From Pseudomonadota bacterium (lineage in GTDB: Bacteria; Pseudomonadota; Alphaproteobacteria; Acetobacterales; Acetobacteraceae), in the NCBI GenBank assembly GCA_021847995.1, contig JAJZNE010000137.1, positions 1-64,000 of the forward strand: a stretch of 64,000 bases of DNA, read 5' to 3'. The position numbers and the translations under genes are program-made. This document shows positions 1 to 64,000 of this stretch, one piece after another. The notes beneath the pieces were generated by a model that worked only from the letters and a program-made list of their open reading frames with translations, did not search any database and was not told the DNA's origin. Each line of letters begins with the position of its first letter. The stretch's first letter is position 1.

Positions 1-212
1 CGCTCCGCCATCGCCTTCACGTCGCCGCCGGCGCAGAAGCCGCGCCCGGCGCCGGTCAGCACGATCGCGCCGACTTCCTGGTTCATGCCGAGCCGCGGCA
101 GCGCCTCGAGCAGGCCGCGCAGCATGGCATCGGAGAGGGCGTTCAGGCGGTCGGGGCGGTTCAGGGTCAGCGTCGCGACGCCGTCCGCGATCGTTTCCTC
201 AAGGTCAGTCAT
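1..212 (-). CDS. Enoyl-CoA hydratase/isomerase family protein (N-terminal part, cut by window edge)
   Basis: The reading frame starts at an ATG whose complement lies at 210-212 and runs off the left edge, giving about 70 residues. It opens MTDLEETIADGVATLTLNRP and contains the crotonase signatures LNRPDRLNALSD and GAGRGFCAGGDVKAMAE; the second forms part of the oxyanion hole and CoA pocket. Family members hydrate or isomerise enoyl-CoA thioesters, but the substrate cannot be read from this fragment. A GGAGGAACG purine-rich stretch precedes the start. The catalytic Glu region lies outside the window. Confidence 0.85.
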   Translation of the reverse strand, partial: MTDLEETIADGVATLTLNRPDRLNALSDAMLRGLLEALPRLGMNQEVGAIVLTGAGRGFCAGGDVKAMAE

Positions 213-280
213 GAGCGTTCCTCCTGCTCCCTGCGGCATAGAGGGGACGGGCGGCGGGGGCAAACCGGAGCCGGGCAACG

Positions 281-1528
281 TCAGCGCGTGAGATGGCGGA
301 ATCCGGCGTCGGCGGCGTCGAGGGCGAAATCGATGTCCTCTTCGGTGTGGGCGCAGGAGAGGAACATCGTGTGGCGCGGATGGAAATAGGCGCCGTGGCG
401 CAGCGCCTCGGCACAGAAGGCGTTGGCGCGCCGGAACTCGGGATCGTCGGCGAACAGCAGCAGCGGCATCTGCGGCGGGCCGCTCTGATCGATGCGCAGG
501 CCGTGATGCGAAGCCCGCTCGGCCAGCCCGTCGCGCAGCCGCTGGCCCAGCACCGCCATCCGCGCCGTCCCGTCGATGCGCCGCAATTCGGTCAGCGTCG
601 CCACCGCCGCCGCCATTGCCACCGCGCCGTACCAGAACGAGCCGCTGGCATAGACTTCCTGCGCCGCGGCGCGGAACCGCTCCTGCCCCGTGACCGCGGC
701 GAGGGCATGGCCGTTGGCGATCGCCTTGCTCCAGGCGGCGAGATCGGGCCGCACGCCGAGCGTCTCCCATGTGCCGGCGAGGTCGAGGCGGAAGCCGGTC
801 CGCACCTCGTCCAGGATCAGCGCTGCCCGCGTCTCGTCGCACAGCGCGCGTGCCCGCTGCGCGAAGGCCGGCGTCGGCATTTCGTGGCGGCGGCCGACAT
901 CGTGGCGGAAGCCGGATACCAGGATGGCGGCAAGGTCGGTGCCGGCGCGCTCCACCGCCGCCTCCAGCCCGGCCACGTCGTTGAAGTCGTAATGGCGCAG
1001 ATGCGCGCGATCCTCCGCCGTCACGCCGGCGATCCCCGGCGTGCACCAGGGGAGGCTGCCGTGATAGGCGCCGCGTGCCACCAGAACCTTGCGCCTGCCG
1101 GTTTCGGCCCGCGCCAGCGTCAGCGCAAGGGTGGTGGCGTCGGAACCGTTCTTGGCGAAGATGCACCAGGCGGCATGCGGCATCAGATCGACGATCAGCT
1201 CGGCGAGATCGACCAGCACCGGCGCCGGACCGTTCATGCAGTCGCCCTGCGCCGCCTGTGCCCGCGCCGCCGCCTCCACCACCGGATGGCAATGGCCGAG
1301 CACCACCGGCCCCCAGGCGTTCATCAAATCGACGAACAGGCGGCCATCGGCGTCATGCAGCCGGCAACCCTCGGCGCGGACAAAGAATTGCGGATATCCC
1401 TCCGGCAGCAGGCGCGCGTTCATGTGGCCCCACAGGCCGCCGGGAATGACCCGCGACGCCCGCGCCCGCAGCGCAGCATCGACGGGCAGGAAAGAGGCCG
1501 ACGGAAGCGGATCGGAAGCCTGCGGCAT
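281..1528 (-). CDS. Class III PLP-dependent aminotransferase (glutamate-1-semialdehyde aminomutase-like)
   Basis: This 415-residue protein has the fold-type I aminotransferase signatures: FAKNGSDATTLAL near residue 124, the pyridine-N-binding Asp in LILDEVRTGFR (D240), and the Schiff-base Lys in AWSKAIANG (K268). The overall pattern resembles glutamate-1-semialdehyde 2,1-aminomutase and related omega-transaminases. No hemL-type context (haem genes) is present, so a catabolic transaminase is more likely than a haem biosynthesis enzyme. The start MPQASDP was chosen because the frame upstream of it overlaps the divergent regulator and looks non-coding. It is divergent from the FCD-type GntR gene, and a TGATAT-type operator lies 27 bp upstream of its start. 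Confidence 0.85.
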   Translation of the reverse strand: MPQASDPLPSASFLPVDAALRARASRVIPGGLWGHMNARLLPEGYPQFFVRAEGCRLHDADGRLFVDLMNAWGPVVLGHCHPVVEAAARAQAAQGDCMNGPAPVLVDLAELIVDLMPHAAWCIFAKNGSDATTLALTLARAETGRRKVLVARGAYHGSLPWCTPGIAGVTAEDRAHLRHYDFNDVAGLEAAVERAGTDLAAILVSGFRHDVGRRHEMPTPAFAQRARALCDETRAALILDEVRTGFRLDLAGTWETLGVRPDLAAWSKAIANGHALAAVTGQERFRAAAQEVYASGSFWYGAVAMAAAVATLTELRRIDGTARMAVLGQRLRDGLAERASHHGLRIDQSGPPQMPLLLFADDPEFRRANAFCAEALRHGAYFHPRHTMFLSCAHTEEDIDFALDAADAGFRHLTR

Positions 1529-1554
1529 CGGGCACAGTGGGAATTGTCGAACGC

Positions 1555-1571
1555 TGATATATCCTATATCC
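1555..1571. promoter_or_regulatory. Candidate FCD/GntR operator, site 1
   Basis: Read on the minus strand, the site is GGATATAGGATATATCA. It matches 14 of 17 positions of the site at 2490-2506. It sits in the 114 bp divergent intergenic region between the aminotransferase and the GntR gene. FCD-type GntR regulators commonly bind short A/T-rich dyads with TGAT/ATCA-type ends, so this is a plausible autoregulatory and divergent-promoter site. Binding by this particular regulator is inferred from position and repetition only. Confidence 0.5.
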
Positions 1572-1642
1572 CAGGCGCCGGCAAAAGTATCGAAAAATGC
1601 GGGATAGGCACGCCCGCGCACCGGACGCACACTTGTGCCGCC

Positions 1643-2404
1643 ATGGCGTATGCGTCCAGCTTTTCCCCGGTCACGCGGTCGAGCCTGAATGCGCAGGTCT
1701 ATGACTGCCTGCGCACCGAACTGCTGGAGGGACGGCTGCGTCCGTATCAGCGGCTGAAGATCCGCGATCTCGCCACCGCCCTGAACGTTTCCGAAACGCC
1801 GGTGCGCGAGGCGGTGATGCAACTGGTGCGCGAACGGGCCCTGTTGCTGCAAAGCAACCGCGCGCTCACGGTGCCGCGGCTGAGCACGGCGCAATACCTG
1901 GAACTGCGCCGCATCCGGCTGGAACTGGAGGGGCTGGCGGCGGAGGAGGCGGCGGAGCGGGCCACTGCCGAGGATATCGCAACGCTGGAGACGCTGCATG
2001 CCGCGCTGCTGGCGGCGGAGGCGGGAGCCGAGGACATGGCGGTGGCGGCGGAGGCGGTGCGGCTCAACTGGCATTTCCATTCCCGCATCTACCGTGCGGC
2101 GGCGATGCCGGAGCTGTTCGGCATGATCCAGGGTCTGTGGCTGCGCACGTCGCCGCTGCTTGCCTATCTCTATCCGCACGCGCCGCCGACCTATCCGGGA
2201 CGCCACCGCCATCTCGACATGCTGGACGCGCTGCGCAGCAGGGACGGGGCAGCGCTGCGGGCGGCGGTGCAGGCCGATACGCTGGAGGGCGGGGCGCGGC
2301 TGTTGCGGTTGCTGATCGACATCGACCAGGGCCGCGTGGACGAGCTGACGCTGCTCGGCGCGACGCCGGTGGCGCTGCCGCGCGTTCTCGACCCGGGTGG
2401 CTGA
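1643..2404 (+). CDS. GntR-family transcriptional regulator, FCD (FadR-like) type
   Basis: This 253-residue protein has an N-terminal winged helix (about residues 10-80) with the recognition segment LATALNVSETPVREAVMQLVRERAL, followed by an all-helical FCD effector domain (about 90-225). The FCD domain shows a Glu/Arg-rich start, RRIRLELEGLAAEEAAERA, and His residues in NWHFHSRIY and GRHRHLDML that often bind a metal or carboxylate ligand. It probably senses an organic acid and controls the adjacent aminotransferase and the downstream substrate-binding protein and acylase genes. Similar A/T-rich dyads stand on both sides of it. The start has no strong ribosome-binding site. The upstream open frame is an antisense shadow of the aminotransferase. 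Confidence 0.85.
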   Translation: MAYASSFSPVTRSSLNAQVYDCLRTELLEGRLRPYQRLKIRDLATALNVSETPVREAVMQLVRERALLLQSNRALTVPRLSTAQYLELRRIRLELEGLAAEEAAERATAEDIATLETLHAALLAAEAGAEDMAVAAEAVRLNWHFHSRIYRAAAMPELFGMIQGLWLRTSPLLAYLYPHAPPTYPGRHRHLDMLDALRSRDGAALRAAVQADTLEGGARLLRLLIDIDQGRVDELTLLGATPVALPRVLDPGG

Positions 2405-2489
2405 GCTGCCGGCCGTCCCCTCGGCCGCCCACCACAGCGCCGGCGGCGAGGAGGCAGCGGGCGCCGCCGGCATCCGCCATTGCCAGACC

Positions 2490-2506
2490 TGATATCCGAT
2501 ATATCA
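2490..2506. promoter_or_regulatory. Candidate FCD/GntR operator, site 2
   Basis: TGATATCCGATATATCA is a nearly symmetrical A/T-rich dyad in an otherwise G/C-rich region. It lies 52 bp before the ATG of the substrate-binding protein gene and 85 bp after the regulator gene stop. Its resemblance to the site at 1555-1571 suggests that the same regulator controls both flanking transcription units. A separate FCD-GntR gene at 16.6-17.3 kb also has a TGATAT..ATATCA site next to it. Confidence 0.5.
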
Positions 2507-2558
2507 TCCGCCACACCGGTGAGCGGCGCAAGCCGCCCGCAATTCGGAGGAAGCGCGC

Positions 2559-4136
2559 ATGGGCCAATCCGCCCTTTCACGGCGCGGCCTGCTGGCCGGG
2601 GCCGCCGCGGTCGGCACGCTGCTGCGGACCGAAGCCGTGCGCGCTGCCGCCATGAACCTGACCGTGGTGCTGGAATCGGAGGCCGTCATTCTCGATCCGC
2701 ACGTCACCACGGCGGCGATCACGCGCAGTTTCGGCTATCATGTGTTCGACATGCTGTTCGCAATGACAGCGGCGGGCGACATCCGCCCGCAGATGGTCGA
2801 GCGCCACGAGGTCGCGGCCGACGGGCTGACATGGCGTTTCACGCTGCGCGACCGGCTGCTGTTCCACGACGGCACGCCGGTCACGGCGGCGGATTGCGTG
2901 GCCTCCCTCGCCCGCTGGGCGCCGCGCGACAGTCTCGGGCGCATGCTGCTCGGTGCCGGTGCCACCTTCACCGCCGACGATGCGCAGAGCTTCACGATTG
3001 CGCTCAAGCAGCCGTTTCCGCTGATGCTGTCGGTGCTCGGCAAGCCCAACGCGCCGCTGCCCTGCATCATGCCGGCGCGCATCATTGCCGCGGCGGGCAG
3101 CGGGCGGATCAGGGAGATCATCGGCTCCGGCCCGTTCGCTTTCCGCGCCGATCTGTGGCGCCCCGGCGACGTGATGGTGCTGCAACGCTTCGACCGCTAC
3201 GCACCGCGCCAGGAACCGGCGGATTTCCTCGCCGGCGGCAAGGTCGTGCAGGTCGAACAGGTGGTGCTGCGGGTCATGCCGGACGACGCCACCGGCGCCA
3301 ATGCGCTGATCGCCGGCGAGATCGATTACATGCAGTACCTGCCGTTCGATCAGCTCGACCTGCTGGCGAAGGCACCGGGCGTGCGGCTGATGACGCTCAG
3401 GGGGCTGGACATGTTCCAGGGCAATTTCCGCCTCAACCACGCGAGCGGCCCGTTCGCCGATCCGGCGGTGCGCACGGTGCTGTGGCACCTCGTCGATCAG
3501 AAGGAGATGCTGGAGGCGGCCGGCATCGCCCCGCCGTATCGGCTCGATTCCTGCAAATCCTTCTGGATGTGCGGCGCGCCGCTGGCAACCGATGCCGGCT
3601 CGGCGGTGGCCACCTTCGATGTGGCCGCGGCGCGCGCCGCGCTCGCCCGCACCGGCTACAAGGGCGAGAAGGTGATCATGCTCCAGGTCGCCGGCTCGAT
3701 CTCCCAGGCGGCCGGCAGCGTGCTGGCCGCGCGCATGCGCGAGGCGGGCTTCACGGTGGAGGAACAGGTGATGGACTGGGGCACGGTGCTGGCACGCCGG
3801 GCGAAGCGTGACGGATGGAGCCTGTTCCCGGTCTATTCCAACGGCATCGACATGGCTTCCCCGCTCACGCATTTCTATGTCGCGAACAACTGCGGCGACT
3901 ATCCGGGCTGGAGTTGCAGTGCCAGGATGAGCGGACTTCTCGCCGCCTTCGCTGCCGCGCCCGACCGGGCGGCGCGCAGGGTGATCGCGGCCGATATCCA
4001 GGTGGAGGCGTACAAGGAAGTGCCGTCCGTCATGTGGGGCCAGTTCGCCCGGCCCGCCGGCTATCGCACCCGGCTGCTCGACCTGATCGCGTCGAGCTTC
4101 CCGATCTTCTGGAACGTCCGGCTGGGGGCTGCGTGA
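2559..4136 (+). CDS. ABC transporter substrate-binding protein, family 5 (peptide/nickel type)
   Basis: This 525-residue periplasmic binding protein begins with a twin-arginine-like leader (SRRGLLAGAAAVGTLL, cleavage probably near VRAAA). Family-5 features include RDRLLFHDGTPVTAADCVASLARW, which corresponds to the conserved W.F.LR..V.FHDG region, and SGPFAFRADLWRPGD. This class captures peptides, opines, glycosides or other solutes for Dpp/Opp-type permeases. No permease or ATPase genes adjoin it, so it either borrows a transporter encoded elsewhere or acts with the coupled acylase. Its stop overlaps the next start as TGATG, implying translational coupling. A GGAGGAAGCGCGC stretch gives a good ribosome-binding site. 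Confidence 0.9.
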   Translation: MGQSALSRRGLLAGAAAVGTLLRTEAVRAAAMNLTVVLESEAVILDPHVTTAAITRSFGYHVFDMLFAMTAAGDIRPQMVERHEVAADGLTWRFTLRDRLLFHDGTPVTAADCVASLARWAPRDSLGRMLLGAGATFTADDAQSFTIALKQPFPLMLSVLGKPNAPLPCIMPARIIAAAGSGRIREIIGSGPFAFRADLWRPGDVMVLQRFDRYAPRQEPADFLAGGKVVQVEQVVLRVMPDDATGANALIAGEIDYMQYLPFDQLDLLAKAPGVRLMTLRGLDMFQGNFRLNHASGPFADPAVRTVLWHLVDQKEMLEAAGIAPPYRLDSCKSFWMCGAPLATDAGSAVATFDVAAARAALARTGYKGEKVIMLQVAGSISQAAGSVLAARMREAGFTVEEQVMDWGTVLARRAKRDGWSLFPVYSNGIDMASPLTHFYVANNCGDYPGWSCSARMSGLLAAFAAAPDRAARRVIAADIQVEAYKEVPSVMWGQFARPAGYRTRLLDLIASSFPIFWNVRLGAA

Positions 4137-6448
4137 TGCCGCCGGTGACCGGGGAGGCGCTGCGCGCCGCCGTCCCGCCGCTCGACGGCACTCTCGTCCT
4201 GCCCGGACTCGCCGCTGGCGTGAGCGTGCAGCGGGACGAATGGGGCATTGCCCATATCCGCGCGGCCAACGAGGGCGATGCGCATTTCGCCCTCGGCTTC
4301 GTCCATGCCCAGGACCGGCTGTTCCAGATGGACCTCAACCGTCACCGTGCCCTCGGCCGTGCCGCCGAATGGCTCGGCGCCGCGGCGGTGGAGGGAGACA
4401 TTCTGTGCCGCCGGCTCGGCATCGCCGACGCCTGCCGCCGCGACCACGATGCGCTGTCGCCGGAGGGACGGGCGATGCTCGCCTGCTATGTCGCCGGCGT
4501 GAACGCCTTCCTCGATTCGGGCGCGCCGCTCCCGGTCGAATACGGGTTGCTGGGGGTAGTGCCGGAACGCTGGCAGCCGTGGCACCCGATCGCGGTGATG
4601 CGCCGGCTCGGCCTGCTGATGGGCTCAGTGTGGTTCAAGCTGTGGCGTATCCTGGCGTTGCCGGTGGTCGGGGCGGCGCTGGCGGCGAAGCTTCGCTATG
4701 ACGACGGCGGCGGCGATCTGCTGTGCCTGCCGCCGGGTGCCGAGGCGACGCGGTTCGCCGCCGATCTCGCCGCGCTGCGCCCGGCGATCGAGGCGCTGCT
4801 GGCGGCGATGGGGGCGGATGAGAGCGGGGGCGGCAGCAACAACTGGGCGATCGCGCCTTCACGCACGGCGACCGGCCGGCCGATCCTGGCCGGCGATCCG
4901 CACCGGCTGCTGGAAATCCCCGGCATGTATGCCCAGCATCACCTGGCCTGTGACGGTTTCGACGCGATCGGGCTGACCGTGCCGGGCGTGCCCGGCTTCC
5001 CGCATTTCATGCACAACGGCCGCGTCGCCTGCTGCGTCACGCATGCCTTCGTCGATATCCACGACCTTTATCTGGAGCAGTTCGACGCCGCCGGCACCTC
5101 GGCGCGCGTCGGCGACGGCTGGCAGCCGGCCGCAATCCGCACCGAGCAGGTCGCGGTGCGGGGCGAGGCGCCGCGCAGCGTCACCATCGTCGAGACGCGC
5201 AACGGCCCGGTGATCGCGGGCAAGCCGAAGGACGGCGCGGCGCTGGCGCTGCGTTCGGTGCAGTTCGCGGAAACCGACCTTTCGTTCGACTGCCTGCCGC
5301 GCATGCTGCGCGCCGGCAGCGTTGCCGAGCTCTACGAGGCGACGCGCGGCTGGGGGCTGATCGACCACAATCTGGTGGCGGCCGATACCGCCGGGCATAT
5401 CGGCCATCGCGTGCGGGCACTGGTGCCGCGCCGGCCGCGCGCCAACGGCTGGTTCGCCGTGCCCGGCTGGACGGACGACGGCGCATGGCAGGGTTTCATT
5501 CCGCATGAAGCAATGCCGCAGGCGATCGACCCTGCGGAGGGGGTCATCGTCACCGCCAACAACCGGGTCGTCGCCGACGGCGGCGGCGATTATCTCTGCA
5601 CCGATTGCCACCCGCCCTATCGCGCCCGCCGGATCGCCGAAATGATCGCGGCGCGCCCGCGCTTTGCGGTCGGCGATGCGGCGGTGGTGCATGCCGACCG
5701 GCTCTCGGCCAATGCATTGCTGTTCCGCGACCGTCTCGCCGCCCTGCCCGCTCCGGCCGACCCCCCGGCGGCGGCGCTGCGCATGGCGATCCTCGCCTGG
5801 GACGGCCGGATGGAGGCGGAGTCGGTAGCGGCGAGCAGCTATATCGCGCTCCGCCGCGCGATGACGGCACGGCTCGCCCACCGTTCCGGCCTTGCCGGCG
5901 CGGTCGCTCACCCCTGGGCCGCGGTGCCGCCGGCGATCGCGCCGGTCGGCCAGTTGTGGTGGACGCTGCCGACGCTGCTGCGCGCCGACGACACCTCGCT
6001 GCTCGATGGCTGGAGCTGGGCCGAGATGTTCGCGGCGGCGCTGGCGGAGGTTGCGTCCGGCCCGCCGCCCGCGCCCTGGGGTGCGGTGCACCGGCCGCGC
6101 CTCGTCCATCCGCTTTCGGCGCTGCACCGGGACTGGGCGGGGCTGCTCGATCCGCCGTCGCTGCCGATCGGCGGCGACAGCGACACGGTGATGGCGACCG
6201 GCCTGATGCCTGCCGCCGGCCCGGAGGCCACGTCGGGTTCGCTGTGCCGCTATGTGTTCGATGTCGGCGCGTGGGACAACAGCCGCTGGGCCGTCTTTCA
6301 CGGTGCCTCCGGCCATCCCGGCAGCCCGCATTACGCCGACCAGAACCCGGCATGGAGTGCCTGCCGCATGGTGCCGATGCGCTATGACTGGTCGGGCATC
6401 GCCGCCCATGCGACGGCGACGCAGACCCTGCGACCGGCCGCGCTCTAG
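4136..6448 (+). CDS. Penicillin acylase family protein (Ntn hydrolase)
   Basis: This 770-residue N-terminal nucleophile hydrolase cleaves amide bonds of acylated amines such as beta-lactams, acyl-homoserine lactones or N-acyl amino acids. The alpha-chain motif VQRDEWGIAHIRA lies at residues 31-43. The autocatalytic cleavage and nucleophile site is GGGSNNWAIAP (Ser234), followed by GRPILAGDPH. The usual beta-chain VTANNR region (near residue 470) is present. Unlike most characterised penicillin acylases, no N-terminal signal peptide is evident, which suggests a cytoplasmic enzyme or an unusual export route. It overlaps the binding protein gene by one base (TGATG), so substrate uptake and hydrolysis are probably linked. 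Its stop shares a CTAG tetranucleotide with the convergent gene. The true substrate is unknown. Confidence 0.88.
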   Translation: MPPVTGEALRAAVPPLDGTLVLPGLAAGVSVQRDEWGIAHIRAANEGDAHFALGFVHAQDRLFQMDLNRHRALGRAAEWLGAAAVEGDILCRRLGIADACRRDHDALSPEGRAMLACYVAGVNAFLDSGAPLPVEYGLLGVVPERWQPWHPIAVMRRLGLLMGSVWFKLWRILALPVVGAALAAKLRYDDGGGDLLCLPPGAEATRFAADLAALRPAIEALLAAMGADESGGGSNNWAIAPSRTATGRPILAGDPHRLLEIPGMYAQHHLACDGFDAIGLTVPGVPGFPHFMHNGRVACCVTHAFVDIHDLYLEQFDAAGTSARVGDGWQPAAIRTEQVAVRGEAPRSVTIVETRNGPVIAGKPKDGAALALRSVQFAETDLSFDCLPRMLRAGSVAELYEATRGWGLIDHNLVAADTAGHIGHRVRALVPRRPRANGWFAVPGWTDDGAWQGFIPHEAMPQAIDPAEGVIVTANNRVVADGGGDYLCTDCHPPYRARRIAEMIAARPRFAVGDAAVVHADRLSANALLFRDRLAALPAPADPPAAALRMAILAWDGRMEAESVAASSYIALRRAMTARLAHRSGLAGAVAHPWAAVPPAIAPVGQLWWTLPTLLRADDTSLLDGWSWAEMFAAALAEVASGPPPAPWGAVHRPRLVHPLSALHRDWAGLLDPPSLPIGGDSDTVMATGLMPAAGPEATSGSLCRYVFDVGAWDNSRWAVFHGASGHPGSPHYADQNPAWSACRMVPMRYDWSGIAAHATATQTLRPAAL

Positions 6449-7536
6449 GACACAGGCGGCTTCAGACGCAGCAGGGGAAAGGCGCTGAACGCGCCGGGCG
6501 GCGCCACCGGCTCGGCGGGGCAGAGAAAAGCGGCGTTCAGCCCATCCCAGCCGTCCAGGCCGAGCAGGCCCAGGCATTCGACGATCTCCGCCTCAAGCAG
6601 TTCGATGACGCGCGCGATCCCCGCTTCCCCCGCGGCGGCAAGACCGTAGCACATCAGCCGGCCGATCCCGACCGTCGCCGCGCCCAGCGCGATCGCCTTG
6701 ACGATGTCGGTGCCGCGGCAGAACCCGCCATCCACCATCACCCTGGCCCGCCCGGCCACCGCCTGCACGATGTCCGGCAGCAGTTCGATCGCGCCCAGCC
6801 CATGATCGAGCTGCCGGCCGCCGTGGTTGGACACATAGACCACGTCGATTCCCGCGCGGCACGCGAGCTCCGCGTCCTCGGGCACGGCGATGCCCTTCAG
6901 CATCAGCGGCAGAAGGTGCCGGTCGCGGATGCGGCGCACATCGTCCCAGCTCAGCGCCGCCTGGAACTCCATCCCTGCCCCCCCGCTGCGCCACGGCTTG
7001 GCGAAACGGTTGGCAATGTCACGCTCCCGGCGGCTGTAATGGGCGCTGTCCACGGTCAGGCACAGCGCGTCATAGCCATGCTCGGCGGCGCGGCGCAGTT
7101 GCGCGTCGATCCAGTCGGCATCGCCGCGCGTGTAGAGCTGGAACACTTTCGGCCCGCTTGCCGCCGCCGCCACCCGCTCCAGCCCCGACAGCGTGACCGA
7201 ACTCAGGAAGAACGGCACGCCGGCCAGTCCGGCGCCGCGCGCCACCGTCACCCCGCCGCCAGCGCCGATCGATTCGAGGCCGCCCACCGGCGCCAGCGCC
7301 ACCGGAAGGCGCACCTCCCTGCCCAGGAACGAGGCCGAGGCATCGACATGCGACACGTCGCGCAGCACCCGCGGGCGCAGGGCGATGCGGTCGAGGGCGC
7401 GGCGGTTGCGCAGCTGCGTGGTCTCGGTCCCGGCTGCGCCCGCGACATAGTCCCAGAGATCGCGGTCGAGCGCCGCGTGCGCCGCCTGCACGATTTCATG
7501 CAGGGCCTGAAAATCCTCCGCACCGTTCTCCGCCAT
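6445..7536 (-). CDS. FMN-dependent alpha-hydroxy acid oxidase/dehydrogenase
   Basis: This 363-residue TIM-barrel flavoenzyme oxidises L-2-hydroxy acids such as lactate, glycolate or mandelate to 2-oxo acids. The FMN- and substrate-binding residues of the family are present: FQLYTRGD near 132, LMLKGI (K214), and the active-site motif SNHGGRQLD (H238, R241), followed by VMVDGGFCRGTDIVKAIALGA for phosphate binding. The start MAENGAEDF has the ribosome-binding sequence GGAGGGG six bases upstream. A longer start at 7572 is possible but poorer. It is convergent with the acylase, sharing overlapping stop codons. Membrane-anchoring segments are not evident. Confidence 0.9.
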   Translation of the reverse strand: MAENGAEDFQALHEIVQAAHAALDRDLWDYVAGAAGTETTQLRNRRALDRIALRPRVLRDVSHVDASASFLGREVRLPVALAPVGGLESIGAGGGVTVARGAGLAGVPFFLSSVTLSGLERVAAAASGPKVFQLYTRGDADWIDAQLRRAAEHGYDALCLTVDSAHYSRRERDIANRFAKPWRSGGAGMEFQAALSWDDVRRIRDRHLLPLMLKGIAVPEDAELACRAGIDVVYVSNHGGRQLDHGLGAIELLPDIVQAVAGRARVMVDGGFCRGTDIVKAIALGAATVGIGRLMCYGLAAAGEAGIARVIELLEAEIVECLGLLGLDGWDGLNAAFLCPAEPVAPPGAFSAFPLLRLKPPVS

Positions 7537-7647
7537 CCCCGTCCCCTCCGGTTCCGCCGCGTGGCCGCGCATGATAGATCCGTCGTTCCCCGCAAGCCGG
7601 GCATCCGATAGGTTGGCGCGCGGCCACTCCGCCAACCCCAGGCGCGA

Positions 7648-7678
7648 TATACCCGGAGTCCTGCGGATTCCAGGTATA
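7648..7678. promoter_or_regulatory. 31 bp inverted repeat between divergent genes
   Basis: The left arm TATACCCGGAGTCC and the right arm GGATTCCAGGTATA pair with two mismatches around a 3 bp centre. The dyad lies in the 187 bp between the divergent hydroxyacid oxidase and PEP mutase-family genes, 45 bp before the latter's ATG. The symmetrical arms and position suggest an operator for a dimeric regulator. The two GGAnTCC cores spaced one helical turn apart fit that reading. A stem-loop in RNA is the alternative. Confidence 0.45.
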
Positions 7679-7723
7679 GCGGGGCGCGCAGGCGACGCAT
7701 CAGGGCAGGGCGGCGGAAAGACG

Positions 7724-8593
7724 ATGGCAGAGACACGGGCAGGACGCAGCAGACAGGGATTCCGCACGGTGCTGGCGGGCACCGCGTGCGTCCACCCGGC
7801 CTCGGTGCATGATCCGCTGTCGGCACGGGTCGCCGCCGGCCTCGGGTTCGAGGTCGGCATGCTCGCCGGCTCCATCGCCGCCCTCGCCGTGCTGGGTGCG
7901 CCCGACCTGGTGCTGCTGACGCTGTCGGAGTTCGCCGAACAGGCGCGCCGCATCTGCCGCGCCGCCGACCTGCCGCTGCTGGTCGATGCCGATCACGGCT
8001 ACGGCAACGCGCTCAATGTCATGCGCACGGTGGAGGAACTGGAAGCCGCCGGCGTTGCCGCGCTGACGATCGAGGATACGGCGCTGCCGTCCCCCTATGG
8101 CACCGCGGATCCGGTGCTGCTGAGCGTGGAGGAAGGCGCCGGCAAGATCGCCGCGGCGCTGGCGGCGCGCCAAGACCCCGCGCTCGCCATCATCGCGCGC
8201 ACCGGGGCGGCGGGGATCACCGGGACCAGGGACGCGGTGGCGCGGGTGCGCACCTATGCCGCGCTCAGCCCGGATGCGGTGTTCCTGACCGGGGTGACCG
8301 CCCCGGCTCAGCTCACGGCGCTCGCGGCGGCAACCGACCTGCCGCTGATCCTGGGCAACGCCCCGGCGGCACTGGGTGACCGCGCGGCGCTGGCGGCGGC
8401 CGGGGTGCGGATCAGCCTTCAGGGCCATCTGCCGTTCATGGCGGCCCTGCGCGCAGTGCACGATACCCTCGCTGCGCTGCGCGCCGGCACGCCGCCGGGC
8501 GCGATCGCCAACCAGCCGCCCGCCGCCCTGATCCGCGAGCTGACGCGGGCGGCGGAATACGAAGCCAGCGCGCGGCGCTTCCTCCGCCCCTGA
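7724..8593 (+). CDS. Isocitrate lyase/PEP mutase superfamily protein (oxaloacetate decarboxylase-like)
   Basis: This 289-residue protein has the alpha/beta barrel of the PEP mutase/isocitrate lyase superfamily. The metal-binding segment is LLVDADHGYGNALNVMRTVEELEAAGVAALTIED, and an early FRTVLAGTACVHPASVHDPLSARVAAGLGFEVGMLAGS resembles oxaloacetate decarboxylases of this superfamily. The KKCGH motif of true isocitrate lyases is absent. It probably cleaves or decarboxylates a 2-oxo dicarboxylic acid, possibly linked to the divergent 2-hydroxyacid oxidase that makes 2-oxo acids. The ribosome-binding site is weak (GGCGGAAAGACG). A 31 bp dyad precedes the gene. Confidence 0.8.
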   Translation: MAETRAGRSRQGFRTVLAGTACVHPASVHDPLSARVAAGLGFEVGMLAGSIAALAVLGAPDLVLLTLSEFAEQARRICRAADLPLLVDADHGYGNALNVMRTVEELEAAGVAALTIEDTALPSPYGTADPVLLSVEEGAGKIAAALAARQDPALAIIARTGAAGITGTRDAVARVRTYAALSPDAVFLTGVTAPAQLTALAAATDLPLILGNAPAALGDRAALAAAGVRISLQGHLPFMAALRAVHDTLAALRAGTPPGAIANQPPAALIRELTRAAEYEASARRFLRP

Positions 8594-8627
8594 CCGCGGC
8601 GGCCGATGTCCGGCGGCGCGGCGCGAT

Positions 8628-8641
8628 TTGATTCACATCAA
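8628..8641. promoter_or_regulatory. FNR/Anr-type binding site
   Basis: TTGATTCACATCAA matches the consensus TTGAT-N4-ATCAA exactly, and the dyad extends one more base pair on each side. It lies 68 bp before the ATG of the Rid-family gene in a 116 bp intergenic region, which is compatible with activation near -40. Such sites bind Crp/Fnr-family regulators that respond to oxygen or nitric oxide. The regulator itself is not in this window. Confidence 0.7.
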
Positions 8642-8709
8642 AGCGCCGGGCGGGAGGGCGGCGTAACCGCCACGCCTGACCTGCCTGCCCCCCGCCGGAG
8701 AATGAGTGC

Positions 8710-9870
8710 ATGCCGACCCACGACGGACTCGCTTGGCGCAGCTTCCGTGGCGATTCCGGCGATGCGGAACATTCCATTATCGTCTCGGCCCCGCCCGACC
8801 TGCCGTTCGCGCGCCAGCTGGACGCGCTGGCCCAGCGCTATGCCGAGGCGGTGCAGTCCCTGCGGCTCGATCCGTCGAGCGCCGTGTTCCGCCGCTTCTT
8901 CCTGAGCGACGCCGCCAATCAGGCGGCCGCCCTGCGCGGCAGCGGCCTGTTTTCGGAACCGCTGGAAAGTCCGGTCGCCACCTCCATCGTCCAGCAGCCG
9001 CCCCTGCCGGGCGGGCGCATCGCGCTCCATGCCTACCATATCGAAAGCGACGAGGCGCTGACGAAGCGGGAGCTGGCGCCTGGCCACATGCTGCTGGAAA
9101 AGCGCGGCCTGGGGCATCTGTGGAGCACGCGGCTGTGCTCATCGCTGACCCAGCGGCAGCTTTCCGCGTCGGCGCAGACGCACGAGATGTTCGGCAAGCT
9201 GATCCAGACGCTCGCCGACAATGGCGGGACGCTGGCCGACAACTGTGTACGCACCTGGATCTACGTCAAGGATGTCGATGTCTTCTATCAGGAGATGGCG
9301 GAAGCACGCAGCGAGCTGTTCGCCCGTCACGGCCTGCTGCCGGAGACGCATTACCTGGCGAGCACCGGCATCGAGGGCGCCTGTGCGCACCGCTATGACG
9401 TGGTGCTGATGGACGCCTATTCGATCTTCGGCCTGCTGCCCGAGCAGGTCACGTACCTGAACGACTTTGCCCGCCTGTGCGCGACCAGGGATTATGGCAT
9501 CACCTTCGAGCGCGGCACCCGCATCGGCTACGCCGACCGCGCCCATGCCCTGATTTCCGGCACGGCCAGCATCGATGCCGCCGGACAGGTGGTGCATGTC
9601 GGCAACGTGGAGCGGCAGCTTGGGCGCGCGCTCGACAACGTTGCCGCGCTGCTTCGTGCCGGGGGCGCGGAACCGGAGTCGTTGCAGCATCTTCTGGTCT
9701 ATCTGCGCGATCCCGCCGACCAGCAGCGGATTGTGGCGATCCTTGCCGAACGTTTCCCGGACGTGCCCTGCCTTCTCCTCCGCGGGGCGGTGTGCCGCCC
9801 GGAATGGCTGGTGGAAGTCGAGGGCAATGCCTGTGTTGCGCAGCACGCACCCGACCTTCCCGCCTTCTGA
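8710..9870 (+). CDS. Two-domain Rid (YjgF/YER057c/UK114) family protein
   Basis: This 386-residue protein is about three times the length of RidA and appears to hold two Rid-fold halves. The N-terminal half has AVFRRFFLSDAANQ and the VQQPPLPGGRIALHAYHI segment typical of long Rid-family hydrolases. The C-terminal half has ALISGTASIDAAGQVVHVGNVERQLGRALDNVAALL, which is also reminiscent of chorismatase-type Rid proteins. Rid proteins hydrolyse reactive enamines/imines, while long members can act on chorismate; the activity here is unknown. It heads a set with two 2OG-Fe(II) oxygenases and sits downstream of a perfect FNR-type site. No secretion signal is visible. Confidence 0.75.
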   Translation: MPTHDGLAWRSFRGDSGDAEHSIIVSAPPDLPFARQLDALAQRYAEAVQSLRLDPSSAVFRRFFLSDAANQAAALRGSGLFSEPLESPVATSIVQQPPLPGGRIALHAYHIESDEALTKRELAPGHMLLEKRGLGHLWSTRLCSSLTQRQLSASAQTHEMFGKLIQTLADNGGTLADNCVRTWIYVKDVDVFYQEMAEARSELFARHGLLPETHYLASTGIEGACAHRYDVVLMDAYSIFGLLPEQVTYLNDFARLCATRDYGITFERGTRIGYADRAHALISGTASIDAAGQVVHVGNVERQLGRALDNVAALLRAGGAEPESLQHLLVYLRDPADQQRIVAILAERFPDVPCLLLRGAVCRPEWLVEVEGNACVAQHAPDLPAF

Positions 9871-9900
9871 GCAAGCCGCTTGCCGCGGCAGGAGCGAACC

Positions 9901-10590
9901 ATGCAGGACAGCAACGTGAAGCTCGGCATGCTCGACGAAGCGGCGATTGCCGCATGCGAGCTGCACCATGATCCGTACGACTACGCCTTCGTGCCGCAGG
10001 CGCTGCCGGCGCGGCTGAAGCAGGAGGTGCTGGCCGACGCGCCGCCGATTCCCGACCGCGGCAGCTACGCGCTGCCCGACCTGCAGTATGGCACGATGTT
10101 CGCCGCAGTGGTGCAGGATCTGCTGAGCGTCCGGTTCCGCCAACTGGTGGAGGCGAAGTTCGACATCGACCTCTCCGGCCGGCCACCCTGCATCGTCATG
10201 ATGGGCAACACCAGCGGCCACTACAACGAGGGTTATGCGCATCCCGACAGCCGGCACAAGATCGTCACCGTGCTGCTCGGCCTGTCGCGCGAATGGCCGT
10301 ATGAGCGCGGCCGGCTGCGTGTTCTGCGCAGCCCCGACCGCGACAACTACGCCTTCGAGTTCGCGCCGGAATTCGGCCGCATGCTGATGTTCCGCGTCAG
10401 CAGCCATTCCTGGCACGGCTTCCTGCCGCAGAAGGGTCAGCGCATGAGCCTGCAGCTGTGCTATGTCGATTCCGAGTGGTACGTGCGCAAGGAATACATG
10501 CGCCACCGTCTCAGCGCGCATGCCAAGTCGGTGCCGTTGCTCCGCCGCGTGATCGACTGGGCACCAAGGCGCCTGTCGGGCGGCGGCTGA
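9901..10590 (+). CDS. 2OG-Fe(II) dioxygenase family protein, copy 1
   Basis: This 229-residue protein has the double-stranded beta-helix facial triad: HPD (H114, D116) in NEGYAHPDSRHK, and the distal His in SSHSWHGF (H172), followed by R181 in QRMSLQLCY, the probable 2-oxoglutarate anchor. The layout resembles prolyl 4-hydroxylase-type enzymes that hydroxylate protein or peptide side chains. The start ATG at 9901 follows GGCAGGAGCGAACC. Its stop overlaps the next gene as TGATG. Two more enzymes of this class lie within 6 kb, near a repeat- and proline-rich secreted protein that could be a common substrate. Free metabolites remain possible substrates. Confidence 0.82.
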   Translation: MQDSNVKLGMLDEAAIAACELHHDPYDYAFVPQALPARLKQEVLADAPPIPDRGSYALPDLQYGTMFAAVVQDLLSVRFRQLVEAKFDIDLSGRPPCIVMMGNTSGHYNEGYAHPDSRHKIVTVLLGLSREWPYERGRLRVLRSPDRDNYAFEFAPEFGRMLMFRVSSHSWHGFLPQKGQRMSLQLCYVDSEWYVRKEYMRHRLSAHAKSVPLLRRVIDWAPRRLSGGG

Positions 10591-11267
10591 TGGAGTACCC
10601 GCCGCTGCCCACGACCGCCGAGGTCGCGGCACAATTCCGCACCGCGCTGCACGGCGCCGAGCGTGCAGACCGGCCCTACCGGCACTGGAAGCTGCGGGAC
10701 GTGTTCCCGCGCGATCTCTGCACCGGCATCCTGACCCTGCCGATCGCCCCGCCCCTGCTGGGCGAGACCGACGGCACGCGCGCGAGCTACAACGCCGCGC
10801 GCTGCTTCATCACGCCGGCGCTGCGCGCGCGGTTCCCGACCTGCGAGGTGCTTGCCGCCGCCCTGCAGCTTCCGGCGGTGGCAGCAGCACTCGCCGCGAC
10901 GCTCGCGGTGCCGGTCGCGGGCAGCTTCCTGCGCATGGAATACATCCAGGACATCGACGGCGCCTGGCTGGAGCCGCACCGCGACATCCCGGAAAAGCTG
11001 TTTTCGATGGTGGTCTATCTGTTCACCGGCCCCGACGCGGCCAACTGGGGCACCGACATCTACGATGCCGAACGGCGCTGGGTCGGCCGCTCCGCCGGGA
11101 CGTTCGATTCGGCCGTCATCTTCGTCCCCGGCCCCGACACCTGGCATGGCTTCGAGAAGCGCCGGATCAACGGGGTGCGGCGGCTGATGGAGATCAACTA
11201 CGTCCGCCCCACCTGGCGCGACCGTGACCAGCTCGCCGCGCCAGAAAGCCCGATCCAGGTCGGGTAG
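10590..11267 (+). CDS. 2OG-Fe(II) dioxygenase family protein, copy 2
   Basis: This 225-residue protein has a second, diverged 2OG oxygenase core: HRD (H130, D132) in WLEPHRDIPEKLFSMVVYL, distal His H186 in PGPDTWHGFEKR, and an Arg pair near 197 in GVRRLMEINYV. The two neighbouring enzymes are too different to be a recent duplication. The start overlaps the upstream stop by one base (TGATG), so the two are translated as a pair. The protein has no signal peptide and should act in the cytoplasm on a small molecule or a pre-export peptide. Confidence 0.82.
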   Translation: MEYPPLPTTAEVAAQFRTALHGAERADRPYRHWKLRDVFPRDLCTGILTLPIAPPLLGETDGTRASYNAARCFITPALRARFPTCEVLAAALQLPAVAAALAATLAVPVAGSFLRMEYIQDIDGAWLEPHRDIPEKLFSMVVYLFTGPDAANWGTDIYDAERRWVGRSAGTFDSAVIFVPGPDTWHGFEKRRINGVRRLMEINYVRPTWRDRDQLAAPESPIQVG

Positions 11268-11281
11268 CCGCCGCCCGCCAA

Positions 11282-11294
11282 CCGGGCAACCCGG
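11282..11294. terminator. Small hairpin between convergent genes
   Basis: CCGGGCAACCCGG forms a 5 bp G/C stem with a 3-base loop in the 29 bp gap between the convergent 2OG oxygenase and ribonucleotide reductase stops. It could act as a weak bidirectional terminator. No U-tract follows on either strand, so support is modest. Confidence 0.3.
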
Positions 11295-11296
11295 CA

Positions 11297-13717
11297 TCAG
11301 ATCGGGCAGGCGCCGGCGGCGCATTCCAGATGCACCGCGTCCACGCCTTCCTCCCGCTCCGTCGTTGCGTCGATCGCCGCGGTGATGGCGGCGAAGCGTT
11401 CCGCCGACACATCCTCCTCCGGCAGGTATTCATAGCCGAGCAGATGGTCCGGCCGCATCGGCAGCACCGCGCAGCAGCGCACAAGCGGCTGCTCCGCCAG
11501 GACGATCGCGCGGAAGGCATCGAGCGTCACGCGGTCGGTTGCGATCTTGAGGGTGTAGCTCACCTGGTTGCCCTGCGCGGCACCGATCCAGTGACGCTCC
11601 AGCAGGCGCAGCCAGTGATAATGCTCCTGTGGCGTCGCCTCCGGCGCCGTCAGCAGGTTTCCGTCGAGGCCGAGGCGCAGGAGCAGTGCTTCGGTCGGGA
11701 AGCCGACGATGCTCATGCCTGGAAACCCGTGCAGCGTGCGCACCGGATAGCCCTGCCGCGCACAGGCGGGGAGCAGCGGATCGGCATCCGCCGGCCAGGT
11801 GCCGTCGGCGGCACGCGTGCCGCGGAACTGCACCCAGCGCAGATAGCGCCGCCGTGCCGGCAGATGCGCACCTTCGCTCAGACCGAACAGCTTGCTGGTG
11901 GTACCGGCGGGCTTCACGGTCGTCACCGTCACCGGCTCGGCCAGCCCGAGTTCGGCAGCATAGGCCGCGGCCTCCCGCTTGGCGGTCTCGGAGAGCTGCG
12001 CCAGCATGGCCCAGAACGGCGCCGCCCGCGTCTCGTCGAGCAGGTCGCGGAAGCCGAGGCCGAAGCGCATCCACGCCCATTCATGCAGGCCGGTGGGGCC
12101 GATTCCCATGCGGTTGGTGCGTGCCACTTCCTCGGCATAGAGCGCGTCCATGCGGTTCGCGCGCATCAGGAAGCGCACGCCGAGCCGCACCGCATCGGCC
12201 ACCCGCGCATCCCACAGCGCGGCGGCGGCGCGCGGCGGCGCGCCCGGGGGGAAGGCGTCGAAGGGCAGCGGGCAGGCGAGCAGCGGGGCGAAATCGGCGA
12301 TCACGCAATACCCGCCGGTGACGTGCAGCGCGATCTCGCCGCACGGATTGGTGGTGACGGGGAAGCAGGCCGACGCCGCCTGGCGGGAGAGCTGGGCGAT
12401 CAGGCCGGATGCGTCATCGACCCAATAGCGCGCGCTGCGCAGATCGCGACCGTCCTCGTGGACGGGCTTGTGCCAGGCGAAGCGAGTGCGGTGATCCTCC
12501 AGCGCGTCACCGTTGACGAACCCCGGCTCCCCGTTGGCGTAGGCGCAACGGGTGGCCTCGGCGAACACCGCCTCGGCGTGGCGGGCCAGTTCGGCACTGC
12601 GCGCGGGGTGCCGCGGCGCGGAATTGTCCGCAGCGCGCTGCAACGCCCAGAAGGTGCGGTCCACCATCACCGAATGGTTCGCGGTCCACAGGCCGCCGTC
12701 GGATTTGGCGCGGATGAAGCGCAGCACACCGGGATCGCGCCACGATTTGGTCGCCATCCGCGCCGACCGCCGTGCGCCGCCGACCTGAACTTCCATCGAC
12801 AGATAATGGTCCACGAGCAGCGCCTGTTCCCACGGCTGGAACAGATCGCCGGCCGGATCGCGGGCGCGGGCGGGCGCGATCACATGGTGCAGCAGGTTGA
12901 GGAAGGCGCGCAGCAGCGACAGCGGCCCCGACGCCGGCCGCCCCTGCATGCCGCGGATCGGCGCGCCGGCCGGGCGGACATCGCTGAGGTCAAGCAGCAG
13001 CGTCACCCCACGTTCGCGCCGGAATGCCATCGCCTCCAGCACCTCGACGGCCTTCGCCCACCCCTCGCGGCTGTCGGCGACACGGTGGTAGCGCGAAGCT
13101 GCCGGCGCCTCGGCCGGGTCGGTGAGCAGGCAGGCATCAAGACGCCGCAGCGCGGCCTGCGGATCAGCGGCGTCGAGCGTCGCGGCAAAGCGTTCCCGGG
13201 CCGCCGCATCGGCCGGGAAGTCGGGATGCGTGGGGGCGAGGCAGACGCGCAGATCGGGCGCCATCGCCCAGTCCACCGCGATCAGGTCGTCGTCATAGGA
13301 GCGCCCGACGCCGGAGCCGTTCATCAGCAGGTAGAACTTGGCGAAGGACGTGATGGCGGTGGCGCAGTTGGTGAACACCTCCATGTTGCGGGTCGGCTGG
13401 TCGGCATCGCCGTGCTGCAGATGCCGCCCGGAGGTGAGCAGCGCGCCGCTGGCGATGGCGTTGCGCAGCCGCGCCTGCTCCACCGCCGCCGCGGCGGCCT
13501 GCGCCGGCCCGAGCAAGGCGATGTTGCCGGCGGCCACCCGGTCGGCGACCCGCCCGAAATCCTCTGCATCCGCGGGGCGGAAAATCGTGCGGCGGGCAAC
13601 GGCGAGACCCATGCCGGAGTCGAGCGGCCGAGCCGGCAACGGCGCAGTACCGAACGCGGTCCCGGGCACGGCAGGCGCGGCCGGGCGATCGTGGGCCACC
13701 GGAAGACCAGCAAGCAT
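11297..13717 (-). CDS. nrdJ: Class II (adenosylcobalamin-dependent) ribonucleotide reductase, monomeric RTPR-like
   Basis: This 806-residue enzyme makes deoxyribonucleotides using adenosylcobalamin and does not need oxygen. The active-site motif TNPCGEIAL gives the thiyl-radical Cys (C459) and Glu (E461). C118 (MEVFTNCATA) and C471 (GGYCVIADF) fit the reducible pair. The C-terminal CAAGACPI (C799, C804) matches the redox shuttle tail of Lactobacillus-type RTPR. GGARRSARMATKSW and TVKPAGTTSKLFGLSEGAH are further family blocks. It is single on the minus strand, embedded between two rightward groups containing 2OG oxygenases. No N-terminal ATP-cone is evident. An NrdR-like box lies upstream; no cobalamin riboswitch was recognised. 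Confidence 0.85.
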   Translation of the reverse strand: MLAGLPVAHDRPAAPAVPGTAFGTAPLPARPLDSGMGLAVARRTIFRPADAEDFGRVADRVAAGNIALLGPAQAAAAAVEQARLRNAIASGALLTSGRHLQHGDADQPTRNMEVFTNCATAITSFAKFYLLMNGSGVGRSYDDDLIAVDWAMAPDLRVCLAPTHPDFPADAAARERFAATLDAADPQAALRRLDACLLTDPAEAPAASRYHRVADSREGWAKAVEVLEAMAFRRERGVTLLLDLSDVRPAGAPIRGMQGRPASGPLSLLRAFLNLLHHVIAPARARDPAGDLFQPWEQALLVDHYLSMEVQVGGARRSARMATKSWRDPGVLRFIRAKSDGGLWTANHSVMVDRTFWALQRAADNSAPRHPARSAELARHAEAVFAEATRCAYANGEPGFVNGDALEDHRTRFAWHKPVHEDGRDLRSARYWVDDASGLIAQLSRQAASACFPVTTNPCGEIALHVTGGYCVIADFAPLLACPLPFDAFPPGAPPRAAAALWDARVADAVRLGVRFLMRANRMDALYAEEVARTNRMGIGPTGLHEWAWMRFGLGFRDLLDETRAAPFWAMLAQLSETAKREAAAYAAELGLAEPVTVTTVKPAGTTSKLFGLSEGAHLPARRRYLRWVQFRGTRAADGTWPADADPLLPACARQGYPVRTLHGFPGMSIVGFPTEALLLRLGLDGNLLTAPEATPQEHYHWLRLLERHWIGAAQGNQVSYTLKIATDRVTLDAFRAIVLAEQPLVRCCAVLPMRPDHLLGYEYLPEEDVSAERFAAITAAIDATTEREEGVDAVHLECAAGACPI

Positions 13718-13767
13718 CGGCGATTCCTTCGGGGTTCGCTACATCTTGTCCAATCTGGCCAAATTTT

Positions 13768-13783
13768 ACACCATATATAGCAT
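13768..13783. promoter_or_regulatory. NrdR-like box upstream of nrdJ
   Basis: ACACCATATATAGCAT agrees with the NrdR consensus ACACNATATATNGTGT at all but two of the defined positions. It sits 51 bp upstream of the nrdJ start, in one of the few A/T-rich stretches of the region. NrdR usually binds two such boxes about 31 bp apart. A convincing second box was not found, so the site may be partial or weak. It also lies 146 bp from the divergent repeat-protein gene. Confidence 0.5.
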
Positions 13784-13928
13784 CCTGGCTGCCTTGCGCG
13801 CGGCTCATGGGCATCGGCACGGAACGATCGTGTGCGGGGCGATGCGCCCGCGGGGCCGCAGGCCGGTTCGAAACGCTTGCGCTTTCCTTGTGGTACAGGT
13901 ACGGTTGGCGCCAGTTCGAGGGGCGGCG

Positions 13929-14522
13929 ATGGAACAGGGCGACATTCCGGAACTGCTGCTGGCCAGCGTGGATCAGACCCGCCGCGCCTTCGTGCGCCGG
14001 CTGGTCATCGGCAGCGGATTCGCCAGCCCGCTCGTCTCCTCCTTCACCATGGGTGGCAGCGCGCAGGCGCAAGGCCTGAGTCCCCGCCCGGGAGGGCCGC
14101 TTCTGGGCAATATCGGCGGCCCGGCCCGGGGCAATATCGGCGGCCCGCTCAGCGGCAATCTGATCACTCCTATCAAATCCAACATCCACGGCCCCAAAAA
14201 GGGCAATATCGGCAGCCCGCTCGGGGGCAATCTGACATCGCCGATCACTGTACCGTCCCCGTCGCCCCCGCCGTCACCATCGCCTGTTCCGTCCCCCGCG
14301 CCTTCCCCATCACCGCCGCCCGCTCCGCCACCCGCGCCGTCCCCCGGATCGACGCCGCCTTCCGGGCCCGGTCCGTCCGGTGCTGTCCCCGAGCCGGCGA
14401 CCGCGCTCCTGCTCGGCAGCGGCGTTGCGCTGGCCGGCGGCGCGGTGCTGGCGCAGCGGGTGCGCGCCCGCGTCCGGCAAATGCTGGAAAAATGGGCCGA
14501 CGACGGGGACACCACGTCCTAG
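13929..14522 (+). CDS. Octapeptide-repeat protein with twin-arginine leader and PEP-CTERM-like anchor
   Basis: I do not recognise this 197-residue protein as a described family. Residues 18-48 form a twin-arginine-like signal (TRRAFVRRLVIGSGF, ending AQAQG). Residues 60-107 are six consecutive 8-residue repeats with consensus [GS]N[IL]x[GST]Pxx. Residues 108-150 form a Pro/Ser-rich linker of (S/A)P and PPP blocks. Residues 153-183 are VPEPATALLLGSGVALAGG followed by an Arg-rich tail, close to the PEP-CTERM sorting signal, although here a further 14 residues follow. The likely fate is export and envelope anchoring. The next gene overlaps it, and a third 2OG oxygenase follows. No exosortase gene is in the window. 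The ribosome-binding site is GAGGGGCGGCG. Confidence 0.75.
   Translation: MEQGDIPELLLASVDQTRRAFVRRLVIGSGFASPLVSSFTMGGSAQAQGLSPRPGGPLLGNIGGPARGNIGGPLSGNLITPIKSNIHGPKKGNIGSPLGGNLTSPITVPSPSPPPSPSPVPSPAPSPSPPPAPPPAPSPGSTPPSGPGPSGAVPEPATALLLGSGVALAGGAVLAQRVRARVRQMLEKWADDGDTTS
14106..14249 (+). repeat. Six in-frame 24 bp repeats encoding octapeptides
   Basis: Six consecutive 24 bp units encode GNIGGPAR, GNIGGPLS, GNLITPIK, SNIHGPKK, GNIGSPLG and GNLTSPIT. Every unit has Asn at position 2, Ile/Leu at 3 and Pro at 6, with no gaps. The DNA units have diverged more than the peptide pattern, which argues for selection on the protein repeat rather than a recent expansion. Confidence 0.85.
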
Positions 14523-15814
14523 CGCCGCGCTGGGCGGCACGGGCGCTGGTGGCCGTTGCCGTCGCCGTTGCGCTGTCCGGCGTCGCGGTATGGCGGCCAT
14601 GGCGTCCCGCACCCCCCTCCGTTGCCGCGATCGAATGCGCCGTTGCCGCCGGTGACACCGGTTCGGTGCTGCGTCTTGCTGCCGCGCGATTGCGCCGCCG
14701 CGCGGCCGATCCGCCGCTGCTCGATGTGCTCGCCACCGTGTCCGTCGGGCTGATCGAAGATGCGGGTGGCGCCGGCGTGGCACCCGATGTCGCGGCGGCG
14801 GTGCGCACCATCGCGTTCGTGCTGCATGGTGACCTGTCGCAGGGCAGCAGCGGCGCGCGGGTCGCCGAACTGGCCGGCCGGTTCGCGCTGCTGGCCGGCA
14901 ACGACGACATGGGCCTGTCCGACCTGGCGCGGGCCGAGGCGCGCGGCGCCGGGCCGGCCGGGCTCGCCGTTCCCCGCGCGCTCGCGCTGCTGCGTCTGGA
15001 GCGCTTCGCCGAGGCGGTGCAGGCCGCACGGTCCGACGCGACGCTTTCGCCGCCGCACCGCGCCGCGCTGCTGATCCTGCGGGCCCGCGGCGAACTCGGC
15101 CTGTCGCAGGTGGCGGCGGCGCGGGCGAGTCTGCTTGCGGCGCTGGCACTCGACCCCGCCGCGGTCGATGCGGTGGCCCGGCTCGGCCTGCTGGCCCTGT
15201 GGCGGGACCATGATACGGCGGCAGCGGCCGAACTGCTCGGGCATGCCCGCCGCCTCGCCCCCGATGCGGTGCCGACGCTGCGGCTCGCCGGGGAATACGC
15301 CTATGCCACTGGCGATTATGCCGCCAGCGCAGCGGCGTATGGCGCGCTGGCACGAAGCGGCACGGCGGAGGCGTTCGATCCGGTGCCGGCCAGCCTGGGG
15401 GCGGCACGCGCCCTGATCTATGTCGGCGACCTGGCCGGTGCCCGCGCCGCGCTGGATGCCGCGCCGCTGCCGGCCGAGGATCCGTCGCTGCGCTATGATC
15501 GCGCCCTGCTCGCCTATCGCGGCGGCGACTTCAACCAGGCGGTGGCACTGGCGCGTGCGCTCACCTATGTCTGGCGCGACTATCCGCCGCTCGATCTGTT
15601 GCTGGGCGGTGCCCTGCTCGCCGCCGGCTATCCGGCCTCCGCGGCGGCGCGCCTTGGCCATTACGTGGCGCAGTTTCAGGGCGATGCCGCCGCGCGGGGG
15701 CTACTCGACGCCGCGGAGCATGGCGTACCCGCATCGCCGCAGACATTGCAGACAGCCCTTGGCTTTCCCCTCTCGCAGGCCAACGGCAGCACGGACCGGA
15801 GTGGGCCGAGATGA
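14492..15814 (+). CDS. Membrane-anchored tetratricopeptide-repeat protein
   Basis: This 440-residue Ala-rich protein has one N-terminal membrane segment (about 17-33, AARALVAVAVAVALSGVAVW) after basic residues, followed by helical repeats of TPR type through about residue 420. Examples are LRLERFAEAVQAARSDATLSP, AARASLLAALALDPAAVDAVARLGLL and YDRALLAYRGGDFNQAVALARAL. It probably scaffolds a complex at the periplasmic face. The ATG at 14492 overlaps the repeat-protein gene by 31 bp; a GTG at 14549 is an alternative that removes the basic N-terminus. Its stop overlaps the next start (ATGA), so repeat protein, TPR protein and oxygenase look like one operon. Confidence 0.75.
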   Translation: MGRRRGHHVLAPRWAARALVAVAVAVALSGVAVWRPWRPAPPSVAAIECAVAAGDTGSVLRLAAARLRRRAADPPLLDVLATVSVGLIEDAGGAGVAPDVAAAVRTIAFVLHGDLSQGSSGARVAELAGRFALLAGNDDMGLSDLARAEARGAGPAGLAVPRALALLRLERFAEAVQAARSDATLSPPHRAALLILRARGELGLSQVAAARASLLAALALDPAAVDAVARLGLLALWRDHDTAAAAELLGHARRLAPDAVPTLRLAGEYAYATGDYAASAAAYGALARSGTAEAFDPVPASLGAARALIYVGDLAGARAALDAAPLPAEDPSLRYDRALLAYRGGDFNQAVALARALTYVWRDYPPLDLLLGGALLAAGYPASAAARLGHYVAQFQGDAAARGLLDAAEHGVPASPQTLQTALGFPLSQANGSTDRSGPR

Positions 15815-16623
15815 ACGACACGATGGGATCGCAGGCGGTGCAGCTGCGGGTCGAGGCGCTGATGGGCCGCGCGCTCGATACCCTGGAGGCGCTGCTCACC
15901 GATCCGGCACTGCCGGCCGACCGGCGCGCCGAACTCGCGCTCCGTCTGCTCGATATCGCCCTGGTGGGAGAGCCGGGTGCGACGCCGCCCACACCGCCCG
16001 CCGGTCTGCTGCCGGCACGCTGCTTCACCATCCGTGACTTCCTTCCGCCTGACCTGCATGCGGCGGCGGTGACGGCGGCGGAGCAGTTGCGCGACCGCTT
16101 CGTCGCCTCCGGCGTCACCAGCGGCGAGGCCGGCTACCGCCGCTCCCGCGTGCTGTTCGAGGATGCCATGCCGGCGCTCTACCAGGCGATGTGCCAGGAG
16201 ATCGCGACGGCACTGCCGGCGATCGGCACCGCACTTCTGCGGCCCGGCTTCGCCCCCGGCCATGTCGAGATGCAGATGACGGTGCATGGCGACGGCGATT
16301 TCTTCCGGATTCACAATGACAATGCCGGGCCGGAGATCGCGTATCGGGAGATCACCTTCGTCTATTATTTCCTGCTCCGCCAGCCCTGCGGCTTCCACGG
16401 CGGCGCGCTGCGCCTCTATGAGACGATGGCCGCCGAGCCGCCGCACTTCGATCCCGACCGTTACGCCGACATCGTGCCCGAAGACAACATGATCGTGTTC
16501 TTCGACAGCCGCCTGATGCACGAGGTGCTGAAGCTGGACGTTCCCTCCGGCATGTTCGAGGACGCGCGCTTCACCCTCAATGGCTGGCTGCACGCACGGC
16601 GCCCGGCGGCGCCGGCGGGGTAA
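15811..16623 (+). CDS. 2OG-Fe(II) dioxygenase family protein, copy 3
   Basis: This 270-residue protein has a helical N-terminal part (1-60) followed by a 2OG oxygenase domain of prolyl 4-hydroxylase type. The triad is HND (H168, D170) in FFRIHNDNAGPEIAYREITFVYYFL and H237 in DSRLMHEVLKL, with R253 in DARFTLNGWLH as the probable 2-oxoglutarate ligand. GGALRLYE is the usual strand between them. It is coupled to the TPR gene by an ATGA overlap. The operon position next to the octapeptide-repeat protein makes that protein its first candidate substrate, with Pro or Asn as targets. This is inferred, not shown. Confidence 0.84.
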   Translation: MNDTMGSQAVQLRVEALMGRALDTLEALLTDPALPADRRAELALRLLDIALVGEPGATPPTPPAGLLPARCFTIRDFLPPDLHAAAVTAAEQLRDRFVASGVTSGEAGYRRSRVLFEDAMPALYQAMCQEIATALPAIGTALLRPGFAPGHVEMQMTVHGDGDFFRIHNDNAGPEIAYREITFVYYFLLRQPCGFHGGALRLYETMAAEPPHFDPDRYADIVPEDNMIVFFDSRLMHEVLKLDVPSGMFEDARFTLNGWLHARRPAAPAG

Positions 16624-16638
16624 GCCCCCGCATCTGGC

Positions 16639-17349
16639 TCAGGCGCCGACGCCGGGGCGGTGCGCGAGCCTGATTGCGTTTCGCCATGCGTCGAGCGACC
16701 GGCGCAAACGCCGCTCATACGCCTCCCGGACCAACCTTCTGTCGGCCTTTCCGATTCCGTTACAGATGTCACGATTCTCGGCCAGCGAATCCTCGACCCG
16801 GTGCCGCATCACCTCGAAGACAGCGGTTGAAGAGTATTGCCACACCTGATCCCAGAGATGCTGTATGTGCTGCGAGAGGAACGCATTCCGGCACGGCGCG
16901 TAAATCGCGCCGGCAAATTCCCGGTTCTTGAGCGCGAACTCGACCAAGTCTTCCGTGAGTTTCTCCATCTGCGACAGGATCTCAAGCGCGGACGCGAGCG
17001 ACAGGCGGTCGTGGAAAGGTAGCGCCGCAAGCGCGGCCGAGCATTCCAGGATCATGCGCACTTCGGTTATCTCAAGCGCCCGCTCGAACGACAGGGCGGC
17101 CACCTGTGCGCCGCGATGCAGATGGATGGTCACCAGACCGTCCTTCTCAAGCTGGCGCAATGCGTCGCGAACCGGCATTTCACTCAGGTCGAGGCTGCGG
17201 GCGATCTGGGAAAGCCGCAGCCATTCGCCCGGTTGGTACACGCCATCCAGGATCCGCCGCCGCAGCACGGTATAGACGTGCCCTGCCTTGGAATAGGCGG
17301 TCGGCGTATCCTCCGGCTCCGGCCGGCTCCGATCGAGGATCAGGCTCAT
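16639..17349 (-). CDS. GntR-family transcriptional regulator, FCD type
   Basis: This 236-residue regulator has a winged helix (about 25-95) with LSQIARSLDLSEMPVRDALRQLEKDGLVTIHLHRGAQV and a C-terminal FCD ligand domain (about 100-225). It is divergent from the isochorismatase-headed catabolic operon, 393 bp away, with the TGATATC dyad between them, so it is the likely local repressor of that operon. The start MSLILDRS is preceded by GGAGGCGAGG. The longer open frame upstream is low-complexity and lacks domain similarity. Confidence 0.85.
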   Translation of the reverse strand: MSLILDRSRPEPEDTPTAYSKAGHVYTVLRRRILDGVYQPGEWLRLSQIARSLDLSEMPVRDALRQLEKDGLVTIHLHRGAQVAALSFERALEITEVRMILECSAALAALPFHDRLSLASALEILSQMEKLTEDLVEFALKNREFAGAIYAPCRNAFLSQHIQHLWDQVWQYSSTAVFEVMRHRVEDSLAENRDICNGIGKADRRLVREAYERRLRRSLDAWRNAIRLAHRPGVGA

Positions 17350-17742
17350 GCGCGGCCTCGCCTCCGCGGGCGGGGGAAGTCCGGCGGCTTTGGCGGCGGC
17401 ATCCTGTGCCGGCGTTGCCTGTGGCCGCGATCGGTTCGAGCGCAACAACGACGTTCCTTTCGTCTGCGGACCTGCCGTCCGCCCGACCCGGCGCACCCGG
17501 CCACGCCGCGACAGGTCGGCATTCCCTGGCCGGGCGAGGCTTGACGGCCCCGCCAAAGCCGGATCAGATCAGATCGGAGTAAATGATATCAGATATCAGA
17601 CCGGGGCGGTAGGCAAGGATGGCGAAGGCGGCGCGCCAATGCGATGTCGGCTGAGGCCGGAGCGGCCTTCCGACCGGGCGGAGGGGTACCGGAACCGCGA
17701 CCGGCCCGCCGCTGCCGGTCTGACGCTGGAAGAGGAGCGCAA
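17350..17742. other. Divergent intergenic control region
   Basis: This 393 bp stretch separates the FCD-GntR gene from the isochorismatase gene and holds no convincing gene. Visible elements are TTGACG at 17541-17546 as a possible -35 hexamer, the direct repeats GATCAGATCAGATC at 17562-17575, and the palindrome at 17584-17598. Promoters of both divergent units probably lie here. Confidence 0.5.
17584..17598. promoter_or_regulatory. Palindromic operator of FCD/GntR type, site 3
   Basis: TGATATCAGATATCA is a perfect 15 bp palindrome apart from its central base. It lies 144 bp before the isochorismatase ATG and 234 bp before the divergent GntR start. The ends TGATAT..ATATCA match the dyads around the other FCD-GntR gene at 1.6-2.5 kb. 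Binding by the adjacent regulator is inferred. Confidence 0.55.
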
Positions 17743-18429
17743 ATGCCGACATCGAAGCCGTGGGACGGTATCATCCCGCAGGAGGAGCAGCGCGCCTACA
17801 ATGCCGCGGGCTTCGGACGCACGACCGGGATCGGGCAGCGGCCGGCCCTGCTGATCATCGATGTGCAATACCGCACCGTCGGCACCGTTCCCCGGCCGCT
17901 CCGGGAGGCGATTGCGGAGTTCCCCACTTCCTGCGGCGACGTGGGCTGGGCCGCGGTGGCGCAGATCCGGCGACTGCTCGGGGTCTTTCGCAGGCGCGGC
18001 TGGCCGGTGCTCTATCCGCATGTCGCACCGAAGGAGGGGTTCGACTACGGACGCCTGTCGGACAAGGTTCCGGCGATCATGACAGTGGCGGGGAAGGGGT
18101 ACGAGTTCGTCGCCGACATCGCCCCGCAACAGCAGGATATTCTGCTGCCGAAGAAGCATCCCAGCGCCTTTTTCGGCACGCCGCTGGCCAGCTATCTGAT
18201 CAACTGCCGGGCGGACACGCTGATTGTCACCGGCTGCACCACCAGCGGCTGCGTGCGCGGCAGCGTCGTCGATGCCTTTGCCTACAATTTCCGCGTCCTG
18301 GTTCCGCAGGACGCGGTGTATGACAGGAGCGCCACGTCGCATGCCGTGAACCTATTCGACATGGCGGCGAAATACGCCGATGTCATGTCCACCGACGAGG
18401 CAATCGCCAAGCTCGACGCGCTATCCTGA
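17743..18429 (+). CDS. Isochorismatase-like cysteine hydrolase (N-carbamoylsarcosine amidase type)
   Basis: This 228-residue protein has the isochorismatase-fold catalytic triad: D40 in LLIIDVQY, a Lys in LLPKKHPSAF (137/138) and the nucleophile C170 in TGCTTSGCVRGSV. The GCTTSGCVR block is closest in form to N-carbamoylsarcosine and related amidohydrolases, so release of ammonia (and possibly CO2) from an N-carbamoyl or amide compound is likely. It heads the rightward operon ending in a dihydropyrimidinase-type enzyme whose ring opening could provide an N-carbamoyl substrate. The ATG is preceded by GAGGAGCGCAA. The precise substrate is not identifiable. Confidence 0.85.
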   Translation: MPTSKPWDGIIPQEEQRAYNAAGFGRTTGIGQRPALLIIDVQYRTVGTVPRPLREAIAEFPTSCGDVGWAAVAQIRRLLGVFRRRGWPVLYPHVAPKEGFDYGRLSDKVPAIMTVAGKGYEFVADIAPQQQDILLPKKHPSAFFGTPLASYLINCRADTLIVTGCTTSGCVRGSVVDAFAYNFRVLVPQDAVYDRSATSHAVNLFDMAAKYADVMSTDEAIAKLDALS

Positions 18430-18446
18430 AAAGATTGGGGGAGAGA

Positions 18447-19628
18447 ATGACGGACGTTGCGGCTATCGAGCGGGCGGCAGGCCTGACGCGGCGGGCGGTG
18501 CTCGGCGGACTCGGGGCAATCGGCGCGGGCGCGGGCGCCGGGGCGCTGCATGCCGAGCCGGCGCCGCTGCGCTTCGGGCTGGCGATGCCGATGACCGGCG
18601 GGCAGGCAACCTACGGTCAGGATCAGGTCAAGGCGGCGCAGTGGGGAATCGAGGCGGTCAATGCCGCCGGCGGCGTCAACGGCAGGATGATCGAGGCGGT
18701 CATTCTGGACACCCAGGCCGACGCGCGGACCGGGATCGAGGCCGTGAACCGCCTGATTTCCGTCGAAAAGGTTCCAGTGTTCGTGACCGCCTGGTCGGAG
18801 GTGGTGAAAGCGGTGGCGCCGATCGCCAATGACAGCCGGGTGGTGGAACTCTCGGTCGGCGCCAACTCGCCGGAAATCGCCCGGCTGGGCGACTATGTCT
18901 ACACCACCTTCCCCCTCGCCGAGGTGGACATCACCGCCGTCGCCCGGTATTCGGCGACCACGCTCGGCAGGAAGCGCGCGGCGGTGCTGTTCATCAACAA
19001 CGAGACCGGAATCACCGCTGCCCAGGTCTATCGCAATGCCTTCACCAGGGCCGGCGCACAGATCGTGGCGTATGAGGCCTATGACCCGAAGGCGACCGAC
19101 TGGACAGGGCAGATCCTGAAGGTGCGCCTTGCCTCGCCCGACATCATCCACATCCAGGGGCTGGTGGCGGACACGCCGCAACTGATCGCACAACTGCGGC
19201 AGCTTGGCATGACGCAGACGATCTCGTCCTACTCCGCGATCTACAATCCCCGGCTGATCCAGCAGCTGGGCCAGGCGGCGAACGGCGTCATCGCCACTTC
19301 CCTGGCACCGGGCGCGTCCGACAGCCCGGCCGTGAAGGCATACGTCGAGCGCTGGAAGAAAGAGGTCGGCCGCGAGCCGAACGGGCTGCCCTACACCCAG
19401 TACCTGTACGATGTCCCCTTCCTGATCACGACGGTATTCAGGTCGCTCGACGATCACGGGCGGCCGATCACCGGCGAGAGCTTCCGGGAGCAGATGGTGG
19501 CGATCGGAACCTTCCAGCTTCCGCTGACCGGCAAGCTGGCCATCAACCCCGACCACACCGTCAACAAATCGGTCTACCTGATGCAGGTGCAGAACGGCGC
19601 CTGGACACAGCTCGCCATGGTCGGCTGA
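18447..19628 (+). CDS. Branched-chain amino acid-type ABC transporter substrate-binding protein (LivK-like)
   Basis: This 393-residue type I periplasmic binding protein has a twin-arginine leader (LTRRAVLGGLGAIGAGAGAGALHA), followed by LRFGLAMPMTGGQATYGQDQVKAAQWGIEAVNAAGGVNGRMIE, the canonical Peripla_BP_6 opening. A complete permease and ATPase set follows. Such proteins bind many ligands besides leucine, including amides, urea and aromatic acids. The surrounding hydrolases suggest an amide, ureide or cyclic imide. The ATG follows GGGGGAGAGA directly; a TTG four codons upstream is less likely. Confidence 0.9.
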   Translation: MTDVAAIERAAGLTRRAVLGGLGAIGAGAGAGALHAEPAPLRFGLAMPMTGGQATYGQDQVKAAQWGIEAVNAAGGVNGRMIEAVILDTQADARTGIEAVNRLISVEKVPVFVTAWSEVVKAVAPIANDSRVVELSVGANSPEIARLGDYVYTTFPLAEVDITAVARYSATTLGRKRAAVLFINNETGITAAQVYRNAFTRAGAQIVAYEAYDPKATDWTGQILKVRLASPDIIHIQGLVADTPQLIAQLRQLGMTQTISSYSAIYNPRLIQQLGQAANGVIATSLAPGASDSPAVKAYVERWKKEVGREPNGLPYTQYLYDVPFLITTVFRSLDDHGRPITGESFREQMVAIGTFQLPLTGKLAINPDHTVNKSVYLMQVQNGAWTQLAMVG

Positions 19629-19687
19629 ACCGACATCAAACCGGCGCCGGCCGCCGCTGCGGCGGCGGCTGCCGTTTGCGGGGCCGC

Positions 19688-20626
19688 ATGTTCTCACCCC
19701 TCATTCTCGTGCAAATCCTCTGGACTTCGCTCGCGACGACGAGTTGCTTCGTGCTGTTCGCGCTGGCTTTCGCGCTCGTCCTGAAGGTCAACCGCGTCTT
19801 CAACTTCGCACAGGCGGCCATCATGACGGTGGCGTTCTACGCGGCGTTCACGGCGGTTGCGCGCGGCGGCGCCCCGGGCTGGGCCGGTCTTCTGGCGGCG
19901 CTTGCCGGTGCCGCTTTCATGGCGGTCGCGCTGCAGGTTCTCGGCTTCCGTGCGTTGCAGCGGCGCCGCGCATCGTCGATGTTCGTGTTCATCTTTACTC
20001 TGATCGTCTCCGAGCTGATTTCCTACGTCGCGATGCTGCTCTTCGGCACCTGGCCGGCGACCATATTTCCGTCGCTGTTCTGGCCGGTAACGATGGTGGG
20101 CGGCATCGCCGTCAGCCAGTGGGACATGCTGGCGCTGGGAGCGACCGCCGTCGCGCTGATCGCGACCTTCGCGTTCCTGCACCTGTCGCGGATCGGGCAG
20201 GCGATGACGGCGGTCGCGGACAACCCCGATCTGGCCGCCTTCTACGGCATCGACCGCAACCGCGCGCAACTGGCGGCGATGGTCCTGGCCGGCCTGATCA
20301 ACGGGCTGGCGATGTTCCTGTACGGAACGCGCGCCCAGGTGCAGCCGACCAGCGCGATCGAATTGCTGCTGTTCGCGATTGCGGCGACAATCATCGGCGG
20401 CATCGGCAACCTCGGCGGTGCGGTGGTGACCGCCGTCGTGCTCGGGCTGGTCCAGAACGCCAGTGTGCTGTTCATTCCCTCGGAATGGCAGGGATTCCTT
20501 CTCTATTTCTTTCTGTTCCTCGCCATCGTGTTGTTCCCGCGCGGCGTGCATCTACCGGTGCGCAAACGCCCGTTCCGCACCGTGGCGGCTGCGGCGCGCA
20601 GGCCGGAGGAGCCGGCGGGAGGCTGA
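19688..20626 (+). CDS. ABC transporter permease, LivH-like
   Basis: This 312-residue inner-membrane permease has about eight hydrophobic helices, with the LivH-type opening LVQILWTSLATTSCFVLFALAFALVLKVNRVFNFAQAAIM. IATFAFLHLSRIGQAMTAVADNPDLAAFYGIDRNRAQ is the cytoplasmic loop that contacts the ATPases. It should form the translocation channel with the LivM-like protein encoded directly downstream. The first ATG (19688) is chosen over an upstream TTG. The C-terminus is Arg-rich. Confidence 0.9.
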   Translation: MFSPLILVQILWTSLATTSCFVLFALAFALVLKVNRVFNFAQAAIMTVAFYAAFTAVARGGAPGWAGLLAALAGAAFMAVALQVLGFRALQRRRASSMFVFIFTLIVSELISYVAMLLFGTWPATIFPSLFWPVTMVGGIAVSQWDMLALGATAVALIATFAFLHLSRIGQAMTAVADNPDLAAFYGIDRNRAQLAAMVLAGLINGLAMFLYGTRAQVQPTSAIELLLFAIAATIIGGIGNLGGAVVTAVVLGLVQNASVLFIPSEWQGFLLYFFLFLAIVLFPRGVHLPVRKRPFRTVAAAARRPEEPAGG

Positions 20627-20627
20627 C

Positions 20628-21524
20628 ATGGAATATCTCTACACGATCGCGATCCTGATGGCACTCAATGTGATCCTCGCGTCGAGCTTCAACTTCGTCA
20701 TCGGCTATGGCGGGCTGATCTCCATCGCCCATCCCGTCTTCTATGCGATCGGCGCCTATGGCTCGGCGCTGCTGGCGCGCGATGGCGGCGTGCCGGTCCT
20801 GCTGGCGATTCCGGCGGGTGCGCTGATCGCGCTCGCCGCATCCGTGCTGGTCGCGTTGCCATCGGTGCGCATCTCCGGCGACTATCTTCTGATCGGCAGT
20901 ATCGGGGTTCAGCTTGGGATCCTGGAGGCGATCAAGAACGTCGGATGGACCGGCGGCGCGGGCGGGTTGACCAACATCCCCGCGCTGCTGCGACCGGGCA
21001 CCGATCATGGCGTCTATGTCGCCCTGGTGGTTGCGCTGGCCGTTCTGTCCGTGCTGCTGCTGCACTGGATCACGCGCAGCGGCTACGGTCGCGCGATGAG
21101 CGCGATGCGCGACGATGAACTGGCCTTCGCTGCTCTCGGACGCAATGCTGTGGCGATGAAGGTCGCCATCTTCGCGCTCGGGTGCGGGCTGGCCGGGCTG
21201 GCCGGCGGGCTCTATGCGCATTACTTCAGGTTCCTCGCACCCGCACAGTTCGATATCCTGCAATCGGCGGCGCTGCTCACCATGGTGGTGGTGGGCGGGA
21301 TGCGCAGCACGTTCGGTCCCATCCTCGGCGCGATCGTGCTGGAGGTGCTGCCGCAGGCGATCACCTTTCTCGATCTGCCGGCGGGCCTGCTCGGCCCGAT
21401 GCAGGGCATTCTGTTCACCGGGCTGGTGCTGGTGTTCATGTTCATCCGCCCGCAGGGCCTGATCGCCGCCGGCAGCGTCTGGCGGGGACGCGCGTTGGAG
21501 GAAGGGCATGCCGGTCAGTCTTGA
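20628..21524 (+). CDS. ABC transporter permease, LivM-like
   Basis: This 298-residue permease starts MEYLYTIAILMALNVILASSFNFVIGYGGLISIAHPVFYAIGAYGSALL, a typical LivM beginning, and carries the coupling loop SGYGRAMSAMRDDELAFAALGRNAVAMKVAIF. It has about eight to nine membrane helices. The ribosome-binding site GGGAGG lies at the end of the LivH-like gene, two bases from its stop. Its own 3' end overlaps the LivG-like gene by 17 bp. Confidence 0.9.
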   Translation: MEYLYTIAILMALNVILASSFNFVIGYGGLISIAHPVFYAIGAYGSALLARDGGVPVLLAIPAGALIALAASVLVALPSVRISGDYLLIGSIGVQLGILEAIKNVGWTGGAGGLTNIPALLRPGTDHGVYVALVVALAVLSVLLLHWITRSGYGRAMSAMRDDELAFAALGRNAVAMKVAIFALGCGLAGLAGGLYAHYFRFLAPAQFDILQSAALLTMVVVGGMRSTFGPILGAIVLEVLPQAITFLDLPAGLLGPMQGILFTGLVLVFMFIRPQGLIAAGSVWRGRALEEGHAGQS

Positions 21525-22266
21525 AGTCCGGGGCCTGTCCAAGCGGTTCGGCGGAATTGTCGTCGCGGACGCGATCGACCTTGAGTTGCGCGCCGGCCGC
21601 ATCGTCGGGCTGATCGGGCCGAACGGGGCCGGCAAGACCTCCTTCTTCAATCTCGTCTCCGGCGTCGTCCGGCCGGATTCCGGTACGGTCGCGCTGGAGG
21701 GGCGGGATCTGACGGGGATGAAGGCGCATCGCCGGGCGCGCCTCGGGCTCGGCCGCACCTGGCAGTCGCTGCGGCTGTTCCCGTCGCTATCCGTGCTCTA
21801 CAACCTGCTGATCGGGGCGCGTCACTATCCCGGCGAGCGGCTGGCCACCCTGATCCTGGAGCACGGTCGCGTCCACCGGGCCGAGAAGGCGGGCCGGCAG
21901 CGGGCACTGGAGGTGCTCCAACGCACCGGACTCGACGGCTTCGCGCACAGGGAGGTGGGAAGCGTGCCCTTCGGCCAGCAGAAGCTGATCGGCGTCGCCC
22001 GTGCGCTGATGAACGAACCGCGCTGCCTGCTGCTGGATGAACCGATGGCAGGGGTCGAGGGACAGGCGTACCGCACTATCCAGAGCCTGGTGCGCACGCT
22101 GGCCGCGGAGGGGATTTCGGTGTGCGTGGTGGAGCACAACGTCGCCTTCATCCGCGACCTCTGTGATGAGGGGGTCTTCATGTTCGCGGGCCGGGTGCTG
22201 GCGCGCGGCACCGTCGAGAGCCTGATCGCCGATCGTCGTCTGACCGAGCTTTATTTCGGAACCTGA
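21508..22266 (+). CDS. ABC transporter ATP-binding protein, LivG-like
   Basis: This 252-residue ATPase has Walker A GPNGAGKTS, a signature-like VPFGQQKLIGVARAL in which the classical LSGGQ Ser is replaced by Phe (FGQQK), and Walker B CLLLDEPMAG, followed by the switch His in VVEHN. The FGQQ form of the signature is common among LivG proteins. It should energise uptake together with the LivF-like ATPase. Confidence 0.9.
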   Translation: MPVSLEVRGLSKRFGGIVVADAIDLELRAGRIVGLIGPNGAGKTSFFNLVSGVVRPDSGTVALEGRDLTGMKAHRRARLGLGRTWQSLRLFPSLSVLYNLLIGARHYPGERLATLILEHGRVHRAEKAGRQRALEVLQRTGLDGFAHREVGSVPFGQQKLIGVARALMNEPRCLLLDEPMAGVEGQAYRTIQSLVRTLAAEGISVCVVEHNVAFIRDLCDEGVFMFAGRVLARGTVESLIADRRLTELYFGT

Positions 22267-22270
22267 TGCC

Positions 22271-22954
<684 letters not shown>

Positions 22955-22956
22955 GC

Positions 22957-24363
22957 ATGAACGCAGAATGCGACGACGGCATGCGTGCGCGCGCGGCGGC
23001 GGCGATGCGGGCGCTGGCATCCTGGGCGGCCGGGCCTGAGGCACGGCGCGCCCCGCAAGCGGTGCAGGACCGCGCCGCGATCATCCTGATGGACGATCTG
23101 GGCGCGATGGTTGCGGGTGGGGCGGAGCCCCAGGTGGTTCAGACGACCGCACGTCTCGGCCGCAGTTCCGGCCCGGCAGAGGCCACCATCTTTGCCCGTG
23201 GCGCCGCACGCTTCGACCGTGCCACGGCGGCGACGGCGAACGGCATGGCTGCCGCCTGGTGCGAACTGGACGAGGGTTATCGCCTGGCCCCCTGCCATGC
23301 CGGCGCCTACCTGCTGCCGGCGCTGCTGGCCGAGGGCGAGGCGGAGGGCAGCAGCGTCGGCGACATCCTGGAGGCGCTCATCATCGCCTATGAGGTGACG
23401 ACGCGGATGGCGCGGGCCTTTCCCTTCGGCACCCCGATCACGGTGCATCCGCACGCCGCCTTCGCCGCGATTGGTGCGGCGGCGGCGGTGTCCGCCCTGC
23501 GCCGGCACGGCCCCCGGCAGATGCTCGACAGCCTATCGGGGGCGGCATCGATGGCGTTCGCAGGGCCTTTCAGGCATGCGGTCGAAGGGGCGCTGGTGCG
23601 CAATGCCTGGACGGCGGCCGGCGCATGGGCCGGTCTGCGCGCCGCCGACTGGGCGGAGGCCGGCATCGGCGGCCTGGCGGAGACCGCCCATGACGTGTTC
23701 GTGGGATCGTTCCGCACCGGCTGCGATCCAGCTCACCTGACCGACCGGCTGGGAGAGACCTGGGGTGTGCTGGACGGCTATCACAAGATTTTCGCCTGCT
23801 GCCAGTACACGCACTCCGCCCTGGAATCGGTCCTGGCGCTGCACCGGCGGCCGGGGGCACGGGACCGGCTGCACGGGATCGAGGAGATCGTCGTCGAGAC
23901 CCACCCCTTGGGCCTTGCTCTGACGACGGTCGAGCCGGCCACCATCCTCGCCGCCAAGTTCTCGATGCCGCACGCCGTCGCCGCCACCACACTGCTCGGC
24001 ACCGGCGGGCAGGACGCGTTTGCCAGCCTCACCCTGGCCGATGCGGAGATCGCGGCGCTGCGCCGGCGTGTCCGGCTGGAACCCTATGGCGCGGTTGGCG
24101 CGCCGCCGAACGACCGGCCGGCGCGGGTCACCTGGCGGTTCCGTGACGGCACGGCGTGGACGGAGGCTTGCGAAAGTGCCCGCGGCGGCGCCGACCAGCC
24201 GTTCGACCCGCCGACGCTCGCGACCAAGTTCCGGGAGAACACGCAGGCCGTGTTTCCGGCCATGCCGCAGGCGATGGCAACGATCGTCGCCGGGGAGGCC
24301 GCGTCGCGGGCGCGTTCCTGGACGGACACCGTGCGCATCATGACCGGAAAGGACGGGGCGTAA
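22957..24363 (+). CDS. MmgE/PrpD family protein, copy 1
   Basis: This 468-residue protein belongs to the MmgE/PrpD fold, which includes 2-methylcitrate dehydratase, immune-responsive gene 1 and uncharacterised enzymes, many found in catabolic operons. Family features include ATANGMAAAWCELDEGYRLAPCHAGAYLLPALLAEGE and PITVHPHAAFAAIGAAAAVSAL, with conserved Asp/His residues at the presumed active site, and a C-terminal segment around KFSMPHAVAATTLL. Copy 2 lies 1.4 kb downstream; the two share only the family pattern. It probably dehydrates, isomerises or decarboxylates a carboxylate intermediate. Propionate-pathway genes are absent nearby, so the prpD role is unlikely. Confidence 0.82.
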   Translation: MNAECDDGMRARAAAAMRALASWAAGPEARRAPQAVQDRAAIILMDDLGAMVAGGAEPQVVQTTARLGRSSGPAEATIFARGAARFDRATAATANGMAAAWCELDEGYRLAPCHAGAYLLPALLAEGEAEGSSVGDILEALIIAYEVTTRMARAFPFGTPITVHPHAAFAAIGAAAAVSALRRHGPRQMLDSLSGAASMAFAGPFRHAVEGALVRNAWTAAGAWAGLRAADWAEAGIGGLAETAHDVFVGSFRTGCDPAHLTDRLGETWGVLDGYHKIFACCQYTHSALESVLALHRRPGARDRLHGIEEIVVETHPLGLALTTVEPATILAAKFSMPHAVAATTLLGTGGQDAFASLTLADAEIAALRRRVRLEPYGAVGAPPNDRPARVTWRFRDGTAWTEACESARGGADQPFDPPTLATKFRENTQAVFPAMPQAMATIVAGEAASRARSWTDTVRIMTGKDGA

Positions 24364-25733
24364 TGCCGGCGGATGTCGATATCCTGGTGATCGGCGCGGG
24401 GGCCTGCGGCCTCGCCGCGGCGGTCGCCGGACACGATGCCGGCGCGTCGGTCGCGGTGGTCGAGAAGCGCGACCGGCCCGGCGGCAATTCGTCGCTCTCC
24501 ACCGGCTCCGTGCCGGCGGCGGGAAGCCGCTTTCAGAAGGCAGCGGGGATCGAGGACAGCCCCGAGCGGATGATCCGCGACCTGATCGCGATCGCGAAGG
24601 AGACCGACGATCCCGCCCTGGTGCGCCGGCTGGCGGAAGTGTCGGCGCAAACGGTGGAGTGGCTGGTGGACACGCTCGGCGCGCGGCTGCAACTGGTGAC
24701 GGCGTATCGGCATATCGGCCACTCCGTGCCGCGGCTTCATGCGCCCGTGTCGCGCCGCGGCCAGGATCTCGTGGATGATCTGCTGGCGGCGGTGGAACGG
24801 CGGGGCATCCCGCTCGCCGTCGGCAACGCGGCGCAGGATCTTCTGGTGTCAGGGAACGGGGTGGATGGCGCGCTGGTCGCTACCGGGCAGGACCGGGTGG
24901 AGATCAGGGCACGGAGGACGATCCTGGCCGTCAACGGCTTTGCCGGCAATGCCGAGCTGGTGCGCCGCTTCTGTCCGGAGATTGCCGGCGCGACCTATTT
25001 CGGCGCGCCCGGCTCGACCGGCGAGGCCATCCTGTGGGGGGAGAAGCTCGGCGCCGCATTCGGCAACATGGCGGCATACCAGGGTTATGCGGCGGTGGCG
25101 TATCCGCAGGGAAGCCTGCTGTCCTGGACGACGATCGAAAAGGGCGGGATCATCATCGGTGCCGATGGCCGGCGGTTCGGCGACGAAAGCCTCGGCTACT
25201 CCGGTTTCGCCCGCATCGTGCTGGGCCAGGGCGGCAAGACGTTCGCCCTGTTCGACCAGCGGATCTTCGAGATCGCGGCGCAGGAGGAAGAGTTCGTCGA
25301 ACTCTGGCGCTACGGCGGGATCAGGAAGGCGGACTCGGCGGGATCGGCCGCATCGATGTTCGGGTTGGCGCCGGACACGCTCACCGCCGAGGTTGATGCC
25401 TATAACAGGGCGGCGGCCGGCACCGCCCCCGATCGGCTCGGGCGCGGCGATTTCGGTCTGGCGCCGTTGCAGCCGCCGTTCTACATCGGCCGCGTCGTGC
25501 CGGGCCTGTTCCATACCCAGGGCGGGCTGCGCGTGGACCAGGATGGCCGCGTATTGCGCATGGATGGCCGGCCGGTGCCGAACCTGTTCGCGGGCGGCGG
25601 TGCTGCGGCCGGGATCAGCGGCCGGTCCGGTGCGCTGGGATATGCCTCGGGCAACGGACTCCTCTCGGCGGTGGCGCTCGGCCGTCTGGCCGGGCTGGCG
25701 GCGGCACGGGAGATTGCGGGGATCGCCGCGTGA
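24363..25733 (+). CDS. FAD-dependent oxidoreductase, fumarate reductase/3-ketosteroid dehydrogenase-like
   Basis: This 456-residue flavoprotein has a dinucleotide-binding N-terminus, DILVIGAGACGLAAAVAGHDAGASVAVVEKRDRPGGNSSLSTG, and the C-terminal FAD motif PNLFAGGGAAAGISGRSGALGYASGNGLLSAVALGRLAG. It resembles soluble FrdA/KstD-type proteins that add or remove hydrogen across a C-C double bond next to a carbonyl. No signal or haem motif is visible, so the electron partner is unknown. It overlaps both neighbours by one to four bases (TAATG, GTGA), tying it to the two MmgE/PrpD enzymes. Confidence 0.85.
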   Translation: MPADVDILVIGAGACGLAAAVAGHDAGASVAVVEKRDRPGGNSSLSTGSVPAAGSRFQKAAGIEDSPERMIRDLIAIAKETDDPALVRRLAEVSAQTVEWLVDTLGARLQLVTAYRHIGHSVPRLHAPVSRRGQDLVDDLLAAVERRGIPLAVGNAAQDLLVSGNGVDGALVATGQDRVEIRARRTILAVNGFAGNAELVRRFCPEIAGATYFGAPGSTGEAILWGEKLGAAFGNMAAYQGYAAVAYPQGSLLSWTTIEKGGIIIGADGRRFGDESLGYSGFARIVLGQGGKTFALFDQRIFEIAAQEEEFVELWRYGGIRKADSAGSAASMFGLAPDTLTAEVDAYNRAAAGTAPDRLGRGDFGLAPLQPPFYIGRVVPGLFHTQGGLRVDQDGRVLRMDGRPVPNLFAGGGAAAGISGRSGALGYASGNGLLSAVALGRLAGLAAAREIAGIAA

Positions 25734-27118
25734 GCCTTGCCCGGGAACTGGTTCGGCGACTCTGCGCCGGACGCGCACGGCCCCTGCCGGCGGCGGTGGA
25801 AGCGGCGGCACGGCTGCATCTGCTGGACGCGATCGGGGTGGGGCTGGCCGCGGCGGCAGGCGGGGCAGGGCGTCCGTACATGCGCTTTGCGCGCGAAGCC
25901 GCGAACGGGCCGGCAAGCGTGTTCGGCCGGCACGGCGGCGCGGCGGCGGCGGATGCCGCGCTCGTCAATGGCGGCCTGATCCACAGCCTGGAATACGATG
26001 ACACCCACACCGCTTCCATCGTGCATGGCAGCGCGGTTCTTGCGCCGGCGGCACTGGCGGCGGCGGAAGCCGCAGAAGCCAAGGGAGGCACCCTGCTTGC
26101 CGCCTATGCGCGCGGCTGGGAGATCCTGGTGCGGATCGGATTGGCCGCCCCCGGCGCCTTCCAGTCCCGCGGCTTTCAGGTCACGTCGGTCGGAGGGGCC
26201 TTGGTCGCGGCGCTGGTCGCCAGCGAAGTGGCAGGGGCGGATGAGGACACCACGGTCGCCGCACTCGGCATCGCGCTCAGCCAGGCGTGTGGGGTATTCG
26301 AATTCCTGACCAACGGCTCGTCGGTCAAATCGCTGCACCCCGGCTGGGCGGCGCATGCCGGACTGACCGCCGCGCGTCTGGCGACTTGCGGCATGACCGG
26401 GCCGGAGACGGCGATCGAAGGACGCTTCGGCCTGTTCGCGGCCTTCGCATCGGACACTGACGCGCCGGCGCGATTTCGGACGCAACTGGCGGATCTGGGG
26501 GAACGCTGGCACCTGCCCGATGCCGCCTTCAAATTCCATCCCTGCTGCCACTACATCCATCCGTTCATCGAGGCGGCCGGCCGGCTCGCCTTGCAGGGCG
26601 TTGCCTGGGAGCGGATCGAACGGCTGCTCTGCCGCGTGCCGGCCGGCGCCGCGCCGATCATCTGCGACCCGTGGCAGATAAAACAGATGCCGCCGACCCC
26701 GCACGCGGCGCGCTGGAGTCTGCCGGTCGCCGTTGCCGCCCGACTGGTGGAGGGGGATGTGACGCTGGCGACGTTCGAGCGCGAAATTTCGGCGCCGGTG
26801 CGCGATCTGGCTGCGCGGATCACCTGGCAGGAGCTGGCAGATGCGCGGTTTCCGCAAGCCTTCGAGGCGGAGATCGTATGTGACATCGCCGACGGCGGCT
26901 CGCTGACCGTGCGCATCGACGATGTCTACGGCAATCGCAGCCGGCCCGCTGCAACCGCAGCGGTGCGCGAGAAGTTCCGCCGCAATGCCGGGCTGTCTTT
27001 GCCGGCGGCGGCGGTTGCGGCACTCGAACGGGCGATCGACACGCTTTCGGCCGGGCGATCGCCGGAGGCGCTGACCAGCGCCCTGCGGGGCATTCCGGAG
27101 GGGAACCGGGACGTATGA
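25730..27118 (+). CDS. MmgE/PrpD family protein, copy 2
   Basis: This 462-residue protein uses a GTG start overlapping the previous stop (GTGA). The family-defining active-site region ALVNGGLIHSLEYDDTHTASIVHGSAVLAPAALAAAEA is a close match to MmgE/PrpD. FLTNGSSVKSLHPGWAAHAGLTAARLA and AAFKFHPCCHYIHPFIEA follow in the usual order. This copy looks more canonical than copy 1. It may carry out the dehydration partner step for the FAD enzyme. The stop overlaps the hydantoinase-type start. Confidence 0.84.
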   Translation: MSLARELVRRLCAGRARPLPAAVEAAARLHLLDAIGVGLAAAAGGAGRPYMRFAREAANGPASVFGRHGGAAAADAALVNGGLIHSLEYDDTHTASIVHGSAVLAPAALAAAEAAEAKGGTLLAAYARGWEILVRIGLAAPGAFQSRGFQVTSVGGALVAALVASEVAGADEDTTVAALGIALSQACGVFEFLTNGSSVKSLHPGWAAHAGLTAARLATCGMTGPETAIEGRFGLFAAFASDTDAPARFRTQLADLGERWHLPDAAFKFHPCCHYIHPFIEAAGRLALQGVAWERIERLLCRVPAGAAPIICDPWQIKQMPPTPHAARWSLPVAVAARLVEGDVTLATFEREISAPVRDLAARITWQELADARFPQAFEAEIVCDIADGGSLTVRIDDVYGNRSRPAATAAVREKFRRNAGLSLPAAAVAALERAIDTLSAGRSPEALTSALRGIPEGNRDV

Positions 27119-28560
27119 TGAAAGTGCCGTATGATGTCGTCGTGCGCGGGGGAGAGGCGATCCTGCCGGGACCGGGGCGGACGGCGTGCGACATCGCAGT
27201 GCGCGACGGCCGGATTGCCGCCATTCTCGCCCCCGGGGAGGGGTGCGCCGCGGAAGCGGAGCTGCCGGCCCGCGGCCTCGTGGTGCTGCCCGGCGCGATC
27301 GATGTCCATCTGCATCTTGGCCACGGCAGGGACATTGCGCGCCCGCGCCTGCCCGGCGATGCCGATCGGGAGACCGCGGCCGCCGCAGCCGGCGGCATTT
27401 CCTGCTTCGTGCCATATCTGATGGCGACGGAGCCGTTCGAGCGGGTTTTCGATGACGTGGTGGGCGTGACGGAAGCCGGCGCGCGGATCGATTTCAGTTA
27501 TCATTTCATCATCTCCACCGAAGACCAGCTCGCCGGCGTGCCGCGTTACGTGCGCGAGTATGGCGTGCCGAGCTTCAAGATCTTCATGAACAACCGTGGT
27601 GGGGAGGGTGCACGCCTCGGCCTGCCGGACATCGATGACGGCTTTCTGTTCCGGCTGTGCGAAACGGCCGCTGCCAGCGGCGGCATGGTGTGCCCGCACC
27701 CGGAAACGATGGAGATCGCCTGGGTGCTGCGCGACCGGATGCGGGCGCGGGATCCGGACGGGCGTGGCGGCCTTTCGACCTGGAATGCGTCGCGTCCGCC
27801 TTTCGTGGAGGCGGACGCGGTGCAGCGTGCCGCCTATATTGCCCATACTGCCGGGTCACCGCTCTATGTCGTCCACACCTCCTCGGCCGAGGCGCTGCAC
27901 GCGGCGCTCCGCCATCGTCGGGCGGGGGCGCGGATCTTCATCGAGACCTGTCCGCATTATCTGACCCATGATGTCACCTGGATCGGGGGCGATGTCGGGA
28001 AGATCAACCCGCCGCTGCGCGAGAGCGCGGATCGGGAGGCATTGTGGCGTGGCCTGTCGCGCGGCGAGATCGACACCGTCGCCACCGATCATGTTCACCG
28101 CGACATCTCCTCGAAATCCGGCGGGATATGGGCGGCCTCGCCCGGTTGCCCGGGCATGGAGACGCTGCTGCCGGTTCTGTTGAGCGAGGGGCACCACAAA
28201 CGGGGCCTCAGTCTGGCGCGCATCGCCGAGCTCACCGCGACCGGCCCGGCGCGGGCGATGGGACTCGGGCATGTCAAGGGCGCGATCGTGCCCGGCCTCG
28301 ATGCCGACCTGACCTTCGTCGATCCTGCCGCCGAATGGATGCTGGAGCGGCCGGATGTCGTTTCCGCGGCCGGCTACTCGATCTATGAGGGATGGAAGTT
28401 CCGTGGCCGGATCGTGCACACCCTGGTGCGCGGGCGTCCGGTTCTGCGCGACGGCGTTGCGGATGCGTCCGCAGCCGGGACCGGACGCTATGTGCGGCGG
28501 AAGCTCGATCACGCCGGCGCCGGTGGCGGTGCCCGGATGCCAGGGCTGCCGACGTCCTGA
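27115..28560 (+). CDS. Dihydropyrimidinase/hydantoinase-type cyclic amidohydrolase
   Basis: This 481-residue amidohydrolase opens cyclic amides such as hydantoins, dihydropyrimidines or related imides. Metal ligands are visible in order: HLH (H65, H67) in GAIDVHLHLGHG, the probable carbamylated Lys K155 in PSFKIFMNN, H195 in CPHPETME, H254 in VVHTSS, and D325 in VATDHVH. ITATG-type and C-terminal GxxxPGxDADL blocks are present as LTATGPARAM and GAIVPGLDADLTFVDP. It ends the rightward operon, 18 bp from the convergent Rid gene. The metabolite could be passed to the isochorismatase-type amidase at the front of the operon. Confidence 0.87.
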   Translation: MMKVPYDVVVRGGEAILPGPGRTACDIAVRDGRIAAILAPGEGCAAEAELPARGLVVLPGAIDVHLHLGHGRDIARPRLPGDADRETAAAAAGGISCFVPYLMATEPFERVFDDVVGVTEAGARIDFSYHFIISTEDQLAGVPRYVREYGVPSFKIFMNNRGGEGARLGLPDIDDGFLFRLCETAAASGGMVCPHPETMEIAWVLRDRMRARDPDGRGGLSTWNASRPPFVEADAVQRAAYIAHTAGSPLYVVHTSSAEALHAALRHRRAGARIFIETCPHYLTHDVTWIGGDVGKINPPLRESADREALWRGLSRGEIDTVATDHVHRDISSKSGGIWAASPGCPGMETLLPVLLSEGHHKRGLSLARIAELTATGPARAMGLGHVKGAIVPGLDADLTFVDPAAEWMLERPDVVSAAGYSIYEGWKFRGRIVHTLVRGRPVLRDGVADASAAGTGRYVRRKLDHAGAGGGARMPGLPTS

Positions 28561-28578
28561 ACATTCCGCCGGTCGGCG

Positions 28579-29319
28579 TCAGGCCGGCAGGACGGCGTGG
28601 ACGTCGATTTCCATCAGCACCTCCGGCGCCGCCAGCCCCTTGACCACCAGTTCCGTCCCCGCAACGGGATGGAAGGCGAATTCCGGTTCCACCGCTTCGC
28701 GCACCGGCGCCAGATAGGCCCGGTCGGTGACATAGGTGACGAGCCGAACCGCATGCGACAGATCGGCGCCCGCTTCGGCCAGAAGGATGCGCACGTTCTC
28801 GATCGCCTTGCGCGCCTGGGCGACGGGGTCGTTCAGCCCGACCATGATGCCGTCCAGGGCCAGCCCGGTCTGTCCGCGCAGAAAAATCCGCCGCCCTGCC
28901 ACCACCACCATGCAGAAATCGCAGACGAAGGCCTGCCTGCTCAGACCATACGGCGCGTCGGTCGAGCGGTAGCGCCGCAGGCGCGTGTGCGGGCCGCCGG
29001 CGACGGCCCAGGCGTCGAGCTGGAACAGCGCGTCCGGGTCCGCCAAACCCTTCACGATCAGCCCGGTGGAGACCGGGAAGACGCCAGCGAGGCGCCGGCC
29101 GAGCACCCCATAGATCGCCTGCCGATGGGCGCGATCGGTGATCTGCATGGTGATCTTGCAGACATCCGTCGCGGTGCCGCCGGCGGCGGAAAGGGCGTCG
29201 TGCAGCCGGCCGAAAACCGCCTCGGCCTGGGCCGCCGCGGCTTGCGGCGAATGGCCAAAGCGGCGGACGGTGTCGCCGGCGGCGGGGTCGCACAGGCCCG
29301 GCAGGAAGATCGGTGTCAT
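28579..29319 (-). CDS. Tandem-domain RidA-family protein
   Basis: This 246-residue protein holds two RidA-like domains. The first (1-108) lacks the usual first beta strands but keeps LHDALSAAGGTATDVCKITMQITDRAHRQAIYGVLG and PVSTGLIVKGLADPDALFQLDAWAV. The second (109-246) is complete, from SRQAFVCDFCMVVVAGRRIFLRGQTG to VVKGLAAPEVLMEIDVHAVLPA. RidA proteins hydrolyse reactive enamine/imine intermediates, though the usual Arg of active RidA is not at the expected place (VVKG, FQLDAW). It overlaps the next Rid gene by four bases, so three Rid domains are made from this locus. Confidence 0.83.
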   Translation of the reverse strand: MTPIFLPGLCDPAAGDTVRRFGHSPQAAAAQAEAVFGRLHDALSAAGGTATDVCKITMQITDRAHRQAIYGVLGRRLAGVFPVSTGLIVKGLADPDALFQLDAWAVAGGPHTRLRRYRSTDAPYGLSRQAFVCDFCMVVVAGRRIFLRGQTGLALDGIMVGLNDPVAQARKAIENVRILLAEAGADLSHAVRLVTYVTDRAYLAPVREAVEPEFAFHPVAGTELVVKGLAAPEVLMEIDVHAVLPA

Positions 29320-29726
29320 GCCTCGGGAATTACGGCATCGATGTCGATCTCGACCAGCATCTCCGGCAGCGCCAGCCCATTGACGATCAGCCCGGTGCCG
29401 ACCGGCGCGATGTTGCCGAGATGGCGGCCGATCACCTGATAGACCGGGGTGCGATAGGCGCGATCGGTGATGTAGGTCGTGATCCGGCAGATATGTTCCA
29501 TGCGCCCGCCGGCCTCCTCCAGCAGCACGCGCACGTTCTGCATCGCCTGTTCCGCCTGGGCCGCCGCATCGCCCCGCCCGACGAATGCGCCGTCGAGCGT
29601 GAAGCCGGTCTGGCCGCGCAGGAAAACCAGATTGCCGGCGCGCACCGCCATGCACATTTCGTTGGTGACGCTCTGCCCCGGATAGTAGGGGCCGGTGTTG
29701 AAGCGGCGAAAGCGCTGATGCGCCAT
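29316..29726 (-). CDS. RidA family protein
   Basis: This 136-residue single-domain Rid protein begins MAHQRFRRFNTGPYYPGQSVTNEMCMAVRAGNLVFLRGQTGFTL and ends PVGTGLIVNGLALPEMLVEIDIDAVIPEA, of the same subtype as the tandem protein downstream. The catalytic Arg position of RidA is occupied by other residues (LIVNGLA), suggesting a non-classical subgroup (Rid4-Rid7 like). It lies four bases from the M20 peptidase stop and is likely in the same operon. Confidence 0.85.
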   Translation of the reverse strand: MAHQRFRRFNTGPYYPGQSVTNEMCMAVRAGNLVFLRGQTGFTLDGAFVGRGDAAAQAEQAMQNVRVLLEEAGGRMEHICRITTYITDRAYRTPVYQVIGRHLGNIAPVGTGLIVNGLALPEMLVEIDIDAVIPEA

Positions 29727-29729
29727 GGC

Positions 29730-30893
29730 TTATATTCCTTCCGTTCCGATCCCGAGCACCAGTCCGGCGAACAGCGCCCCGCGCGGGACGAGGCTGTCCG
29801 CTTCCACGCGTTCCCGCCGGCTGCAGGTTTCGTGGCAGATCGGCCCCAGGCCGTCGAGTGTCGGCACCCCCAGTGCCGCGGCGAAACTGCCATCCGAGCC
29901 GCCGGGGGACACTACGCCGAGCACCGGCGTGCCGATCGCCGCACCGACGCGCTGCGCCAGGGCGAACAGCGCCTGCGTTCCCGGGCCGGTCGGAAAGGGC
30001 GGGCGGTAGAAGCCACCCTCAACCGTGATGCGCACGCGCGGGTCGGTGGGCGGGGTCCGGGCGATCCGTCGCACCTCGGTGAGCAGCCAGTCTGCCCCCG
30101 CCTGGTCGGCAGCGCGCAGATCCAGGTGGAACTCGGCCGCGTCCGGCGTCACCTGCCGCGCCGTGCCGCCGCGAAAGATGCCCACCGACGCGCCCACGCC
30201 CCGCGCCGGATCGCTCAGCGCCTCCAGCGCCGGCACCATGGGGGCGAGAGCCGCGATGGCGGAGGCACCCAACGCCCGGGCCGCCCCGACATGGGCGGTC
30301 ACGCCGGTGGCCCGGACATAGAGCGCCCCCACCGCGCCGCGGCCCACCACTACCCTGCCCTCCGGCCGGCACGGCTCCAGCGTCAGGCAGGCATCCGCCT
30401 GGCGCGCTTCGCGCTCGATCCAGTCACGGCTGCCGGGGCTGCCGATCTCCTCGTCGGGCACGATCAGCACCGTGATGGCGCCGATGCCCGCAAGCCGACA
30501 CCGGAGCAGCAGGCGCAAGGCGTGCAGCGCCATCACCACGCAGGATTTCATGTCACCGATGCCGGGCCCGGTCAGGAATGTGCCGTCGCTGCCGAACGGC
30601 CACCGAGTAACGGTGCCGGCGGGCCAGACCGTATCGGCATGCCCCAGCACCAGCAGCCGTCTGCCGCAGCCCAGCATGCGGCGGGCGGTCAACTGGTCGC
30701 CGCGGCCGGGGAGCGGCGTGCGCGTGACGGTGAAGCCGGCATTGCCGAGGAAATCCGCGAAAGCATCGATCACCGCGTTCACGCCCGGGGCGTGATAGGT
30801 GCCGCTGTCGATGGATACGACGCGCTCGATCATCGCCAGCATCGACGGCTGTTCGGCGGCGAGCGCGGCTGCCAGTGCCCTGGGATCGGTCAT
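29730..30893 (-). CDS. M20 family metallopeptidase (glutamate carboxypeptidase-like)
   Basis: This 387-residue zinc hydrolase resembles carboxypeptidase G2 and related amino-acylases. Di-zinc site residues are visible: H85 in VLGHADTVWP, D114 in GIGDMKS, E148-E149 in PDEEIGS, E173 in TLEPC, and a late His in ICHETCSRRE. No signal peptide is evident, so it probably acts in the cytoplasm on N-acyl amino acids or small peptides imported by the Dpp system encoded upstream. The lid domain spans about residues 185-300. Confidence 0.88.
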   Translation of the reverse strand: MTDPRALAAALAAEQPSMLAMIERVVSIDSGTYHAPGVNAVIDAFADFLGNAGFTVTRTPLPGRGDQLTARRMLGCGRRLLVLGHADTVWPAGTVTRWPFGSDGTFLTGPGIGDMKSCVVMALHALRLLLRCRLAGIGAITVLIVPDEEIGSPGSRDWIEREARQADACLTLEPCRPEGRVVVGRGAVGALYVRATGVTAHVGAARALGASAIAALAPMVPALEALSDPARGVGASVGIFRGGTARQVTPDAAEFHLDLRAADQAGADWLLTEVRRIARTPPTDPRVRITVEGGFYRPPFPTGPGTQALFALAQRVGAAIGTPVLGVVSPGGSDGSFAAALGVPTLDGLGPICHETCSRRERVEADSLVPRGALFAGLVLGIGTEGI

Positions 30894-32872
30894 CGGGGAA
30901 CTCTTCGGTCCGGTGCTATCGGGATGTGGCAGCGGATGCGGTGGCCCGGCCCGGCGTCACGCCAAGGCGGGTCGGCGTCGGTGCAGAGCGGGCCGATCCG
31001 TTGCGGACAACGCAGGGCGAAGCGGCAGCCGCGGCCGCCATGCACGGCACCGGCATCGCCCGGCAGGACATGTCGCGCCCGCCGCCCCCCCACCTCCGGC
31101 ACCGCCGACAGGAGTGCCGCCGTGTACGGGTGGTGGGGCGGCGCCAGCACCGAGGCCACCGGCCCCTCCTCCATGATCTGTCCGCCATACATGACCGCCA
31201 CGCGGTCGGCGAGATGCGCGATCACCGCTATGTCGTGGCTGATGAACAGCATCGCGAGGCCGAGCCGGGCGCGCAGTTCCGCCAGCAGGTTCAGCACCGC
31301 CGCCTGCACCGACGCGTCGAGCGCCGACACGGCCTCATCGCAGACGATGAAATCCGGTCGGCTGGCGAGTGCCCGCGCGATGCCCACGCGCTGCTTTTCG
31401 CCTCCCGAAAGCTGATGTGGATAGCGGCCGGCGTAGCTGGCCGGCAGGCGCACCAGCGCCAGCAGCCGCGCGATCTCATCCGCCGCGTTTCCCCCTGCGA
31501 GGCCGAAGCGGTCCAGCGGGCGGCGCAGGATGGTGGCGACGGTATGGCGCGGGTTGAGGGCGGTGTCCGGGTTCTGAAAGACGATCTGCGCCCGTCGGCG
31601 GAACGCAAGCGACGGTGCCGGCGGCACCATCGCGCCATCGAACCGGAGCGTGCCGGAATCGGACGCCGCCAGCCGCAGCATCAGCCGCCCGAGGGTGGTT
31701 TTGCCGCACCCCGATTCCCCCACCAGCCCCAGCACCTCGCCGCGCCTGACCGCGAGAGAGACCTGGTCCACCGCCTGCATGGTCGCGAACCGGCGCGCCA
31801 GACCCTCCGTTGCCATCAGGGTGGCGCCGGCCGGCGGCGCGGCTGGGGTGGGCGGCGGGGCGGGCCAGCGGTGGTGCGCGAGTTCGCCGGCACGGTGACA
31901 ACGGACCGTGCGGTCCAGGCCCGCCGGCGCCAGTGCCTGCGGGAGCGCGCAGGCACTGGCGGCGAACGGGCAGCGCGGGCGGAAATTGCAGCCCGGATCC
32001 GGCCGCGTCATGTCCGGCAGCGCCCCCGGGATCGGCGCCAGCCCATCCCGCCGGCCGATCCGCGGCAGGGCCGCGAGCAGGCCGCGCGAGTAGGGGTGGC
32101 GGGGTCGTCCCAGCACCTCGCGCACCGGCCCTGTCTCCATCACCCGCCCGGCATAGAGCACCGTCACGCGGTCGCACAGCCGATCGACGATGCCAAGGTT
32201 GTGGCTGACCAGCAACAGCGACAGGCCGCGGCGGGCGCGCAGCCCGTCAAGCAGGTCGAGAATGCCTGCTTCGACCGTCACATCGAGCGCCGTGGTGGGT
32301 TCGTCCAGCAGCAGCAGTTCCGGCCGGCCGGCCAGCGCCATGGCGATCGCGACACGCTGCTTCATGCCGCCAGAAAGCTGGTGCGGATAGCACTCCATCA
32401 GCGCCGCCGGCCGGGGCAGCCCGGTTTCGGCCAGCAATGCGGCCGCCTCTGCCCAGGCCTCGGCGCGTGGCAGGCGGGCATGCACCAGGAGGGGTTCGGC
32501 AACCTGTAGCCCGACCGTGAGCGCCGGGTTGAGCGCCGAGGCCGGATCCTGGAACACGGCGCTGATCTGCCGTCCGCGCAGGGCGGGCGCGGTCGTCAGC
32601 AGATCGGCGCCGCCGAATGCCATGCGCCGTGCCGCAACCTCCGCCCGCCCGAGGAGCCCGAGCAGCGCCAGCAATGCGGTCGATTTCCCCGATCCCGACT
32701 CGCCCACGAGGCCGAGCGTGCCCCCCGGCGGGACCGCGAAGTCCACGCCGTCCAGCGCCTGCACGCGGCCGCGCACGCCGGCAAACCCGACCGACAGGCC
32801 CTCGACCGACAGGCCCTCGACCGACCCGCCCTCGACCGACCCGCCCTCGACGGACCGGCCGGCCTCAGCCAT
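30890..32872 (-). CDS. Fused DppD-DppF-type ABC transporter ATP-binding protein
   Basis: This 660-residue protein joins two ATPases of the peptide/nickel class. Half 1 (about 25-340) has Walker A GESGSGKST, LSGGMKQRVAIAMAL and LLLLDEPTTALD, and ends with the oligopeptide motif NFRPRCPFAA. Half 2 (about 355-640) has GESGCGKTT, LSGGEKQRVGIARAL and IVCDEAVSALD, with CRFALRCP at the end. In half 2 the Walker B Pro is replaced by Ala. The first 27 residues hold a pentapeptide repeat (SVEGG/SVEGL) encoded by a 15 bp tandem repeat. It overlaps the M20 and DppC-like genes by four and eight bases. Confidence 0.9.
   Translation of the reverse strand: MAEAGRSVEGGSVEGGSVEGLSVEGLSVGFAGVRGRVQALDGVDFAVPPGGTLGLVGESGSGKSTALLALLGLLGRAEVAARRMAFGGADLLTTAPALRGRQISAVFQDPASALNPALTVGLQVAEPLLVHARLPRAEAWAEAAALLAETGLPRPAALMECYPHQLSGGMKQRVAIAMALAGRPELLLLDEPTTALDVTVEAGILDLLDGLRARRGLSLLLVSHNLGIVDRLCDRVTVLYAGRVMETGPVREVLGRPRHPYSRGLLAALPRIGRRDGLAPIPGALPDMTRPDPGCNFRPRCPFAASACALPQALAPAGLDRTVRCHRAGELAHHRWPAPPPTPAAPPAGATLMATEGLARRFATMQAVDQVSLAVRRGEVLGLVGESGCGKTTLGRLMLRLAASDSGTLRFDGAMVPPAPSLAFRRRAQIVFQNPDTALNPRHTVATILRRPLDRFGLAGGNAADEIARLLALVRLPASYAGRYPHQLSGGEKQRVGIARALASRPDFIVCDEAVSALDASVQAAVLNLLAELRARLGLAMLFISHDIAVIAHLADRVAVMYGGQIMEEGPVASVLAPPHHPYTAALLSAVPEVGGRRARHVLPGDAGAVHGGRGCRFALRCPQRIGPLCTDADPPWRDAGPGHRIRCHIPIAPDRRVPR
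32785..32859 (-). repeat. 15 bp tandem repeat encoding SVEGx
   Basis: Four units of the form CCCTCGACCGACAGG (plus strand; some units end CCG) plus a partial copy lie inside the start of the fused ATPase gene. They encode SVEGG, SVEGG, SVEGL and SVEGL on the minus strand. The unit length is a multiple of three, so copy-number change would lengthen or shorten the N-terminal tail without a frameshift. Confidence 0.75.
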
Positions 32873-33683
32873 GCGACGGGTCCAGCCGCGCGCGCAACCC
32901 CTCGCCGGTCGCGTTGACGGCCACCAGCAGCGCGCAGAGGCACAGGCCCGGCGCGAGGGCGAGCCAGGGTGCCTGGTCCAGGAACTGGCGGCTTTCGGCG
33001 ATCATCAGCCCCCATTCGCTGCTCGGCGGCTGCGGTCCGAGGCCGAGGAACGACAGCGACGCCCCCAGCAGGATCGCGAAAGTCACCCGCAATCCGCATT
33101 CGACGATGATCGGCGGCCAGGCATTGGGCAGGATTTCGCGCACGAGGATGGAGACAGCGCCCTCGCCGCGTGCCCGCGCCGCCTGCACGAAATCCTCCTC
33201 CAGCAGGCCGAGCGCCACGGCCCGCGCCAGCCGCACCATGATCGGCACATAGACGAGGCCGACGGCCAGAATGGTCTTGCCCAGGCTGGGCGGCGTCACT
33301 GCCAGGATGAGCAGCCCGAGCAGGATCGGCGGCAGCGAGATCGCGAGGTCCGCCGCCCGCATGATCGCCGCCCCGAGCCAGCCGCGATCGAACGCCGCGA
33401 GCAGGCCGAGCGGCACGCCGAGCAGCAGGCTGACCAGCATGGCGCCGAACCCGATGGCGAGCGACAGATGCGCGCCGGCCAGCACGCGCGACAGCACGTC
33501 ACGCCCGAATTCATCGGTGCCGAACGGATGGGCGAGAGTGGGCGCCGCGAGGCGCAGCCGGACGGCGAACGCGGTGGGGTCGTACGGCGTGCGCCAGATG
33601 CCGAGCACGGCGAGCACCGCGATGACGGTCAGGGTGATACCCCCGGCCCGCAGCGGATCGGTGATCCGGCCCCGTGCCGTCAC
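32865..33683 (-). CDS. ABC transporter permease, DppC-like
   Basis: This 272-residue inner-membrane permease has six predicted helices. PFGTDEFGRDVLSRVLAGAHLSL is the conserved N-terminal OppC/DppC motif, and EEDFVQAARARGEGAVSILVREILPNAWPPIIVECGL is the EAA-type coupling loop, though EEDFV-A replaces the common ERDYV-A. It pairs with the DppB-like protein, overlapping it by four bases. The C-terminus overlaps the ATPase gene start. Confidence 0.92.
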   Translation of the reverse strand: MTARGRITDPLRAGGITLTVIAVLAVLGIWRTPYDPTAFAVRLRLAAPTLAHPFGTDEFGRDVLSRVLAGAHLSLAIGFGAMLVSLLLGVPLGLLAAFDRGWLGAAIMRAADLAISLPPILLGLLILAVTPPSLGKTILAVGLVYVPIMVRLARAVALGLLEEDFVQAARARGEGAVSILVREILPNAWPPIIVECGLRVTFAILLGASLSFLGLGPQPPSSEWGLMIAESRQFLDQAPWLALAPGLCLCALLVAVNATGEGLRARLDPSHG

Positions 33684-34633
33684 GCCGCCGCCCCGTAGCG
33701 GATGCGCGGGTTGAGCACCGCGTAGCCGATATCGGCAGCCAGGTTGGCGAGCGCATAGATCGTCGTCAGCACCAGCATTCCCGCCTGCAGCAACGGGAGG
33801 TCACGATGCTCGATGGCGAAGACCAGCAGCCGGCCGAGACCGGGATAGGCGAACACCGTCTCCACCACCACCACGCCGCCGATCAGCAGTCCGAAATCGA
33901 TCGCCAGAATGGTGATGGTCGGCAGCATGGCGTTGGGGGCGGCATGCCGCCACAGCACCCGCCGCTCGCTCATGCCCTTGGCACGGGCCATCAGCACGTA
34001 GCGGCTGCGCAGCGCCTCCAGCATCGCCGCGCGGCTCAGGCGGGAGACATGGGCGAGCAGCCCGATCGACAGCACCGTGACCGGCAGCACCAGATGCGAG
34101 GCCCAGGCCAACGCGCCGTCACCCCACGGGGCGTAGCCGGTGGCCGGAAGCCAGTCCAGTCCGGCGGCGAACGCCATGACGCCGAGGATCGCCCAGAAGA
34201 AATCCGGCACCGCGATGAACACGAACTGCGCGAGCGTCATCACCCGGTCGGAAATCCGGCCCTGATGCGTCGCGGCATGCACGCCCAGGGCGATGCCGCC
34301 GCCCGCCACGATGGCAAAGGCGATGCTCGCGAGGATGGCCGAGCGGCCCAGAGCCTCCAGGATGAGGGGGCCGGCCGGCCGGTCCATCACCAGCGACGGG
34401 CCCAGATCGCCCCGCAGCACGCCGTGCAGCCAGCGCCAGTATTGCAGCCACAGCGGATCGTCGAGCCCGAGCCGCTGCTGCAGCGTCGCAACGGCCGAGG
34501 GCGTCGCATACTCACCGAGAATGGCATAGGCGACGTTGCCGGGCAGGATATGCACGATCGCGAAGATCAGAAGTGAGGTCGCGAACACCACCAGCGCAAC
34601 CGACAACAATCGGCGGACGACATAACCGCCCAT
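33680..34633 (-). CDS. ABC transporter permease, DppB-like
   Basis: This 317-residue permease has the characteristic DppB opening MGGYVVRRLLSVALVVFATSLLIFAIVHILPGN and the coupling loop EALRSRYVLMARAKGMSERRVLWRHAAPNAMLPTITILAIDFG. About six membrane helices span the protein. It should form the channel with the DppC-like subunit. Confidence 0.92.
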   Translation of the reverse strand: MGGYVVRRLLSVALVVFATSLLIFAIVHILPGNVAYAILGEYATPSAVATLQQRLGLDDPLWLQYWRWLHGVLRGDLGPSLVMDRPAGPLILEALGRSAILASIAFAIVAGGGIALGVHAATHQGRISDRVMTLAQFVFIAVPDFFWAILGVMAFAAGLDWLPATGYAPWGDGALAWASHLVLPVTVLSIGLLAHVSRLSRAAMLEALRSRYVLMARAKGMSERRVLWRHAAPNAMLPTITILAIDFGLLIGGVVVVETVFAYPGLGRLLVFAIEHRDLPLLQAGMLVLTTIYALANLAADIGYAVLNPRIRYGAAA

Positions 34634-34684
34634 GTCACGGCGCGCCAGCGGGCCTGCGCCCCGCCGGAGCGGCAGGCGGGTGCA

Positions 34685-36181
34685 TCACGCCACCGTCGCG
34701 CTGCGCAGGTCGAACCAGCGCATCGGGTGCGTCCTGACGCCGCCGACCGATGTGCGATAGGCGCAGGCGAAGTTGACCGCATAGGCGAAGAAGCCCGCCG
34801 GGTTTGCGTTCAGGGCGGTCTGCATCGCGATATACTGCATCTTCTGCACCGAGGCATCGCCGGAAAGCCGTGCGGAGGTGAGCGCGGCGTCCACGCGCGC
34901 GTCGCTGTAGTGCCACAGCTTGGCGTTCCAGCTGCCGTTCGAGTGCAGGAAGGGGTAGGTGCTGGTGTCGATGGTCGGCCGGGCGAAATACCCGTCGATG
35001 TAGAGAGGCGCCTTGCCGGAAACCTCGGCGTCGTAGCTGGAGAAGGGCACGCGCTGCACCTGCAGGTCGAATCCGCCCGGCTTGGCAAGCTGTTGCAGCG
35101 TCACCCCCAGCCGCTCGCGCACCGGGCGCCCGACCGGCACGATGATCGGCACGCTGAGGCCATTCGGGTGCCCTGCCTCCGCCAGCAGCCGGCGCGCGGC
35201 CGCCGGATCGGCCGGCGGGATCGCGAGGTCGCGGGCATAGAAGGGATGCGTCGGCGGAATCGGACTGATGGTCGGCACGCCCTGGCCGAACAGCGTCAGT
35301 TCCACCACGTCGGCCTTGTCCACCGCCATCTGGAACGCGAGGCGCACCTTCGGGTCGTTGAACGGCGGCGTCAGATTGTTCATGACGGCGGCATCCCATG
35401 ACGCGGTCGGCACGCTGTCGATCCGCAGACCGCTCCGACCGCTGAGCGGCTTGACCTGTTCCAGCGGCAGATCCCACAGCACATCGATGTCGCCGGCCTG
35501 CAGGGCGGCGATCTTCACGCTCATTTCAGGGATGATGCGCAGTTCCACGCCGGCCAGCTTCGGCATCCCCGGCTCGAAGTAATCGGGGTTGCGCGCCATC
35601 ACCAGCCGGTCGCCGGGCGTGTAGGAGACGAACCTGAACGGTCCCGTGCCGATCGGGTGGGAGGCGAGTTGCGCCGCCGACCCGCGCGGAACGATCTTCA
35701 CCTGCCGGTCGGAGAGGATGTCGGCGAACCCCCCATAGGGCGAGGTCAGCTCGAAGACCACCGTGTAGGGATCGGCCGCACTGACCCGGCCAACCATGTC
35801 GTAGTTGCTGCGCGAAGGGGCCGCATTTGCGGGATCGAGAAGGCGCTCGAACAGGGCCACCACGTCGTCGGCGGTCATCTCCCGCCCGTCGTGGAATTTC
35901 ACGCCGCGGTGCAGCCGGAACGTCCAGCGCCGGAGATCATCGCTATAGGCCCAGCTTTCGGCGAGGTCGGGCTGTACGCTCAGATCCTCGGCCATGCGTG
36001 TCAGGCCGTTGAACAGCAGATTGTTATAGATGTATTCGTCGCCGATCGTGGTCAGCAGCGGATCGAGCCGGGCGAGCGACGCGCCCACGCCGATGCGCAA
36101 CACGCCCGCCGCCGCATGCGCGGCCCGCAGGGACGGGAGAGCGAGGGCGGAGCCGAGGACGGTCCGTCGCGTCAGCTTCAT
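34685..36181 (-). CDS. ABC transporter substrate-binding protein, family 5 (DppA-like)
   Basis: This 498-residue binding protein has a twin-arginine-type leader (LTRRTVLGSALALPSLRAAHA) and the family-5 blocks WTFRLHRGVKFHDGREMTADDVVALFERL and PIGTGPFRFVSYTPGDRLVMARNPDYF. It delivers a peptide-like solute to the permeases encoded directly downstream. The ATG follows GGGAAGGATCGTGCC. The 14 bp repeat array ends 11 bp before the ATG, and the ribosome-binding purines form part of the last unit. Its relation to the first family-5 protein at 2.6-4.1 kb is distant. Confidence 0.9.
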   Translation of the reverse strand: MKLTRRTVLGSALALPSLRAAHAAAGVLRIGVGASLARLDPLLTTIGDEYIYNNLLFNGLTRMAEDLSVQPDLAESWAYSDDLRRWTFRLHRGVKFHDGREMTADDVVALFERLLDPANAAPSRSNYDMVGRVSAADPYTVVFELTSPYGGFADILSDRQVKIVPRGSAAQLASHPIGTGPFRFVSYTPGDRLVMARNPDYFEPGMPKLAGVELRIIPEMSVKIAALQAGDIDVLWDLPLEQVKPLSGRSGLRIDSVPTASWDAAVMNNLTPPFNDPKVRLAFQMAVDKADVVELTLFGQGVPTISPIPPTHPFYARDLAIPPADPAAARRLLAEAGHPNGLSVPIIVPVGRPVRERLGVTLQQLAKPGGFDLQVQRVPFSSYDAEVSGKAPLYIDGYFARPTIDTSTYPFLHSNGSWNAKLWHYSDARVDAALTSARLSGDASVQKMQYIAMQTALNANPAGFFAYAVNFACAYRTSVGGVRTHPMRWFDLRSATVA

Positions 36182-36191
36182 GGCACGATCC

Positions 36192-36317
36192 TTCCCGATC
36201 TGGCCTTCCCGATCTGGCCTTCCCGATCTGGCCTTCCCGATCTGGCCTTCCCGATCTGGCCTTCCCGATCTGGCCTTCCCGATCTGGCCTTCCCGATCTG
36301 GCCTTCCCGATCTGGCC
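36192..36317. repeat. Nine perfect 14 bp tandem repeats in the dppA-like leader
   Basis: TTCCCGATCTGGCC is repeated nine times without a mismatch (9 x 14 = 126 bp), ending 10 bp from the DppA-like start codon. On the coding strand each unit reads GGCCAGATCGGGAA and contributes the purine run GGGAAGG, so the last unit supplies the ribosome-binding site. Perfect identity implies recent expansion or ongoing slippage or conversion. Each unit has a GATC site. It is an in-leader minisatellite rather than a coding repeat. Confidence 0.9.
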
Positions 36318-36372
36318 TTTCTGCGCTGGAGCTATGTTCGCATCCGAAATACGCCGCGTCCAGCCCTCGGCC

Positions 36373-37320
36373 TCAGCGATCGAACCATCCGGCGCGCACC
36401 GCCGTCCCCAGCAGGTTCACGATCAGTCGGCCGGCGGTGATGCAGGTCAGGGCATTGGTATCCGTGCGCGGTGTGATCTCCACCACGTCCATACCGACCA
36501 CGCGGCCCTTGCGCACCAGGCCGCGCAGCAGCGCCCGCGCCTCGCTGAAGGTGACGCCGCCCGGACACGGGGCGAGGACGCCGGGCGCGCAGGACGGGTC
36601 CATGCCATCCATGTCGATCGTCACATAGTAGCGCCCACCGTCTGGAATGCGCGCCAGGATGGCGTCCACGCCGGATTCGTGCAGCTCGCAGGCGGTGATG
36701 AGGTCGGCACCATAGGCGAGCGCGGCCTCGACCTCCTCCTGCCGGGCACTGCCGGTGGCGCGCAGGCCGATCTGGAAGATCGCGCCGATATGGTCCATCT
36801 CCGATGCCCGGCGGATCGGGCTGGAAAGCCCGTCCTGCACGCCGTTCACCTCCTCCCGCCAATCGATGTGCTGGTCGATCTGCACCAGCGTGATCGGCCC
36901 GCGCCCGTCGAATGCGCGCAGAACGGGGATCGGGATGCCGTGATCGCCGCCCAGCACTACCGGCAGCGCGCCGGCCGCCAGAATGCGGCGCACCGCCTGC
37001 TCGGCGCGCGCCAGATGGCTTTTGGACGCATGCACGTCGCCCCACACATCGCCGCAATCCACTGCGCGCACCGGGCGGTTGTCATAGAGCGGGCCGCCGA
37101 GGTCGAAATCGTAGCGTTCGATGCTGCGCAGGATGCGGTCGGTGGCGCGCCGCAGGGCGGCCGGCCCGTTCGCCTGGTCCGGCACCTGCTCTGCCAAGCT
37201 ATAGCCGCTGCCGTAGGGGATGCCGAGAAAGGCAATATCCGCCCGCGCCAGCTCCATGTCGAAATCCGGGTCGCTGTAAAGAAAAGTGGCATGGTCGCGG
37301 CGGGGCGGGATAGTCAGCAT
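36373..37320 (-). CDS. Arginase/agmatinase-family ureohydrolase
   Basis: This 315-residue enzyme has the binuclear manganese site of ureohydrolases: H127 in VLGGDHGIPI, D149-H151-D153 in QIDQHIDW (usually DAHxD; here Gln replaces Ala), and D236-D238 in VTIDMDGMDPS. It hydrolyses a guanidino compound to urea and an amine; agmatine, guanidinobutyrate, guanidinopropionate or formiminoglutamate are possible. It is the first gene of the leftward operon with the Dpp transporter, so a guanidino-compound or arginine-containing peptide could be the imported solute. The ATG follows GGAGAGCGCGC. Confidence 0.88.
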   Translation of the reverse strand: MLTIPPRRDHATFLYSDPDFDMELARADIAFLGIPYGSGYSLAEQVPDQANGPAALRRATDRILRSIERYDFDLGGPLYDNRPVRAVDCGDVWGDVHASKSHLARAEQAVRRILAAGALPVVLGGDHGIPIPVLRAFDGRGPITLVQIDQHIDWREEVNGVQDGLSSPIRRASEMDHIGAIFQIGLRATGSARQEEVEAALAYGADLITACELHESGVDAILARIPDGGRYYVTIDMDGMDPSCAPGVLAPCPGGVTFSEARALLRGLVRKGRVVGMDVVEITPRTDTNALTCITAGRLIVNLLGTAVRAGWFDR

Positions 37321-37712
37321 GCGCGCTCTCCGGTTCAGGCCGGCCCGCCGGCGATGCGGCGACATCGGCCGACGCGCGGTGTGCGCGTCCGCGACACTGG
37401 CAACTCGTCGCGTTGCGGTCAAGGCGGTGTCGCGAAGGTCCGGGAGACGGCACATCGCGCAGACCTGCGGCCGGCCGCCGGCGCTCATCACCGGCGGTGA
37501 CCAGCCGTCGTCAACAACAATTGCGTGGGCGCGATCCCGTACCGGCGGCGGCGGGACAGGCAGCTGCGTCGATCGGACAGAGTCGGCCACGCGCCGTTCG
37601 GGGAGACACCGGTCCGCTTCGGCCCGTTGCTCGCGCGATTCCTGGCGGACGTGCTGTAGCGGCCACTCAGGTACGGACCGGACGGGATCGCTGCCGGCCT
37701 GCGGGCGGCGGC
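37321..37712. other. Intergenic region with no recognisable gene
   Basis: This 392 bp between the divergent-side start of the ureohydrolase operon and the end of the RND permease gene has no convincing reading frame, RNA gene or repeat. TTGACG on the minus strand (37509-37514) is a possible -35 element for the leftward operon, and a 13 bp palindrome lies beside it. Confidence 0.5.
37488..37500. promoter_or_regulatory. 13 bp palindrome near a possible promoter
   Basis: TCACCGGCGGTGA has two perfect 6 bp arms around one base. It lies about 170 bp upstream of the ureohydrolase start and overlaps the expected -10 position for the TTGACG at 37509-37514. It could be an operator for the leftward catabolic operon, but the G/C richness makes chance symmetry possible. 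Confidence 0.25.
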
Positions 37713-40700
37713 CTAGGATATCTGGAATCTGCGCCGCAATGCGCCACGCAACAGCGCGACCTGCAGGTAGATTGCCGGGGTCGTGTACAGCGTCAGCGCC
37801 TGGCTGACGATCAGGCCGCCGAGCACGGCGATGCCGAGCGGATGGCGCAGTTCCGCACCCTCGGCGCCGCCGATCGCGAGCGGCACCGCACCCAGGATCG
37901 CGGCAAGCGTGGTCATCAGGATCGGGCGGACGCGCTTGAGGCAGGCATCGCGGATCGCCGCCGCCGGCGGCAGGCCATCGCCACGTTCCGCGGCCAGCGC
38001 GAAATCGACCAGCAGGATGCCGTTCTTCTTGACGATGCCTAGCAGCAGGATCACGCCGATCAGGGCGACGACGGTGAAATGCTCGCCGGCCAGATAGAGG
38101 GCCAGCATGGCGCCCGCGCCCGCCGACGGCAGCGTCGAGATGATCGTCAACGGATGCAGGAAGCTCTCGTAAAGCACGCCGAGAACGATGTAGATCGCAA
38201 TCAGTGCTGTGCCGATCAGCAGCGCCTCGCTGCGCTGCGACGCCTGGAATGCGGCGGCGGTGCCGGCGAAGCCGCCGCGCACGGAAGCCGGCAGACCGAG
38301 CCGCGCGGTCTGGCGGCCGAGTGCGGCGATCGCATCGGCGAGCGCGCCGCCGGGCGGCAGGTTGAAGGAGATCGTCGTCGCCGTCTCCAGCCCCTCGTGG
38401 TTGACGACGATCGGGGTGACGCCCTGCTGCCAGCGCGTGACCGTCGCGAGCGGCACCATCGTCTCCCGCGCCGGGCTGATCGGGGCCGCCGATGCCGCGC
38501 CGCCACGGCCGACCGCCGCGATGGCATTGCCCGCGGCCTCGCGTGCCGGGTCGGGCGCCGGCGCGCCGACCATCGGCTGGCCGGCCCGCCGGATCGCCGC
38601 TTGCGCCGCCGGACTGGCGATGCCGCCGGTCAGATCGGTCCCACTCGGCGGCGCACCGCTGGTCGCGACGTAGAAGCGGTCGAGCACCGAGGGATGCTGC
38701 CAGAACGACGGCGCCACTTCCAGCACCACATGATACTGATTGAGCGCGTCGTAGATCGTCGAAACCTGACGCTGACCGAAGGCGTCATAGAGCGCGTTGT
38801 CGATCAGCACCGGAGAGAGACCGTGCGCCGCCGCGGCATCGCGGTCAATGGCGAGTCCGGCTGCGAGGCCGCGCACCTGCTGGTCGGAACTGATGTCGAT
38901 CACCGCCGGTTCGTGCCGCAATGCGGCCAGCAGGCGGTCGGCGGCGGCATAGACATCCGTGTCACTGTCGCCCTTCAGCGCATACTGGAACTGCGCGTTG
39001 CTCGCCCGGCCGCCGAGCTGGATGTCCTGCACCGGCTTCAGATACAGCCGTGCCCCCGCGATCCCCGCCAGACGCGGACGCAGGCGCGCGATCACCGCGT
39101 CCACACGCACGCCGCGCTGGTCGAGCGGCCGGAGGGTGACGAACAGCGCGCCGGCATTGGTCTGCCGCCCCCCGGTGAAGCCGACGACGGAGGCGACCGC
39201 CGGATCCTCACGCAGCACCTGCTCGAACTCCGCGAGCTTCTGCCGCATGAGCTGAAAGGACGCATCCTGATCGCCGACGATCGCACCGACCATCCGGCCG
39301 GTATCCTGCTGCGGAAAGAGACTCTTCGGCATCGACTGAAACAGCGCAGCCGTCGCGACCACGGTTGCGACAAGTGTCAGCAGCATGATCGTGCGATGTG
39401 CCAGCGCCCAGTCGAGCGAGCGGGCATAGGCGCGCAACAGCCGCCGCGGACGGCGTGCGGCCGGGGGTTCGGCGCCGGCGTGCCGCGCCAGCATGACGGC
39501 GCACATCATCGGCGTCGTGGTCAGCGACACCACCAGCGAGACCAGGATCGCCACCGAAAGTGTCACCGCGAACTCGCGGAACATGCGCCCGATCAGCCCG
39601 CCCATCGCCAGGATCGGAAGCAGGGCGGCGATCAGGGAAAGGCTGATCGAGACCACGGTGAACCCGACCTCGCGCGCGCCCGCAAGGGCGGCGGCGGCCG
39701 GCGAGAGGCCGGATTTCAGATGCCGTTCGATGTCCTCCAGCACCACGACAGCGTCATCCACCACGAAGCCGGTGGCAACGATCAGCGCCATCAGCGACAG
39801 GTTGTCGATACTGTAGCCCAGCAACCGCATGATGCCGAAGGTGCCGACGATGGAGACGATGACCGCGACGCTCGGGATCGCGGCGGCACGCAGGCTGCGC
39901 AGGAACAGGAACACCACCGCGACGACCAGCCCGATCGCCGCCAGCAGGGCAACACGCATCTCGCCGAACGAGCTGCGGATCGTCGTGCTGCGGTCCGTGG
40001 CGATGGCCAACGTTGCGTCGCCCGGCAAAGACGCGATGAGTTCCGGCAGCAGCGCGCGCACCTGATCGACGACCTCGATCACGTTGGCGCCGGGCTGACG
40101 GTACAGCATCAGCAGGATCGCCGGCCTGCCGTCGGCAAGCCCCGCATTGCGCAGGTTTTCGACCGAATCGGTGACGGTCGCGACATCGCGCAACCGAACC
40201 GGCGCGCCGTGGCGCCAGGCGATGACCAGATCGCGAAACTCCGCCGCGCGGCGCGCGCGGTCGTTGGTGGCGAGCTGCAGGCGCCGTCCCTGCATCGTCA
40301 CCGCGCCCTTGGGGCTGTTGGCGTTGGCCGAGGCTGCCGCCGCCCGTAGGTCCTCCATGCCGATCCCCAGCGCGGCGAGCTTGTCGGGATCCGCCTCGAT
40401 GCGCACGGCGGGCAGCGAGGCGCCGGCGATATCGACGTCGCCGACACCACCCAGCTGCGACAGGCGCTGGCGCAGCACGCTGTCGGCGGCATCGAACAGG
40501 GCCGCCTGCGTCAGCGTCGTGGCGGTCAGGGCCAGCACCAGGATCGGCGCGTCCGCCGGATTGACCAGCCGGTAGATCGGGTTGTTGCGCAGGGTCACGG
40601 GCAGTTCCGCATGGGCGGCGTTGATGGCCGCCTGCACGTCGCGCGCTGCCCCGTCGATGCTCCGGTCGAGGCCGAACTGCAGCGTGATGCGCGTCAGGCC

Positions 40701-40958
40701 GGTGAAGTTCTGCGACGTCATCTCGGCGACATCGGCGATTGCGGCGAGCTGGCGTTCCAGCGGTGCCGCGACGCTGCTGGCCATGATCGCCGGGCTGGCG
40801 CCGGGTTGCTGCGCCTGCACCAGGATGGTCGGCAGTTCGATCTGCGGCAACGGTGCCACCGGCAGCGCCGCATAGCCCGCCATTCCGGCAAGCAGCACGG
40901 CAACGGTCAGCAGCGTGGTGCCGACCGGGCGCGCGATGAACGGGCGGGAAAGGGTCAC
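37713..40958 (-). CDS. mdtC: RND efflux permease, MdtC-like
   Basis: This 1081-residue inner-membrane pump subunit of the HAE-RND family has 12 membrane helices and two large periplasmic loops. It begins [45 protein letters not shown]. The proton-relay helix 4 segment [27 protein letters not shown] contains the paired Asp residues. A Gly/Ala-rich insertion (about residues 800-870) in the second periplasmic half makes it longer than typical MdtC. The GTG start overlaps the MdtB-like stop (GTGA). With the two upstream genes it should form a heteromeric drug or metabolite exporter. An outer-membrane TolC partner is not encoded here. Confidence 0.85.
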
Positions 40959-43900
40959 AGCCGCGCCGGTCGCCGGGACATGACGGCGGTCAGCCGGTCG
41001 AAGAACAGATAGATCACAGGCGTGGTGAACATGGTCAACGCCTGGCTGACGAGCAATCCGCCGACGATCGCAAGGCCCAGGGGGCGGCGCAATTCCGCCC
41101 CGCTGCCGTGGGCGAACATGAGCGGCAGGGCGGCGAACAGGGCGGCGCATGTCGTCATCAGGATCGGCCGCAGGCGCAGCAGGGCGGCCTCCCGGATCGC
41201 CGCGCGCGGCGCCAGTCCACGGGCGCGCTGCGCCTCCAGCGCGAAATCGATCATCAGGATCGCGTTCTTCTTGACGATGCCGATCAGCAGGACGATGCCG
41301 ATGACCGAAATCATGTCCAGCTCACCGCCCGCCAGCATCAGCGCCAGCAGCGCACCCACCCCGGCCGCCGGCAGCGTCGAAAGGATGGTGAGCGGATGGA
41401 TGAAGCTTTCGTAGAGCACGCCGAGCACGATATACATGGTGATGATCGCGGCGAGGAGCAGCAGCAGCTCCCGTTTCAGCGACGCGGTGAAGGCGCGCGC
41501 CGCGCCCTGCAGCACCAGCCGGATCTCCTGCGGCTGGCCTGCCGCCGCGGCGGCGGCCTGCACCGCCGCCACGGCCTCGCCGAGCGAGGCGCCGGCCGCG
41601 ACATCGAACGATACCGTCGCAGCCGGAAACTGCGCGAGATGGTCGATCGCCAGCGGCGCCGCGTGCGGGGCGATGGTGGCGAGTGCCCGCAACGGCACCT
41701 GGCCGCCCGGCACCAGCGCCGAGGGCAGATAGATGTCGTCGAGCGGGGCCTCGGCGTCAGTGGCGGCAGGGTCGGCTTCCATGATCACGCGGTGCTGGTT
41801 GGTCGGCGTGAACACGGTGGAGACGATGCGCTGGCCGAACGCATCGTAGAGAGCGTTGTCCACGCTCGCCGGCGTGATGCCGTAGCGCGCGGCCGTGTCG
41901 CGCTCGATGTTGACGCGCAGTTCCTCTCCTCCCTGCCGCAGATCGGCCGAGACATCCGTCAGCGCCGGTGCGGCGTGCAGTCGGTCAAGTAGGGCCGGCA
42001 GCCACGCGACGAGCGCGCGCTCGGTCGGCGCCGACAGCAGAAAGTGGTAGCGGGTGGCCCCGACGCTGGCATCCACGGTCAGGTCCTGCACCGGTTGCAG
42101 CCACAGACGGATCCCTGCCACCCGCCCCGCCGCCAGTTGCAGCCGGCGGATGATGGCGGCCTGGCCTTCGGTACGTTCGCCGGGCGGGCGCAGCACGATG
42201 GTCATGCGGCCACGATCGAGCGAGGGGTTGACGCCGTCCACACCGATGTAGGAGGCAAGGTTCTCGACCGCCGGATCGGCCAGAAGCGCGGCGGCGAGGG
42301 TGCCCTGGCGCCGCGCCATCTCATCCAGCCTGATACCGGGCGGCGCCTGTGTGACGGCTTGCAGCAGGCCGGTGTCCTGGGTCGGGAAGAATCCCTTCGG
42401 CACCACTACAAAAAGCGCACCGGTAAGGGTCAGCGTCAGCAGTGCAGTCAGCAGCATCAGGCGCTGATGGTCGAGCACCCAGTCGAGCGCGCGCGCATAG
42501 AGCTGCGGCACGGCGGCGGGCGTCGCGTGGCCGGCGTGCGGACGCAGCAGCCGCGCGCACAGCATCGGCACCAGCGTCAGCGCCACGACCGCGGAGATCA
42601 CGATGCCGACGGCAAGCGTCAGCGCGAATTCGTGGAACAGGCGTCCCACCACGTCAGCCATGAACAGCAGCGGTATGAGCACGGCGATCAGCGAGACGGT
42701 GAGCGAGATCACGGTGAAGCCGATCTGCTGCGCCCCGGCCAGCGCCGCCGCCCGCGGGTTGGCACCGGCTTCGATGTGGCGGGCGATGTTTTCTATCACC
42801 ACGATCGCATCATCGACGACGAAGCCAGTGGCGATGGTCAGCGCCATCAGTGACAGGTTATCGATGCTGAAGCCCCACCAGTACATGGCGACGAAGGTGC
42901 CGACCAGCGACAGCGGCACCGACAGGCTCGGGATCAGGGTCGCCGGCAGCGTGCGCAGGAAATACAGGATCACGGCCACCACCAGGGCGATCGCCAGCCC
43001 CAGCTCCAGCGCCGCGTCGCGCACCGAGGCGCGGATCGATTGCGTGCGGTCGCTCAGCACAGCGAGGGTGACCGAGGCGGGCAGGCTGGCGCGCAGCTCA
43101 GGCAGCTTCGCCCTGATGGCAGCAACCGCGGCGATGACGTTGGCGCCCGGCTGGCGCTGCACGTTCAGGATCACCGCCGGCGTGGTGTCCATCCATGCGG
43201 CCTGGGCAGTGTTTTCGACGCCATCGACGACCTCCGCGACATCGGAGAGGCGCACCGGCGCCGCGTCGCGCCAGGCGATCACCTGGTCGCGGAAAGCGCG
43301 CGCGTCAAGCAGCTGGTCGTCGGCATTGATGGCATAGGCGCGGGCGCGGCCATCGAAGCCGCCCTTCGGCAGATTGACGTTGATGTTGCCGATGGTGGTG
43401 CGCAAATCGTCGATGTTCACGCCAAGTGCCGCCAGCGCCGCCGGGCGGAAGCGTACCCGCACCGCCGGCCGGCCGCCGCCCGACAGGGCGACCATGCCGA
43501 TGCCCGGCAGCTGCGACAGCTTCATCGCGACAAGCTGCTCGGCGAGGTCGTGGACCCTGGCCGGCGGCGGCGTGGAGGAGGTCAGCGCCAGGGTGACGAT
43601 CGGCGCGTCGGCCGGATTGACCTTGGCGTAGATCGGTGGCGCCGGCAGGTCGGCCGGCAGCAGATTGCCGGCAGCGTTGATGGCAGCCTGGACTTCCTGC
43701 TCGGCGACATCGAGTTGCAGCGACAGCGCGAACTGGAGCGTGACCACCGAGGCTCCGGCACTGCTGGTCGAGGCCATCTGGGTAAGCCCGGGCATCTGTC
43801 CGAACTGCCGCTCCAGCGGGGCGGTTACGGCCTCGGTCATCACGTCGGGGCTGGCGCCGGGATAGAAAGTCTGAACCTCGATCGTCGGATAGTCCACATC

Positions 43901-44014
43901 CGGCAGCGCCGCGACCGGCAGGAAGCCGAGCGCAAGCAGGCCGACCAGCAGCATCGCCACCATCAGCAGCGTGGTGGCGACCGGACGCTCGATGAAAAGG
44001 CGCGACGGGTTCAC
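40955..44014 (-). CDS. mdtB: RND efflux permease, MdtB-like
   Basis: This 1019-residue HAE-RND permease starts [47 protein letters not shown], a close match to MdtB. The helix 4 region [29 protein letters not shown] contains the proton-relay Asp pair. [17 protein letters not shown] is the conserved RND block in the second half. It sits between the adaptor and the MdtC-like gene, overlapping both by four bases, which matches the E. coli mdtABC order. Confidence 0.87.
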
Positions 44015-45189
44015 TCGGCCTCCGCCTCGCCGGCGACCGCGACCGTCGCCCCCTCGCGCAGCGCGTCGGCGCCGTCCGTCACGACGCGCGCACCGGCCTC
44101 CAGGCCGGTGAGCACCGCTATGCGTCCGTCCGCCGCCGGGCCGGTCGTCACGCGCCGCACCTTCACGCGATGATGGGCGCCGAGCAGCCAGACATAGCGG
44201 CCATCGCTGCCTTCCTGGATCGCGGCCTCCGGCACGACGACGGCATCGTGCAGCGTATCGAGCAGCAGATGGGCGACCACCGATTGGCTGGGAAACAGCA
44301 GATTTTCACGATTGGCGAAACGGGCGCGCAGTTTTGCAGTGCCGGTGGCGACATCGACCTCATTGTCCATGCTCTCCATCGTGCCGCGTTCGATCAGCGT
44401 GTGGCCGCCGTGGTCGTACACCTCCACCGGGAGCTCCGCACCCGACTCCATCCGGCGCATCACGCGCGGCAGATCGTCCTGCGGCAACGGGAAGATCACA
44501 CTGATCGGCTGAACCTGCGCAATCACCGCGAGTCCCGTCGCCTGGCCGGCCGGCACGAAATTGCCGGCATCGACCAGCCGCAGCCCGATCCGGCCGCTGA
44601 TCGGGGCGACGATGCGGCAATAGCCGAGGTTGACATTGGCCGCGAGGATCTGTGCCTGATCGGCTGCGATGGTGCCGCGGTACTGCCGCACCAGGAACGA
44701 CTGGTCTTCGTATTTCTGTCGCGAGATGTCATCGTGCGCAAGCAGCGGACGATAGCGGGCGAGATCGGTCTCCGCCTGATCGAGCAATGCCTGGTCGTGC
44801 TGCAACTGCCCCAGCACCTGGGCCACGGCGGCCTCGTACGGACGCGGGTCGATCTGGGCGAGGAGGTCGCCTTCATGCACGGTCTGGCCTTCCCGGAAGT
44901 TCACCGCTTGCAGCGTGCCGCCGATCTGCGCGTGCAGCGTCACCGTGGCGAACGGGGTGACGACGCCAAGCCCCTGCAGGACGATCGGCACATCCCCCCT
45001 GGCGGCGGAGGCGACGCGCACGGTCGGGGCGAGCCGCGCCGGGGCGTGCCTCGTCTGCGGCGGCGGCGCGGGCAGCGGCAGCGACAGCAGCGGCAGCACC
45101 AGCCCGAGCCCGAGCAGCAGCGGCCACAGGCGGAGCTTGCGGCGAACGGGTGGCGGGGCGAGGCCGGTGCGGGCGAACTGATCAGACAT
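44011..45189 (-). CDS. mdtA: RND efflux membrane-fusion (adaptor) protein, MdtA-like
   Basis: This 392-residue periplasmic adaptor has a single N-terminal membrane anchor (about 20-38, [19 protein letters not shown]). The lipoyl half-motifs are [40 protein letters not shown] and [23 protein letters not shown], with a helical hairpin between them. It bridges the RND trimer to an outer-membrane channel. Its 5' end overlaps the histidine-phosphatase gene by eight bases, an unusual coupling. Confidence 0.88.
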
Positions 45190-45805
45190 TGGCAGCGTGC
45201 TCTATGGGTGGAAACAGCAGGCGCCCGGCACGCAGCCGCGCCGGATACGCCGAGGCGGGGGGAACGCTGAGGCCGCGCAGCCCTTCATGGCCGGCACCTG
45301 CGCCGGCAAGCAGGGCGAGCCGGATGACGATGTCATGGCTCACCAGCGCCATCACGCACCCGGCCGCGGTGCGCCGCTGAAGATCGGCGAGCAGATCGTC
45401 GAGGCGCGTCTGCACTTCGGCGAGCCATTCGCCGCCCGGCGGACGGGCGGTGTGCGGGCTCCGCTTCCAGCCGCGCAGTTCTTCCGGCCAGGCCGCCTTC
45501 ACCTCGCCCTGAGTCAATCCCTCCCACTCGCCATAGGCCAGCTCGATGAGCCGGGCATCGACGGTGAGACGGGCGCCCGTGGCGGCGGCGATGGCGGCGG
45601 CGGTGTCGCGGGCCCGGACGAGCGGGCTGGAGAGCACGAGAGTGATCGGCATGTCGCGCAGGCGTTCGGCAAGCCCCGCAGCCTCACGCTGCCCTTCGGC
45701 CGAGAGCGGCGGATCCCGCCGGCCCTGGTAGCGGGCCGCCGCGGTCCACGCGGTCGCGGCGTGGCGGACGAACAGCAGCGACAGATCCTGCGGGGGGCTG
45801 CACAT
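45182..45805 (-). CDS. Histidine phosphatase (phosphoglycerate mutase-like) family protein
   Basis: This 207-residue protein has the phospho-His motif LLFVRHAATAW (RHA in place of RHG), then LVLSSPLVRARDTA, a Glu-containing IELAYGEWEGLT, and the second His in LVSHDIVIRL. It dephosphorylates a small molecule; cobalamin-pathway phosphatases (CobC), sugar-phosphate phosphatases and acid phosphatases share this layout. Position between an ABC exporter and an RND adaptor gives no clear pathway. It might act on a sugar phosphate linked to the neighbouring glycosyltransferases. Confidence 0.82.
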   Translation of the reverse strand: MCSPPQDLSLLFVRHAATAWTAAARYQGRRDPPLSAEGQREAAGLAERLRDMPITLVLSSPLVRARDTAAAIAAATGARLTVDARLIELAYGEWEGLTQGEVKAAWPEELRGWKRSPHTARPPGGEWLAEVQTRLDDLLADLQRRTAAGCVMALVSHDIVIRLALLAGAGAGHEGLRGLSVPPASAYPARLRAGRLLFPPIEHAANV

Positions 45806-45810
45806 GCCCG

Positions 45811-47601
45811 CTACTCGGCCGCCACCGTGGGCACCGCATCGGCGGGCTGACCGCGCAGCAGCTGGGCGTAAAGCCCGCCTTCCTGCAGCAGTGAGCGGTG
45901 GGTGCCGCGCTGGACGATGCACCCATGCTCCACCACCAGGATCAGGTCGGCGTCGCGGATCGTTGCCAGCCGATGGGCGATCACCAGCGAAGCGCGTTCG
46001 GCACTGAGGCGCACCAGTGCCGCTGCGATCCGCCGCTCGGTCAGCGGATCGAGGCTGGCGCTGGGTTCGTCGAGGATCAGCACGCGCGCCCCGGCAAGCG
46101 TCGCGCGCGCGACGGCGAGGCACTGGCGCTGTCCGCCGGACAGGCTGGCGCCATGCTCCGCCACACGGGTATCGTAGCCTTGCGGCAGATCCGCGATGAC
46201 TTCGTCCACGCCGGCGGCAGCGGCGGCGCGGATGGCATCGGCACGCCCCGCGCCGGCGCGGCCATAGGCGATGTTCTCCCACACCGTGCCGTGCAGCAGC
46301 GGCGCATCCTGCAGCATCAGCGTAATCTGGCGGCGGACGTAGGAAAGCGGCAGATTGCGAAGGTCGCAGCCGTCCAGCAGCACGCCGCCGGTGATGGGGT
46401 CGAGCAGCCGCACGGCGAGTGCTGCGATGGTAGTCTTTCCGGCGCCGGTGGGTCCGACCAGGGCGACCCGCCGACCCGGCGCCAGCGCGAACGAGATATC
46501 GCGCAGTGCCGGCACCCCCGCAATGTAGTCGAAGCCGACACCGTGGAACTCCAGCCGTCCGGCACAGACGGACGGCCGCACCGGGACGGGCGGATCGGCG
46601 ACCGCAATCGGCTCGGCGAACAGTTCCCGGATGCGCTCCAGCGCCACCGCGGCACGGCCGAGCTGCGGCGCCGCCTTGGCGATCTGCCGCACCGGTGTGA
46701 CCATGCCGCGCAGATAGGCGAGGAACAGCAGCAGGTCGCCTGGTGTCAGCGATCCGGCAAGCACGCGCAGCGCGCCATACCAAGTGATCACCGCCGCTCC
46801 CGCGCCGATCAGCAGATTGACCAGCGGGGCGATCTGCGCCTGCGTCGCGCTCACCGCCAGTGCCGCACGTAGGCTGCGCACCGCGCGACGGGCGAAGCGG
46901 TGCTGCTCGTGCCGCTCCCGCCCGCTCGCCTGGACCAGCGGTACCGTTCCGAGCACTTCCTGCGCCATGCCCCACAATTCGCCGTCCTCGGCGCGGGCCC
47001 GGCGCAGGCGCGTGCGCAGCAGCCCGGCCCAGCGATGGCTGACGAAGGCGAAGGCCGGCAGCGTTGCCATCGCGAGCAGGGCGTACCGCCAGTCGATCAG
47101 CACCATCACCACGACGATGCCAAGCAGTGTGAACAGGTGCGGCGTCAGGCCGGTGCCGGCAATGACGATCATGTCCTGCACGCGGCCGATATCCTCGACG
47201 AGCCGCGACATCAGCTCGCCGCGGCGGCGACGGCGGTGGAAGGCGAGCGGCAGGCGGACCAGGTGGTCGAACACATCCTGCCGCAGCGCGCGCACGCTGC
47301 GCTGCCCGGCGGCGAGGAACAGCCGGTTGCCGAGCCAGTCGAGCAGCGAGTCGGCAACCGCCAGCAGCAGCATCGTCGCCGCCAGCACATTGAGCAGGAG
47401 CAGCGGGTGTGCCGCCAGTACAGGCAGCGCCTTGCGCAGCCAGTGCGGCGGACGCTTGCCGAGGATCACGCAGTTGATGACGAATTTCAGCGGCCAGGGA
47501 AGCAGCACCAGCACGCCTGCGCGTCCGGCCATCGCCAGCGTCGCCAGACCGATGCGCCGCCGCTCGGCCGCCAGGTAGTGGCGCAGTCGCCAGCGCGCCA
47601 C
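45811..47601 (-). CDS. ABC exporter, fused permease and ATPase (MsbA-like)
   Basis: This half-transporter of about 596 residues has a six-helix exporter domain (about 15-310), followed by an ATPase with Walker A GPTGAGKTT, LSGGQRQCLAVARATL and Walker B VLILDEPSASLD, then IAHRLATI. It would work as a homodimer, moving a lipid, glycolipid or glycan precursor across the inner membrane. GTG at 47601 is taken as the start; a TTG at 47607 would overlap the upstream stop (TTGA). Neighbouring glycosyltransferases suggest a glycolipid substrate. Confidence 0.85.
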   Translation of the reverse strand: MARWRLRHYLAAERRRIGLATLAMAGRAGVLVLLPWPLKFVINCVILGKRPPHWLRKALPVLAAHPLLLLNVLAATMLLLAVADSLLDWLGNRLFLAAGQRSVRALRQDVFDHLVRLPLAFHRRRRRGELMSRLVEDIGRVQDMIVIAGTGLTPHLFTLLGIVVVMVLIDWRYALLAMATLPAFAFVSHRWAGLLRTRLRRARAEDGELWGMAQEVLGTVPLVQASGRERHEQHRFARRAVRSLRAALAVSATQAQIAPLVNLLIGAGAAVITWYGALRVLAGSLTPGDLLLFLAYLRGMVTPVRQIAKAAPQLGRAAVALERIRELFAEPIAVADPPVPVRPSVCAGRLEFHGVGFDYIAGVPALRDISFALAPGRRVALVGPTGAGKTTIAALAVRLLDPITGGVLLDGCDLRNLPLSYVRRQITLMLQDAPLLHGTVWENIAYGRAGAGRADAIRAAAAAGVDEVIADLPQGYDTRVAEHGASLSGGQRQCLAVARATLAGARVLILDEPSASLDPLTERRIAAALVRLSAERASLVIAHRLATIRDADLILVVEHGCIVQRGTHRSLLQEGGLYAQLLRGQPADAVPTVAAE

Positions 47602-47603
47602 GT

Positions 47604-48866
47604 TCAAGCCGCCGCGTCCGCCACCGGCGGACGGCGGGCGGCCGGATGGGCGGTGACGTTGCCGATCACCGCGGTCCAGTCCCACGCCGCCTGCGCACGT
47701 TGCGCCGCTTGCGCTCCCAGGCGGGCGCATAGCTGCGGCTCCGTCAGCAGCCGCCGGATCGCGTCCTCGCAGGCGGTGGCATCGCCGGGCGGGTAGAGCA
47801 GGCCGGTGGTACCGTGCTCGATCAGCGCCGTGATCTGGCCGATCGCCGGCGCCACCACCGCACGACCGGCGGCGAGCGATTCGACGATCTTGAGCGGCGA
47901 GAAATAGAAGCCGTCCCGCCCCGGATAGGGGGCGACGGTGAAATCCGTCGCCGCCAGATAGGCCGGCACCGCATCATGCGGCACCGCGCCGGTGAACACG
48001 GCTGCCTCCGCCAGCCCGAGTGCCGCCGCGCGCTCCTGCGCCGCGGCCAGCAGCGGGCCGGCGCCGACCGCGAGAAGACGCAGCCGCTGCCAGTTGCCGC
48101 GCAGACGGCAGATCGTTTCGATCAGCATCTCCACGCCGTGCCAGGCCTTGAAGCTGCCGACGAAGCCGATCACGGGGTCATCGCCGAGCCGGTGGCTGCG
48201 CCGCACCCTCGCCCCTGCCTGCGGGTCGGGGCGGAACAGGGCGGTATCGACGCCGTTCGGCGCCACCAGGATCTGCCGCTCCGCCACGCTGGCGGCGCGC
48301 AGATGACGGTGCATGTCCTGCGACACCGCCACGGCAAGATCGGCCGCGCGCCACGAAGACTCCTCCCGCGCGACGGCGAGGTCGCGCAGGACGAGGCCGC
48401 GGTAACGTTCCTGCTCGACGGCCAGTGGCGCGTTCACCTCAAGAATGCGCGGCACCCCCAACAATGCCGCCACAGCAATGCCGGCGATGTGGAACAGGGC
48501 ATGGCGTTCGTAGACGAGGTCGGGCCGCATATCGGCCGCTGCCAGTGCCGCCTCGATACGCCTCGGCAGGGCATGGTCATGGGCGAGCAGCGTCACCTCC
48601 CGCCGTGTCTGCGGATCGTCCAGCGCCGCCGGGAAAAGTCCGAGACGCATCGCCTCCGCCAGCAGATCCTCCGGCGTCACCGCAACCGGCAGCTCGATCA
48701 GCCGGCCGGGGGGGGGCGCGTTGCCGCTGCCGGCACGGCTGCACAGCAGCGTCACGTCATGGCCGAGTCGTGTCAGCGCTGTGACCACCGATCGGACATG
48801 TACGGACCCCCCCTTGTCGCCCAGCACCGGGATGCCGCGGTCGAGATTGAGATAGAGCACGCGCAT
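47604..48866 (-). CDS. Glycosyltransferase family 4 protein
   Basis: This 420-residue GT-B glycosyltransferase starts MRVLYLNLDRGIPVLGDKGGSVHVRSVVTALTRLGHDVTLLC. It has VSQDMHRHL, LVAPNGVDTALFRPD and VIGFVGSFKAWHGVEMLIE, and the C-terminal nucleotide-sugar motif SPLKIVESLAAGRAVVAP (the usual E-x7-E form starts at KIVE). It probably transfers a sugar to a lipid- or polymer-linked acceptor. A GTG at 48875 that overlaps the upstream stop (GTGA) is an alternative start. It follows the fused glycosyltransferase. Confidence 0.87.
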   Translation of the reverse strand: MRVLYLNLDRGIPVLGDKGGSVHVRSVVTALTRLGHDVTLLCSRAGSGNAPPPGRLIELPVAVTPEDLLAEAMRLGLFPAALDDPQTRREVTLLAHDHALPRRIEAALAAADMRPDLVYERHALFHIAGIAVAALLGVPRILEVNAPLAVEQERYRGLVLRDLAVAREESSWRAADLAVAVSQDMHRHLRAASVAERQILVAPNGVDTALFRPDPQAGARVRRSHRLGDDPVIGFVGSFKAWHGVEMLIETICRLRGNWQRLRLLAVGAGPLLAAAQERAAALGLAEAAVFTGAVPHDAVPAYLAATDFTVAPYPGRDGFYFSPLKIVESLAAGRAVVAPAIGQITALIEHGTTGLLYPPGDATACEDAIRRLLTEPQLCARLGAQAAQRAQAAWDWTAVIGNVTAHPAARRPPVADAAA

Positions 48867-48871
48867 GGCCG

Positions 48872-51439
48872 TCACGCCGCCGCCGCGCCGACCGCCAGCA
48901 GCGGCGGCTCGACCGCCTCGCAGGACAGATTGCGGACCAGATCACGCAGCGCCCGTGTATTGCGCCAGCAGTCGAAGCACTGGTCGAGCCGCGTGCGCGC
49001 CGTGGCGGCAAGCCGGCGCCCCAGGTCCGGCCCGTCGAGCAGCCGGGCCATCGCCTCTGCCAGGGCCGCCGGATCGTTCGGGGCCACCAGCAGGCCGGTG
49101 CGCTCGTTCTCGACCAGTTCGGGGATGCCCGAAATCGCCGTGGACACCACAGGCACGCCGGTCGCCATCGCCTCGACGATCACGTTCGGGATGCCGTCAC
49201 GGTCGCCGTCCTCGGCAATCCTGGGTGCGAGCGCGAACAGGTCGGCCTGCGCGAACAGCGCGATCAGCCGTTCATGGGTCATGGAACCGTCGAGGGTCAC
49301 CGTCCCGTCCAGCCCACGTGCCGCGATGTCGGCGGCAAGCGCATCGCGCAGCGGACCGGCGCCGACGATGCGGCAGCGGAAGCGACGACCGGCGGCGGCC
49401 AGCCGGTCGCAGGCGGCGATCAGGTCGTCCAGCCCCTTCTTGGCCACCAGACGCGCGACGCACAGAACCATCGGCGGCGTCCCGGCGGCAGCGAAGGCAT
49501 AGGACGGTGCCCGGTAGCGGAACCGGGCAAGGTCGATGCCATGATAGACAAGGTTCAGCTTGTCGTGCTGATCCGCCGGGAGGATGCCGCGCAGATGGCG
49601 GACATTGTAGTGCGTGCAGGTGGCGACGAAACGCGCGGCGCGTACCCGGCCGGCGATCAGCGCCGGCGGCGTCAGGTAGATGTCTTTGGCGTGCGCGGTG
49701 AAGCTGAACGGCAGGCCGGTCATCAGACTGACCAGATGCGCCACTGCCGCCGGCGCATTGGCGAAATGCGCGTGCAGATGCGTCACACCCTGCCTGCGCG
49801 CGACGGTGGCGAAATAGCCGGCGCGCAGGAATTGCCGCCACGGCGACAGCGGCGCGGCGGAGGCGAGCGACAGGCGCAGCGCATGGGCAAAGGCGCGCGC
49901 ATAGCCGGAAGGCGCCGCCGCCGCTGCCGCCGCATGGCCCCGCGCCAGCGCCGCGAGCTTGCCTGCCCAGGGCGCCGGCAGGTGCCGGACGGCTGCCCGC
50001 ACGCGCGCCACCATGGGATGATGCGGCGGCGGTTCCGGCGGCAGCAGCGAGAAGATTTCCAGCGTCTCGCCGAGCGTCTCCATCGCGCAGATCTCGTTCA
50101 GAATGAAGGTCTCGCTCAGCCGCGGATACCGCTTCATCACATAGGCCACGCGCTGCGCGCCGGATGGCACAGGCGGCAGCGGGATCGGTGCCGGCGCAGG
50201 CGCGAGGTCGGCAATCGCCATTGCCGTGCGGCGTGCGCCGTCGAGGTCGATCGCATCCCAGTCGCGCCCGCCTGCGGGAGCGGCGCAGATCACCTTGGGC
50301 AGCAGCGCGGTCAGCGTACGCGCGAGCTCGGGCCCCTCCTCCGCCACGTCGATCAGTCCAAGCCCTTGCAGCATGCGCGCGCGCAGCAATTGCTCGGCGC
50401 GCGGCGCGCTGCGGGGGACGATGATGGCGGGCTTGCGGGCGCTCAGAATCTCGACAGTGGTGTTGTAGCCGCCCATCGCCACCACCAGTTGCGCCCGGGC
50501 CATCAGCTTCACCAGATCGGTGGTGAAGGGCAGCAGTGCCACGTCGGGACGCTGCGTCGCGGCGTGCTCCAGGGCGGCGCGCTGCTGTTCGGACATCAGC
50601 GGCCCCGACACCAGCAGCGAGGCCGTGGTCTGGACCGGCAACGCCGCCAGGGCATCGAGATACGCCGCCATCATGGCGTAGCCGTCGCCGCCGCCGCCGG
50701 CAGTGACCAGAACGCGCAAGCCGGGTGCGTCGCCCATGCCCGGCCAGGGGGCATCCGCGGTCACGGGCGCCGCCCGGCCGACATAGCCGACATAGCGCAG
50801 CTTCGCCGCGACCGCCGGCGGCAGGCGATAGGCCGCGGCCACGTCGAACAGCTCGCGGCTGCCATAGACCAGAATGCAGTCATAGGCGTGATCCAGCAAC
50901 GCGTAGATTTCCTCGTCCTGCCACAACCCGCACACCGCCTCGGGGCTGTCGATGATGTCGCGCAGGCCGAGCACCACGCGGGTCTGCGGCATCTCCTGCC
51001 GCACGGCCGCCAGCATCGGCAGCAATTCCTGCTTCATCCCGGACGGCGCGTGATCGACGACGATCACGTCGGGGCGTTCGCGCATCACCGCATTCAGGAT
51101 CAGCGCCTCCCGGTACCCTTTCACCAGTCCGAAGGGGTTGCCGCCGTCGCGCGCGACGTAGCGCTCCGCGCCGGTTTTCACCACCGGCGGCAGCGGCTGC
51201 ACGCGCAGCCCGTCCGGCAGCGCCCAGGAGCGGATGACGGGCGATCCGCTCAGCAACAGTACATCGCATTCCTGGTCGGGCGCGAGAAGTGCCTCGGCGA
51301 TCGCCAGATTTCGGCGCAGGTGGCCGAGGCCGAACGTGTCGTGGGAATAGAGACATACGCGCAGGCGCGATCCGCCCGCCGAAGATCTCCCTCCGACCTG
51401 AAACGGTGCAGACTGGAACGTAGTGCCACCATCGGCCAT
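48872..51439 (-). CDS. Two-domain glycosyltransferase (GT28-like N-terminus fused to GT4)
   Basis: This 855-residue protein has two GT-B units. Residues 25-410 resemble the predicted glycosyltransferases of the MurG/GT28 group: VCLYSHDTFGLGHLRRNLAIAEAL, LVTAGGGGDGYAMMAAYL, and VVAMGGYNTTVEILSARKPAIIVPR. A Pro-rich linker (412-428) joins it to a GT4 unit (430-855) with ETFILNEI, VTHLHAHFANAP, VYHGIDLARF, CVARLVAKKGLDDLIAA and GIPNVIVEAMATGVPVVSTAISGIPELV. One chain may therefore add two sugars in sequence. The ATG follows AAAAGGGATCTGTC. It heads a leftward group with GT4 and an ABC exporter. Confidence 0.86.
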   Translation of the reverse strand: MADGGTTFQSAPFQVGGRSSAGGSRLRVCLYSHDTFGLGHLRRNLAIAEALLAPDQECDVLLLSGSPVIRSWALPDGLRVQPLPPVVKTGAERYVARDGGNPFGLVKGYREALILNAVMRERPDVIVVDHAPSGMKQELLPMLAAVRQEMPQTRVVLGLRDIIDSPEAVCGLWQDEEIYALLDHAYDCILVYGSRELFDVAAAYRLPPAVAAKLRYVGYVGRAAPVTADAPWPGMGDAPGLRVLVTAGGGGDGYAMMAAYLDALAALPVQTTASLLVSGPLMSEQQRAALEHAATQRPDVALLPFTTDLVKLMARAQLVVAMGGYNTTVEILSARKPAIIVPRSAPRAEQLLRARMLQGLGLIDVAEEGPELARTLTALLPKVICAAPAGGRDWDAIDLDGARRTAMAIADLAPAPAPIPLPPVPSGAQRVAYVMKRYPRLSETFILNEICAMETLGETLEIFSLLPPEPPPHHPMVARVRAAVRHLPAPWAGKLAALARGHAAAAAAAPSGYARAFAHALRLSLASAAPLSPWRQFLRAGYFATVARRQGVTHLHAHFANAPAAVAHLVSLMTGLPFSFTAHAKDIYLTPPALIAGRVRAARFVATCTHYNVRHLRGILPADQHDKLNLVYHGIDLARFRYRAPSYAFAAAGTPPMVLCVARLVAKKGLDDLIAACDRLAAAGRRFRCRIVGAGPLRDALAADIAARGLDGTVTLDGSMTHERLIALFAQADLFALAPRIAEDGDRDGIPNVIVEAMATGVPVVSTAISGIPELVENERTGLLVAPNDPAALAEAMARLLDGPDLGRRLAATARTRLDQCFDCWRNTRALRDLVRNLSCEAVEPPLLAVGAAAA

Positions 51440-51670
51440 GACAGATCCCTTTTGGCTGCCGCGTGCCGGAGCAGCCGTTGTTGCAGTCGCAATCCCCTTC
51501 CTTTCGTACCGGCGCATTGATGACGCCGCGTGCGTCCGGGTCGCGATTCCTCTGCCGCGGCAATCTGCCCGCCCCAAGCTGACGCGGCGCTGACGCGGCC
51601 CCGAATTTGTCGGAGGCGGGTCGGCGGCTGCGGCATTGGCAGGGTATGATTGACCTGCTATGCGTTGCAC

Positions 51671-52345
51671 ATGCGGGTGCTTGTGGTCGAAGACAACCGA
51701 AAGCTGGCGGCGCTGCTCACGAACCGGCTCAGCGAGCATGGCTACGCCGTGGACGTGGCTGACGACATCGATGCCGCCAGCGCGATGCTGCGGCTTGCCG
51801 CCTACGATCTGATCGTGCTGGACCTGACCTTGCCCGATGGCGACGGGCGGGCGCTGCTGCGCTCACTGCGCCGGCGTGGTGAGGGTGTGCCGGTGCTGGT
51901 GGCGACCGCGCGCAATGACCTGCTGCAGCGCGTTGATACGCTGGACGAAGGTGCCGACGACTATCTCATCAAGCCGTTCTCGCCCGAGGAGCTGCTGGCA
52001 CGGGTGCGGGCGCTGCTCCGCCGGCCCCGGTTGGCGCTCGATACCGTGCTCACCTACGGCAACGTCACCCTCGATACGGCGAGGATGGCGGTAACCATCA
52101 ACGGCACGCCGGTCGAGATGCCACGGCGGGAGGTCAGCGTGCTGACGGTGCTGCTGCGCAGACAGGGGCAGTTGGTGCCGCGGCAGACGCTGGAGGGGGC
52201 GGTCTTTTCACTCAACGACGAGGTGACACCGAACGCGCTGGAGGCGGCGGTGTCGCGCCTTCGCCGCCGCCTGGATCAGCAGGGAGCAAGCGTTGCGCTG
52301 ACGGCGATGCGCGGTCTCGGTTACATTCTGGCCGAACGCGCATGA
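51671..52345 (+). CDS. Response regulator, OmpR/PhoB family
   Basis: This 224-residue protein has a receiver domain with E7-D8, phospho-acceptor D51 in LIVLDLTLPDGDG, and the switch Lys in DYLIKPFSPEEL, followed by a winged-helix DNA-binding domain ending VSRLRRRLDQQGASVALTAMRGLGYILAE. It is coupled to the kinase by an ATGA overlap. The pair is divergent from the fused glycosyltransferase gene, so that operon is a candidate target. The ATG at 51671 has no clear ribosome-binding site; a TTG at 51650 would add seven residues. Confidence 0.9.
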   Translation: MRVLVVEDNRKLAALLTNRLSEHGYAVDVADDIDAASAMLRLAAYDLIVLDLTLPDGDGRALLRSLRRRGEGVPVLVATARNDLLQRVDTLDEGADDYLIKPFSPEELLARVRALLRRPRLALDTVLTYGNVTLDTARMAVTINGTPVEMPRREVSVLTVLLRRQGQLVPRQTLEGAVFSLNDEVTPNALEAAVSRLRRRLDQQGASVALTAMRGLGYILAERA

Positions 52346-53754
52346 CGGCCGAGCCGCTACCGCTGACCCTGGTCCGCTTGCTGACGACGCGCGTACTCTC
52401 GGTCGCGGGCATTGCGGTGCTGCTGCTGCTTACGTTCTTCATGGTGCACTACTTGAGAAGTCCGGACGAGCTGTCGCAGATCACGCTGGAAAGCGAGGCC
52501 GAGACGATCGCCGACGCGGTCGCCGAAGGGGATGACCCGTCGAAATGGACGCTGTTTCGCGATTATCCTCATGCCTATGGATTTCGGGTGTTCGAGAAGA
52601 GCCGCCCGCCGGGCCAACGGTTGCTGGCACAGGCCAATCCGTCACTGCTGCCGCCGGTGCCGCAGACCGGACCGGATCAGTCCGATCCGATCCTGCGCCT
52701 GCGCGAGCGGTTCGAGCTGCTGGCGCTGCCGGACGGGCAGCGTTCGACCAATCGGTGGATGCTCACTCATCGGAAGTCGGTCAGCGGCCGCGGCCTGTGG
52801 GTGCAGCTCGTCTTGTTCGGCGATCCGGCCTGGACGTGGCGTACCGCGCTCGGCAGCGAGATGCTGGTGCACGTGGTGGTGCCGGCCGGCGTTCTGGTGC
52901 CGGCGATGACACTGATGATGCTGTGGCTGATCCGCCGCGCATTGCTGCCGGTGCAGCGGATCGCGCAGGAAATCGCCGCCCTCGGTGACGCGGCCGTGCG
53001 CGGCGCCCCGCTCAGGCCGCTGGTCAGCGAAGGATTGACGCGCGACCTGCGCGAGATCGTGCGTGCGGTGAACGCGATGACTGGCCGTCTGGACGAGACG
53101 CTGGCGCGTGAACGCGCCTTCGCCGCCGATGCGGCGCACGAATTGCGTACACCGCTCGCCGTGCTGCGGCTGCAGGTGGCCGAGTTGCCGCAGGGGCCGG
53201 TCGCCGAGCGGCTGGACGAGGAGCTGGCCGCGCTCGCGCATCTGGTCGGCCAGTTGCTCCGCTTCGCCCAGGCGGAGGAGGTCATGGCGAGCGAGCGGCG
53301 GGCCGTCGATGTGGTGGAAGTTGCGCGACAGACCTGCGAGGAGATGGCACTCGCCGCCGTCCGGCGCCAGCAGGAGCTGTCATTCGTCGCCCCCGAGCAC
53401 CCGGTGATGGTGTCGGGCAATCCGATGCTGTTGGGGGTGGCGGTGCGTAACCTGCTCGAGAATGCCCTGCGCGTGTCGCCGCCCGGCGGCGTGGTCACGG
53501 TCAGTGTCGAAGGTGATCGCGTGACCGTGGAGGATAGGGGCCCCGGCGTACCCGATGCGCTGAAGCGGCGTGTGTTCGACCGGCTGTGGCAGGCCGACCG
53601 CCGCCGCGAGGGGGCGGGGATCGGTCTTGCGCTGGTGCGTCGGGTGATGCAGCTGCACCAGGGCAGCGTGCGGGTCGAGGACGGTCCGGGAGGAGGCGCC
53701 CGCTTCGTGCTGCAACTCGTGCCGCTGGCGTCGTCTCCGTCCTTGTCCGACTGA
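52342..53754 (+). CDS. Sensor histidine kinase, EnvZ/QseC-like
   Basis: This 470-residue kinase has two membrane helices (about 15-35 and 175-197) flanking a periplasmic sensor domain of about 140 residues, then a HAMP-like segment (198-255). The phospho-acceptor is H266 in DAAHELRTPLAVLRLQ. ATP-binding boxes are LGVAVRNLLENALRVS (N), VEDRGPGVP (G1) and GAGIGLALVRRVMQLHQG (G2). It should phosphorylate the response regulator encoded upstream. The signal is unknown. Confidence 0.9.
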   Translation: MTAEPLPLTLVRLLTTRVLSVAGIAVLLLLTFFMVHYLRSPDELSQITLESEAETIADAVAEGDDPSKWTLFRDYPHAYGFRVFEKSRPPGQRLLAQANPSLLPPVPQTGPDQSDPILRLRERFELLALPDGQRSTNRWMLTHRKSVSGRGLWVQLVLFGDPAWTWRTALGSEMLVHVVVPAGVLVPAMTLMMLWLIRRALLPVQRIAQEIAALGDAAVRGAPLRPLVSEGLTRDLREIVRAVNAMTGRLDETLARERAFAADAAHELRTPLAVLRLQVAELPQGPVAERLDEELAALAHLVGQLLRFAQAEEVMASERRAVDVVEVARQTCEEMALAAVRRQQELSFVAPEHPVMVSGNPMLLGVAVRNLLENALRVSPPGGVVTVSVEGDRVTVEDRGPGVPDALKRRVFDRLWQADRRREGAGIGLALVRRVMQLHQGSVRVEDGPGGGARFVLQLVPLASSPSLSD

Positions 53755-53771
53755 CCGGCGCTGCCGCATTG

Positions 53772-53785
53772 AGCGGGGGCCCGCT
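53772..53785. terminator. Short dyad between convergent genes
   Basis: AGCGGGGGCCCGCT is a perfect 14 bp palindrome in the 30 bp gap between the convergent kinase and sdhB stops, touching the sdhB stop codon. It could give a short G/C hairpin that ends transcription from both sides. No U-tract is present, so confidence is low. Confidence 0.35.
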
Positions 53786-54603
53786 TACTCCCCTTCCGGC
53801 CAGACACTCCGCTGGGCCATCGCCTGCTTGATCAGCGCAATCGCCTTTCCCGGGTTCAGCCCTTTTGGACAGGTGGCGGTGCAGTTCATGATCGTGTGGC
53901 AGGCATAGAGACGATAAGGATCCTGCAACGCATTCAGCCGCTCCTCCGCGGCCTCGTCCCGGCTGTCGGCAATCCAGCGATAGGCGTTGAGCAGCACGGC
54001 CGGCCCGAGGTAGCGGTGGCCGCTCCACCACCAGCTCGGACATCCTCCCGTGCAGCAGAAACACAGGATGCACTCCCAGTAGCCATCGATCCGCGACCGC
54101 TCTTCGGGGGACTGTAGCCGTTCGCGATCGGGTGGTGCCGGCGTATCCGTCCTCAGCCACGGCGTGATCAATCGGTACTGCGCGAACAGAGGTGCAAGAT
54201 CGACCACAAGATCCTTGATCACCGCCATGTGGTTGAGCGGATAGATCCGGATGTCGCCCTCGATGCGGGTCATTGGCGTGGTGCTGCCCTCCATTGGCGT
54301 CATGCAAGCCAGGTGGTTGGCACCGTTGATGTTCATGGCGCAGGAACCGCAAACACCTTCACGACAGGACCGGCGAAACGTGAGCGTCGGGTCGGTCTCG
54401 TTCTTGATCTTGATCAGGGCGTCGAGAACCATCGGCCCGCATCGGTCCAGATCGACGGTATATGTATCGAGGCGCGGATTTTGCCCGTCGTCGGGATTCC
54501 AGCGGTAGACCCGCAACCGCGTGGTCCGGCGGGAGCCGTTTGGCGCCGGCCAGATCTTTCCCGCCTGCACACGCGATCCCTGCGGGAGCGTGAACTGGAC
54601 CAT
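53785..54603 (-). CDS. sdhB: Succinate dehydrogenase/fumarate reductase iron-sulfur subunit
   Basis: This 272-residue protein carries all three cluster motifs: the [2Fe-2S] site [22 protein letters not shown], the [4Fe-4S] site [17 protein letters not shown], and the [3Fe-4S] site [22 protein letters not shown]. In family members it passes electrons from SdhA FAD to quinone. No sdhA, sdhC or sdhD lies nearby, so this is an orphan copy whose partners must be elsewhere. The start MVQFTLP leaves an N-terminal extension of about 20 residues compared with common SdhB. Its neighbours are a small unknown protein, an AhpD-like protein and nitrosative-stress genes. Confidence 0.87.
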
Positions 54604-54610
54604 GACACCC

Positions 54611-54964
54611 CTATTCCGACGACCCGATCGAGCCGAACCGGATCCAGGCAGGCGGGTCACTGGCAGGGAAGGATTGATCGGAGGCGAGATCGACCACGTC
54701 GGGTGTTTCCATCCGTTCCGGGCGGTCGGCGGCAAGTGCCTGCACGCGCTGCACGACCGTCTCGATCAGCGTCCGGTGAATCCGTGAGAGCTGGCCTTCG
54801 ACGGCATCCTCGGCGTCGGTGACGCAGGTGCAGAAGCGCGCCGTGACCACCAGCGCGGCCAGTTCGTGCACCGCCAGCGAACCGCGTGCGGTGAGGAGGT
54901 ACAAGACCTGTCTCGTGGCCGCAGCAAGCTGTTCCTCGTTTACGGCATCGGCATACTCGTTCAT
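54611..54964 (-). CDS. Small conserved-looking protein with C-terminal [10 protein letters not shown] motif
   Basis: I do not recognise a described function. The 117-residue protein is acidic and helical, with a segment rich in Ala/Leu/Val near the start ([27 protein letters not shown]) and the C-terminal [19 protein letters not shown]. That last motif occurs in many small proteobacterial proteins of unknown role. Two Cys (FCTCV) could bind a metal or form a disulfide. It lies seven bases upstream of sdhB on the same strand and may be co-transcribed. Confidence 0.6.
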
Positions 54965-55022
54965 CGTCCTGTCTCCCGAAGGCGGCTGCCGGCGTCACGG
55001 CCCTCGACGCCGGCAGTGACGC

Positions 55023-55370
55023 TCATTTGGCGTGGCGGTGTTCCTCCTCTACGATCGTCGCCACCGACAGCGCGGCATGCGCATAGGCGCCGCCTGCGCG
55101 CATCTCCGCCGCGACCCAGACCGCTTCCATCACCTGCTCCGGGGTGGCCCCGCGACGCAGCGCGGCCCTGGTGTGACCCTTGATGCAATAAGGGCATTGC
55201 GTCACATGCGCGACGGCGACCGCGATCAGTTGCTTGGTCCTGGTATCGATCGCGCCATCGGCGAAGACGGCGGCGCTGAATGCCTCGAACGCCGCGTGCG
55301 GCGCCGGCGCCAGCGCCCGCCGCTTGTCGGCGAGATCACGCGAAGGTGCGGGATAGATCGGTTCGGACAT
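55023..55370 (-). CDS. Carboxymuconolactone decarboxylase (AhpD-like) family protein
   Basis: This 115-residue helical protein has the redox motif CPYCIKGHTRAALRRGATPEQVMEAVWVAAEMRAGGAYAHA, typical of AhpD-like alkylhydroperoxidase/CMD proteins. The CxxC and following His suggest peroxidase or thiol-disulfide activity rather than true lactone decarboxylation. It lies between the nitrosative-stress protein NnrS and the small [10 protein letters not shown] protein on the same strand and may belong to a stress operon. Confidence 0.85.
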   Translation of the reverse strand: MSEPIYPAPSRDLADKRRALAPAPHAAFEAFSAAVFADGAIDTRTKQLIAVAVAHVTQCPYCIKGHTRAALRRGATPEQVMEAVWVAAEMRAGGAYAHAALSVATIVEEEHRHAK

Positions 55371-55406
55371 GCTCTGTCCTCCTCTTCTGCGACAATATGG
55401 GCACCG

Positions 55407-56603
55407 TCATGCGCGGCCGTCGGCGCGTGGTGCCAGCAGCATGCGGCCATAGACGATGGCGAAAGCTCCAAACGCGCCGATCCATGCCGCCGCTGCCAAC
55501 AGCAGCAGGGGCATTCTCGCCGTGGCGGTCAAGCCCGCCGCGACGCGCAGCAGTGCCGCCAGCGTGATGAGCACATAGATCGCAACCGTCGCGTTGCTGG
55601 CCGTCAGAATCCGCCCGGTGTGGCCGAGGGTGACGCGCGTCATCACCCCGAGGATCATGGTGGCAACGGCGCCGGCCGCCAGCGCATGCAGCGCCGCCGG
55701 CATCGGCACGGCGGGCAGCAGCAGCGACAGGCCCAGCCCGACCAGGCCAGGCACCAGCCAGGCATAGGCGAGATGCAGGACCAGCAGCAGCTTTTCCGGC
55801 CTCGACGCGAGACCACGCCAGCGCGACAGACGCAGCCCGTGCAGCAGCCCGGCCAGGATGAGCAGGTAGCCGAGCGGGCGCAAACCCGGCAGCACCGCCC
55901 AGCCCAGCAGGGCAACCGGCAGCACCGTCAGCGCCGCCCGATCCAGCCAGTCGCTGCGGGCGGGCAGGTTCCGCACGCCGTGAGACACAAGCCAGTTGCG
56001 CGTGAAGGCCGGGGTGATGCGTCCGGCGATCACCGGGATCAGGATGACCGGCGCGGCAAGCCCGAGGCGCCAGCCAAGCCCTTCCGGGACGGTGACATCC
56101 GCCGCCTCCAGGGACATCAGCAGGTCCGCCACGCCGAACAGGCCGACCGCGGCGACGACCCCCAGATTGCGCCAGTTGCCCGCCCGGACGATCTCCCACG
56201 CCACCACCGCGGCCAGCGCCACCGGAAACGACAGATCGGCGGCAATAGCGAGCCATGCCGGCAGCAGCGCCGACACCAGGGTGGCGAGGCGGCCGAGCAG
56301 CCACAGCAGGGTCAGACCGGCCAGCCGCCCTCCCCTCACCGGCCGCCGCCCGGTCCAGGAGGGGATGGCAGTCAGCAGGAACCCGGCGACGCCCGCGAGT
56401 ACGAAGCCGAACAGCATTTCGTGGACGTGCCATGCCGCCGGCGCGAACCGCGTCGGCAGTTCGATCCCGCCCTGCAGCACGGCGACCCACAGCGCCACCG
56501 CCACCGCCGCCCACAGGCTGGCGGCGAGGAAGAACGGCCGGAACCCGGCGCTCAGCACCAGCATGGCCGGCGATCGGGAGATCCGGGCGTGCGATCCGTC
56601 CAC
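55407..56603 (-). CDS. nnrS: NnrS family membrane protein
   Basis: This 398-residue integral membrane protein has about 12 hydrophobic helices. The N-terminal LVLSAGFRPFFLAASLWAAVAVALWV and WHVHEMLFGFVLAGVAGFLLTAIPSWTGRRPVRG with conserved His residues are diagnostic of NnrS. NnrS is a haem-copper protein linked to relief from nitric oxide stress, often near denitrification genes. The GTG start has AGAGGA nine bases upstream. A 7Fe ferredoxin gene and a nitric oxide reductase remnant lie just upstream. Confidence 0.88.
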   Translation of the reverse strand: MDGSHARISRSPAMLVLSAGFRPFFLAASLWAAVAVALWVAVLQGGIELPTRFAPAAWHVHEMLFGFVLAGVAGFLLTAIPSWTGRRPVRGGRLAGLTLLWLLGRLATLVSALLPAWLAIAADLSFPVALAAVVAWEIVRAGNWRNLGVVAAVGLFGVADLLMSLEAADVTVPEGLGWRLGLAAPVILIPVIAGRITPAFTRNWLVSHGVRNLPARSDWLDRAALTVLPVALLGWAVLPGLRPLGYLLILAGLLHGLRLSRWRGLASRPEKLLLVLHLAYAWLVPGLVGLGLSLLLPAVPMPAALHALAAGAVATMILGVMTRVTLGHTGRILTASNATVAIYVLITLAALLRVAAGLTATARMPLLLLAAAAWIGAFGAFAIVYGRMLLAPRADGRA

Positions 56604-56618
56604 GGTTGACGATCCTCT

Positions 56619-56954
56619 CTATTCGGGCGTGTGGGGCGCGGGGCTGAAATGGGCGCTCTTGTTGGGTACATCCTTCCAGGCATCGGCGTCGGCGGGCGGC
56701 GTCTCCCGGCGCGACAGGTTCGGCCAGGACTGGGCGTAGCGGCGGTTGTGGTCGGCCCAGGCGCCGGCACGCTCATCGCTGTCCGGCACGATCGCCTCGG
56801 CCGGACATTCCGGCTCGCAGACGCCGCAGTCGATGCATTCGTCGGGATGGATCACCAGCATGTTCTCACCCGCATAGAAGCAGTCCACCGGACAGACTTC
56901 GACGCAATCCATGTATTTGCAGCGGATGCAGTTTTCGGTGACGACGTAGGTCAT
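56619..56954 (-). CDS. fdxA: 7Fe ferredoxin (FdxA-like)
   Basis: This 111-residue ferredoxin begins [55 protein letters not shown], the standard FdxA opening with the Cys pattern for one [3Fe-4S] and one [4Fe-4S] cluster. Such ferredoxins carry electrons to soluble partners. A promoter with a consensus TATAAT lies about 117 bp upstream. The gene ends 15 bp before the nnrS start, so the two may be co-transcribed. Confidence 0.9.
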
Positions 56955-57064
56955 GGGTCCGGCCTTCGCTGAACGACAGGGCGGGAAGAGGGGACGATCG
57001 CCGGATCGGCGAGGTACCCCCGGTTGCGGTCGCGCGGCTTCTCCGTCCTTAAGTGGTATCACAT

Positions 57065-57430
57065 ATGCCTATTATAGCCCGTCCGGCGGCCAAAGCAATC
57101 CCGGCGCAACCGGCCATGCCGCGGGCCGGACGGTGGCGCGCCCCCACCGGACCGCGATCGGCGTACGTCCTGCTGAATTTCTTTCCGATCGGCTGGCCGC
57201 AACTGGAGGCGGTGCACGAGCATGGGCTGGCCTATGCCCGCAGCGTGGAATTCTACAACTCCACCCTGGTCTGGCAGTGGCTGCGGCTGCCCGGCGATGT
57301 CGTGTTCGCCATCGCGGCGCTGCTGATGGCATGGGACTTCCTGCTCAAGCTCGGCCCGCTGTACCCGAATCTGGTCCAACGGATCACGCGGCGTCCGGTG
57401 ATCCCCCTGCCCCGTCAGGCGGGCGAATGA
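57065..57430 (+). pseudogene. Nitric oxide reductase large subunit, C-terminal remnant
   Basis: The 121-codon frame encodes at residues 37-92 YVLLNFFPIGWPQLEAVHEHGLAYARSVEFYNSTLVWQWLRLPGDVVFAIAALLMAWDFLL, which matches the C-terminal end of NorB/qNor (FPIG..QL...GYWYARS, LR.PGD.VF..GA). The catalytic haem and iron ligands lie in missing upstream parts. No other NorB sequence was found in this window. The 3' end overlaps the convergent LysR gene by 47 bp. It is therefore a decayed fragment, although short-protein expression cannot be excluded. Confidence 0.65.
57071..57098 (-). promoter_or_regulatory. Sigma-70-type promoter for fdxA
   Basis: On the minus strand TTGCTT (57093-57098) is followed after 16 bp by TATAAT (57071-57076), a perfect -10 hexamer in G/C-rich DNA. 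It faces fdxA and would give a leader of about 110 bases. It overlaps the 5' end of the nitric oxide reductase remnant, which suggests the promoter arose or was kept after that gene decayed. Confidence 0.55.
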
Positions 57431-58358
57431 TCGTGCCGGACTGATCGAACGGCGGCGGGAACCTCATCGCCGCCCCGCCACCTTCCGTGCCGGAGATCAA
57501 TTCCATCACCAACGGGTTGGGAAACCGTCTGGTCTGCACGATAGCGTAGAAGCTCTCCGTGAACTCCGGGATGCGGCAGTGCTCGACCAGAATCCCGGCA
57601 TCGAGCTCGTCACGCACGACGATCGCTGGCACCAGTGTCAGTCCATCGCTCTCCCGCGCGAGCAGCCGCAGCATCGCCATGTCGTCCACCTCCGCGGCGA
57701 TGATCGGGCGGATCCCGGCCGCGGCCATGACGCCGTCGAACGCGGCGCGGATGTCGCTTTCCGGGCTGGGGAGCAGCACCGGTTGCGTTCGCAAATCCTC
57801 CGGAAACCGGAACGCCGGCGCCGCCGCACGCGGACGGCCGACCAGACTCACCGGCTGCGCATCGATGAGATGGCTGTGCACGGGCGTGGTCTGGTCCCGT
57901 CGCACTGCGGCATTCGCCAGCACCACATCGAGGGTATGCGTTTCGAGCTGCGCCAGAAGATCCCGCATCGTGCCCGACCGCACCACCAACTCCACGTCGG
58001 GACGGCCGATCATCGGTTGCAGGAAGGCGAGCTGGAAATTGCGCGACAGCGTGGTGAGCGCGCCGACGCGCAGCACCTGCCGGCTGGTGCGCGGGCGACC
58101 CTGCAGCGTGCTGAGCAACTCGTCACCCGCCGCAAAGACGGTATCGGCATAGCCGAGCGCGATCCGGCCGGCTTCGGTGAGGATCAGCCGCTTGCCCCGC
58201 CGTTCGAACAGGGGATGCCCGAGCTGCTCCTCCAGCTTCTGGACCTGGGTGGACAATGCCGACGGCGCCAGACGCAATTGTTCCGCAGCGCGCGTCAGGC
58301 TGCCCTGGTGGGCGATGGCGCGGAACAGCCGGAGGTGGTGGTAGTTGAGGGAGGCCAT
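57384..58358 (-). CDS. LysR-family transcriptional regulator
   Basis: This 324-residue regulator has the N-terminal helix-turn-helix LNYHHLRLFRAIAHQGSLTRAAEQLRLAPSALSTQVQKLEEQLGHPLFERRGKRLILTEAG, followed by a LysR substrate domain. The HTH is of the NhaR-like subtype. It is divergent from dabB-dabA, matching the LysR-dabB-dabA layout (lcdR) described for inorganic-carbon uptake loci. A TAT-N11-ATA box lies in between. The start MASLNYHHLRLF is favoured over a longer frame. Confidence 0.88.
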   Translation of the reverse strand: MASLNYHHLRLFRAIAHQGSLTRAAEQLRLAPSALSTQVQKLEEQLGHPLFERRGKRLILTEAGRIALGYADTVFAAGDELLSTLQGRPRTSRQVLRVGALTTLSRNFQLAFLQPMIGRPDVELVVRSGTMRDLLAQLETHTLDVVLANAAVRRDQTTPVHSHLIDAQPVSLVGRPRAAAPAFRFPEDLRTQPVLLPSPESDIRAAFDGVMAAAGIRPIIAAEVDDMAMLRLLARESDGLTLVPAIVVRDELDAGILVEHCRIPEFTESFYAIVQTRRFPNPLVMELISGTEGGGAAMRFPPPFDQSGTIIRPPDGAGGSPDAA

Positions 58359-58369
58359 GCATTCAATTC

Positions 58370-58386
58370 TATAAAATCGAACGATA
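58370..58386. promoter_or_regulatory. LysR-type T-N11-A box
   Basis: TAT-N11-ATA (17 bp) is an interrupted dyad of the LysR box form, containing ATCGAACGAT, whose outer arms ATCG and CGAT also pair. It lies 12 bp from the lysR start and 74 bp before dabB, in an A/T-rich patch. This is the expected place for control of the divergent pair. Confidence 0.55.
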
Positions 58387-58459
58387 TGGTGCAATATTGG
58401 CAATTTACCGAACAAATTCGGCCGCCTAGGAACGGCAGCGGTCAATCCGGGAGTCGCTC

Positions 58460-60067
58460 ATGCCGTCCGCTTCTGCCTGGCTGCTCGCCGTGGGGCCTGC
58501 CGCCCTGATCGGCGTCGGGGTGATCCCCGCGCGGAAAGCGGGCGCAGCGCCGGCGCGCCTCGCCCGTCTTGCCGGCCTCGCGACGGCCTGTACTCTCGGT
58601 CTCGCGTTGGCCGCGGGTGGCGCCCTGATCGGCCACGGTCCCCTGGCGACCTTCACGCTCGGGGTCCACGGCCTCGGCCTCAGCCTCTACTACGACGCAC
58701 TGACCGCGGTGATGTTCGCCCTGGTCGCGTTCGTCGGCACCATCGTCGTCGCCTACAGCCGCAACTATCTGGATGGCGATCCCGGCCAGGCCCGCTTCGT
58801 GCAGTGGCTCTGTCTGACGCTGGCGGCGGTGCTGATGCTGGTCCTCTCGGGCAATCTGCTGCACTTCGCAATCGCCTGGATCGCCACCAGCCTCGGCCTG
58901 CACCAGTTGCTGCTGTTCTACCCTGAGCGTCCGGGGGCACGGCTGGCGGCGCGCAAGAAGTTCATCGTCAGCCGCATCGGCGATGCCTGCCTGATCGCCG
59001 CGGCCGTGCTGGTCTACCAGGTGTTCGGCAGCGCCGACTTCCCGACGATCTTTGCGGCGGCCGGGGAAATGCGGATCGCCGGGTCATATCCGGCGGCGCT
59101 GCATGGCATCGCCGTTCTGCTGGCGGTCAGCGCGCTGCTGAAATCGGCGCAGTTTCCGTTCCATTTCTGGCTGCCCGAGGTGATGGAGACCCCGACCCCG
59201 GTTTCCGCGCTGCTGCACGCGGGCATCATCAACGCCGGCGGCTTCCTGATTGTACGACTGGACAGCGTGATCGTGCTGTCCACTCCGGCGCTCGACCTGC
59301 TTGCCCTGATCGGCGGCTTCACCGCGCTGTTCGGCTCGGTGGTGATGCTGACGCAGACCAGTGTCAAGGTCTCGCTCGCCTGGTCCACGGTGGCGCAGAT
59401 GGGCTTCATGCTGCTGGAATGCGGGCTCGGGGCATTTTCGGCGGCCGTGCTGCATATCGTCGCGCACGCTCTCTACAAGGCGCACGCCTTCCTCTCGTCG
59501 GGCAGTGTCATCGACCTCGCCCGGGCGTCGTGGGTGCCGACGCCGGGTCGCACCCCCCATCCCTGGCGGATCGGCGTCGCGGTCACGGGCGCCGTCACGC
59601 TGACAGCGGCGGTCGCGGCGCTGTTCGGCACGTCGCTCCTGGCCTCGCCCGGGATGTTCGTGCTCGGCGCCGTGCTGATGATGGGGCTGAGCCATCTGCT
59701 GGCCGCCTCGATCGAAGCCCGCCCGACGGTCTTCGTCATCGCGCGCGGCGTGGTCCTGGCAGCCGTTGTTGCCGTCGCCTATTTCGGCCTCCAGGCTGGC
59801 GCCGCGCGGCTGCTCGCCGGTGCGCTGGTGCCCGACCAGCAACGGCACGGCCCGCTCGACCTCGCGATCGCCGGGCTCGTCATCCTGTCGTTCGGGGCAG
59901 TGACGATCCTGCAGAGCGCGCTGCCGTATCGCGCCGCGACGCCCCGTTGGCGGGCGCTCTATGTCCATCTCTTCAACGGCTTCTACCTCAACGCGCTGGC
60001 CGACCGCCTGGTCCTGCGGTCCTTCCCCAGCGGTCCGCCCGGTGCGGGTGTGGAGGGGCGGGCATGA
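58460..60067 (+). CDS. dabB: DabB, membrane subunit of DAB inorganic-carbon pump
   Basis: This 535-residue protein belongs to the proton-conducting membrane transporter family (NuoL/NdhF/MrpA-like) with about 13-14 helices. Conserved blocks include KKFIVSRIGDACLIAAAVLVY, LLKSAQFPFHFWLPEVMETPTPVSALLHAGIINAGGFLIVRL and LAWSTVAQMGFMLLECGLGAFSAAVLHIVAHALYKAHAFLSSGSVI, with Lys and His residues of the proton path. Outside Complex I such a gene followed by a DUF2309 gene marks the DabAB CO2/bicarbonate system. The next gene overlaps it (ATGA). Confidence 0.9.
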   Translation: MPSASAWLLAVGPAALIGVGVIPARKAGAAPARLARLAGLATACTLGLALAAGGALIGHGPLATFTLGVHGLGLSLYYDALTAVMFALVAFVGTIVVAYSRNYLDGDPGQARFVQWLCLTLAAVLMLVLSGNLLHFAIAWIATSLGLHQLLLFYPERPGARLAARKKFIVSRIGDACLIAAAVLVYQVFGSADFPTIFAAAGEMRIAGSYPAALHGIAVLLAVSALLKSAQFPFHFWLPEVMETPTPVSALLHAGIINAGGFLIVRLDSVIVLSTPALDLLALIGGFTALFGSVVMLTQTSVKVSLAWSTVAQMGFMLLECGLGAFSAAVLHIVAHALYKAHAFLSSGSVIDLARASWVPTPGRTPHPWRIGVAVTGAVTLTAAVAALFGTSLLASPGMFVLGAVLMMGLSHLLAASIEARPTVFVIARGVVLAAVVAVAYFGLQAGAARLLAGALVPDQQRHGPLDLAIAGLVILSFGAVTILQSALPYRAATPRWRALYVHLFNGFYLNALADRLVLRSFPSGPPGAGVEGRA

Positions 60068-62622
60068 TCGATCAGATGGCGGACCTCGCGCCGGCGCCGA
60101 CGGGCGCGCCGATCGCGGCCGACCGGCACGGGAGCGATGGCCCAGCTCCTTCACCGCGCCGGATTGCCCTGGCACGGCTGGCCGAAAACGCCTGCGCGCG
60201 CGTCGCCCCGCTCTGGCCCCTGCGGCATTTCGTGGCGGTCAATCCCTTCCTCGGATTGACGCACGAGGACTTCGCAACGGCCGCTGCCCGGATGCGGCAT
60301 GTGGCCGGTGTCGAGATGCTGATGCCGCACGGGTTTTTCCGTTCGGCGCTCGGCGCGGGACGCATCGCGGAGGCTGACCTGGCGGCCGCGCTCGCCGCCT
60401 CCCCCGCGCGACCGGGCGTGCCGTCCACACCGGCGGCGCTCAGGCAGGCGCTCGCCGCCGATCCCGCACCGACGGCACCGCACGCCGTCACCGTCGCCGA
60501 AGTGCTTGCCGCACAGGGCGATGCGCGGCTCGCCTCTTTCGTCGTGGATGAGATCGCCAAGTGGCTCGCGGCGTACTGGGATCACGGCCAGGCCGCGTGG
60601 CGATCGCCGTGGCGCCATCTGCCCCCCTATCCGGCATGGCGCGCCGCTGCCGGGCATGACCGCACGCCCGATTCCAGGAAACTGCGCGGCATCAGGGCGG
60701 CGATTGCCGAGCTGCCGGACGACCCGCTCGCCGCGATCGAGGCCGTGATCCGGATGCTGGAACTGCCCGACGCCGCGGTTGCGTGCTACCTGCACCGGGC
60801 GATCGCCGGCATCGGCGGCTGGGCCGCCTATGCGCGTTACCTGGCCTGGAACAAGGCGCTCTCCGGCAGGCACGACGACACGACCCTCCATCTTCTCGCG
60901 ATCCGGCTGGCATGGGATGCGGCACTCTTTGCGACCCACGACAACCGGCCCTTCCGCCAGGCCTGGAGCAGTGCCGTCCAGGCGATGGCGGCGGACGATC
61001 TCGCGCAGCCGGGGGCGGACCTTGCGATCGGCGTCATCCTCCAGGACGCCTATGAACGCGGCTTCCAGCGGGGGCTGATCGGCCGGCTCGCCGGTCTTCC
61101 CGCCCCGCCGCCGGCACAGGCCGTCCGCCCCCGGATGGCGGTCCAGGCGGCGTTCTGCATCGACGTACGCTCGGAGGTGTTCCGGCGCGCCCTGGAACAT
61201 CTGACAGCGCGGGTCGAAACCATCGGCTTCGCCGGGTTCTTCGGCTTCCCGATCGAGTATGTGCCGATCGGCCATCATCATGGCGGCGCCCAGTGCCCCG
61301 TCCTGCTCAGCCCGAAATTCGTCATCTGCGAAGCCGTCAAGGGCACCCCGGAGGCCGATGAAACCAGAGTGCTCACCCGTCGCATCCTCCGCCGGAAGGC
61401 CGCCAGGGCGTGGAAAGCCTTCAAGACCTCGGCCGTGTCGTCCTTTGCCTTTGTCGAGACGGCCGGCCTGCTGTTCGGCGCCAAGCTGGTGAGCGACAGC
61501 GCCGGCCTGACGCGCACCGTGTCCCACCCGGCCCGGGACGGCATCGCGCCGGCGATGGCCCGCCGTCTCGGTCCCCGGCTCACGCCGCGGCGGATCGGCG
61601 GGCGGGACACCGGCCTGACCACCGACCAGCGCGTTGCGACGGCGGAGACAGCGCTGCGCGGCATGTCGCTGACCGGCGGCTTCGCGCGCCTCGTGATGCT
61701 TGCCGGCCACGGCAGTTCCACGGTCAACAACCCGCACGCAACCGGCCTCGATTGCGGCGCCTGCGGCGGCCATAGCGGCGAAGCGAATGCCCGCGTCGCC
61801 GCAGCGATCCTGAACGATCCCGAGGTGCGGGCGGGTCTGGCCGGCCGCGGGATTGCCATTCCGGCCGACACCTGGTTCGTCAGTGCGCTGCACGACACCA
61901 CCACCGACACCATCACGCTCCATGATCCCGACGAGATTCCGGCCTCGCATCAAGCGGACATTGCGGCGCTGCGGGGCTGGACGGAGGCGGCCGCGGCACT
62001 GGCCCGCGCCGAGCGCGCCGCATCGCTCGGGATCCCGCCCGGCGATCAGGTCGATGCCAGGATAAGACAGCGCAGCCGCGACTGGTCCCAGGTGCGGCCG
62101 GAATGGGGACTGGCCGGCAACGCCGCCTTCATCGCCGCGCCGCGCGGGCGCACCCGGGGCATCGACCTCGCCGGGCGCGTCTTCCTGCACAGCTACGACC
62201 ATCGCCAGGACGGCGATGGCTCGGTGCTGGAGCTGATCATGACCGCGCCGGTGGTGGTCGCGAGCTGGATCAATCTGCAATACTACGGCTCGGTCACCGA
62301 CAACCGGCAGCTCGGCGCCGGCAACAAGGTTCTCCACAACGTCGTCGGCACCCTCGGCGTGCTGGAGGGAAACGGCGGCGATCTGCGCGTCGGCCTGCCG
62401 TGGCAGTCCCTCCACGATGGCCGCAGACTGATGCACGAGCCGCTGCGGCTCAGCGTCCTCATCGAGGCGCCGCAGGACGCGATCGAGCGGGTGGTGGCAA
62501 AGCACCCAGGGGTCCGCGATCTGATCGGGAACCGCTGGGTGCATCTGTTTGCCATCGGTGACGACGGCACGATCGCGCGCCGCATCGGCGCGGGAAACTG
62601 GGTTCGGGAGGAAGCGTCCTGA
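60064..62622 (+). CDS. dabA: DabA, catalytic subunit of DAB inorganic-carbon pump (DUF2309)
   Basis: This 852-residue protein has the beta-carbonic-anhydrase-like zinc site described for DabA: C365 and D367 in AAFCIDVRSE, H549 in MLAGHGSSTVNN, and C564 in LDCGACGGHSGE. The H to C spacing of 15 residues equals that in the Halothiobacillus protein (H524, C539). Other family blocks are PLRHFVAVNPFLGLTHEDF and YEPIGHHHGG-like VPIGHHHGGAQCPVLL. It is thought to hydrate CO2 to bicarbonate one-way on the cytoplasmic side, driven through DabB. It is not proven here that carbon fixation genes are present. Confidence 0.92.
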   Translation: MIDQMADLAPAPTGAPIAADRHGSDGPAPSPRRIALARLAENACARVAPLWPLRHFVAVNPFLGLTHEDFATAAARMRHVAGVEMLMPHGFFRSALGAGRIAEADLAAALAASPARPGVPSTPAALRQALAADPAPTAPHAVTVAEVLAAQGDARLASFVVDEIAKWLAAYWDHGQAAWRSPWRHLPPYPAWRAAAGHDRTPDSRKLRGIRAAIAELPDDPLAAIEAVIRMLELPDAAVACYLHRAIAGIGGWAAYARYLAWNKALSGRHDDTTLHLLAIRLAWDAALFATHDNRPFRQAWSSAVQAMAADDLAQPGADLAIGVILQDAYERGFQRGLIGRLAGLPAPPPAQAVRPRMAVQAAFCIDVRSEVFRRALEHLTARVETIGFAGFFGFPIEYVPIGHHHGGAQCPVLLSPKFVICEAVKGTPEADETRVLTRRILRRKAARAWKAFKTSAVSSFAFVETAGLLFGAKLVSDSAGLTRTVSHPARDGIAPAMARRLGPRLTPRRIGGRDTGLTTDQRVATAETALRGMSLTGGFARLVMLAGHGSSTVNNPHATGLDCGACGGHSGEANARVAAAILNDPEVRAGLAGRGIAIPADTWFVSALHDTTTDTITLHDPDEIPASHQADIAALRGWTEAAAALARAERAASLGIPPGDQVDARIRQRSRDWSQVRPEWGLAGNAAFIAAPRGRTRGIDLAGRVFLHSYDHRQDGDGSVLELIMTAPVVVASWINLQYYGSVTDNRQLGAGNKVLHNVVGTLGVLEGNGGDLRVGLPWQSLHDGRRLMHEPLRLSVLIEAPQDAIERVVAKHPGVRDLIGNRWVHLFAIGDDGTIARRIGAGNWVREEAS

Positions 62623-62671
62623 CTGCTTATCCGGCCGGTAGGTTGCCGGCATTGAGGCAGATGGACAGCGA

Positions 62672-62694
62672 CGCGGGGCAGTCGCCGCCCCGCG
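62672..62694. terminator. Hairpin between convergent dabA and lactonase genes
   Basis: CGCGGGGC and GCCCCGCG form a perfect 8 bp stem around a 7-base loop in the 79 bp gap between convergent stops. This is the best terminator-like structure in the window. A U-tract is missing on both strands, which is usual in very G/C-rich genomes. Confidence 0.5.
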
Positions 62695-62701
62695 GCCCGC
62701 T

Positions 62702-63622
62702 TCACGGGTCCATGTGGGAGAACATGGTTCGCCCGGCAACCGGCAGCGTCGCCCGCAGGATGGTGCCGCTTTCCGACTCCGTGATGTACAGCGTCCTGCG
62801 GTCGGCACCGCCATAGGCGACGTTGGTGGTCAGCAGACCGGCGCATGAGCGGATCCGGTACAGCGGCTGGCCGAGACGGTCGAATACCCAGACGGCGCCG
62901 AGCCCGGCATGCGCCACCACGAGACTGCCTGCTTCGTCCACGGCGAGACCATCGGGGCCGCCAAGGCTGCCCGACAACTGGATGAAGATGCCGACCTTGG
63001 TGGTGCTGCCATCGGGCAGCAGCGGCACCCGCCAGACCGCGTTGCCGCGCGTGACGGCGACGAACAGCGCGGTTTCCTCAGGATTGGCGACAAGCCCGTT
63101 GGGGCTCAGGAACGTGTCGGCCAGCAGTTCGAGCCGCCCCGCCGCCGTCAGCCGGTAGAGGCGCCCGGTGGGATCATGCAGCCCGGTCTGGCCCTGATCG
63201 GTGAAATAGAGATCGCCGTTGGCTGCGAAGAACAGATCGTTCACGCCCTTCAGCCGCTCGCTCCAGCGGCGTTGCAGCAACGGTGTCACCTGCCCGCTGG
63301 CGGGATCGAGCAGCATGATGCCGTGCTTGTAATCGGTGATGAAGATGCGCCCGTCGCGATGGATCTTCAGGCCGTTCGGTTCGCCGTCGTACTCGGCGAC
63401 GAGCGTGAAGCTGCCTTCTGCCGACACGCGGAAGATGCGGCCGAACGGAATGTCGGTGACATAGAGGTTGCCGCTGCGGTCGAAGGACGGCCCCTCCAGG
63501 AACGAGTGCAGGTCCTGGCCGCCGCGGTTGGCGTCGCTCCAGAGGGTGGGCCGGGGCCGCCGGAACGGCGCCGGCAGTTCGGCAAATACTTCGGTCTCGA
63601 TCACGGCAGGCGGTGCAAACAC
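62702..63622 (-). CDS. SMP-30/gluconolactonase/LRE family protein
   Basis: This 306-residue six-bladed beta-propeller hydrolase carries the family metal-site blocks FEGPSFDRSGNLYVTDIPFGRIFRV (here LEGPSFDRSGN), GEPNGLKIHRDGRIFITDYKHGIM, LSPNGLVANPEETALFVAVT and GGPDGLAVDEAGSLVVAHAG. Members open sugar lactones or act on related lactones. No signal peptide is visible. It lies next to a partial UTRA-type GntR gene, which probably controls it or a following catabolic operon. Confidence 0.88.
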   Translation of the reverse strand: MFAPPAVIETEVFAELPAPFRRPRPTLWSDANRGGQDLHSFLEGPSFDRSGNLYVTDIPFGRIFRVSAEGSFTLVAEYDGEPNGLKIHRDGRIFITDYKHGIMLLDPASGQVTPLLQRRWSERLKGVNDLFFAANGDLYFTDQGQTGLHDPTGRLYRLTAAGRLELLADTFLSPNGLVANPEETALFVAVTRGNAVWRVPLLPDGSTTKVGIFIQLSGSLGGPDGLAVDEAGSLVVAHAGLGAVWVFDRLGQPLYRIRSCAGLLTTNVAYGGADRRTLYITESESGTILRATLPVAGRTMFSHMDP

Positions 63623-63674
63623 CGGAGGTCTCCTTCCAGGACAGGCCGGGCGGCGACGGTCACCGACGCCCAGA

Positions 63675-64000
63675 TCAGGGATGAGGTTTGTCGATGGTCC
63701 GCCACTGGCGGGTTCGGCTGCGACCGACCCGTTGCAGCTTCATGCGGTAGCTGTAGCGGTCCGGCGGGTAGAGGCCGCGGATGAACTCGACCGGTCGTCC
63801 AGCATCGCTGATCACGGTCCGTTCGATCTTGAGCAGCGCCGCTCCGGCAGGCACGTCCAGGGCAATGGCCACACCCGGCGTCGCCGTCTCGGCCGAGATC
63901 ACCTGCTCGGCATGCGTCACGGTGACACCGAGCCGTTCGAGCAGCGACAGCACCGGCTGCTCGCCCAGATCCTCGCGAGTGATGCGCGATCCGATCTCCG
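63675..64000 (-). CDS. GntR-family regulator with UTRA domain (C-terminal part, cut by window edge)
   Basis: The frame enters from the right edge and ends at 63675. It encodes a UTRA effector domain (ITREDLGEQPVLSLLERLGVTVTHAEQVISAETATP, VPAGAALLKIERTVISDAGRPVEFIRGLYPPDRYSYRMKLQRV). UTRA domains of HutC-type GntR regulators bind small ligands and match the last two thirds of such proteins. The DNA-binding helix lies outside the window. It is on the same strand as the lactonase gene, 52 bp upstream of it. Confidence 0.85.
   Translation of the reverse strand, partial: EIGSRITREDLGEQPVLSLLERLGVTVTHAEQVISAETATPGVAIALDVPAGAALLKIERTVISDAGRPVEFIRGLYPPDRYSYRMKLQRVGRSRTRQWRTIDKPHP

Follow-up and report, generated by a model that had tools for sequence, protein, structure and literature searches.

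The three genes studied here lie in a window of 64,000 nucleotides, the whole stretch of DNA that was analysed; it belongs to contig C71 of a draft genome that is 94% complete and comprises 4.27 Mb in 189 contigs. The first plus-strand gene (13929..14522) codes for a repeat protein of 197 aa and is supported as an ORF by matches to PF07589 and TIGR02595 above their cut-offs and by codon-position GC. It is followed on the same strand by genes for a 440-aa TPR-like protein (14492..15814; TPR_19 and TIGR02917 matches) and for a 270-aa oxygenase (15811..16623) identified by PF13640, its HxD..H..R residues and its predicted fold. The repeat-protein and TPR genes overlap by 31 nt and the TPR and oxygenase genes by 4 nt (ATGA), in agreement with the original prediction of three overlapping genes, whose coordinates hold. 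Overlapping and isolated between two minus-strand genes assigned by profile searches, a class II ribonucleotide reductase (RNR)-like gene upstream (11297-13717) and a GntR/FCD regulator gene downstream (16639-17556), the three genes look like one operon and are presumably expressed from one transcript. The GC content of the operon, 0.722 against a window mean of 0.698, corresponds to native composition, and codon-position GC of the repeat gene and of the operon agrees with coding. A GAGGGG stretch is found ~7 nt 5' of the repeat-gene ATG. No Rfam family and no promoter-like or terminator-like site was found at the locus; sigma-54 -24/-12 motifs gave chance-level matches, none of them between the RNR-like gene and the repeat gene (13718-13928).

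The upstream flanking gene, on the minus strand, codes for a divergent adenosylcobalamin-dependent RNR that scores 186 bits on TIGR02505, where the cut-off is 340. Upstream of it lies a separate plus-strand cluster (8710-11267) whose first gene is chorismatase/RidA-like and matches the FkbO/Hyg5 model below its cut-off (E 5e-9). The cluster includes two more 2OG-Fe(II) oxygenase-like genes (9880-10590 and 10587-11267) that code for an HxD motif and a distal His.

The octapeptide-repeat protein and its PEP-CTERM tail

The repeat protein carries a Tat-like signal TRRAFVRRLVIGSGFASPLVSSFTMGGSAQA (13974..14075, plus strand), recognised by inspection of the sequence alone from the twin-arginine-like motif TRRAFVR followed by AQA, with a helix predicted at residues 6-30. 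Cleavage after AQA is probable on the same ground. The other PEP-CTERM proteins of the genome that were read have Sec-like leaders lacking a twin-arginine-like motif.

Six gapless 24-bp units (14106..14249, plus strand), located with a DNA pattern, encode [GS]N[IL]x[GST]Pxx in register over residues 60-107, the octapeptides starting at residues 60, 68, 76, 84, 92 and 100. They are followed by a Pro/Ser-rich linker (14250..14381, plus strand) in which TRF detects imperfect repeats of 36 bp and 12 bp. When the sequence was shuffled 20,000 times with its composition kept, no version had more than two motif matches (mean 0.04), against the six observed, and a two-unit DNA pattern occurs three times in the window with zero expected. 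The six gapless repeats and the Pro/Ser linker announced earlier are borne out. Units 1, 2 and 5 are near-identical at the DNA level while units 3, 4 and 6 diverged and retained N and P. This retention, with three different Pro codons (CCG four times, CCT, CCC) and two Asn codons (AAT five times, AAC), suggests that selection acts on N and P of the octapeptide.

The repeat protein has no recognisable counterpart in what was searched. A DNA pattern requiring three strict octapeptide units gave 29 stretches in ~85,000 genomes, none with the architecture of the repeat protein; those bearing repeats encode low-complexity proteins without relation to it, for instance (GNIGFPKP)n in Bacillales. The full-length protein found no credible homologue in 200 genomes of the family. 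Matches in 21 other family genomes (E 1e-6 to 7e-4) were rejected, those read being Pro-rich or antisense low-complexity sequences, and the leader and repeats alone as query gave fragments with a best E of 1e-3. This lack of homologues would fit with the repeat and linker being relaxed low-complexity sequence, expanded by slippage and left unmodified, whose units serve for spacing alone. The near-identical units 1, 2 and 5, the short imperfect repeats detected by TRF and the predicted disorder of the region point in the same direction. We regard this explanation as improbable, the three diverged units having kept N and P partly by different codons.

AlphaFold run on the single sequence predicts two terminal helices and low-confidence coil for the repeats and linker, which gives no support for a folded repeat domain. 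It also weakens the earlier argument that the Tat pathway, moving folded proteins, would leave room for modification before export. The predicted disorder would make the repeat region accessible.

The C-terminus consists of a PEP-CTERM tail VPEPATALLLGSGVALAGGAVLAQRVRAR and a ~20-residue extension (14382..14519, plus strand; predicted helix 156-194). Residues 152-177 have VPEP, a transmembrane segment and an Arg cluster and reach 20.9 bits on PF07589 and 18.9 bits on TIGR02595, above the respective cut-offs of 20.7 and 16, as expected for a PEP-CTERM sorting domain. PEP-CTERM tails usually stop soon after the Arg cluster, a habit outside the model definition, and the other tails read in this genome extend by a few residues; this one continues for ~20. 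Of the leader and anchor first described as twin-arginine and VPEP-type, both motifs are therefore recognisable and the tail passes the cut-offs, with the reservations that the tail is extended and that inspection alone identifies the leader as Tat-like.

The draft genome codes for 22-23 PEP-CTERM tails above cut-off. The exosortase search proposed with the original prediction was negative all the same, PF09721 giving no match in the 94%-complete draft. Exosortase is present in 75 of 200 genomes of the family, including one species of the same genus, and in the sister genome G194 a stretch ~6 kb from the exosortase gene aligns to the start of contig C59 of our draft. The simplest reading is that the exosortase gene sits in an unassembled part of the draft.

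The TPR protein and the oxygenase

A single strong transmembrane segment (residues 15-33, hydropathy 2.18) near the N-terminus of the TPR protein agrees with the earlier description of a membrane protein; the TPR assignment by Pfam is weak (TPR_19, E 0.006). More positive charge precedes the segment than follows it, a bias indicating that the TPRs are probably periplasmic and the protein anchored in the inner membrane. Its best NCBIfam match is the PrsT model TIGR02917 (E 2.5e-15), with 55.5 bits against a cut-off of 312. A PrsT protein would exceed 312 bits and carry a lipoprotein signal; this protein has a transmembrane anchor and no lipobox. We do not assign it to PrsT because the score is far under the cut-off and unrelated TPR proteins, used as control, likewise score first on this model. 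Since the TPRs seem to be periplasmic, they probably do not present a substrate to a cytoplasmic oxygenase, which weakens the earlier idea that the two proteins act jointly.

Neither a transmembrane nor a signal segment is present in the oxygenase. It matches PF13640 (E 9e-14), and all 11 rows of an alignment share H168, D170, H237 and R253, the HxD..H..R set being intact. The model built from this alignment (pLDDT 82) has P. putida P4H as best solved match (E 8e-13, 22% identity), followed by PHD2-type enzymes and TPA1; a PDB sequence search also matched TPA1. The predicted DSBH fold together with the HxD..H..R residues agrees with a 2OG-Fe(II) prolyl hydroxylase of the P4H/PHD-like type. Sequence, predicted fold and invariant residues thus converge on the prolyl-hydroxylase-like oxygenase first proposed. 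Its top solved match is the prolyl-4-hydroxylase of P. putida acting on EF-Tu, and the substrates of the nearest folds are EF-Tu, HIF and uS12. PF13640 members also act on small molecules and on other proteins.

Five of the ten class relatives of the oxygenase adjoin Asn-synthetase-like and/or PqqD genes, most of them also a sulfotransferase-like gene, and four of the ten carry TPRs within the oxygenase protein itself. Since the model is nearest to protein prolyl hydroxylases and half of the relatives are found in peptide-modification clusters, a peptide or protein substrate is plausible.

Distribution of the genes and relation to known systems

The check suggested initially, that octapeptide proteins would co-occur with the TPR and oxygenase genes, brought no second case in limited samples. 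Of 385 alphaproteobacterial genomes sampled, with a capped number of candidates scored in each, 11 gave the oxygenase and 7 the TPR protein; the present genome alone has both. Four class-level relatives of the TPR protein that were checked are true PrsT proteins, and no credible homologue of it was found in the other four genomes of the genus; a search of plasmids gave none either. A phylum-wide search for the oxygenase detected one other genome of 398 (E 1e-15), and peptide patterns run across genome contigs confirmed no relative. The neighbourhoods of the oxygenase relatives contain no match to the TPR protein or the octapeptide and no C-terminal PEP motif.

An ordinary PEP-CTERM/TPR surface pair, with an oxygenase that is merely co-transcribed and has some other substrate, be it a translation protein, a RiPP-like peptide or a small molecule, is a serious possibility, not far short of an even chance. 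It would agree with the activity of the nearest folds on EF-Tu, HIF and uS12 and with the occurrence of oxygenase relatives away from TPR-protein, octapeptide and PEP-CTERM neighbours. PEP-CTERM and TPR pairs are also known without an oxygenase (PMC1569441, PMC9850573). The 4-nt overlap within a single isolated unit between opposite-strand genes speaks against this reading, and the operon encodes no alternative candidate substrate.

PEP-CTERM/exosortase (EpsH) sorting and the pairing of PEP-CTERM genes with TPR genes were described by Haft et al. (2006, PMC1569441), who proposed that TPRs may steer covalent modification, and the pepA-prsT pair of Aquincola tertiaricarbonis is involved in floc formation (PMC9850573). 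The operon shares with PEP-CTERM/PrsT systems the adjoining PEP-CTERM and TPR genes and the many tails in the genome. It differs by a Tat-like instead of a Sec leader, by a 440-aa TPR protein that is no lipoprotein and scores far under the PrsT cut-off, by the extra oxygenase gene, by a draft lacking exosortase and by an upstream gap lacking -24/-12. The gene set is therefore not as undescribed as first claimed: PEP-CTERM genes beside TPR genes are published, and the new parts are the oxygenase, the Tat-like leader and the octapeptides, which are without precedent in what was searched. A full-text literature search for PEP-CTERM, exosortase and hydroxylase returned nothing relevant, judged by title and abstract.

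The oxygenase resembles P. putida P4H/PPHD, the EF-Tu enzyme, in its DSBH fold, its HxD..H..R set and as top structural match, but is only 22% identical to it, has a helical N-terminal extension and lies in another gene context. TPR-2OG fusions of alphaproteobacteria (L082, L084, L086 and L087) have a homologous catalytic domain (~28-35% identity) joined to TPRs, whereas the TPR protein here is separate and membrane-anchored. CanE, a 2OG oxygenase of a lasso-peptide cluster, hydroxylates a linear precursor peptide (PMC9266682). Relatives of our oxygenase adjoin Asn-synthetase-like, PqqD and sulfotransferase genes as in CanE clusters, while the partner protein here carries export and sorting signals. 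A reading of the repeat protein as a RiPP precursor was rejected, the operon having no cyclase, protease or PqqD gene and being flanked by class II RNR and GntR genes. The precedent of CanE, which beta-hydroxylates Asp (PMC9266682), is relevant to the alternative in which hydroxylation by the oxygenase falls on the invariant octapeptide Asn and not on Pro. All six Asn of the repeat protein fall inside octapeptides, at the same repeat position. We consider such an activity quite improbable, the fold neighbours being prolyl hydroxylases and not aspartyl/asparaginyl hydroxylases.

A possible proline hydroxylation before export

Our tentative preference, at a likelihood clearly below even, is for an operon, specific to the lineage, that makes a PEP-CTERM surface protein and an accessory prolyl-hydroxylase-like enzyme; the latter would most likely hydroxylate proline of the repeat protein before export. 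The repeat protein would be synthesised in the cytoplasm, where the oxygenase would most likely hydroxylate proline of the octapeptides or of the Pro/Ser linker, with GNIGGPARGNIGGPLS and linker peptides as candidate substrates. The Tat-like leader would then direct export and be cut off after AQA, the C-terminal helix would hold the protein, and an exosortase encoded outside the assembled draft would receive it. The TPR protein would, on the model of PrsT next to PEP-CTERM genes, aid handling or assembly of the exported protein by its periplasmic TPRs. We infer the export route, the TPR topology and role and the location of the exosortase gene; hydroxylation of the repeat protein is our hypothesis and, before export, a plausible one. 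With the TPR protein in the periplasm and the oxygenase in the cytoplasm a joint complex is probably not formed, and the oxygenase would need to act before export.

The tight gene overlaps, the PEP-CTERM tail, the exosortases of the family, the P4H-like fold and the CanE precedent count for the favoured operon reading, together with the oxygenase lacking a signal segment, the accessible repeats and the PEP-CTERM/TPR pair of Aquincola. Against it count the single occurrence of the trio, whose genes may be neighbours by chance in this one draft, the lack of an exosortase in the draft and the non-specific PrsT match. SP/PP linkers, moreover, occur widely in surface proteins where there is no hydroxylase. 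In the stricter version, which we hold to be unlikely, the prolyl hydroxylase is dedicated to the tandem-octapeptide protein and modifies it in the cytoplasm, ahead of Tat export and exosortase sorting; if true, the surface protein would bear hydroxyproline, in analogy to collagen or extensin. A hydroxylated repeat protein would connect PEP-CTERM surface sorting with a modification dependent on oxygen and 2OG, a connection on which a full-text literature search found no paper, and the operon, being small and testable, would offer access to hydroxyproline in bacterial surface proteins.

Loci L083, L085, L088, L089 and L090 of alphaproteobacteria are apparent lasso-type clusters that combine an oxygenase relative with Asn-synthetase-like, PqqD, ATP-grasp and sulfotransferase genes in various ways. 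On a plasmid of Azospirillum oryzae (L038, 1-9903), three genes in tandem bear the annotation tail fiber protein and lie near genes for a cupin, two 2OG oxygenases, an Asn synthetase and lasso B2/PqqD-like proteins; they possibly code for modified surface fibres. In a plasmid of Eleftheria terrae (L036, 2949-16510) an oxygenase relative lies near an Asp/Asn beta-hydroxylase and a sulfotransferase, with a PEP-CTERM gene ~6 kb off, the sole one seen near any relative.
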